NCBI GenBank assembly: GCA_015520195.1
Contig: WAQN01000095.1
Location: forward strand, 1-38,125
Direction of reading: 5' to 3'
DNA from: Desulfurococcales archaeon
GTDB lineage: Archaea; Thermoproteota; Thermoprotei_A; Sulfolobales; Acidilobaceae
Length of the DNA stretch: 38,125 nt
Part shown: positions 1 through 38,125 of the stretch, in pieces
How positions within the stretch are numbered: the first letter of the stretch is position 1
Layout: every line of letters starts with the position of its first letter
Program-made: the position numbers and the translations under genes
The notes under the pieces: model-generated
Databases searched by the model: none
Told to the model about the DNA's origin: nothing
What the model saw: only the letters and a program-made list of their open reading frames with translations

Positions 1-279
1 ATGTTATTTAGACTTATTAGGAAATCGTATTGAAATTTGAATATTTGAGGAACATAGGGAACTATATAGATTAGTGCGGCATGGATGTGTCTTTAGGAGA
101 GCGGACTTGGAGTATATGGTATATATTTGGTTTTAGTGGTGATTTCCTCATTATTATTTAAATCAGAGTTTAATGTAATTTTATAAGTCCGTTAGCTTAT
201 TTTTAATGGAGCGAGGTGCTAGAATTAAGTGAATCGGTTATATGGGGTTTAATATAGAGGGAAGGGTGGTTAGGGTCTT

Positions 280-681
280 TTGAAGAAGCGTGGGTTGAGG
301 AGGATAGCTGAGCCGTTGATAGCTCTTATAGACGAGCTCGGCCTAATCCTACTACTCTTGGCTATAGCCTTGTACTATCTAGTGAGTAGGGGTATACTAA
401 CTATAGTTGAGGCGGCCATAGTCTTTGGAGGTATAATGCTCTTCGTCGTATTCCTAGTATATAGGGTTGCAATAACCTATAGTAGGGATATAGCGGTCGG
501 GAAGGAGGCGTTGAAGGGTAAGAGGGCTATAGTCATAGAGGACCTACAGCCAGAGGGTAAGGTCCTGCTTGAGGGGGAGATATGGAGGGCTAGGAGTATA
601 GATAAATCGAGAATCCCCTCAGGGGAGAGGGTATATGTAGTTGATGTAGAGGATCTAACACTAATAGTAGCCAGAAGGTGA
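280..681 (+). CDS. NfeD-like membrane protein (two TM segments plus C-terminal OB-like domain)
   Basis: TTG start; two hydrophobic segments, then 'GKRAIVIEDLQPEGKVLLEGEIWRARS', typical of NfeD C-terminal domains. Confidence 0.75.
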   Translation: MKKRGLRRIAEPLIALIDELGLILLLLAIALYYLVSRGILTIVEAAIVFGGIMLFVVFLVYRVAITYSRDIAVGKEALKGKRAIVIEDLQPEGKVLLEGEIWRARSIDKSRIPSGERVYVVDVEDLTLIVARR

Positions 682-688
682 ATTAGCC

Positions 689-1045
689 GTGTGTAGGTGT
701 AGGGGGCTTGAGGGGATAGACCTAGCATTATGCCTAGCACCACCCCCGGGAGAATACGAGGTAGACCTGAAGGTTGGACGAGACAAGTCAATTATAGTGA
801 ATAGCGAGGGAGTATACCTAAGACAGCTGGTTACAGACGAGACACTACCATTCATCAACACCCTACAAAGACCACTACCACCGCGCAGAGCAATGGAGTT
901 GGCAGGGCTAACACTGGAAAACCTATACTGTATAGTGGTAAGGCAACTGAAGGCAGCATCACAAGCAGGCTCTATAACGGCCAGGAGAAAACTAGGCGAA
1001 TGCTTGGATGTTATTAAGAAGATCGAAGAGAAGTGCACGGATTAA
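689..1045 (+). CDS. hypothetical protein
   Basis: GTG start 7 nt after the NfeD-like stop on the same strand; no recognised motif. Confidence 0.5.
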   Translation: MCRCRGLEGIDLALCLAPPPGEYEVDLKVGRDKSIIVNSEGVYLRQLVTDETLPFINTLQRPLPPRRAMELAGLTLENLYCIVVRQLKAASQAGSITARRKLGECLDVIKKIEEKCTD

Positions 1046-1119
1046 CTTAAATTAAGATAACCTGTTAATACTTTAATTTAGAATACTGTCTCCTATAACC
1101 AGGTTAGGGGGGTAACCAC

Positions 1120-2169
1120 TTGCTGTTTGACCCGGAGCCTAAAAGGAGTCGTAGAGATTTCTTTAATATGGATGATGCCCTAGCTGATTTTATGGATTCT
1201 GTTAGTAGTGATAAGCTTATTTTAGTGACGGGCTTGAGGCGGTATGGGAAGACCTCACTTATACTCACCGGGCTCAACGAGGCGGGGGTAGAGTATGTCT
1301 TTATAGATTGTAGGTTATTACCATCTGGGATGATAAGTATTAGAGAGTTTCTGAAGTTGCTTCATAGAGAGTTAAGGTCTCATTCATGGGCTAGGAGAAT
1401 TCTCGATAAAATCGCCTATATAGATATTCACGGTTTAAGCATCCGGATCTCAAGGCTTCACGACGTAATTATTGACGTGCTGGAGGCTCTGGGTGATAGG
1501 GTGCTCGTGCTAGATGAGGTTCAGGAGTTGAGGAGGTCTACCTATAGGTTTGACTCCCTCCTAGCCTACCTTTATGATCACACTAGGGTTAGAGTGGTCG
1601 TATCAGGCTCTCAGGTAGGCATGCTCTATAGGTTCCTCAGGGTCAATGATCCAAGCGCTCCACTCTATGGCAGGCCATATCATGAAGTCAGGGTTCCTAG
1701 ATTAAGCGAGGAGCAAGCCAGGGAATTCCTAGAACTTGGGTTCAATGAGTATGGGTTGAAGCCAGACGAGAGGGTTATAGATGAGGCGGTTAAGGCATTC
1801 GACGGCATAGTCGGGTGGCTGACATTCTTCGGCTATACATATTCCAGGGATAGAAGGAGTGTTAGAGAGGTGCTCGACTATGCATCTAGCCTAGCCGCCA
1901 GTGAAGTCATGAAGGCCTTAGAGGTACATGGTGTAGCGGTGCCACGCTATACAGAGGCGTTGCGGGTAGTAGCGTCTCTGGGTAAGGCTAGGTGGAGTGA
2001 TATATTGAGGGGTGTAACTATGAGGCTAGGCAGGATCCCTAGGAATAGGTTATCATCTATAATAAGGGATCTAGTAGATATGGGTCTTCTAGAGAAGACA
2101 CGTGAAGGCTATTATAGTGTACCAGATCCTATAGTTAGGCATGCAATCTTGCATAAAGTTAGGGTTTAA
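1120..2169 (+). CDS. archaeal ATPase (AAA/STAND-type) with C-terminal winged helix
   Basis: Walker A-like 'VTGLRRYGKTSLI', Walker B 'RVLVLDEVQELRR', C-terminal wHTH-like region. Confidence 0.8.
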   Translation: MLFDPEPKRSRRDFFNMDDALADFMDSVSSDKLILVTGLRRYGKTSLILTGLNEAGVEYVFIDCRLLPSGMISIREFLKLLHRELRSHSWARRILDKIAYIDIHGLSIRISRLHDVIIDVLEALGDRVLVLDEVQELRRSTYRFDSLLAYLYDHTRVRVVVSGSQVGMLYRFLRVNDPSAPLYGRPYHEVRVPRLSEEQAREFLELGFNEYGLKPDERVIDEAVKAFDGIVGWLTFFGYTYSRDRRSVREVLDYASSLAASEVMKALEVHGVAVPRYTEALRVVASLGKARWSDILRGVTMRLGRIPRNRLSSIIRDLVDMGLLEKTREGYYSVPDPIVRHAILHKVRV

Positions 2170-2172
2170 CCG

Positions 2173-3399
2173 TTAAACATACTCCCTACCTATAACCTCT
2201 CTTGCTATTATGAGCTTCATTATGTTCTGGGCTCCTTCAGCTCCCACAAGGTATGAGAGGGATCCAAGCATTCCCCGGTATACGTTGGTCTCCTTGACGT
2301 ATGATAGTGCTCCATAAGTCTTCATTAGTGTTTCATAAGCTCTTACACTGGTCTCCACAGCCTTGAGTTTCGCTGAGGCAGAGTAGAAGCTTAAGTCCCT
2401 CGGCTTTAAGCCTGGCTCCCGCTTAAAGTATATCCTATCGGCCATCCAGGCTGCCTTGTAGACTAGTAGCCTCGCGGCCTCTATCTCCATGGCTACCTCG
2501 GCAATAGGGAAGCTTACACCCTGGAATGATGATATAGGCTTATCATCGAATAGTCTCCTCTCCCTGCTCCATTCAATCATCCTCTCCAGAGCCCACCTGG
2601 CAGTTCCTATATTCGCTGCTGCAACTAGGATCCTTGCCAGGTTGAACCCCTCCATTGCTATATAGAAGCCCCTATTGACCTCTCCAATGAGAGCTTTATC
2701 TGGTATATACGCATTGTTTAGTTTAAGCATGCCAGTGGAGATGCCATGCCTCCCTATGGTCTCTAGGATGGAGTATTCAACGCCATCTGATATTGCTCCA
2801 TCCTGTTTAGCTATGAAGGCGAAGGCAGAGATCCCTCTATGCCTATCCTCTACCCTACCAGTTCTAGCGAGGAGAAGCCACCCCCCATAATCCAGTTCCT
2901 CAAATACCTCTCTGACACCACTTATGAATATCTTCTCTCCCTCAACCTCATAACCTCCCTCAACTCTCCTAGCGATAGTCATTAGGCCTCCAACATCACT
3001 TCCACCCCTAGGTTCTGTAGACGCTATCCCGAAGAACGCCTCACCCCTGCCAACTCTAGGTAGGACTTCAGACTTAACATCCTCACTCCCATAGAGGGAC
3101 AGTATGAAAGGCCATGCATTATTCAACAGCGTATAGACAGCTAGGCCCATAGAGGGATCAGCGTAGCCTACCTCCTCAGCCGCTATGGCCGCAAAAACAA
3201 AATTCCCTCCCTGACCCCCATACTCCTCAGACACCGGGATGGCAAAGAAACCCTGCTCACCCATAGATGTAATCAACTCTCTACCAGCCCTTCCCCGTTC
3301 ATCAATTTCAGCCCAGATGGGAGCGACATTCGACTGTAGGAAGCTCCTAACAGATTCCCTAAACAATTCTTCGTCATTACTAAACGAGTAGTCCACCAT
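2173..3399 (-). CDS. acyl-CoA dehydrogenase
   Basis: Full-length ACAD pattern: 'FGIASTEPRGGSDVGG', 'GEKIFISG', 'RHGISTGMLKLNNAYIP'. Confidence 0.9.
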   Translation of the reverse strand: MVDYSFSNDEELFRESVRSFLQSNVAPIWAEIDERGRAGRELITSMGEQGFFAIPVSEEYGGQGGNFVFAAIAAEEVGYADPSMGLAVYTLLNNAWPFILSLYGSEDVKSEVLPRVGRGEAFFGIASTEPRGGSDVGGLMTIARRVEGGYEVEGEKIFISGVREVFEELDYGGWLLLARTGRVEDRHRGISAFAFIAKQDGAISDGVEYSILETIGRHGISTGMLKLNNAYIPDKALIGEVNRGFYIAMEGFNLARILVAAANIGTARWALERMIEWSRERRLFDDKPISSFQGVSFPIAEVAMEIEAARLLVYKAAWMADRIYFKREPGLKPRDLSFYSASAKLKAVETSVRAYETLMKTYGALSYVKETNVYRGMLGSLSYLVGAEGAQNIMKLIIAREVIGREYV

Positions 3400-3628
3400 G
3401 AATTACCACCAAGGAATTCACATAGGCACTACTTCGGGGTAATAACGTGTTTTAAGAAGCCTATTCATTATAGAGTTAATATGAAGATGAATCATGCTAA
3501 ATAAAGTATAGGGTTTTAATATGATACCTATAATCCACGGCAATTATAACTTGCCAGCTAATAAGTTTAACTCTAACGTTGTAATAAACACTAAACAGCT
3601 GAATTATCATGAATAAGGGGAGTACCAG

Positions 3629-4519
3629 GTGGATGTTAAAGTATCTAAGGAGGAGACTTGGGACTTCCCACTAAGCCATCCCTCTAATAGGTATTATGTG
3701 CTAGTCGATGACTATAAACTATTAATTGACGCTGGAGCACGTCCTCTAGCAAACTATTCAGGTATAGACTACATCATGATAACCCACTGGCACTGGGATC
3801 ATACATACGGTTTATCATCAGTATCCAATACAAGAGTTTGTTTAGATAGAGCCACCTTAGCAAGCCTGAATCCCAACAAGGCAAGGGAATCTATAGTTGG
3901 AGTGGCAAGGGCTGTAGGCTTTAGAGAGAATGAAGACGCAGTAAAATTAATAGAGGCATTCATAGGGAGATACTCTACCATTCAAAACGCTATATCAAGG
4001 CTAGAAGTATATACACTAGAAGAGTGTCCCCCGATAGAAGCTGGCATCGTAAGATACCTGAGATGCCCAGGACACTCTAGAGATCATATATGCTATATTA
4101 TAGGCGATCATGCATTTGTAGGAGATAACATACTGCCTTCAACTGGAACAGTCACACTACTAGACTTAGCCAGCTATAATGAATCAATGATCAGATTAAT
4201 GGCTGACACGCAATGGCGTATAGCTCATCCTGGACATGGAGAGTCTCTGGACAAAAATAAAGCTTTAGAATGGTACATAAATCATTATAAACATAAGGAG
4301 AAGAGGTTACTACAGGTATTATCCAGGATACCCGAAGATTCATGGATAACGATAAAACGCTTAATGGATATTATTTATGGAGTAAAGGAGACTTTAACGA
4401 TTTATATTGTTGCACGGACATTAATCGGTTATATAGCTACACTTGAAAATATGGGAATAATCGAAGTGGATAAGAGCCAGTCACCATGGAGAGTAAAATT
4501 GAAAAATCATAGATTCTAA
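3629..4519 (+). CDS. metallo-beta-lactamase fold hydrolase with C-terminal winged-helix-like region
   Basis: 'THWHWDHTYGL' (HxHxDH), 'CPGHSRDHICYIIGDHAFVGDNIL', 'AHPGHGES'. Confidence 0.88.
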   Translation: MDVKVSKEETWDFPLSHPSNRYYVLVDDYKLLIDAGARPLANYSGIDYIMITHWHWDHTYGLSSVSNTRVCLDRATLASLNPNKARESIVGVARAVGFRENEDAVKLIEAFIGRYSTIQNAISRLEVYTLEECPPIEAGIVRYLRCPGHSRDHICYIIGDHAFVGDNILPSTGTVTLLDLASYNESMIRLMADTQWRIAHPGHGESLDKNKALEWYINHYKHKEKRLLQVLSRIPEDSWITIKRLMDIIYGVKETLTIYIVARTLIGYIATLENMGIIEVDKSQSPWRVKLKNHRF

Positions 4520-4729
4520 TATATTATTTAATATAATAACTCTATAAAAGTAATTAACAGGGAAAGTTACAATTTTAACCATGCATGAACCATCATATAA
4601 CTATTAACTATTCAGTTCATGGCAGCTCTAGGCTAGTTTATCTCGGCTAATGATAAGGTGTCTACTATTACATATAAATCATGTGAAGTGGCATAGTGCA
4701 ATTCAGGTAGGGGGATAGAGGTGACATAG

Positions 4730-5806
4730 TTGAGTGGGACACTGGTTGAGATACACAGAAGCGAAGGCGTGGGGTTCCCCTCGTTCGATACGCAATATGC
4801 AGGAATAAGCCTTGGTTCAGGCCCCGGTGCTAGGAAGAGAGGAGGGATGTCTCTAGCGATTCCTAGACCTGAGGAATCAGCGTGTGAAGTAGCCCTTCTC
4901 TCCGTTGGTGTCAGGACTAAGGCTGCTACAGTCCCCTTTAGATGGAGACTTGCTGTAGATGGTTCTACCATATCCAGGGAGTTTAAACCCCAGTTTAGGG
5001 TTGAAGCAGATGAGTCTACTTATTACAGGGTTGTATATGACGCGAAGCCTCTCCTATACTCTAAACTGGTTTCAACTGTGGATCACAGGTTACAGGTACT
5101 CTATGATGGATTTCAACCTATAGTCTTGAGTGATGCTTCGATGCTAGCTGTATTCAAACACGAGAAGTCGAGGTACTCGGTGTCGTATCATACGGGGGCT
5201 ATGACTCTTACTCCAGGTGATGTTGTCAAGGTTGATGCTAACATAGGCAATAGTTTTGGTGGGGAGAGGATCGCTATTGTATCAGTTTATGTTCCGTCTC
5301 CTCATGCGGTTATAGAGGTTATAGCTGGAGGCTCAGAGCCATTGAGAGTTGAGGGACCAGGCTATAGGAGTATAAGAGTAAAGGTGCCGTATAGGGGATA
5401 TATGGTTCCAGTAGCTGTGAGGTATAGAGAGAGTGATGTCAGATTCTATCCAAAAACCGCTATAATAACTGATGTTGTAGTTATGGAGGCAACGTACCCA
5501 GTACCGAGATTAAAACTCGTGGTGGATGAAGTATATGTAGACGATGACAAAGTATCTATGAAAGGTTATGTAGAGAATATAGGAGACGACTGGGTTAGAA
5601 GGCCTCTACTTGTAGTATTGGGTATGGGTGTTCAATTACTAAGAATGGAGATAGACGACATAGAACCTGGGGGGGAAAGAGTATTCACAGCTACAGTCAA
5701 CGTCTCAAGGCTTCCTGTGAAGCCGTCTAAACTAAGTACAAGAATAATATGGAGTATGATGGGGAAAACAATATTTGATGAAGTAATAGTGAGGTTATAC
5801 CCGTAG
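4730..5806 (+). CDS. hypothetical beta-rich protein, possible CARDB-like C-terminal domain
   Basis: TTG start with SD-like 'gaggtga'; C-terminal 'GYVENIGDDWVRRPLLVVLGMG...IEPGGERVFTATVNVS' resembles CARDB/Ig-like repeats; no signal peptide or TM seen. Confidence 0.6.
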   Translation: MSGTLVEIHRSEGVGFPSFDTQYAGISLGSGPGARKRGGMSLAIPRPEESACEVALLSVGVRTKAATVPFRWRLAVDGSTISREFKPQFRVEADESTYYRVVYDAKPLLYSKLVSTVDHRLQVLYDGFQPIVLSDASMLAVFKHEKSRYSVSYHTGAMTLTPGDVVKVDANIGNSFGGERIAIVSVYVPSPHAVIEVIAGGSEPLRVEGPGYRSIRVKVPYRGYMVPVAVRYRESDVRFYPKTAIITDVVVMEATYPVPRLKLVVDEVYVDDDKVSMKGYVENIGDDWVRRPLLVVLGMGVQLLRMEIDDIEPGGERVFTATVNVSRLPVKPSKLSTRIIWSMMGKTIFDEVIVRLYP

Positions 5807-6070
5807 ATCACCTCTACGCTGAATATAAAGCCTCAACGGTTTAGCAAGGTTATAGCAATCAGCCGCCTTATAAATGAAACCCTCCTCTAAAAGCCTTATA
5901 AGGACGCGGATAGGGTCTCTAACTCCCCTAGCCTTTAGCTCTGATATAACCCTAAGATCCCCCACTGATAGGTTCTCTAGAAAATAGTTAAGCGTTTCAC
6001 GTTCATCCCTGGAAAGCCTGGAAGCCCTCTCTATGAGCTTAGAAGCTTCAATAAGCCAATCCTCAACCAT
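5795..6070 (-). CDS. hypothetical small helical protein
   Basis: 91-aa ORF with charged amphipathic helices; convergent 12-nt overlap with 4730..5806. Confidence 0.55.
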   Translation of the reverse strand: MVEDWLIEASKLIERASRLSRDERETLNYFLENLSVGDLRVISELKARGVRDPIRVLIRLLEEGFIYKAADCYNLAKPLRLYIQRRGDLRV

Positions 6071-6195
6071 AAATCAGCTCCCACTTTATGGTGGATCTTC
6101 TGAGGGGAAATAAACGTAGAGTGGAGACACGATTTCTTTAAATTAATCAATTTATAAGGGTAACCATGAGCTGTAATATCAACCGGGTGTGTTTA

Positions 6196-6534
6196 ATGCC
6201 TAGGTCGCCAGTAGCTAAACTAGCAGACGCTGTGAACTGGCTGGAAGCAGAACTTAAAAAACTAGATGATGAAACCCGTGGATCCGCCAATGAGATACTA
6301 AAACTAGCAGATATGTTGGCTAGAGAGCTTTCAAACGACATTAAGATAACTGCTAGAATGGCTATAGAAGAGGCTGAAGAGGCTGAGAGAAGGGAGGCTG
6401 AGAGGTTAGAGACTGAGTATAGGAGGCGTGTAGAAGAGCAGATAACTATGGTCAGAGACAAAGCTTCGAAGAACATTGACAAAGCAGTTGAGGCTGTAAT
6501 TGAGGAATTAAAGAAATTAATAGCTGGTGGCTGA
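6196..6534 (+). CDS. A/V-type ATP synthase peripheral-stalk-like coiled-coil subunit (H/E-like)
   Basis: Coiled coil 'AIEEAEEAERREAERLETEYRRRVEEQ'; overlaps the start of the subunit C gene. Start taken as MPRSPVAK (ORF track gives 6166). Confidence 0.6.
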   Translation: MPRSPVAKLADAVNWLEAELKKLDDETRGSANEILKLADMLARELSNDIKITARMAIEEAEEAERREAERLETEYRRRVEEQITMVRDKASKNIDKAVEAVIEELKKLIAGG

Positions 6535-7576
6535 AATGATCAAGCCTCTATCCTATGCTGAGATACTGCCAAAACTAAGAATCCTGAAGTCCAAGCTATT
6601 AACCCCTGATAAGGCCAGGGAGCTACTTTCAACGTCTACTATTGAAGATGCATTAGCGGTACTCAGGGATACCATGTATGCAGTGGCATCTGAGGCTAGA
6701 AGTGTCGAAGGAGCAACAGTGGCATTGGTTAACCTGTTCTTCAGTATAGCCAGAGGGCTGGAGGCTCATGCTCCAAGTGATGCGAAACAGTTCATAAAGG
6801 CGTTTATGGGGGATGAAGAGCTTAGAGATGCACTTATAGCTCTACAGAGGGCATATCTAGGGAAGCCAGGAGTATATGAGCTCCCTACTTATAGGGTTGA
6901 AGGCTCATTACTCCGGAGGATAGCCCAGGATCCAGAGGCTATAGCTAACCCCCATAGATTTGTAGAGGCAGCTCAGGACACATGGGCTAGGTCGTTCATC
7001 TTAAGGGTAAGTGAGTTATACAACGAAGCTAAGGAGGCTAGAGTAGTGTCATGGTACCATTTGCCCTCAAGCATTAAGTTGTATGCATCCGCGATGGAGA
7101 AATTGGATAGCGTGTCTAGGAGGAACGTCGAAAGGATACTATGCCCCATGATACATTATAGAATAGCTTCAGCCCTACTCCAAGCAAAGGCAAGCAACTT
7201 TGATGCAAGAATACTAGATAGGGTTATGGAAGGATTGAAGGCATGCGGGGTTAACTGGGCCCAACTAAGGCTAGTTTATGAAAGGGAACCATCACCCCAA
7301 GACCTAACAGTGTCGCTTAGAGACCTACTTAGGCGGGTGAGACTTGAGGGCAAAGACTATATAGAAGCCCTGGAGTCAGCTAGGAGGAGTTATAGAGTAG
7401 AGTCCAAGATGTCGGCTCTAGCAGCTTATGCAAGTTACCCCTACAATCCAGCACTAGTGGTTGCTGCCCTCATGCTAGTGAAGCTTGACATAGAAGATGT
7501 AAAGACTGCTCTTACATCTATAAGTTTAAGGCTAAAACCTGATGAATATACTGTATTAACTGTCTTCGAGAGATAA
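6527..7576 (+). CDS. atpC: A/V-type ATP synthase subunit C (AC39-like)
   Basis: Repeated 'LLTPDKARELLSTSTIEDALAVLRDTMY' style AC39 modules; helical protein of expected length. Confidence 0.75.
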   Translation: MAEMIKPLSYAEILPKLRILKSKLLTPDKARELLSTSTIEDALAVLRDTMYAVASEARSVEGATVALVNLFFSIARGLEAHAPSDAKQFIKAFMGDEELRDALIALQRAYLGKPGVYELPTYRVEGSLLRRIAQDPEAIANPHRFVEAAQDTWARSFILRVSELYNEAKEARVVSWYHLPSSIKLYASAMEKLDSVSRRNVERILCPMIHYRIASALLQAKASNFDARILDRVMEGLKACGVNWAQLRLVYEREPSPQDLTVSLRDLLRRVRLEGKDYIEALESARRSYRVESKMSALAAYASYPYNPALVVAALMLVKLDIEDVKTALTSISLRLKPDEYTVLTVFER

Positions 7577-7632
7577 ATTCGACCAATAGTATATGAAGTC
7601 CTAAGCTTATTAAATAACCTCTAGGAAGCGGT

Positions 7633-8097
7633 GTGCTAGGCATGAATACACTATATTTGATGAGTATAAGGCCACAATATGCTAGGATGATATTTGCAGG
7701 TATTAAGAAGTACGAGTTAAGGAAAGTTAGTGGAGCACCAGTTGTTGTTGAAGGGAGCACTATAATAGTATATGTTAGTGGTAGAGTGAAGGGGATCGTA
7801 GGCGAATTCCGGGCAGGTAAAGTATTCAAGAGCGTACCAGAGAAGATCTGGGGACTTGTATATAGGCCTGGAACTGGTATTAAAGAGGATGCATGGGCTT
7901 ACATACGGGGAGCAAAACAGGCTATCGCAATCGAGGTCCAGGACGCAGTAATGTATGAGAGGCCAGTGACGCTTGATGAGATTAGGAGAATACTACCTGG
8001 CTGGATGCCTCCATTTAGCTATAAAGTGATCGGTGAAGGGGATCCACTCTATGAGCTTATAATAAAACCGATTAGGATGAGATATGGTCTAGAATAG
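7633..8097 (+). CDS. ASCH/PUA-like domain protein
   Basis: 'LYLMSIRPQYARMIFAGIKKYELRKV...STIIVYVSGRVKGIVGEFRAG' is ASCH-like (substrate-pocket K/YELR motif). Confidence 0.75.
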   Translation: MLGMNTLYLMSIRPQYARMIFAGIKKYELRKVSGAPVVVEGSTIIVYVSGRVKGIVGEFRAGKVFKSVPEKIWGLVYRPGTGIKEDAWAYIRGAKQAIAIEVQDAVMYERPVTLDEIRRILPGWMPPFSYKVIGEGDPLYELIIKPIRMRYGLE

Positions 8098-8134
8098 GAT
8101 AATTTCTATATCTAGTGATAATATGACTTATTAT

Positions 8135-8377
8135 TTAGAGTTCTACATAGCCCTTAGCTTTCGAAAACTCAAAAGGAGTAGCCACTTCTATATGATGCGT
8201 TACTGGCAGCTCCGGCGCGGGTAGCCCTGTTCCCCATAGTTCTCTTTTAAGTAGCTCTCTTATAGCTATCCTTATGACCTCACTTCTACTAGAATACCTG
8301 CCAGCTTTTACAAGCTCGTCTATCCCCCTTACATAGATATCTGGCATTTTGACTGTCACTAGCCTCACAGCCATCAC
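8135..8377 (-). CDS. ribbon-helix-helix (CopG-type) regulator; start possibly GTG at 8368
   Basis: 'VTVKMPDIYVRGIDELVKAGRYSSRSEVIRIAIRELLKRE' is a classic RHH sequence. Confidence 0.88.
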   Translation of the reverse strand: MMAVRLVTVKMPDIYVRGIDELVKAGRYSSRSEVIRIAIRELLKRELWGTGLPAPELPVTHHIEVATPFEFSKAKGYVEL

Positions 8378-8385
8378 CGATAGAA

Positions 8386-8397
8386 AAATTTATAAGG
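8386..8397 (-). promoter_or_regulatory. TATA-box promoter for the RHH gene
   Basis: Minus-strand 'CCTTATAAATTT' centred about 24 nt upstream of GTG 8368. Confidence 0.5.
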
Positions 8398-8600
8398 GCT
8401 AGAATATTTAAGAGTCTAATCCACACGGACGACGTATTACCCTTCATGGTTAGGAGGCATTCGGGTACATCAAAGTTTGAGTCTTATGCACGATCCGGTG
8501 AACCCCCCAGTAAACATGTCGATATTAATATTTTAGCACTACAATGCATCCTTAAATAAATAGGCTTAGGCTACCTTGAAAAAGCGGGAGTGAATGGGAA

Positions 8601-8963
8601 ATGGCTGTAGGCCAACCATCTTACCAGGATCTAATCATGGATATAATAAATAACGCTCTAAACGATCCAGTATATGCTGGTATACTTCTACTTCAAATAT
8701 TAATAGGGGTGGGACTGGGTTATTTCACAATTAAAGCTGCGAAGTATATAATAGTCGTATTAGGCCTTATAGGAGCAAGCTTGGCCCTAAATGCTTGGGC
8801 GCTTGGACGAAGCCCTGAGTCTAGTGTTGTAATGGTAGAGGACGTAGCCGTGAAGTTAAAAGATATAGCAGTGCCAGTTGCCAGGATGGTTGGTTTAATG
8901 ACCCTGGGTCCACTAACTATAGGCTTCATAGTAGGGGTAGTAATCGCCTTAATTAAATCCTAG
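8601..8963 (+). CDS. small membrane protein, possibly FUN14-like
   Basis: Three hydrophobic segments with G-rich helix 'GILLLQILIGVGLGYFTIKAAKYIIVVLGLIGASLAL'. Confidence 0.5.
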   Translation: MAVGQPSYQDLIMDIINNALNDPVYAGILLLQILIGVGLGYFTIKAAKYIIVVLGLIGASLALNAWALGRSPESSVVMVEDVAVKLKDIAVPVARMVGLMTLGPLTIGFIVGVVIALIKS

Positions 8964-9098
8964 ACTAAATTATACTAAATGGAATGTTGTTAACCATACT
9001 TGTCATCTTGAAATGCTAAGATCTTCAAGGGCATTATACCTTAATGAACTTAATGAATTTATGTATATGTGGATAGCTATAGTTTATGAGCCTCTCGT

Positions 9099-9869
9099 TT
9101 AGCCTGCTAGCTCTCCGCTTATCTCATCAACGTATTTTCTTATTTCATCCGGGGTCATCTTCTTGAATAATTTTTCATCTCTTTTAATGTAGCCGATCTC
9201 AACCATGTTATGTAGCTCTTTTAATAGAATCTCGGGCTTCTCCTCTCCTCCCTTAACCCTACTCTCGAATAGCGCCTTTATTGTAAGCTTAATCAAACTA
9301 TCAAGGTCTAGGTCTGGCTTGTAGTGTTTCTCGAAGAAGTCGTTAACATATGATTCCCCAAGCCCTATAGCTACTGCATAGTAGCTAAAGTATTGGCCTC
9401 CAGGGTCAGTCCTGAAAAGCCGTGTAGTGCCATCTGGGTTTACTCCTCCCAGTATAAGTGAGACCCCAAATGGCCTGACTCCTCCATGTTGTGTATAGAC
9501 CTGTTTGAGATCCGCTATAGTTTTTGAGAGGTACTCTATCGTTGGGGGTTCACCGTAGAGTAGCCTGTGCCTTACGGCCACAAGCCTAGCGTAGTCTATA
9601 AGAACCCTTCCATCACTGCCCATGCCTGCAAAGGCTACCCCCACGTGGTCGTCTACCTTGTAGATCTTCTCTATATCGGCTATATCTAGTAGCGGCGAGA
9701 GCTTTCTCTTCTCAGCCGCTAGGATAACGACTTCTTTAGTCCTTAGTCCTAGACTAGTCCACCCCTTTCTCACGGCTTCAAAGGCGTACCTGACCTGGTA
9801 TAGGTCTCCTTCAGGTGAAAATATTATGGCAGCTCTATCATAAGCTGTAGGTGGGACTCCCATAGCCAT
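9099..9869 (-). CDS. psmA: proteasome alpha subunit
   Basis: 'YDRAAIIFSPEGDLYQVRYAFEAVRKGWTSLGLRTKEVVILAAEKR' and 'RPFGVSLILGGVNPDGTTRLFRTDPGG'. Confidence 0.95.
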   Translation of the reverse strand: MAMGVPPTAYDRAAIIFSPEGDLYQVRYAFEAVRKGWTSLGLRTKEVVILAAEKRKLSPLLDIADIEKIYKVDDHVGVAFAGMGSDGRVLIDYARLVAVRHRLLYGEPPTIEYLSKTIADLKQVYTQHGGVRPFGVSLILGGVNPDGTTRLFRTDPGGQYFSYYAVAIGLGESYVNDFFEKHYKPDLDLDSLIKLTIKALFESRVKGGEEKPEILLKELHNMVEIGYIKRDEKLFKKMTPDEIRKYVDEISGELAG

Positions 9870-9910
9870 AATTTACCGCCTCTCCCAGTGAATAGCCGGG
9901 TATATGAGAG

Positions 9911-9920
9911 ACTTTAAAAG
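9911..9920 (-). promoter_or_regulatory. TATA box of psmA
   Basis: Minus-strand 'CTTTTAAAGT' about 45 nt upstream of the psmA ATG, leaving room for a short SD-containing leader. Confidence 0.5.
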
Positions 9921-10005
9921 TTGAGTATGCACAAAACCTATAATTAGCCTATGAGGAAGAGACCGACCAATGAATGATGATTTAATCATCTCTCCACCGA
10001 GGCTA

Positions 10006-11025
10006 TCAGTACCACCATGTATTGAGGAATCTATGCTCCGGAACCATGTATAGGGGGTCTAATGCTGCACGACACACCCTTTGGAATACGCATCCCCCAT
10101 TACACCCATTCATAACGCGGCAATTATCTCTGCACCGCGACCTACATGTTGGCATATCACGGGTACAGCATTTTCTGCCGAAGAGCCAGAGGAAGTCGTC
10201 TAATATGAATGGATCCACCCCTGAGGCCCTTGAGAGCTCCTTATATGCCAGCCTAACTGTCCACCTCAGCATCACATCCTCATCCGTGCTAAGGTTAACT
10301 TGACCTGCTATCCTCTCTCTGGTCTCATCGTCTACGCTTACGATGCCCAGCCTTAGTGCTATTCTAGTCAAATGGTTATCTACCGGGACCTCCTTATTAT
10401 GTGGATCATGTATAGGCAGTACCCCACGCCTCTCCAGGAACTTAGCTAATAGAAACGCCTTTTTCTCTACCGGGTCCTGATATGCTTTAAACACCTTTAA
10501 CGCGTCTATAAACCCTTCAGATACATCCCTTCTAAGGAACCCCTTAGATCTTATAATCAACTCGAAGGGATCTCCATTATACAATGTGAGTAGTTTTCTT
10601 CCAAGATCCCTTAACAGCTCTACTCTAATATGCACGTCAGGTGGCTCTATCCTCTTACCTCTATACTCAAGGCTGAGCCATGAGCGTAGGTCGTCTCTTG
10701 TCACCCTTGATAGTCTATCGGGGTAGAAGAAGTCTGGGTCTTCTATGAACTTTAATGAACCTAGCTTGTAGAGTAGGTCTGCACCGTGATAGAATCGTCC
10801 TTCAACAAAGCCTTCATAAGGCCTATTAGGTCTACTGAGTCTGTGATCCATGGCTACCATGACTAGGAAGTATGCAGCTACATCTCTTTTAGGCGAGGAT
10901 ACCGGGGGATAATAGTTTTCGTCAGTGAAGGGGTCGGGTTCTATCTTCAATACCGCTCTCTCCACGTATGTTGATATTTTATTGATGGCCTCATAATTGA
11001 CTCCAACCATTAAGTTACCCGTCAT
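10006..11025 (-). CDS. HhH-GPD DNA glycosylase-like protein with Cys-rich (probable Fe-S) C-terminal tail
   Basis: 'VPVDNHLTRIALRLGIV' resembles the EndoIII 'PVDTHVxRVAxRLG' motif; C-terminal 'CCTRDMPTCRSRCRDNCRVMNGCNGGCVFQRVC' (8 Cys). Confidence 0.6.
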   Translation of the reverse strand: MTGNLMVGVNYEAINKISTYVERAVLKIEPDPFTDENYYPPVSSPKRDVAAYFLVMVAMDHRLSRPNRPYEGFVEGRFYHGADLLYKLGSLKFIEDPDFFYPDRLSRVTRDDLRSWLSLEYRGKRIEPPDVHIRVELLRDLGRKLLTLYNGDPFELIIRSKGFLRRDVSEGFIDALKVFKAYQDPVEKKAFLLAKFLERRGVLPIHDPHNKEVPVDNHLTRIALRLGIVSVDDETRERIAGQVNLSTDEDVMLRWTVRLAYKELSRASGVDPFILDDFLWLFGRKCCTRDMPTCRSRCRDNCRVMNGCNGGCVFQRVCRAALDPLYMVPEHRFLNTWWY

Positions 11026-11028
11026 GCC

Positions 11029-11535
11029 TTACACCAGCATTATTCTCCTCACTCCACCCTCCTCCATTACGTAGATCCTCCTTCTACCAAGTGTGAATAT
11101 GGCTATTTTATGCTGTGAGACTATTATCTGTTCGAATAGGAAGCCTGGAGGAGGATATACTGTAATATAGCTACCTATGTTCTCCAGTTTAGTGTAGCCT
11201 ATCCCGAAAGGGCCTATATTAAAATCTTTAGATGCCCTAACTATAACGCCATACATAGTCTTAGGCTTAATCCCTTTTATCGGAAATGCCAGATCCACGT
11301 AGACTATCTTCCTTTCACCCCTTCTGTCGGCGATATACTCTCTAACATCCTCGTATGGCCCTTTTATCGTTAGCTCTCTCTGCTCGATTCCTAATTCAGT
11401 ATTTGAACCTCTAAACAAGAGAGTCCCCGATCTCTCTCTAACTTCAAGGTAGCCACTGAGCCACTCTAGGTAGACTACCCTACCATCCACTTGAATCATG
11501 CCTCTATGACTACTCCAACAATCTTTAGGTAACAC
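11029..11535 (-). CDS. hypothetical protein (possibly DUF432-like)
   Basis: 168-aa beta-rich ORF, 3-nt gap to the downstream HhH-like gene on the same strand. Confidence 0.5.
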   Translation of the reverse strand: MLPKDCWSSHRGMIQVDGRVVYLEWLSGYLEVRERSGTLLFRGSNTELGIEQRELTIKGPYEDVREYIADRRGERKIVYVDLAFPIKGIKPKTMYGVIVRASKDFNIGPFGIGYTKLENIGSYITVYPPPGFLFEQIIVSQHKIAIFTLGRRRIYVMEEGGVRRIMLV

Positions 11536-11619
11536 GTCAATTTAACCTAAATTATCTCTAGGGTAATCTAACCTATAATTGGCCTACACTATTGGTATTC
11601 ATTTACTGGAGGATTCGTC

Positions 11620-12798
11620 ATGGACGAGAATGCCGTCTTAATTAGATACTCTGAGATAGCGGTTAAGGGCTGGAGAACTAGGAGACGCATGGAGAATCTA
11701 TTAGTTAAGGCTATAAATGAGGTCCTGGAGAAGCATAATATAAAAGGGTACATTGAAGTTACTGATGGACGTATACTTGTATTAGATGTTTCAAGTCCAT
11801 CTAAGGCTGCTGCCTCTCTCACCAGGGTTTTCGGTGTGAAATCCGTCTCTCCAGTATACATCTTCAATTTTAACAGTATCGATGACATAATTGATACTGC
11901 AACTATCTATTTTAGGGATAGAGTTAAGGGGAAAGTGTTCCGTGTAAGGGCTAGAAGGGCTGGAAGACATGACTTTACTAGTAAAGATGTGGAGAAACTA
12001 GTGGGGGCAGAGCTACTAAGAGTCGGAGCAAAGAAAGTTGATCTAACTGCACCTGAATATACGGCATACATTGAAGTGAGAGATAAAATAGCCATGCTCT
12101 ACGACATGATAATGGAGGGGCCGGGGGGGCTCCCCATAGGAAGTGAGGGGCCTATACTAGTCCTATTCAGTGGAGGATTCGATTCAACAGTGGCTAGCTG
12201 GATGTTAATGAAGAGAGGTAGTCCAGTACACCTATTACATTATGACTTGGGGAATCCAGAGGCTGTTAGAATAGCTATAACAGCAGCTAAGATCCTAGCT
12301 GATGAGTGGAGTTACGGCTATGACCTACCACTTCATATAGCTAACCTAAAGGGTGTATCCATGATAATATCTGGCTTGGTCAAGCCCGAGTATAGGATAC
12401 TAGTATTGAGGAGGTATATGATGGAATACGCGATTAACCTAGCCGAGTCCCTCGGCATAGAAGCTATAGCCACCGGAGAATCCCTAGGCCAGGTAGCTAG
12501 CCAGACGGTCAGAAACCTCAACCTGATAAGCGGTGGCTTGAGACTGCCTGTATATAGGCCTGTGATAGGCATGGATAAGGATGAGATCGTAGAACTAGCC
12601 AGGAGAATAGGCGTCTACGACGTAGTAAGCAAGCAGATCGAAGTATGTGGACAAGCTCCCACGCCTACCCCACATGGTTCCCCAAGGATCTTCTGGGAGG
12701 AGTACGAAAAGATACGGGACATTCCAGGCCCTGAGCCTAGAACACTATATCCCAAGAGTGAAGGTTTAGATAAGCTAATTAGAGCTTATACAGGATAG
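11620..12798 (+). CDS. thiI: ThiI-like tRNA 4-thiouridine synthase (THUMP plus PP-loop)
   Basis: N-terminal ferredoxin/THUMP pattern; PP-loop 'VLFSGGFDSTVASWMLMKRG'; 'ATGESLGQVASQT'. Confidence 0.88.
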   Translation: MDENAVLIRYSEIAVKGWRTRRRMENLLVKAINEVLEKHNIKGYIEVTDGRILVLDVSSPSKAAASLTRVFGVKSVSPVYIFNFNSIDDIIDTATIYFRDRVKGKVFRVRARRAGRHDFTSKDVEKLVGAELLRVGAKKVDLTAPEYTAYIEVRDKIAMLYDMIMEGPGGLPIGSEGPILVLFSGGFDSTVASWMLMKRGSPVHLLHYDLGNPEAVRIAITAAKILADEWSYGYDLPLHIANLKGVSMIISGLVKPEYRILVLRRYMMEYAINLAESLGIEAIATGESLGQVASQTVRNLNLISGGLRLPVYRPVIGMDKDEIVELARRIGVYDVVSKQIEVCGQAPTPTPHGSPRIFWEEYEKIRDIPGPEPRTLYPKSEGLDKLIRAYTG

Positions 12799-12863
12799 CT
12801 TAATATGATGGATGGGCGGAGATGACGCGTCAGAACCCTTAGGGGTGGTGAAGAGGCCCTCGA

Positions 12864-13736
12864 TCAGCGACTAGTAAGTCTCTCGATTACTTTCCTTGAA
12901 TCCTCTAACTGTTTATCTGATATATACAGGTGCTCTCCAATATCCACTAGGACGTCGTTTCCTATGACTAGAGACTCGACTCTAGCTCCAGACGAGTAAA
13001 CATTTATCAAGAGACTGGCATCACCAGTATATAGCATCATCGCTGGGGGTTTAATCGTATTATAGACCACGATCTCCGCAAGCCTACCCTTCCTCAATAC
13101 TGGCGGCTCTAAGCCTAGGACCTCAGCGAGTCTATGACTCATGGCATACACGTTGCCTAGATTAGTCAGGCTATAGCTAGCTCGTGTAAATAGAGCTAAT
13201 ACCCTTGAGCCGTTACTATAACCCCAGCCGTTTCTCTCATAGATATGGGCATCCCCCGGACACCTGGTACCAGCTACAAGTGCCTTTACACGCGGAGTAC
13301 TACTCTCTTTATTATGACATGCTGGCATAGCTAAATAATACCTTCCTCCAACAGTCTCCTCGATTATGTCTAGGACTCTCTGGTCTACACCCTCTATTAT
13401 TAAGGTTGTTATCCCATTCATATGAGCCTCATATACCGCTGGAAGCGCAGCTAGAGCTAGTTCTTTACTACTTGTAGACGTATATAGGCTGAGTCTATCA
13501 GCCATATCAGGCATTCTAAGCCTGATAGGATAAGCTAGTGCATCGATCAAGCCGACAAGTCCTGGAGCTATTATCCTACCCCGGCCACCCAGTATAAGAC
13601 CAGCGAATGTGTAGTCCTCCGGTACAGGTGATTCACCTATATCCTCGATTACCCCGTCCTTCACATAGACGTATCCGTCGTGCACTACTTTATCACTTGA
13701 GATGAGCACGGTTCCGGTTAGCAGTATATCAACCAT
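12864..13736 (-). CDS. amidohydrolase-like protein apparently lacking metal-binding residues
   Basis: 'DILLTGTVLISSDKVVHDGYVYVKDGVIEDIG...GRIIAPGLVGLIDA' plus C-terminal 'LRKGRLAEIVVYN' composite domain; HxH replaced by LID. Confidence 0.7.
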   Translation of the reverse strand: MVDILLTGTVLISSDKVVHDGYVYVKDGVIEDIGESPVPEDYTFAGLILGGRGRIIAPGLVGLIDALAYPIRLRMPDMADRLSLYTSTSSKELALAALPAVYEAHMNGITTLIIEGVDQRVLDIIEETVGGRYYLAMPACHNKESSTPRVKALVAGTRCPGDAHIYERNGWGYSNGSRVLALFTRASYSLTNLGNVYAMSHRLAEVLGLEPPVLRKGRLAEIVVYNTIKPPAMMLYTGDASLLINVYSSGARVESLVIGNDVLVDIGEHLYISDKQLEDSRKVIERLTSR

Positions 13737-13847
13737 ATTCAGATCCCCACATTTGAATGTGCATAGATGCATTAAAGATTTGTCAGTAGGGCTCTCAGCT
13801 ATATATAATATTTAGATTGCTATTAATCCTGTGTGTTACTATATAGC

Positions 13848-14888
13848 ATGGCTATGGTGATAAAGGGGATGAGTTATATAAGGCGGGTTCAGAAGACTGG
13901 AGGCTCAACTTATATAGTATCGCTTCCGAAGGAGTGGGTTAAGAGAATTGGCATAACTAATGGTTCTATAGTGTATTTAGATGAACAGCCTGACGGTAGC
14001 TTGCGTGTGTCTGCAAGGAGAGGGCAGCCAATTAGAGTAGAGAGGGTGATTAGGGTTTCAAGCGGCCATGCAACGAGCAATGTTATCAGAGAGGTCATAT
14101 CATCGTATCTTGCTGGCTTTACTAGTGTAAGGGTAGAGATTGAAAATGCATCATCCATTAATAGGTCTAAGCTGAAGGAGATTGTTGAATCCAGCATCAT
14201 AGGGTTTAACGTCATAGAGGAAACTCCAGACTACATCGTATTCTATAATGTAGCCTACCCCTCAGAGCTCCCACTATTCAAGGCCCTCGGTAACGCGTTC
14301 AGAGTAGCTTATTCAATGCTTAGAGACTGTCTAAAGGGTATAGGTGAAGAATCCCCCAGCCTACTAGATAGCGTTATTGAGAGGGACGACCTAGTCGACA
14401 GGTTGTACCTGCTCATTGCCAAACAATTAAATGATATGCTCTCTGGGAAACTTAAACCCGAAGACTTAAATTTACAGTCAATGCCTGAGGCCCTCCACGT
14501 TTTCCTAGGAGCTAAGAGTATAGAGAGGGTAGCAGACCACGCGACGCTTATAGCATCGTACTCAAAGAGCATGCTCTCTAGAGGCCTAAGGGTGCCAAGC
14601 ATACTTCTTAATGCCCTGAGCGACGCAACCAATATATTCGAGAATGCAGCTAGATCACTTGTATACCTTAATAAGGATCGGGCTATGAAGACAGCTGTCA
14701 TGGTAGAGGACTTCTGGGACAGCCAGGCCTCTATAATAGATAAGTTAAAACACGATCCCAACGTCGAGGCGTACCTGGTCTTTGATAGTATAAAGCGGAT
14801 AACAGGGTACTCCCTGGACATAGCAGAAGCAGTTATAGACATTATGAGCGCTAGGTCTTATATTGGAAAGTTAAGAGAGAATAGGTGA
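13848..14888 (+). CDS. AbrB/SpoVT plus PhoU domain phosphate-uptake-type regulator
   Basis: 'YIRRVQKTGGSTYIVSLPKEWVKRIGI' AbrB-like N-terminus followed by PhoU helical repeats ('AKSIERVADHATLIA'). GTG 13833 is an alternative start. Confidence 0.85.
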   Translation: MAMVIKGMSYIRRVQKTGGSTYIVSLPKEWVKRIGITNGSIVYLDEQPDGSLRVSARRGQPIRVERVIRVSSGHATSNVIREVISSYLAGFTSVRVEIENASSINRSKLKEIVESSIIGFNVIEETPDYIVFYNVAYPSELPLFKALGNAFRVAYSMLRDCLKGIGEESPSLLDSVIERDDLVDRLYLLIAKQLNDMLSGKLKPEDLNLQSMPEALHVFLGAKSIERVADHATLIASYSKSMLSRGLRVPSILLNALSDATNIFENAARSLVYLNKDRAMKTAVMVEDFWDSQASIIDKLKHDPNVEAYLVFDSIKRITGYSLDIAEAVIDIMSARSYIGKLRENR

Positions 14889-14903
14889 GAGGTTGCAGTT
14901 ATA

Positions 14904-16184
14904 GTGAGGATCGAAATAAACCTATCAAGAGGGGAGAAAGCCAGGATCTTCGGGCCAGCGAGTCTACAGGTACACACGGGTAGAGTAGTTCTACTAGGTG
15001 CTGAGCTAGCCAAGGGTGACAGCGTTAGGATAGCTGATAGCAGGAGTTATACTCTCAAGTCGGAGGGTGACTCACTTGTTGAAGTGGTCCTAGAGGGTTA
15101 CGGTAGGATAGAGGCTCCAAGGGACGAAGAGGAGCCTATAGATGAGTGGATATACATTGCAGACACTATACTCGATGAATGCGATAAGCCATGCGTCATA
15201 ACCGTTATAGGCCCTGTAGATGCAGGCAAGACGAGTTTCTCGGCTCTAGTATCTAACAGAGCGCTGTCAAGGAACGTGCTCCCAGCAATAGTAGATGCAG
15301 ATATAGGCCAGGCTGATATAGGCCCTCCAGGATTCATCAGTCTAGGAATGCCAGATACATGGATAACATGGCTGCGAGAGCTTGAACCAGTAGCTATGAG
15401 GTTTATAGGCTCTATCGAGCCAGGGCCTGTGGCTGGTAGAATACTGGCTTCTGTGACAAGCCTTGTCAACGAAGGTCTCTTACGTGGAGCTGGCGTGGTT
15501 ATTATAGACACTGATGGGTGGGTGTCTGGCTGGAGCGCTGTCGAGTACAAGCTGGATCTAGTCAGGCTTGTTAAGGCTAGCCACGTAGTAGTCATGGGTG
15601 ATATAGACCTATATAGGTTCGTGGAGAGGAGCGTGTCTTCGAAGGTATACTATGCCAGAAGCCCCCTAGTATATGCGGAAAGGGATGTTAGTGACCGGAG
15701 GCGCCTGAGGTCGGAGAACTATCAAAAGTATATAGGCGGGGAGTCTAGAGAAGTAGACTTAACTAAAGTATCAATACACGGCTCATGCCTTCTATCTGGC
15801 TCAATGGTAAGCGATGAAAGCATATATAGAATCAGTAGAGAGGCATTGAAATCTGATATTATAACCATAACTAGGTATCCAGGAGGTTTATGTATACTAG
15901 TTGATTCAGACGAGCAACCCGACACACAGACTATAAAGAGCCTTCAGAGGAAGCTGGGAAACGAAACTATAGTTATACATAGAGGCGGCATGACTAATAT
16001 ACTAGCAGCGTTAAGCGGCCCCGACGGTAACGACTACCCGGCACTACTAGAAAGCGTGGATCTAGACTCCATGAAGGCGCTATTCAAAACCAGATACACG
16101 GGGCCAGTAGTGAGAGTCATATTTGGGAGAATAAGACTAACCCCAGAATACAGGGAGGAGGGGGTAAGGCGATTATGGATATGA
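14904..16184 (+). CDS. Clp1/Grc3-family polyribonucleotide 5'-hydroxyl kinase
   Basis: 'VITVIGPVDAGKTSFSALVSN' P-loop and 'IVDADIGQADIGPPGFISLG' characteristic of Clp1/Grc3. Confidence 0.9.
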   Translation: MRIEINLSRGEKARIFGPASLQVHTGRVVLLGAELAKGDSVRIADSRSYTLKSEGDSLVEVVLEGYGRIEAPRDEEEPIDEWIYIADTILDECDKPCVITVIGPVDAGKTSFSALVSNRALSRNVLPAIVDADIGQADIGPPGFISLGMPDTWITWLRELEPVAMRFIGSIEPGPVAGRILASVTSLVNEGLLRGAGVVIIDTDGWVSGWSAVEYKLDLVRLVKASHVVVMGDIDLYRFVERSVSSKVYYARSPLVYAERDVSDRRRLRSENYQKYIGGESREVDLTKVSIHGSCLLSGSMVSDESIYRISREALKSDIITITRYPGGLCILVDSDEQPDTQTIKSLQRKLGNETIVIHRGGMTNILAALSGPDGNDYPALLESVDLDSMKALFKTRYTGPVVRVIFGRIRLTPEYREEGVRRLWI

Positions 16185-16264
16185 ACAAGGAATAAAGGAT
16201 TAACTAGCCATTAATGCAAAGAAAAATATAAAAGCTACACACTATATAATATGAACAACTGGGC

Positions 16265-16364
16265 AGCCGGGTCGTCTAGCGGCCAAGGATGCGGGGCTCT
16301 GGCCCAGGAGCCCCTCCTGGGGGGAACCCCCGTGACCGGGGTTCGAATCCCCGCCCGGCTACCA
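16265..16364 (+). tRNA. tRNA-Gln(CUG) with 24-nt intron; CCA encoded
   Basis: Acceptor AGCCGGG/CCCGGCT, D arm GTCT..GGAT, anticodon stem CGGGG/CCCCG, T arm CGGGG-TTCGAAT-CCCCG, discriminator A and CCA; anticodon C16299-T-G16301. Confidence 0.92.
16303..16326 (+). other. tRNA intron at canonical position 37/38 with BHB motif
   Basis: Intron 'cccaggagcccctcctggggggaa': 7-bp stem CCAGGAG/CTCCTGG; GGGG pairs with exon CTCT (two G-U) as the 4-bp central helix; 3-nt bulges GG|C and AA|C. Confidence 0.88.
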
Positions 16365-16408
16365 TAATTAAATGTGCTCTCCTGTACCTTCTAACGCGCT
16401 GGTGGTGT

Positions 16409-16720
16409 GTGTTGGAGCCTGGCAGGGACCTGTTATCGCCTAGCATAAAAAAGCATACGCTACTGGCTGGTTTAGCAGGTGCTGTTTTAGGCTTAATCTT
16501 GTCATTGCTAACAGTATATGGTGCAATGGAGTCTCTCTCACCGGTGGGGAGATTCCAGCTCGGGGTTTTACTGGCAATGGTCGTATCTGGCCTTATATAC
16601 TATCTTCAGGTCTACGTTTCAGGGGGCTCTAGAGGGGTTAGGCTCTATCTGGAAACATTTCTATCGCTGTCAATAATGGAGTTTTCGCTGTGGGCTATAC
16701 TCTATGACGTGCTATCGTAG
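16409..16720 (+). CDS. hypothetical small membrane protein
   Basis: Three hydrophobic segments. GTG 16409 chosen because the ORF-track start (16289) lies inside the tRNA. Confidence 0.6.
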   Translation: MLEPGRDLLSPSIKKHTLLAGLAGAVLGLILSLLTVYGAMESLSPVGRFQLGVLLAMVVSGLIYYLQVYVSGGSRGVRLYLETFLSLSIMEFSLWAILYDVLS

Positions 16721-16831
16721 GGAGTCCTCATGTCTACTATGTGTTAGTCATTATAATGAATTATACATATAAGTGTGTGGATGCAAGTTGTAGACTACGA
16801 TGGATGTGTAATAGGCTGGTGGGATATTGAG

Positions 16832-18052
16832 ATGCCTAGTAACATAGTGATTGAGGAGTTCAAATTCCCCTCTGTTGAGGAGATAGAGGTTGAACTAGTT
16901 GAGAGGAAAGGGCTGGGGCATCCTGATTATATTAGTGACGCGGCTGCCGAGGCGGCTAGTGTTGCACTAAGTAAATATTACCTGCACCGTTATGGAGACA
17001 TACTTCACCACAACTTGGATAAAGTCCTCTTAGTCGGTGGACAGGCCTCACCTAAATTCGGTGGAGGAGAGGTTCTACACCCAATATACATAATAGTCTC
17101 TGGAAGGGCTACAACCGAAGTTAGAACTAGTAGTGGAGTGGAAAGTATCCCAGTCGGCACAGTAATTGTTAAAGCCGTTAAGGACTGGATCAAGGAGAAC
17201 TTTAGATTCCTAGATCCCGAGTCACACGTGGTAGTAGACTACAAGATAGGGAAGGGGAGTGTTGATCTAATAGGAATATATGAAAGCAAAGAGAGGGTTC
17301 CTAGGGCCAACGATACCAGCTTCGGGTCAGGATACGCACCCTTGTCAACCCTGGAACGCCTAGTCTTTGAAACAGAGCGTCTACTCAATAGTAGAGAGGT
17401 TAAATCTCGCCTGCCAGCTGTGGGGGAGGATGTTAAGGTTATGGGGCTTAGAAGGGGTAAGTCGATAGAATTAACAGTGGCAGTAGCTATGATTAGCAGG
17501 TTTATCCTAGATATTAGCGAGTACGAATCAGTCAAGGAGGACGTTAAGCAGCTTATCCTCGATAGAGCATCTGAGATAGCGCCTAATCACGATATTAAAG
17601 TCTACATAAATACCGGAGACATAATAGACAAGAATATAGTGTACCTAACCGTTACTGGAACCAGTGCAGAGCACGGAGACGACGGGATGACTGGTAGAGG
17701 TAACAGGGCTAATGGATTGATAACCCCACTAAGACCGATGAGCCTTGAAGCTACAGCTGGTAAGAACCCCGTAAGTCATGTAGGTAAAATCTATAATGTA
17801 GTAGCAAGAGACATAGCCGACAAAATATACAGTGAAGTAGATGGCGTAAAGGAGGTCTACGTTAAACTACTTAGCCAGATAGGTAGGCCAATAGATGACC
17901 CATTAATAGCTGATGTTAAAGTAAAGACCGAGGAAGGAGTCAAGCTTACGGGCAATATGAGAAGCGAAATAGAGTCTATAGTAAGTAGCTCGTTAAGCAA
18001 CATAACCTCTTACACCAAGCTTATAATAGAAGGGAAATCGCAGCTCTTCTAA
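16832..18052 (+). CDS. mat: archaeal-type S-adenosylmethionine synthetase
   Basis: '[31 protein letters not shown]', '[36 protein letters not shown]', '[41 protein letters not shown]'. Confidence 0.96.
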
Positions 18053-18158
18053 AAAAGGCTAGTTAACAAGGGTTATTAATACTCTGGCTTGTAATTATTT
18101 TGGAATGCTAATTAAGGGTACCCCTAGATCCTGATCCATGGTCTACTGGAGACGCTAG

Positions 18159-19058
18159 ATGACTAGTAGACTACAAAGACTGCTTGAAAGCCTAGATAAA
18201 AGAGACTTCGAGGTACTCAGGGTAATAGAGAGGTACATGTATAGATTCGAGTATGTACCCGTGGAGCTCATAGAGAAGCGTTCAAGACTGAAGCCGGGAG
18301 AGCTCTTAAAGAGCATCGATAAGCTATCCACATTGAAACTAGTCAAGAGGAGGCTTGGCAGTGTTACTGGCTACACGTTAACCTATACAGCCCTAGACTT
18401 ACTAGCCCTGGCTAATCTTGTATCACGCGGCGTGATATCCAGGATCGGGGACAGGATAGGTGTCGGTAAGGAGAGTGACGTCTACATAGCAGAGACTCCT
18501 ACTGGCGACCTCGTTGTAGTCAAGTTCCATAGAGAGGGTAGAACCTCATTCACCCACCTGAGAAGACATAGAGCCTATGTAGCTAGAGTTGATAGGGTAG
18601 GATGGCTTAGGATAGCTAAGCTAGTCGGCGAGAGGGAATTCAAGGCCCTGCTATCACTTCATAGAGAGAAAGCCAGGGTTCCTGAGCCAATAGCCTACAA
18701 TAGGCACTGTGTAGTCCAAGAATATATTCCAGGCATAGACTTATACAGGGTTAAACAGTTGGACGAAGCAACAGCAAAGAAGACGCTTCTCGAAATACTA
18801 GAGTCTCTAAGGATAGCCTATCTTAGGGTAGGCATAGTCCATGGCGACTTAAGCGAATATAATATAATGATCACCGATGAAGGGGAGGCCTATATAATAG
18901 ACTGGCCACAATATGTGTATAGAGAGGATGAAACAGCAGAGTCTCTGCTAAATAGAGATGTAAATTATATAATAAGGTTCTATAAGAGAAGATATGGGAT
19001 CGGGGTAGAGCCAGATAGGGCTCTACGATACATTAAGGGGGAGATTAATGCAATCTAA
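18159..19058 (+). CDS. rio2: Rio2-family serine/threonine kinase
   Basis: N-terminal wHTH; 'GVGKESDVYIAETPTGDLVVVKFHREGRTSF', 'GIVHGDLSEYNIMI', 'IIDWPQ'. Confidence 0.95.
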   Translation: MTSRLQRLLESLDKRDFEVLRVIERYMYRFEYVPVELIEKRSRLKPGELLKSIDKLSTLKLVKRRLGSVTGYTLTYTALDLLALANLVSRGVISRIGDRIGVGKESDVYIAETPTGDLVVVKFHREGRTSFTHLRRHRAYVARVDRVGWLRIAKLVGEREFKALLSLHREKARVPEPIAYNRHCVVQEYIPGIDLYRVKQLDEATAKKTLLEILESLRIAYLRVGIVHGDLSEYNIMITDEGEAYIIDWPQYVYREDETAESLLNRDVNYIIRFYKRRYGIGVEPDRALRYIKGEINAI

Positions 19059-21087
19059 GTCTAGCCCCCTCTACATGGGGGTAGACATACAGTATGGTAG
19101 CCCACAGGCTAGGGGAGGGGCTAGATACTATGTAGTTGTGGTAGATTCACGCGGGATTCTAGTTGATAAAGCCTCAGATGCTAGTATAGCTAGGGTCATA
19201 AGGCTAGCATGGAATTACAGGCCTAAGGCTATAGGCGTCGATAACATATATGAGTTGGCTTCAGACGCGAGAGACTTGGCCAGGATAGTCTCACTACTTC
19301 CTCCAGAAACCGAGATAATACAGGTAAACGTGGACCATGATCAGACACTACCCCTCCAACGTATAGCTAGGGATGCAGGATTCGAGATCACATCTAAACC
19401 ATCCCCTGGAAGAACAGCTTATATAGCAGCTGTCCTAGCATCTCAGGGTTATGGCCAGCCTGTGAGGCTGGTTGAGGAAAAAACGCTTATAATAGTCTCT
19501 AAGGGTAGGAGCTCCGGTAAAGGCGGGTGGAGCCAGCAGAGGTATCAGAGAAGACTCAGGGCTGGCGTACATCAGGCGGCTATGAGGATAAAGGAGTTGC
19601 TAGATAATGCTGGTTTAGAATACGATTATAGGTATAGGAAGAGTGAGGGTGGACTGGAATCAGCTGTATTCACCGTGTATGCTGAGAGATCCAAGCTTAA
19701 GGGAATAGTTAGAAATCATAGCGGCCCTGACTATACGGTTACCGTGAAGCCTGTATATAAGAGTAAGATTATCCTTGGCAAAACTGGTGAGAGACCCCAG
19801 AGACCAGTGATAGTAGGATTCGATCCTGGTATTTCGTCGGGGATAGCTATTATCGATTTGAAGGGTGAGATACTCTATGTTGATAGTTTTAAGAGCCTGG
19901 ATAGAGGGAGCATGCTTGACATAATACTACGATATGGAAAACCAATAATAATAGCTGTTGATGTAAAAGATATACCCGATAGCGTTAGAAAGCTTGCAGC
20001 CCAAATCGGGGCTCACATATTCACCCCCGACAGTGACATAAGCACGGTTGAGAAGAGAGAGCTCTCACTCAAGGCATTGAAGGGTAAGATGCCTAAAGAC
20101 TCACATCAAAGAGACGCACTTGCAGCTGCATACAAGGCCTATACATTTATGAGGAGTAAACTCGACCACATAGACTCCTACCTGGCTAGGCTAGGTATAG
20201 GCTTAGACCCTGAATCTGTCAAGGTAGAGGTTCTAAAGGGTAAGAGCATAGCTGAAGCTATTGAGAAGGAGATAGAGAGGAGGCTAGGTGAGAAGGATAG
20301 GCTAAAGGGGGCTGAAAGGGCTAGGGAGAGAAACACCAGTAGCCATGCAACCAATGTCTCTGAGAGGGGTGAGTTGAAGCTTCAGATAGAGGCTTTGAAA
20401 GCTGAAAAGAGGATGCTCGAAGAAAGGATCCAAAGACTTGAGAGGGAGCTTGAGAAGGAACGTATTAATGCTAGAATAACCATTTCATCCATCAAGAAGG
20501 AGGCTTATAAGGATTCAGAGTTAAGGGCTTATAGGGACAGGATTGAAGCCTTAGAGAAGGAGTTAGAAACACTTAAACGTAAACTAGAGGATGAAGCTAG
20601 GAATAGGGATTCAATCAAGAGAATCCTATACAAGGTTTATATCGGAGACACGCTTATGGCGAGGGCTATAAACACGCTCACAAAGAGGTCGCTAAACAAG
20701 AGTATAACGGAGATAGGGCCTTTGAGGCCCGGAGAGATAGTAGTGGTGAGAGACCCGAACGTATTCGATAGAGAATCAATAAGGATCCTAAGAGACTCCA
20801 ACATATATGGAGTAGTTATCGAAGGACGTGATAGAGGCTCACTAGGCAACGCGCTTGAGAACGTGGGAATCCCAGTGGTTATCTTAAATGGGGACCAGTC
20901 TATTGCAAGAATAGATAGTCTTGTAATACTCAAGTCACAAATAAGAGACCTAATAGCTGATAGAGCAAACTACCTTGAAGAGAGAAGAACATCAAGTTTT
21001 AACCTAGAAAAGATAATCAACGAGTATAGGCGTAAAAGATTACAGGCGAGAGATAGACAGCGCCACCCTAATACCCATAAAGCATGA
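19048..21087 (+). CDS. DUF460 protein: two RNase H-like segments plus long coiled coil
   Basis: 'YMGVDIQYGSPQARGGARYYVVVVDSRG' and 'VIVGFDPGISSGIAIIDLKGEILYVDS' (RuvC/YqgF-like beta1-beta2), followed by a charged coiled coil. Confidence 0.8.
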   Translation: MQSKSSPLYMGVDIQYGSPQARGGARYYVVVVDSRGILVDKASDASIARVIRLAWNYRPKAIGVDNIYELASDARDLARIVSLLPPETEIIQVNVDHDQTLPLQRIARDAGFEITSKPSPGRTAYIAAVLASQGYGQPVRLVEEKTLIIVSKGRSSGKGGWSQQRYQRRLRAGVHQAAMRIKELLDNAGLEYDYRYRKSEGGLESAVFTVYAERSKLKGIVRNHSGPDYTVTVKPVYKSKIILGKTGERPQRPVIVGFDPGISSGIAIIDLKGEILYVDSFKSLDRGSMLDIILRYGKPIIIAVDVKDIPDSVRKLAAQIGAHIFTPDSDISTVEKRELSLKALKGKMPKDSHQRDALAAAYKAYTFMRSKLDHIDSYLARLGIGLDPESVKVEVLKGKSIAEAIEKEIERRLGEKDRLKGAERARERNTSSHATNVSERGELKLQIEALKAEKRMLEERIQRLERELEKERINARITISSIKKEAYKDSELRAYRDRIEALEKELETLKRKLEDEARNRDSIKRILYKVYIGDTLMARAINTLTKRSLNKSITEIGPLRPGEIVVVRDPNVFDRESIRILRDSNIYGVVIEGRDRGSLGNALENVGIPVVILNGDQSIARIDSLVILKSQIRDLIADRANYLEERRTSSFNLEKIINEYRRKRLQARDRQRHPNTHKA

Positions 21088-21245
21088 GCAAAGAGGCTAT
21101 GGAATACACTCTAGATTAAGCCAGCTATCCAAGACTCTCAGCAGCAGCTAATGGTCAGCTGAGACAGGTATCCTCATTGCTTAAATGCTCAGCCCCGTGG
21201 ATTCCTCATTCCCTCCAGACCTTCTTAATCATTATAGAGCTATAC

Positions 21246-21312
21246 GGGGGTTAGAGACCTCGATTCATTGCACCCTCCTATTAGAGGGCCTCATCGAGGA
21301 GTCGCGTCCCCC
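21246..21312. ncRNA. candidate structured RNA: nested stem-loop of three helices, strand unknown
   Basis: GGGGG(21246-50)/CCCCC(21308-12); CCTCGAT(21258-64)/ATCGAGG(21293-99); CCCTC(21273-77)/GAGGG(21284-88), loop CTATTA. Confidence 0.35.
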
Positions 21313-21572
21313 ATTATAATTTAACTCATTGTGTAATCTAAGGCTTAAAGGCTTGTTTGAGATTAAACAAAAATGATTTAGTGATTCTTTGATGATGCGG
21401 GGGGTCTAGTATTCAGTATTGTCGGTATTGAATCTTCCAAATGTCTCTCCTGTGAGAGGAGTCTATTGTGAATTAGGATAGAGCACTTCATGGTTTCCTA
21501 GTGTTGGTTTTGATCTGCATCGTTACTGGTAGCGGTAGGTTTTAGTTGAAATGGTATTTGTTGTGTTGTTTT

Positions 21573-22319
21573 TCATTTATTATTTATCTTGGTTAGGAGG
21601 TATCCATTATCTAGTTTTTCTAGCTTGTAGTTTAGGCTTTTGGCCGTGACTTCTATTATTTTATGAGTGACGTATAGTTTTTCTTTTTTCCAGGATGGTC
21701 TTTTGTAGTCTTTATACCAGTATTCTTCTTTTCCTCCATAGCCGTTGACGAGTATTTCGCTTGCATTCATAAGCATTCCTAGTATGACTGCTCTATCGCC
21801 GTCTGTGAAGCCTCCTAGTGGTAGTGTTGAATGGGGGGTGCATATCTGGCTTGTGTATATTAGGTGTTTTCGTTTATTTATTGTTGTTAGCCTGTATACA
21901 TTGTCTGAATGTATGTGTATGAATAATACTGTTGCTACATATGGTGCCTCATTTATTAAAAGTGTGCTTAGATCTAGGTCTCCGGTTATGTATAGTAGTT
22001 TTATTCCATATTCCAATCCGATCCACACAGCTGGCTCTGGACCTCCATAGGTGTCGCAGTCCTCTGGTATATAAGTGGTGTTTGGGCCAAGTATGCAGAG
22101 TCTCTTATTGTTAACCCCCCGGTTTACAATGTAGAGTGATTCGCAGATACTCCAGCAATTATTCCATACCATCATTGAGGAACTAGCTTCACTCACCCTA
22201 GATATGTCATAGATAGCCTCTGCTATTAGATTATAAGCTCTCAGACTAGCCTTAGATGCCTCAATGAGTCTCCTAGCTATACTACAGCATCTAGAGTATA
22301 CATTGTAGCATTGATGCAT
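21573..22319 (-). CDS. DUF115/MptE-like (6-hydroxymethylpterin diphosphokinase-like) protein, divergent
   Basis: 'CILGPNTTYIPEDCDTYG' and 'LPLGGFTDGDRAVILGMLMNASEILVNGYGG...YVTHKIIE' match the general DUF115 layout. Confidence 0.55.
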   Translation of the reverse strand: MHQCYNVYSRCCSIARRLIEASKASLRAYNLIAEAIYDISRVSEASSSMMVWNNCWSICESLYIVNRGVNNKRLCILGPNTTYIPEDCDTYGGPEPAVWIGLEYGIKLLYITGDLDLSTLLINEAPYVATVLFIHIHSDNVYRLTTINKRKHLIYTSQICTPHSTLPLGGFTDGDRAVILGMLMNASEILVNGYGGKEEYWYKDYKRPSWKKEKLYVTHKIIEVTAKSLNYKLEKLDNGYLLTKINNK

Positions 22320-22394
22320 TATTCCCTGTCCCCATGCTTTTCAACTCGGGGCTTGCCGTAAATAACTACTAGTTAGGTGCATGTATTATTTGTT

Positions 22395-22406
22395 CCACGA
22401 TCGTGG
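22395..22406. promoter_or_regulatory. perfect 12-bp palindrome, candidate operator
   Basis: CCACGATCGTGG, immediately upstream of TATA-like 'ATATATATTTTTAA'. Confidence 0.45.
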
Positions 22407-22410
22407 GATA

Positions 22411-22424
22411 ATATATATTTTTAA
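22411..22424 (+). promoter_or_regulatory. TATA-box-like element for the 22455 gene
   Basis: 'atatatatttttaa' about 31-44 nt upstream of GTG 22455. Confidence 0.4.
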
Positions 22425-22454
22425 TTATAGTTTATGGAATAATACTAGTATCCT

Positions 22455-23705
22455 GTGGGTGCCTATAGCAGTATGAAGGGCACAGTGTTTAAGGGTGAAG
22501 CCACGTTCATCAAGGCTCTCCCCCTAATGGCATCAGCACTAATAGCATTAATCATCGGAGGATTAGCTGGTATAGGCTTCATAATGCTACAAGCAGGATA
22601 CAAGCCCCCTGCAATATTTAGCCTCCTAGCCCCGCTGTATGGCAGTCACTGGTACTTAATGATACTAGGATTCACTCTAGCCCTCATATCAGCTGAGCTA
22701 TTAACTCTACTCTCAATGGAGTGGGCTAGAAGAGTCGCTCCTCCAGTAATTATAGCAGTATTCCTAGTATTCTACTGGAGCGGGATAATCCTCTACTCCA
22801 CAGGTTACACCATGCAGGCACTCGGAGCATCTATTATAGTACTAGCTATATCCACGTTATACACGGCTAAAACACTCCTATCTAGGAGCTGGATAGGCTT
22901 ACCACCGACGCACTACAACTACCTACTAACCCTGACTCCACCCCTAACAGGAGTCATCATAGCATACTGGATAATATCTGAGAAGATGGATCTACCATCA
23001 TACGATCTCCCAATAGCTACCCTCTTCCTCCCAGTAGCAGCTATCATAGCGGTTGAATCAAGGGACATACCACTACTGCTTGGAATACCACCAACCAAGA
23101 GCCTTGCATTGAGGAGCAAGCAGTTAAGGGTAAGAGCCGTGATGGCATACATAGCTTCAGGTATTGGAGTCATACTAGTAGCAATGGGGCATCTAATCCC
23201 AGGCGGTTTACTTCTCATCGTAGGTGGGCTTCTAGCAGCCTCAAGTGTCGCCTTACTCCAGGCAGTTGAGTCAGCCAGCAAGGCTATACCCAGAGTAATA
23301 AGGGTTCACGTAACCACGCACACGACCATATCATATATTTGGTTTATCGGGGCGGGTGCTATAGCTATAGCGAGTGGCGCTGGATACATTAATTATGTTA
23401 GGGTGGATGATGCAATAACACACATGCTAACACTAGGATTCATGTTCAACGTGATTATGGGTATAGACGCTATACTACTCTACGGCCATGCCGGGATAAG
23501 TCTCTCCGAGACACCAAAGCCCCAACCCTGGCCAGGGGCATTATTGAATGTAGGCCTAATACTCAGGATACTATACGACATAGGTATAATGCAAGGCTGG
23601 GCAGCTGTTGCAAGCGGCTTACTAACTGGCATTGCAATAGTGGGTTTCTATGCTAGGAACATGAGGAATATAAGGAAGATCCTCAAGAGTAAGAGTAGAA
23701 AATGA
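22455..23705 (+). CDS. polytopic membrane protein, possibly NnrS/heme-copper-oxidase-subunit-I-like
   Basis: Roughly 12 hydrophobic segments; conserved-looking His in 'YGSHWYLMILGF', 'VHVTTHTTISYIW', 'DAITHMLTLGFMFNVIMGI'. ATG 22473 is an alternative start. Confidence 0.55.
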   Translation: MGAYSSMKGTVFKGEATFIKALPLMASALIALIIGGLAGIGFIMLQAGYKPPAIFSLLAPLYGSHWYLMILGFTLALISAELLTLLSMEWARRVAPPVIIAVFLVFYWSGIILYSTGYTMQALGASIIVLAISTLYTAKTLLSRSWIGLPPTHYNYLLTLTPPLTGVIIAYWIISEKMDLPSYDLPIATLFLPVAAIIAVESRDIPLLLGIPPTKSLALRSKQLRVRAVMAYIASGIGVILVAMGHLIPGGLLLIVGGLLAASSVALLQAVESASKAIPRVIRVHVTTHTTISYIWFIGAGAIAIASGAGYINYVRVDDAITHMLTLGFMFNVIMGIDAILLYGHAGISLSETPKPQPWPGALLNVGLILRILYDIGIMQGWAAVASGLLTGIAIVGFYARNMRNIRKILKSKSRK

Positions 23706-23786
23706 ATAGCTCTGGCATAGAAGACGATTTCAGAGTAATAATATTAAATCCATGGTATATATTTTAATATTACATTGGTGGGGGTT

Positions 23787-23948
23787 ATGAGTAGAGGTGT
23801 TGAGGGTCTAGTATTTGTAGGATTCATGTTTATCGGCATGGGTATTGGAATGCTTCTTGACAGGGTTGCCGTAGGCACCCTTATCGGCATGGGAATCGGG
23901 TTCATAGCCATGGCTATATTAAGAATTAAGGCTTCAAAATCAGAGTAA
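23787..23948 (+). CDS. 53-aa two-TM hypothetical membrane protein (not in ORF track)
   Basis: ATG after 'ggtggggg'; MSRGVEGLVFVGFMFIGMGIGMLLDRVAVGTLIGMGIGFIAMAILRIKASKSE*. Confidence 0.6.
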   Translation: MSRGVEGLVFVGFMFIGMGIGMLLDRVAVGTLIGMGIGFIAMAILRIKASKSE

Positions 23949-23973
23949 TCCTTATGTTAATTAATGTGACTCG

Positions 23974-25935
23974 TTATTCTAGTTCCTCGATAAGATGCAG
24001 CTCTCTTCCATGACCTTTTGCAACCCTGACTATCCTGGTTCTACCAGGTATCCTCAATATGAGATCTTCATCGGGTACCGCTAAAGGGATATGCCTGTCC
24101 TCCCTGGGTAGGATCTTATAGAACATGCTTTTTAGCATCTTAGCGGTTTCCTCTAGTTTCATATCGCCTGGCTCTAGAACGGCGTATACTAGACTTCTAT
24201 CCCTAACCAGGCTTTCTGGCCCTACTATTATTAGGGGCAGTTTTTCCTCGTCCAGGGTTATTCCTAGCGTCAGGGAGACTCTTAAGGGCTTTAGATAGTT
24301 TCTCTTTCCTCTAATTATGAAGCCTCCCTTAGCGAGGTACTCTCCCGAGGGAGGAGTCTTGGATACCTGACTTCCCCAGACCCAGTAGGCTCCCATAGAC
24401 CCCAATCCTGACTTCCAGGCTTTGCTATACGCTACCGCTATTACTGCCGCATCTATTAAATCGCTCAAACTAGGCTCTCTCCCCTGCGTCTTTAGTACTA
24501 CTGCTGGAGCGCCGTGTATGTCTGCGTGTATGAATACATCGTTGTCTTCGAGGTACCTACGGACTATGCTTTCATTTTGGCTAGCATCCCTGCCACCTAT
24601 GGCGAGGAACCCATTACTAGTTATAATCCAGTGGTACCTCTCAAACCAGCGCCTTTTTCTAGCCTTAACCCTTACTGAGAGTCTTCTAGCTTTAGCTCTA
24701 ACCTCAACCTCCTCCAGCTTAGACATAACCTGTTCTCTAGCCTTGGATGCCCGTTTAGCTTTAGCCTCTAATTCTCCCGCCTCCCTGAACAACCTAACTA
24801 TTACTCGACTGGCATCTTCATCTATACCTATAGGTATGACTGCATTATCTATGGACACTTTGAATCTCCTCTTACCCACTTCAACCACTCCATTACAGTC
24901 TAGAGGGTTTCCCCCCTCGGAGAGCCTAGTTTTAACGCACGAGATCACGTATTCAAGCCATTCAAACCTCTCTGCGAGTATAGATGCCGCTCTCCTAAGC
25001 TCCTCTGCCATCTCCCTGTACCTCCTCTCAGTTTCCTCCGCCTCCCTCACACTAGCGAGTAGCCTCTCCATCTCCGCCTCTGCCACGTCTTCCCCTCTAC
25101 TCTCCCTATGGTAGAAGAAGTCGTCTAGAGCGTCATCCAGGTGATCGTAATCCACTATATCCACGTCATCTCGGAACCTCAAAGGTTTAAAGGGGTCTGC
25201 TTCGAAAGGAATCCCGCGTCTGTATACCACATATCCTCTCCCCCTCATCGCTTCACTCCATATATCACGGAGAGCGTCTACTATAGTCATTGCATCAGAT
25301 GTGGTTAAAGTTGAGGGATCCATGCCAGGCTCTAGGCCAGCTCTATAGACTGCCTCCTCAGCCACCTCTCCAGGTATGCCAGCTCCACGGATCAGCCCCC
25401 TTACGAGATCCCTCCCACTCTTCACTCTATCGAGTAAGACTCTTGGCTCTAGGGAGAGAGGATTGAGCGTGTTTAGTGGAGGAGGCTTATAGTGTACCTT
25501 CGGTTTAACAACTCTATCCCTTAAGACGTCATACCTATCAGCGGCATGTATAACCCCGTCTCCATCCACTAAAAGCAGGAACCCCCTAGGTATAAGCTCG
25601 GCGATGATGCTAAACCCGTTAGAGAAGGTGAATCTAACTATCCTATCAAACTCTAGGATCGAGGTGTCCTCTATCCTAGAACCTCTTAGGTATTTCCTGA
25701 CAAGCACTATCAGAGGATAGGGCTTATACTTGCCACTAGGCCTTAACCTCCTAGTAAAGTGAAGTCTAACGCCAGGCTCTAATACCAGGATCCTATCACC
25801 ACTCCTAGCAGACACTTTTACTAAGAATAAGCCATCCTCCCTATAGAAATTATCTAGCCTGGATCCCACTAAGACGTTTCTATTAGCATTTATCCATGAA
25901 ACGACGTCCAGTATATTCATGCTTTTTCTAGCCAA
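23974..25935 (-). CDS. rqcH: NEMF/Rqc2/RqcH family (NFACT domain) protein
   Basis: NFACT-N 'VVSWINANRNVLVGSRLDNFYR', central coiled coil, NFACT-R 'YHWIITSNGFLAIGGRDASQNESIVRRYLEDNDVFIHADIHGAPAVVLK'. Confidence 0.92.
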   Translation of the reverse strand: MARKSMNILDVVSWINANRNVLVGSRLDNFYREDGLFLVKVSARSGDRILVLEPGVRLHFTRRLRPSGKYKPYPLIVLVRKYLRGSRIEDTSILEFDRIVRFTFSNGFSIIAELIPRGFLLLVDGDGVIHAADRYDVLRDRVVKPKVHYKPPPLNTLNPLSLEPRVLLDRVKSGRDLVRGLIRGAGIPGEVAEEAVYRAGLEPGMDPSTLTTSDAMTIVDALRDIWSEAMRGRGYVVYRRGIPFEADPFKPLRFRDDVDIVDYDHLDDALDDFFYHRESRGEDVAEAEMERLLASVREAEETERRYREMAEELRRAASILAERFEWLEYVISCVKTRLSEGGNPLDCNGVVEVGKRRFKVSIDNAVIPIGIDEDASRVIVRLFREAGELEAKAKRASKAREQVMSKLEEVEVRAKARRLSVRVKARKRRWFERYHWIITSNGFLAIGGRDASQNESIVRRYLEDNDVFIHADIHGAPAVVLKTQGREPSLSDLIDAAVIAVAYSKAWKSGLGSMGAYWVWGSQVSKTPPSGEYLAKGGFIIRGKRNYLKPLRVSLTLGITLDEEKLPLIIVGPESLVRDRSLVYAVLEPGDMKLEETAKMLKSMFYKILPREDRHIPLAVPDEDLILRIPGRTRIVRVAKGHGRELHLIEELE

Positions 25936-26089
25936 TCCAAGCCAGCCTCAATTCATTAATCGGATGCCTGAGAGCAGCTATAGATACAATATATCATAGG
26001 GATTTTTAAAATAAGTTAGTTTTGGTTAAGTTATTTGGATCCTTATCCTTGAGAGGCGGTTGTATAGGTTATGGGGGTGCTTGGTACTA

Positions 26090-26782
26090 TTATAATTCTT
26101 CTTCAAGCTCCTCCTCTTCTTCGGCAGCTTTAACTAATGCCATGATCTCACGTCTTATCCTTTCTGCCTCTCTCCTCTCAGCATTCTGGGCTCTATTCAT
26201 TATCTCTGTTATATTACTGCTTACATAGGAGTCTATGTCGTCTTCAACGTCAATCCTGGTCCTCCTGAGTATCAGGGGTGTTGGTTCCACGACAGCACCT
26301 CTTAGTATAGCTTGCCCATTTGTAGGGGTTACTAGTAGTGCCCCGACTTCTCTTCCATCTGGTAGCTTCACGACGTAGACTAGGTCTCCCGTATCTGTGT
26401 CTCCTACTCTTTCAACCTCAAATTGTATGGGGCCTGCTAGTACCTCTTCGGCCCTGCCCACAGTTTCTCTCACTATCTCTGCTACTTCCTCATCTGGTAT
26501 CCTTTTCCATGCCTGTATTTGGAGTGTGTCTAGGTTCCACTTGATCGTCCCATCCTCTATGTCGTAGTCTACAGTTATCCTTACGACATCGCCTTTATCT
26601 ACTCGAAGCTTGTTAACTAGTATCTCGAAGAGGAGCCTGTTGAGCTCGCCAGCCGCTCTGGCTACTTCACTGTTTGACAGCTCGCCGCTCTTTACTCTAT
26701 CCCTTAGCTGTGCGAATAGAACCCTCCTAACTTTATCTGCGTATGCACCAGCTATAACTGTGCCAGTCCTAAGGGTCGCCAT
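26090..26782 (-). CDS. DUF2258-like archaeal protein with acidic C-terminus
   Basis: 'TGTVIAGAYADKVRRVLFAQLRD' start and overall layout; tail 'EEEEELEEEL'. Confidence 0.6.
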   Translation of the reverse strand: MATLRTGTVIAGAYADKVRRVLFAQLRDRVKSGELSNSEVARAAGELNRLLFEILVNKLRVDKGDVVRITVDYDIEDGTIKWNLDTLQIQAWKRIPDEEVAEIVRETVGRAEEVLAGPIQFEVERVGDTDTGDLVYVVKLPDGREVGALLVTPTNGQAILRGAVVEPTPLILRRTRIDVEDDIDSYVSSNITEIMNRAQNAERREAERIRREIMALVKAAEEEEELEEEL

Positions 26783-26864
26783 AGACTACCACCACATAAT
26801 AATATACTGTGTGAAGATTAAAAGCATAACTACTCTATGAAAAACGATGGTTACAATTATTTAC

Positions 26865-27500
26865 TTAACCCTTGAAGTCCCTGAGTAGCGCTTCAAGCCT
26901 GGACCTACTCTCGATGTCTACGAGGAAAGACTTCGTGTCATCTATTAGCCTCCTTGCAACGTCAGCCTTATGCCTGATTCCTGGAGCCAAGCCCTCAGGG
27001 TAATCTAGCCTCCTCAGCTCCATGTATATAGCCTCCATGATCGACAATAGCCTCCATGACTCGTTAATCTCGCCTCTCCTGACGTGCTCAAAAATGAGCC
27101 TCCTCAACTCGCCTACAACATCACCTAGCCCCTGAAGATAAGGCACCGGAGGGATGTCTAGACCCTTGAAACCCGGTATTTCAAGGCCCTTAACGATTGA
27201 CATAAGTATCATAGCCTCGGCGTATTCGCTTAATGCATTATAGACCATCCCAGAATAATATATCTCAGGATACGGCCTAGCCATATTGATGAGCTCTCTA
27301 GCCTTCTCACTAGCAATACTAAGATTCCTCTCAGCCTCCTCTATATCACCTTTATGCACAGAAGTCACAGACCATCCACTATACCTAATGACTTCCCTTG
27401 AAACCCTAATAGCCTTCTCCCTAACACTATCCCTCTCAGACAGATACCTATCCGCATCATCAACTATACTCCTGAGTTTATCAATTACATTATCATCCAC
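26865..27500 (-). CDS. translin-family protein
   Basis: All-helical; 'REKAIRVSREVIRYSGWSVTSVHKGDIEEAERNLSIASEKARELI' and 'EYAEAMILMSIVKG' are translin-like. Confidence 0.8.
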   Translation of the reverse strand: MDDNVIDKLRSIVDDADRYLSERDSVREKAIRVSREVIRYSGWSVTSVHKGDIEEAERNLSIASEKARELINMARPYPEIYYSGMVYNALSEYAEAMILMSIVKGLEIPGFKGLDIPPVPYLQGLGDVVGELRRLIFEHVRRGEINESWRLLSIMEAIYMELRRLDYPEGLAPGIRHKADVARRLIDDTKSFLVDIESRSRLEALLRDFKG

Positions 27501-27655
27501 TTACAGCCACCACAATGGAATACCCTATAATAAGGCATTAATGTACTTAACAGTATCACATAGAAGAAGAGACTACAAGCCTAATGACAGAAGATTCAAC
27601 TATAACTATCAAGTAAGGAAGATTATGTAATATTAGGTTCTAGATAGATCTTATA

Positions 27656-27973
27656 TCATCTTCTCCACTCCCTGAACCTCCATACCTGGGGGCCGTTGAG
27701 TGACGAGTCTAATTCTCCTCTGAGATTTAGACTTATGGTATCGGCGAGTTTGAGTATGTTATCGACACTCGGGTCTCTTAGAGTCTTCCAGAGTCTTCTG
27801 GATAAATTATAGTCGAGGCGCTTAGCTTGCTTTGCAATTGATGCTAGTAGCCTCCTACCATCACTATTTAAGTATCCCTGCTTATCGAAGTATAGCCAGT
27901 AATCTGATATTAGGCGTCTTAGTGCTCGTCTAAGGTCTTCTATATCCAAGGCCGTATTGACCCTCATCCACAT
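27656..27973 (-). CDS. hypothetical basic helical protein
   Basis: 105-aa ORF rich in R/L/W; no recognised motif. Confidence 0.5.
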   Translation of the reverse strand: MWMRVNTALDIEDLRRALRRLISDYWLYFDKQGYLNSDGRRLLASIAKQAKRLDYNLSRRLWKTLRDPSVDNILKLADTISLNLRGELDSSLNGPQVWRFREWRR

Positions 27974-28006
27974 CTACATAGATTCGCTGGGCTAGCTTAT
28001 TATTCC

Positions 28007-28585
28007 TTAATCGTCCTCTTCACCCCTAATTCTAGCCTTCTGGATTTGATACATAATCTCCATTGCATACTTCAATGCCGCTTTTGCCTTTATCACCTCA
28101 ATAGTGGTATGTATATTATCAAATCTTATCTCAGCTACGCTGTTATCAGGCTTCTCCTTAACAGATAACTGTACTCTTTCATCTTCCTCGACTCCAGCCT
28201 TAGCCTGTCCTGCTTCTATCTCGCTCTTAACAGATTCAAGGTACTCTCTAACCTCTACTGGAAGGTGGCCGTCGAATTCAGGTACTACCCTTATGTATCC
28301 TTCCCCCCTATACATCTTGGCTATCCGCCTCTTACCCATCTTAACCTCCTCTACTTTCTCGTTAATGCTTAATCTGCCAGTGTCCTCTATCATGTTCAAC
28401 ATGCTTTTCAGGATTCTCAGCTCTTCTTCTACCTCCTTTATCCTGGCCCTGATCCAGTTGGCTATCTCCTCTTTACTTGCATACTCTTTTCTGGATTCTG
28501 CATGACTCACTCTAGGCACCCATTGATGATTATGGCTGGCCGTGGTGTTTAGACTAGTAGCAAAATATAACACGGGTAATATCAA
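28007..28585 (-). CDS. hypothetical coiled-coil protein; true start uncertain and probably internal
   Basis: Divergently placed upstream of SBDS; 'EIANWIRARIKEVEEELRILKSML' helix, then K/R-rich segment. Confidence 0.55.
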   Translation of the reverse strand: MILPVLYFATSLNTTASHNHQWVPRVSHAESRKEYASKEEIANWIRARIKEVEEELRILKSMLNMIEDTGRLSINEKVEEVKMGKRRIAKMYRGEGYIRVVPEFDGHLPVEVREYLESVKSEIEAGQAKAGVEEDERVQLSVKEKPDNSVAEIRFDNIHTTIEVIKAKAALKYAMEIMYQIQKARIRGEEDD

Positions 28586-28742
28586 TGTATTATCATGGAG
28601 TAGGTCGTTTATGATGGCTGTATCATGGGAGGCCTCCTTTCTAGTATTCTATATCCATATCCATCTATTCTTATAACCAGTCCATGGACGCTAATATTAC
28701 ACTTGGAGTTGTAAGTATCTGGTTGATCGTGGTGATTGTGTT

Positions 28743-29444
28743 TTGACTAAGAAGCACGATTACATTATTGCATGGATGGAGGTTAGGGGTAAGCGCTTCG
28801 AGGTGTTAGCCAGGCCTGAGTATGTGTTCAGGTACAGAGAGGGAGAAGAGCTAGATATGGATGACGTGCTATGGATAGACATAGTATACAGGGATAGTAG
28901 GAAGGGGTTAAAGGCCAGCCCTGAAGAGTTGAAGAAGGCGTTCGGCACAACAGACGTCAAGTCTATAGCTAGGAGGATCATAAGGGAGGGGGAGATTCAA
29001 CTGACAGAGGAGCAGAGGAGGAAACTATTAGAGGCTAAGAGGAGGCAGGTCATAAACTATATAGCGAGGAACGCTATAGACCCGTCAACCAACAAGCCGA
29101 TCCCAGCAACCAGGATAGAGTCCGCAATGGAGCAGTTAAGGATAGGCATAGACCTATACAAGGATCCCGAGTCACAGGCAGTAGAGATAGTCAGGAAGCT
29201 GGCTAGGGTAATGAGGATAAGGCTTGCCAAGGCACTTATAGAAGCCAGGATTCCTCCACAGTACTCGGGTAGGGTATATGGCGAGCTCCAGAGGATGGGG
29301 GAGTTAAAGAAGACGGAGTGGCTCAGCGACGGGAGTCTCAAGGTGGAGTTGGAGATACCAGCGGGGGCCCAGATAGAGGTTGTCAATAGGATACAGAATA
29401 TGACTAGGGGTCAGGCACAGATAAATGTTAAGGGTGTGTTCTAG
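28743..29444 (+). CDS. sdo1: SBDS-family ribosome maturation factor
   Basis: TTG start; 'RGKRFEVLARPEYVFRYREGEELDMDDVLWIDIVYRDSRKGLKAS...LKKAFGTTD'. Confidence 0.95.
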   Translation: MTKKHDYIIAWMEVRGKRFEVLARPEYVFRYREGEELDMDDVLWIDIVYRDSRKGLKASPEELKKAFGTTDVKSIARRIIREGEIQLTEEQRRKLLEAKRRQVINYIARNAIDPSTNKPIPATRIESAMEQLRIGIDLYKDPESQAVEIVRKLARVMRIRLAKALIEARIPPQYSGRVYGELQRMGELKKTEWLSDGSLKVELEIPAGAQIEVVNRIQNMTRGQAQINVKGVF

Positions 29445-30137
29445 ATGCAGGGCAAGGATAGAGTAATAGTGGTTCCAGGGGAGATCCTCCCAAAAGATAC
29501 CGTGGGGTCAGAACAGTACCTCATAGAGGCAGATTCAGGTAAGATGCCAGTAGTAGTAGGGCTCCTAGACATGAGGGGTGACAAGCCGTCATTCATACCC
29601 CTAAAGGGGACGTATATCCCGAAGAGGGGAGATATAGTCATTGGACTAATAGTCTCTCAGGGTGTGATGAACTGGTTCGTAGACATAAAATCACCGTATA
29701 ACGCAGTATTAAATGTCAGTGACTTCCTAGGCAGGCCATTCAACCCCATGACAGACGATATGTCTAAGATGCTACAGATAGGCGACTACATCAAGGCTAA
29801 GGTAGAGGCCTTCGACCGGTCCAGGAGCCCAGTGTTATCAGTACAGGAAGAGGGGCTTGGAAGGATAGTTGAGGGCAAGGTGATAGACGTTGACCCGACC
29901 AGGATACCCAGGATAGTCGGTAAGAAGAAGAGCATGCTATCAATGCTGATTGAGGAGACAGGCTGTGATATATACCCAGCGGTTAATGGACGAGTACATG
30001 TAAAGTGCGACAACCCGGATATGGAGGCTATAGTCATACTAGCTATTAAGAGGATAGAGAGGGAAGCACACACGGTGGGACTTACGGAGAGAATAAAGAG
30101 GTTCATAGAGGAAGAGAAGAGTATACGGGGTGTGTAA
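29445..30137 (+). CDS. rrp4: exosome complex RNA-binding protein Rrp4
   Basis: S1/KH layout: 'VVPGEILPKDT', 'RRGDIVIGLIVSQGVMNWFVDIKSPYNAVLNVSDF', 'VNGRVHVKCDN'. Confidence 0.95.
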   Translation: MQGKDRVIVVPGEILPKDTVGSEQYLIEADSGKMPVVVGLLDMRGDKPSFIPLKGTYIPKRGDIVIGLIVSQGVMNWFVDIKSPYNAVLNVSDFLGRPFNPMTDDMSKMLQIGDYIKAKVEAFDRSRSPVLSVQEEGLGRIVEGKVIDVDPTRIPRIVGKKKSMLSMLIEETGCDIYPAVNGRVHVKCDNPDMEAIVILAIKRIEREAHTVGLTERIKRFIEEEKSIRGV

Positions 30138-30141
30138 CTAG

Positions 30142-30882
30142 ATGGCGAAGGCGGTAGAAGGGCTACGGCTGATAACAGAGGAGGGGCTTAGACATGATGG
30201 CAGGAGGCCGGATGAGCTCAGGCCTGTAAGAATGGAGGTTGGAGTCCTAGAGAACTCGGACGGCTCAGCTCTAGTCGAGTTCGGAAAAACAAAGGTTATG
30301 GCCGCAGTGTATGGGCCTAGAGAGCCGATCCAAAAATACATGGTGCTACCCGACAGGGCAGTTTTGAGGGTGAGGTACCACATGGCTCCATTCTCAACTA
30401 GTGACAGGAAGAGTCCAGCACCGTCGAGGAGAGAGATAGAGCTTTCAAAGGTTATTAGAGAAGCCCTAGAACCAGTAGTGCTCAGCGAGCAGTTCCCGAG
30501 GACAACGATAGATGTCTTTATAGAGGTTTTACAGGCTGATGGTGGGACTAGAACCGCTGGAGTCACAGCCGCTTCACTGGCATTAGCAGATGCTGGTATA
30601 CCGATGAGGGCTCTTGTAGGTGGCGTCGCTGTTGGGAAGATAGAGGGTGTACTGGTTGTCGACGTTGATGAAGTGGAGGACGGCGTGGGGGAGGCTGATC
30701 TGCCGGTAGCCGCTGCCCCTGATATAGGGTTGATAACGCTTTTCCAGTTAAACGGTGTCTTGACTAGGGAGGAGCTCGATAGAGCCCTGGAGATGGCGCT
30801 AGGGGCTATAAGGAGGATAGTGGATATGGAGAAGGAGACGTTGAAGTCTAAGTACCAGGTTGCTGGGGAGGGAGAAGAGTAG
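30142..30882 (+). CDS. rrp41: exosome complex exonuclease Rrp41
   Basis: '[46 protein letters not shown]'. Confidence 0.96.
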
Positions 30883-31721
30883 TGAGCATGACGCCTTATA
30901 GGTTACCCGTGATCCCCTCTATAAAGAAGGAGACGTATCTATCCATATACAGTAAGGGCTTGAGGCTAGATAAGCGGGACCTAATTACCCCGAGGAGGGT
31001 CTCTATAGAAACCGGGGTTATAGAGAAGGCCGAGGGCTCAGCCCTGGTTAGGCTAGGGAATACACAGGTGATGGCTGGGGTTAAGGTAGACGTAGGATCA
31101 CCCTTTAGGGACACACCAGACCAAGGGGTGCTAACCGTACATGCAGAGTTCGTCCCACTCGCATCACCCATATTCGAACCCGGACCCCCTGATGAGAATG
31201 CAGTCGAACTAGCTAGGGTTATAGATAGGAGCCTACGCGAGGTTGGGGTGATAGATCTCAAATCACTAGCCATAAGGCCTGGGGATAAGGTATGGATAGT
31301 CTGGATCGACATATACGTTTTAGACCATGACGGCAATCTATTCGATGCTAGCATGCTGGCGACCATGGCGGCATTATACGATACTAGATTACCGGACTAT
31401 GAGGAGTACGAGACGGGGGAGATAGAGCTAATACGTGATAGGAGAACCGATGGTTTAAAGATAAATCACACGGTAGTCACTGTTACAACGGCTAAGATAG
31501 GGGACTTCATCATAGTAGATCCAAACTTCGACGAGGAGAGCATAGCCGATACAAGACTGGTAGTTGCAGTGGATGAGGCCAAGAGGATAGTAGGGGCTCA
31601 AAAAACCGGGGATCACGGGTTAACGAGGGAAGAGTTATCAAGGGCAATAGACGTCTCAATGAAAGCGGCGGAAGTCTATTTTAATGCCCTAGAGGAGGCC
31701 ATAGGGAGAAGGGTGAGATAG
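30882..31721 (+). CDS. rrp42: exosome complex protein Rrp42
   Basis: GTG start overlapping the rrp41 stop; 'GLRLDKRDLITPRRVSIETGVIEKAEGSALVRLGNTQVMAGVKVDVGSPF'. Confidence 0.96.
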   Translation: MSMTPYRLPVIPSIKKETYLSIYSKGLRLDKRDLITPRRVSIETGVIEKAEGSALVRLGNTQVMAGVKVDVGSPFRDTPDQGVLTVHAEFVPLASPIFEPGPPDENAVELARVIDRSLREVGVIDLKSLAIRPGDKVWIVWIDIYVLDHDGNLFDASMLATMAALYDTRLPDYEEYETGEIELIRDRRTDGLKINHTVVTVTTAKIGDFIIVDPNFDEESIADTRLVVAVDEAKRIVGAQKTGDHGLTREELSRAIDVSMKAAEVYFNALEEAIGRRVR

Positions 31722-31722
31722 G

Positions 31723-31989
31723 ATGGGTAGGACGAAGATCGTGGGGCCAGCTGGCAGGTATGGGCCCAGGTATGGGGTTAGCGTGAGGAAGCGCGTTAGA
31801 GACGTACTAGTGAAGAGATACCAGAAGCACCAATGCCCATTCTGCGGCTCAACAGGGACGGTTAAAAGAGTATCAGTAGGCCTCTGGACGTGTAGGAAAT
31901 GCGGGACTACATGGGCGGGGGCGGCGTATACTCCAAGATCAGGGCTAGCCCCCTACTTTGCCAGGAAGTATATAGTAAAACAGGGATAA
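31723..31989 (+). CDS. rpl37ae: 50S ribosomal protein L37Ae
   Basis: 'GPAGRYGPRYGVSVRKRVRDV' and zinc ribbon CPFC...CRKC. Confidence 0.96.
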   Translation: MGRTKIVGPAGRYGPRYGVSVRKRVRDVLVKRYQKHQCPFCGSTGTVKRVSVGLWTCRKCGTTWAGAAYTPRSGLAPYFARKYIVKQG

Positions 31990-31995
31990 TAGGGG

Positions 31996-32550
31996 TTGGG
32001 AGGCAAGGTTAGACCCATTATAATAACCACGAGCAGGCGTCCTAGCCCTAGGACTAGGTCTCTAGTCAAGGATCTAGTCAGAGTAATCCCGTCGGCAACT
32101 AGGATCACTAGAGGCCATCTTACAATGGAGGAGCTGGCCAGAGACGCTATATTACTAGGGGCTAATAGAGTAGCTATAATTGGGGAGAGGCGGGGTAACC
32201 CCAGTATAATAAGATTCTATGAACCTAGAACAAGCCCCCTAAGTTTAGGTAATATAGCCACGATACTAATTAGAGGAGTAACACTAGCCAGGGAAGCTGG
32301 AAACACCTATCCCCCTGCCAACATTAAAATACTATCAGTGCAGCCAGACCCCACCGACTTAACTGAGGAGCTAGCCGAAGCCTTACTTGTAGCATTAAAC
32401 GCTAGAATCGGGGATAAAGGAGATGTCGTCGCAAAACTTGAATATAGGAATGGCGAGGCTCTATTATACTTCACATATAAGGGCCGTAGCGTGGGCCCGA
32501 GACTTAGGGTGGCTAAGCCGAGGAACCCATTAAAGGTGGCTGAGACTTGA
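31996..32550 (+). CDS. Brix-domain (Imp4-like) rRNA-processing protein
   Basis: TTG start; 'IITTSRRPSPRTRSLVKDLVRVIPSATRITRGHLTMEEL'. Confidence 0.92.
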   Translation: MGGKVRPIIITTSRRPSPRTRSLVKDLVRVIPSATRITRGHLTMEELARDAILLGANRVAIIGERRGNPSIIRFYEPRTSPLSLGNIATILIRGVTLAREAGNTYPPANIKILSVQPDPTDLTEELAEALLVALNARIGDKGDVVAKLEYRNGEALLYFTYKGRSVGPRLRVAKPRNPLKVAET

Positions 32551-32792
32551 GGGCTGAGATAAAAATATGCATTGGCGGGGAGGTGGAGGCCCTGATTAAT
32601 GCCCTGCTAGCTGAAGTCAATCAACCAGCACCAGAAAGGGGTATGGTGAACTTGTCAAGGGGTGATGGCTGCCTTATGTTATACATAGAGGCTAGAGACC
32701 TGAGCAGCCTAAGAGCACTGGTAAGCTCCTACCTATACCTAATCCACGCCGCTTACTCAACTCTGACAGAATTAAGGAATAGCACTCAATAA
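32547..32792 (+). CDS. pcc1: KEOPS complex subunit Pcc1
   Basis: 81 aa, TTG start overlapping the Brix stop; 'MLYIEARDLSSLRALVSSYLYLIHAAYSTL'. Confidence 0.85.
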   Translation: MRAEIKICIGGEVEALINALLAEVNQPAPERGMVNLSRGDGCLMLYIEARDLSSLRALVSSYLYLIHAAYSTLTELRNSTQ

Positions 32793-32893
32793 AGCTTGGA
32801 CAGCCTTAAACGAAGAGATAATATCTCGGAGCACATTATAATCCTAAATAGAATATAGCGTCATACATAACTGGCTATGAGGTGTATTATTAG

Positions 32894-33835
32894 ATGGGAA
32901 AACGCGTTCTTGAGGGACTAGTAGTTGCAACTATAACTCCATATACACCCGAACTACGCCTGGATATAGAGGCTTACAAATGGCTTGTTGAAAAGCTGGT
33001 AGATAGAGGCGTATCGGGCATCTTCATAGGAACCACAGGTGAATGGCCCCTACTCTCAATTAAAGAGAGGATAAAGCTGTATGAGGCAGCTATGGACGCT
33101 GCTAAGGGTAGGGCATCTATAATTGGGGTTGTTACAGGCATCAACGTCGACGACACACTAAACAACGCTCACCTAGCTGCTGATACTGGGTTAGACGCCT
33201 TAGCATCAGTACCTCCACTGTACTTTAAGCCTTCAAATGACAGGCTAAGAGACTTCTACGTAAACCTCTCGGCCAAGGTGGATAAACCAGTTATCATCTA
33301 TACTATTCCAAGCCTCGTGGGGTATAATATCCCGGTTAGCGTTGTTAGAGACGTTGCTGTAGAGGTAGACGGGGTTAAGGGGATTAAGGCGACAGTAGAG
33401 GATCTAACATACATCCTAGACCTAATAAGTGAGGTCAAGCAGGTTAGAAGGGACTTCAGCATCTTACCTGGATATGGCGAATACCTCCTAGCATCGCTAG
33501 TATATGGTGGTGACGGTGTTGTAGACGCTGTTTCAAACACCGTCCCAGGCTTGGGTGTCAAGATTATAGAGGAGTTCAGGGAGGGTAGGCTAGAGGAGGC
33601 TAGACGACTACACGCTAGATTCTATAGGGTGGCTAAATTATTTAGATCTCAGCCTTTACAGTCACTCATAAAGAAGGTTCTATCTAGGCTTGGAGCACCT
33701 ATAACCCCGTATGTCAGACCTCCACTCACGGAAGCTCATGACGAAGTTGCATCTGAAATAGCTAGCCTGCTGTGTAGTGAATACAGGAATGAGGCTTTAT
33801 GTGCTCATCCTAAACCAGACTACCAACACATATAA
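32894..33835 (+). CDS. dihydrodipicolinate synthase/2-keto-3-deoxygluconate aldolase family protein
   Basis: 'GLVVATITPYTPELRLD', 'GIFIGTTGEWPLLS', 'KPVIIYTIPSLVGYNI', 'GVKGIKATVEDL' (Schiff-base Lys). Confidence 0.9.
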   Translation: MGKRVLEGLVVATITPYTPELRLDIEAYKWLVEKLVDRGVSGIFIGTTGEWPLLSIKERIKLYEAAMDAAKGRASIIGVVTGINVDDTLNNAHLAADTGLDALASVPPLYFKPSNDRLRDFYVNLSAKVDKPVIIYTIPSLVGYNIPVSVVRDVAVEVDGVKGIKATVEDLTYILDLISEVKQVRRDFSILPGYGEYLLASLVYGGDGVVDAVSNTVPGLGVKIIEEFREGRLEEARRLHARFYRVAKLFRSQPLQSLIKKVLSRLGAPITPYVRPPLTEAHDEVASEIASLLCSEYRNEALCAHPKPDYQHI

Positions 33836-33955
33836 TTAACCTTAATTATTATAAATATTGAATAAACTATATGTATTCACAGTGTGGAGCGTGTATTAAT
33901 ATATCGGCGGCCTACCGTCATAAGTGTAGATGTACTTGTTAAATGATAATTGTTC

Positions 33956-36073
33956 ATGCCTATACTTGATAAATTTAACTGGGGTCTTATATTGGTTGAG
34001 GGAGAGTTTTCATTACAGCACTTCGCATTCGTGGAGGATGTTAAGATCTACCTCTATACAGTTGCATTGATAACGTGGGCCTTACTTCTCTACTCTCTCT
34101 TTGAGGGTTTCAGAAGGTGGACCTATGGGGGGGAGAGGATACAGTTTAAGCCGCTAGGCTATCGTATAGAAGTCTTTTTGAGGTATGGGCTTCTCCAGTG
34201 GAAGGTGCTTAGACATAGATTCCCAGGGACTATGCATTTACTGATATTCGCCGGGATGATATGGCTTTTAATAGCTACCATACTTAGGGCCATGGATGAC
34301 TACATAGTCAACTTCCTGGTTGGCGATGTATTGAGAGCATACAAGCTAGTGAGTAATCTAGCTGGAGTATCTGTTCTAATGGGAAGCTCTATAGCTATTG
34401 TAAGGAGAGCTAGACAGCTGACTCCAGGTCTACCTAAGGATCCAAGCTACTTCCTTATACATGCATTATTCTGGGTCATAGTTGTAACAGGCTTCATGCT
34501 AAATGGAATGGCAGCGGCTGGCTACAGAGCCGAGTATGAGTCGCCATGGTTCGACCCAGTGGGATACTTATTCTTCAGCTGGGCAATAGGCCTAGACCAG
34601 GGAACCCTTATACACTATTATAGGATCCTATGGATATTCCACCTAACAATAGCCCATCTAACCCTGGCTCTAATCCCCTTCACAAACCTATGGCACATAC
34701 CAGCCGCCGGGTTGAATATAGCATTATCTAGGCTAGAGCCTCCAGCAAGGGCACTGAGGAGCTATCCAGACATAGACAGGAGAATAGAAGAGGACAAACC
34801 AGTAGGGATAGTCAAACTCTCGGACACAACTTGGAAGCAAAGGCTAGACTATGAAGCATGCACTAACTGTTTAAGATGTACAAACGCCTGCCCCGCATAC
34901 GCTTCTGGAAAAGTGCTAGACCCAAGGCTAATTATACTTACCATGAGGGACCTATTGCATAGAGGCAAGTGGGATTCCACAGTATGGGATGAGGGGGGTG
35001 ACGGCTCTAATACAGCATTATTAAATCCTGAAGCAATATGGAGCTGTGTTACATGCGGGGCTTGTGTCAACGAGTGCCCAGTGTTGATACACCATGTGGA
35101 CACTATAATCGATGTTAGGAGGGGAATGATGAGTACAGGGAGCGAGTCTGTGCCCGAGGATGCCCTAAACGCCTTATATAACATGCAGCACATGGGTAAC
35201 CCCTTGGGATATAATCCGGCTGAGAGAGATGAGTGGATAAGGGAGCTCGCGGAGAAGTTCGGGGACGATATAATAGCGGATCCCAATGTTGAATACGACT
35301 ATCTGTACTGGATAGGCTGTGTGGCTAGCTATGACCCTAGGATTAGGAGTGTGCCTGAGAACGTCATAAGGATCCTCAGGAAGGCTGGCATCAGGGTTGC
35401 AGTTATGCCAGAGGAGGGTTGCAGTGGGGAGCCTGCAAGGAGGATGGGTGAGGAGGCGTTGTTCGTTGAGATGATGAAGATGAACCTTGAGAATATAGGC
35501 CAGTATAAGTTCAAGAAGCTCCTGGTCCACTGCCCGCACTGCTATAATATATTCAAGAACGAGTACAAGAAGTACCTAGACTACCTAGAGGCCAATAGTG
35601 AGACTAGGGAGCTAGCCGAGGTTCTTAAGAGGCTGGAAGTAGAGCACCACTCAGTACTATTAGCCCGCCTAGTCAGGGAGGGAAGGGTGAAGCCAGGCAG
35701 GGAGCTAAGCCTAGCAGTCACATACCACGACCCATGCTACCTGGGTAGGTGGAATGGAGTCTACGAGGAGCCGAGGAGGGTGCTCAGAAGCGTTAGGGGG
35801 CTGAGGATAAGGGAGATGCCTAGGAACAGGGATAGAAGCTTCTGTTGTGGAGGTGGAGGAGGCCATCTATTCTTCGAGGTAAAGAGGGGTGAGAGGATCT
35901 CATATATTAGATCAAGGGAAGCACATGAGACGCTGGAAAAGGCGGGTAATGGGGATAAGGTCTTGGCCGTTGCATGCCCCTTCTGCAACACCATGTTTAG
36001 GGGTGAAGAGGAGAACTTCAACTTCAAGGTAAAAGACATAGCTGAGATACTAAGCGAGGCGCTGGAGGATTAG
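33956..36073 (+). CDS. membrane cytochrome b-like plus HdrD-like Fe-S oxidoreductase fusion
   Basis: N-terminal TM region with His pairs; two ferredoxin motifs 'CTNCLRCTNACP' and 'CVTCGACVNECP'; CCG-type domains 'EEGCSGE...CPHC' and 'DPCYLGR...CCGGGGG...CPFC'. TTG 33950 is an alternative start. Confidence 0.88.
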   Translation: MPILDKFNWGLILVEGEFSLQHFAFVEDVKIYLYTVALITWALLLYSLFEGFRRWTYGGERIQFKPLGYRIEVFLRYGLLQWKVLRHRFPGTMHLLIFAGMIWLLIATILRAMDDYIVNFLVGDVLRAYKLVSNLAGVSVLMGSSIAIVRRARQLTPGLPKDPSYFLIHALFWVIVVTGFMLNGMAAAGYRAEYESPWFDPVGYLFFSWAIGLDQGTLIHYYRILWIFHLTIAHLTLALIPFTNLWHIPAAGLNIALSRLEPPARALRSYPDIDRRIEEDKPVGIVKLSDTTWKQRLDYEACTNCLRCTNACPAYASGKVLDPRLIILTMRDLLHRGKWDSTVWDEGGDGSNTALLNPEAIWSCVTCGACVNECPVLIHHVDTIIDVRRGMMSTGSESVPEDALNALYNMQHMGNPLGYNPAERDEWIRELAEKFGDDIIADPNVEYDYLYWIGCVASYDPRIRSVPENVIRILRKAGIRVAVMPEEGCSGEPARRMGEEALFVEMMKMNLENIGQYKFKKLLVHCPHCYNIFKNEYKKYLDYLEANSETRELAEVLKRLEVEHHSVLLARLVREGRVKPGRELSLAVTYHDPCYLGRWNGVYEEPRRVLRSVRGLRIREMPRNRDRSFCCGGGGGHLFFEVKRGERISYIRSREAHETLEKAGNGDKVLAVACPFCNTMFRGEEENFNFKVKDIAEILSEALED

Positions 36074-36537
36074 CCTTTAGGCACGGTTATTATAACCCTA
36101 GAACCAGCCACACGCCATGATGCCCGGCTGGGGTCTATCTTGAAGGGGAGCCTATAAGTCCAGCTGTACCTCTCCACCCTCTCAGCCCAAACAAACCCCC
36201 TGAATGCTCTGCGTATCGCGTCCTCATCAATCCTAGCCTCTACCCTTATCTCAGACTCGCCAATATACACGTTTACAGTCTCTCCGACAGCGCCTGGCAT
36301 ATCGACTATTATCTGTATGGAGTCACCGCGGTCAATTATCTGGTACAGAGGCTCTATAGCCCCAGAGCTGAGCATATTTATCCTCTCATCAAGGATCCTC
36401 TCATACTCAATCTCATCACTCAACCTCATGAGCTCATTGACAAGGCTGGCCTCCAACTCCTCAATCCTCCTCAAGGCGTCTCTGAAGAGCTCATTGATCC
36501 TTCTCCTCCTCTCCTCGAAGGGGTCTACGAAAGCCAT
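36070..36537 (-). CDS. Hsp20/alpha-crystallin-like protein with long helical N-terminus
   Basis: 'DRGDSIQIIVDMPGAVGETVNVYIGESEIRVEARID...YRLPFKIDPSRASWRVAGSRVIITVPK' ACD pattern. Confidence 0.78.
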   Translation of the reverse strand: MAFVDPFEERRRRINELFRDALRRIEELEASLVNELMRLSDEIEYERILDERINMLSSGAIEPLYQIIDRGDSIQIIVDMPGAVGETVNVYIGESEIRVEARIDEDAIRRAFRGFVWAERVERYSWTYRLPFKIDPSRASWRVAGSRVIITVPKG

Positions 36538-36576
36538 TATAAAACCACCCCTATAGGGGCTCTCTAGGCTTGCATC

Positions 36577-37356
36577 TCAAGTATACATTAGCGGTGTTCT
36601 GTACTCATACCCTTTACCCATCCTGGCCATTACACTCTTAGTCTCCTTCATTAACTCCTTCAACCGGAGCTTTATTAACTCAGCTTCCTTAAGCAGTTTC
36701 TCCACATCCAGTTTAGCCCCGAGTATGGGTGATAGCGCCTCAACTGCTCTGGCAGCTGCTTCAGGGTCTGGCATGTCTATGAACGATTCAACCATCAATA
36801 CTAGGTTGGGCACCCTTCTCCTAACGGCTTCCTTAAGTATTATAGCGTAGGGGCCTACCAGTATGCCGTCATTTATCCTGCTTCCCCCCTCTATCTTCTT
36901 AGCGAGCTCGGATGCCTCATCGCTACTGGCGAGCAGGTATATGCTCGGCTTCTCCACCTCAACCCTAGCAGGGTGCCCTATGCCAGTTACACTGATCAAA
37001 TAGTCTATGCCCCTCAGCCTAGCCCACTCAACTAATGCCATGGAGAGCTGGGCTACGCCAGCAGGTGATATTGGTACATCCGTCACAACGAATGCTATAT
37101 CCCTGTTTGAGTATACCCTCATTGGATGCTTTGGCTCCCCATTCTGGATGACTACGACTGGTGGGAGCATAGTATAGTTCTCGATCCCAGCTACATCTGG
37201 CACCTTGAGGCTCCTAATTATATGCATACTGGCTATGGAGCCCACGAGGCCAACATCCGGAAGTCCTAATATGAGGTACCTAGGCTTCCCTACATCACCA
37301 TACTCTCTAAACGTGAACCCATAGATCTCCTCCTCAAACGCTATGCCCCTCAACAA
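36577..37356 (-). CDS. PAC2-family proteasome assembly chaperone-like protein
   Basis: 'RYLILGLPDVGLVGSIASMHIIRSLKVPDVAGI' and 'GILVGPYAIILKEAVRRRVPNLVLMVES'. Confidence 0.88.
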   Translation of the reverse strand: MLRGIAFEEEIYGFTFREYGDVGKPRYLILGLPDVGLVGSIASMHIIRSLKVPDVAGIENYTMLPPVVVIQNGEPKHPMRVYSNRDIAFVVTDVPISPAGVAQLSMALVEWARLRGIDYLISVTGIGHPARVEVEKPSIYLLASSDEASELAKKIEGGSRINDGILVGPYAIILKEAVRRRVPNLVLMVESFIDMPDPEAAARAVEALSPILGAKLDVEKLLKEAELIKLRLKELMKETKSVMARMGKGYEYRTPLMYT

Positions 37357-37473
37357 TCAACACCATTCAACTAATAGCATATCGCGGTAGAAAGTAATAT
37401 AATATGATCCCATAACGCGTTAAACCACAGCCACCATTACACAAGCAATGACTCCGTAAGCCCCTTGGAAACG

Positions 37474-37481
37474 CTTTTATA
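37474..37481 (+). promoter_or_regulatory. TATA box of alba
   Basis: 'CTTTTATA' with predicted TSS about 25 nt downstream, near 37500. Confidence 0.6.
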
Positions 37482-37503
37482 CCAGTAAATCAAAGCCCTT
37501 GAT

Positions 37504-37527
37504 CTCAGGCAAAACAAATGGCCTGAG
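37504..37527 (+). promoter_or_regulatory. 5'-leader stem-loop of the alba transcript
   Basis: Perfect 7-bp inverted repeat CTCAGGC-N10-GCCTGAG between the predicted TSS and ATG 37550. Confidence 0.5.
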
Positions 37528-37549
37528 AAGAGGAGCGAGGGATACAAAG

Positions 37550-37855
37550 ATGGTATGTGAGGGAGCACCTGAGGTCAGGATAGGTAGGAAGCCCGTAATG
37601 AACTATGTATTAGCTATACTAACCACCCTAATGGAGCAGGGAGTAAACCAGGTAGTAGTCAGGGCAAGAGGACGTAACATAAACAAGGCAGTAGACGCAG
37701 TTGAGATAGTGAGGAACAGGTTCGCCAAGAACGTAAAGATAAACGGCATAGAGATCAGCAGCCACGAGATAACAGTAACAGACCCCAACACAGGACAGCA
37801 GAGGACGAGGAGAGTCAGCAGCATAGACATCTGCCTAGAGAAAGAGGCAGAGTAA
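37550..37855 (+). CDS. albA: Alba chromatin protein
   Basis: 'VRIGRKPVMNYVLAILTTLMEQGVNQVVVRARGRNINKAVDAVEIVRNRF'; start MVCEGAPE preceded by 'gaggagcgaggg' SD-like sequence. Confidence 0.95.
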   Translation: MVCEGAPEVRIGRKPVMNYVLAILTTLMEQGVNQVVVRARGRNINKAVDAVEIVRNRFAKNVKINGIEISSHEITVTDPNTGQQRTRRVSSIDICLEKEAE

Positions 37856-38125
37856 ACATAACACCTAAAATATATAAAAGGGAAAACATCAGGGATTTTT
37901 CTAGGGAACAAGAAACAACCTCTCGTATTATAGCATTAAGCATTACATAAACCCGAATCCGTTAATGATTAATCCTTTCTGTAGGTAAGGTCTCCTTAAA
38001 TTCTTAGCAAGCACTCACTAATCACTATTGTGGGTATGCTTGAAATCGAACCTGGTATAAGATTTCCAGTCTATATCATGAACTATCTTAATCCAGGTGC
38101 ATATTGATTTTAGGGTGCTATAAGT

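What the first reader, a model, noticed from the sequence alone, without database searches (positions are those of the whole stretch)
21246..21312. Three-tier nested stem-loop in an otherwise empty intergenic region: candidate new ncRNA
The sequence GGGGG-ttagaga-CCTCGAT-tcattgca-CCCTC-ctatta-GAGGG-cctc-ATCGAGG-agtcgcgt-CCCCC contains three perfectly complementary helices (5, 7 and 5 bp) in strict nesting, separated by asymmetric internal loops. No protein ORF covers it. Flanks are AT-rich ('taatcattatag' before, 'attataattt' after), which fits a short independent transcript. It does not fit tRNA, RNase P, SRP RNA or a standard C/D box RNA.
Basis: partly seen in the sequence, partly recalled or inferred. 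Interest (0 to 1): 0.62.

Follow-up and report, generated by a model that had tools for sequence, protein, structure and literature searches.

The report
H/ACA guide RNA on minus strand
The hairpin is the gene of a small guide RNA, read from the opposite strand, that very likely directs conversion of one uridine to pseudouridine in the heart of the archaeal ribosome; it belongs to a well-known class of RNA but to a conserved family that Rfam does not hold.

Summary
The nested hairpin is real and is a noncoding RNA gene, but it reads on the MINUS strand and is a canonical archaeal box H/ACA pseudouridylation guide, not a new class. Evidence: a 5-bp lower stem; a bipartite pocket; a 10-layer upper ("GA") stem ending in a kink-turn (GA / AAUGA); an AUA box 14 nt after the upper helix. 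The pocket (CGCGAC + CUCU) pairs with 23S rRNA AGAG[U]C-GUCGCG, the best match among all uridines of relatives' 16S and 23S. That uridine corresponds to E. coli U2457 (Psi in E. coli and yeast from memory; by inference P. abyssi U2549, target of Pab35.2). Covariance models recover the family in 71 of 229 genomes of the order (30 genera), most weak hits unread. In 30 aligned members 10 of 12 pairs have double changes, 95.8% of cells pair (60-65% when slid by one), guide sequences GCGAC/CUC stay fixed, and an AT-rich TATA-like zone sits about 22-32 nt upstream. Rfam 15 has no match. Directly downstream (21153-21213, minus) lies a dual-guide box C/D sRNA, also conserved, aimed at two other domain V sites; the tandem was seen only in this genome. 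Expression and modification remain to be tested. New member of a known kind.

The parts
21241..21312 (-). box H/ACA guide sRNA (hairpin plus AUA box)
   Evidence: structure, guide-target match and homologues
21308..21312 (-). lower stem P1, 5' strand GGGGG
   Evidence: pairs with 21246-21250; P1 covaries in homologues
21301..21306 (-). 5' guide CGCGAC of the pseudouridylation pocket
   Evidence: 6 bp with 23S GUCGCG; GCGAC kept in at least 90% of the 30 aligned members
21293..21299 (-). upper stem P2, 5' strand CCUCGAU (with U 21300 opposite U 21257 as the first layer)
   Evidence: pairs with 21258-21264; strong covariation
21291..21292 (-). kink-turn GA, 5' side
   Evidence: GA column kept in at least 90% of homologues; it was fixed in the first search pattern
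21273..21288 (-). apical hairpin CCCUC-UAAUAG-GAGGG
   Evidence: direct reading; fold
21265..21269 (-). kink-turn 3' side AAUGA: three-base bulge AAU then GA
   Evidence: TGA column kept in at least 90% of homologues; fixed in the first search pattern
21258..21264 (-). upper stem P2, 3' strand AUCGAGG
21253..21256 (-). 3' guide CUCU of the pocket
   Evidence: 4 bp with 23S AGAG; CTC kept in homologues
21246..21250 (-). lower stem P1, 3' strand CCCCC
21241..21243 (-). ANA box (AUA), 14 nt after the P2 helix (13 after the U.U layer); ACA at the like place in many homologues
   Evidence: direct reading; alignment
21344..21349 (-). TATA-like TTTAAG, about 31-37 nt before the RNA's first base
   Evidence: A+T-rich peak at -32 to -22 of the aligned start in 30 homologues; promoter activity inferred
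21153..21213 (-). dual-guide box C/D sRNA (C 21203-21210, D' 21189-21192, C' 21171-21178, D 21155-21158)
   Evidence: box reading and homologues with the same two guides
21193..21201 (-). D' guide UCCACGGGG of the C/D sRNA
   Evidence: 9 bp with 23S CCCCGUGGA in 4 of 4 relatives
21159..21168 (-). D guide CCUGUCUCAG of the C/D sRNA
   Evidence: 10-nt complementarity (UACCUGUCUCAG) to 23S UGAGACAGGU in 4 of 4 relatives

Best explanation
Window 21241-21312, minus strand, encodes a single-hairpin archaeal box H/ACA sRNA. L7Ae binds the kink-turn, Cbf5-Nop10-Gar1 bind the two stems and the ANA box (established biology of the class). The two pocket strands (CGCGAC and CUCU) pair with 23S rRNA 5'-AGAG-U-C-GUCGCG-3', leaving the U in Cbf5's active site, where it becomes pseudouridine. 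The U corresponds to E. coli 23S U2457, six nucleotides from the catalytic A2451. Shown by computation: structure, covariation, conserved guides, conserved complementarity, ANA/ACA box, upstream A+T-rich zone. Inferred: transcription, RNP assembly, actual modification, and that this organism's own 23S (missing from the assembly) carries the same target.
For: Minus-strand fold z -3.9. Features as in the published archaeal model (10-layer GA stem, 14-16 nt to the ANA box, short 5-6 bp P1 in Crenarchaea). Homologues found first by a pattern that fixed only guides and GA/TGA; the hits in G007, G027 and G015 proved to have a paired P2 and P1, neither in the pattern. R1 finds 20 of 214 genomes, R2 71 of 229 genomes, 30 genera; all ten further loci read show the same plan. 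Covariation: 10 of 12 pairs with double changes, 83 double-change cells (shuffles 22.8 +/- 3.6), slid registers collapse. With the conserved register the target U ranks first of 3066 uridines counted over seven rRNAs from four relatives for 'own', and 1st-3rd in the 13 other guides tested. Target sequence present in 15 of 34 genomes searched, itself varying only at one base. A+T peak at -32 to -22 in 30 homologues.
Against: The guide-target duplex alone (6+4 bp) was not better than shuffled guides in a looser scan of several registers; the register used was chosen after seeing the target. Own genome holds no rRNA. Own box is AUA, not ACA, and P1 is only 5 bp. G018 lacks a clear P1 and G134 has AA for GA. 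The models find nothing in several close genera (g5, g6, g10), including ones whose target is intact.
Confidence: 0.95

Rival explanations
1. It is an H/ACA guide RNA, but its main target is another RNA (tRNA, mRNA or a different rRNA site).
For: Short guide duplexes; H/ACA motifs can serve several sites (PMC4652768); tRNA targets were not scanned here.
Against: Guide letters GCGAC and CUC are the most constant unpaired letters in the family, and the same U is the top or near-top rRNA match for every member tested.
Confidence: 0.06
2. An unclassified plus-strand ncRNA as drawn by the first reader.
For: The plus strand folds too (z -3.1), as any hairpin does; A+T-rich flanks on both sides.
Against: Kink-turn, ANA box, upstream A+T zone and guide-target match all appear on the minus strand only.
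Confidence: 0.02
3. A chance hairpin, terminator or mobile-element end.
For: A hit of 29 bp in G020 proved a chance match in a coding frame; hairpins arise by chance now and then (1 in 12 shuffled windows).
Against: Covariation across 30 sequences; only one copy in the genome; no T run after it.
Confidence: 0.01

Closest known systems
Pab35 (HgcF, RF00058) motif 2, Pyrococcus abyssi, target 23S U2549
   Same: Archaeal H/ACA motif for what is, by the conserved spacing of 36 nt to the Pab U2585 equivalent, the same uridine (inference; P. abyssi 23S not aligned here). The pair Pa35.2-L2549 is reported as productive in PMC4652768.
   Different: Pab35 is a three-motif RNA; this is a single hairpin; Rfam finds no match to RF00058 here.
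Pyrobaculum sR201/sR202 canonical H/ACA sRNAs
   Same: Single crenarchaeal hairpins with a 5-6 bp lower stem, a 10-layer GA stem and an ANA box (PMC4652768).
   Different: No sequence comparison made here; identity of their targets with this one not established.
Pab21 plus C/D sRNA transcript of P. abyssi
   Different: Co-transcription here is only inferred from a 27-nt gap and the same strand.
Yeast snR34 and E. coli RluE (from memory)
   Same: Make the pseudouridine at the equivalent 23S/25S position (E. coli 2457, yeast 2826).
   Different: snR34 is a two-hairpin eukaryotic snoRNA without kink-turn; RluE is a stand-alone protein.

Membership tests
archaeal box H/ACA sRNA | stem - internal pocket - stem hairpin | tested here: met
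   P1 5 bp, pocket, P2 7 bp; covariation in both helices
archaeal box H/ACA sRNA | kink-turn or kink-loop in the upper stem at the proper distance (GA stem 8-11 layers) | tested here: met
   U.U + 7 bp + two G.A = 10 layers; GA and AAUGA on the right sides; kept in homologues, though the first pattern fixed GA/TGA (model)
archaeal box H/ACA sRNA | ACA (ANA) box 14-16 nt after the pocket's upper closing pair | tested here: met
   AUA 14 nt after P2 (13 from the U.U layer); ACA at 14 nt in G015; some homologues have other letters
archaeal box H/ACA sRNA | bipartite complementarity to an rRNA around an unpaired U-N | tested here: met
   AGAG[UC]GUCGCG in relatives' 23S; rank 1; own rRNA missing
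archaeal box H/ACA sRNA | lower stem of 7-9 bp | tested here: not met
   5 bp here, as in crenarchaeal sR201/sR202 with 5-6 bp; so met only in the crenarchaeal form
archaeal box H/ACA sRNA | binds L7Ae, Cbf5, Nop10, Gar1 and guides pseudouridine formation | not testable with these tools
   needs biochemistry; presence of the four proteins in this assembly was not searched
RF00058 HgcF and other Rfam H/ACA families | score above Rfam's gathering cut-off | tested here: not met
   no match in the window or in 11 homologous loci
archaeal box C/D sRNA (21153-21213) | C, D', C', D boxes and guides adjacent to D' and D that match rRNA | tested here: met
   AAUGAGGA / CUGA / AAUGAGGA / CUGA; 9- and 10-nt matches to 23S; same two guides in one RNA in G014, G022, G026, G028, G060

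The most novel reading that the evidence does not exclude
A single minus-strand transcript carries an H/ACA guide and a dual C/D guide whose three predicted targets (about E. coli U2457, G2067 and G2599) all lie in 23S domain V near the peptidyl transferase centre, so that one promoter would supply the modification set of the catalytic core.
Probability: 0.45. Interest if true: 0.4.

Novelty: new member of a known kind. Interest (0 to 1): 0.3.

Why it matters
It gives a guide for a pseudouridine position that is modified in bacteria and eukaryotes by different means (from memory), with a covariance model that annotates it across an archaeal order that includes Sulfolobus-like genomes (inferred from Rfam sR20 hits). 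It shows that plain nested hairpins in crenarchaeal gaps, unseen by Rfam, can be assigned by guide-target logic. It does not change what is known about how such RNAs work.

Tried and rejected
Plus-strand reading as H/ACA: no target, no kink-turn, no ANA box. The DNA hit in G020: chance match in a gatC-like frame. An extra C/D sRNA at 21187-21241 and another at 21115-21185, suggested by weak Rfam hits: homologues show that the real C/D sRNA is one dual-guide RNA at 21153-21213. First target scans had some rRNA loci in the wrong orientation, repeated correctly. Pattern hits are no more numerous than the reversed control, so only those with P1/P2 pairing were kept. For the D' guide pattern alone most hits lack C/D boxes and are chance. 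Idea that the site is the orphan Psi2585 of P. abyssi: rejected by spacing; it fits U2549 instead. A scan of genome contigs for Thermococcales rRNA found only two unrelated archaeal MAGs. Sigma-70 promoter scan: nothing, and not apt for archaea.

Full report
Observation. The three nested helices are exactly where stated. The plus strand folds at -30.2 kcal/mol (z -3.1), the minus strand with its tail at -33.7 (z -3.9). It is the only perfect nested 5/7/5 hairpin in the window; 12 shuffled windows gave one. That alone would be modest; comparison settles it. A 44-aa frame overlaps on the plus strand, without support as a gene. The gap lies between a DUF460 gene (19048-21087, +) and a frame on the minus strand (21573-22319).

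Anatomy on the minus strand. GGGGG-A-CGCGAC-U-CCUCGAU-GA-GG-CCCUC-UAAUAG-GAGGG-UGC-AAU-GA-AUCGAGG-U-CUCU-AA-CCCCC-GU-AUA. P1 is GGGGG/CCCCC. P2 is CCUCGAU/AUCGAGG. The internal loop above P2 has GA on the 5' side and AAU-GA on the 3' side: two sheared G.A pairs and a three-base bulge, a kink-turn. Counting the U.U layer, P2 and the two G.A pairs, the 'GA stem' has 10 layers, the length in solved H/ACA RNPs and in Pyrobaculum sR201/sR202, which also have lower stems of 5-6 bp (PMC4652768). An AUA box follows the P2 helix by 14 nt (13 from the U.U layer); the published range is 14-16, and AUA is an accepted variant in eukaryotic H/ACA RNAs (PMC7991803). None of this is present on the plus strand.

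Target. The assembly (64% complete) has no rRNA, so rRNAs of four relatives of the same family were used. Loose scans over several registers gave nothing beyond shuffled guides. In the register with the U.U layer closed, the best uridine of 3066 for this RNA is in 23S AACAGAG[UC]GUCGCGGG: CUCU/AGAG and CGCGAC/GUCGCG, 10 bp. This register was chosen after noticing the match, so the rank is not an unbiased p-value; the support comes from the homologues. The site follows GGGAUAACAG and is E. coli U2457 by counting from A2451 (numbering from memory). The distance from it to the UUU of GGUUUGC (E. coli 2491-2493) is 36 nt to the last U; P. abyssi U2585, U2588 and U2603 fit E. coli 2493, 2496 and 2511 by spacing, which makes U2549, the productive target of Pab35 motif 2, the same site. 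This last step is inference.

Homologues. A pattern that fixed only CGCGAC, GA, TGA, CYCT and spacing hit 12 of 117 genomes, no more than its reversed control, but the hits in G007, G027 and G015 proved to have a paired P2 and P1, neither in the pattern, and an ACA in G027 and G015. G018 has P2 but no clear P1. A covariance model from four sequences found 20 of 214 genomes in 11 genera. A second model found 71 of 229 genomes in 30 genera; of these, 30 loci were aligned and read, the rest are unread and the weakest may be other H/ACA RNAs. The family reaches 2-3 Mb genomes of group f11, whose loci carry Rfam sR20 matches and so are probably Sulfolobaceae. In A3 (30 sequences) 95.8% of cells pair, 10 of 12 pairs have changes on both sides, double-change cells are 83 against 22.8 +/- 3.6 in shuffles, and sliding by one column drops pairing to 60-65%. 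That alignment was fitted to the structure, which favours it, but the same covariation is visible in the small MAFFT alignment. While P1 and P2 letters change, GCGAC and CUC do not. The target itself is AGAGUCGUCGCG in most genomes checked, AGGG in G009 and G134, AGCG in genus g6, where no homologue was found. G134's homologue has CCC in place of CUC opposite AGGG, a hint of guide-target covariation, but its kink-turn is imperfect, so this is not counted as evidence.

Promoter. In 30 homologues the A+T content peaks at -32 to -22 of the aligned start, with TTTAAR/TTATA-like words; here it is TTTAAG at 21344-21349. That is the place of an archaeal TATA box for transcription of the minus strand from P1; a second A+T-rich zone lies next to P1.

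Neighbour. On the same strand, 27 nt further, lies a box C/D sRNA (21153-21213): AAUGAGGA-A-UCCACGGGG-CUGA-GCAUUUAAGC-AAUGAGGA-UA-CCUGUCUCAG-CUGA. Its guides match 23S CCCCGUGGA and UGAGACAGGU in four of four relatives. The D guide with its D box is found in 32 of 71 genomes against 1 control match, and in G014, G022, G026, G028 and G060 the same two guides sit in one RNA of the same plan. By the five-nucleotide rule the methylated bases would be about E. coli G2067 and G2599 (numbering from memory). H/ACA and C/D genes are not neighbours in the relatives checked. Pab21 of P. abyssi is a precedent for an H/ACA RNA at the 5' end of a C/D transcript.

Verdict. A canonical H/ACA guide RNA, in a family absent from Rfam 15 at the thresholds used. 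What is shown: structure, conservation, guide logic. What is inferred: expression, RNP assembly, modification, co-transcription.

Noticed in passing
window 21153-21213 (-): Dual-guide box C/D sRNA directly downstream of the H/ACA gene, with both guides aimed at 23S domain V and conserved in several genera.
   Followed up: yes
window 16265-16364 (+): ARAGORN calls an odd 'tRNA-???' of 100 nt with a four-base anticodon gccc: probably a tRNA-Gly gene with an intron.
   Followed up: no
G020:C86:4087-4136 (-): The 23S-like match breaks off after GGGAUAACAGCGUC, just 3' of the target U, into unrelated sequence: perhaps an rRNA intron inserted next to the target site.
   Followed up: no
L028 and L029 upstream; L084-L087 and L089: In genus g4 and in group f11 the H/ACA homologue lies right beside a tRNA gene, while in g8 it lies between a glutamate dehydrogenase-like and a SAM hydroxide adenosyltransferase-like gene: the gene moves about.
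   Followed up: partly
genus g6 genomes (G005, G025): Target reads AGCG instead of AGAG and no guide is found by the models; a guide with CGCU may exist.
   Followed up: no
window 21573-22319 (-): 248-aa frame with only a sub-threshold Pfam match to MptE-like (E 0.00086, below the curated cut-off).
   Followed up: no
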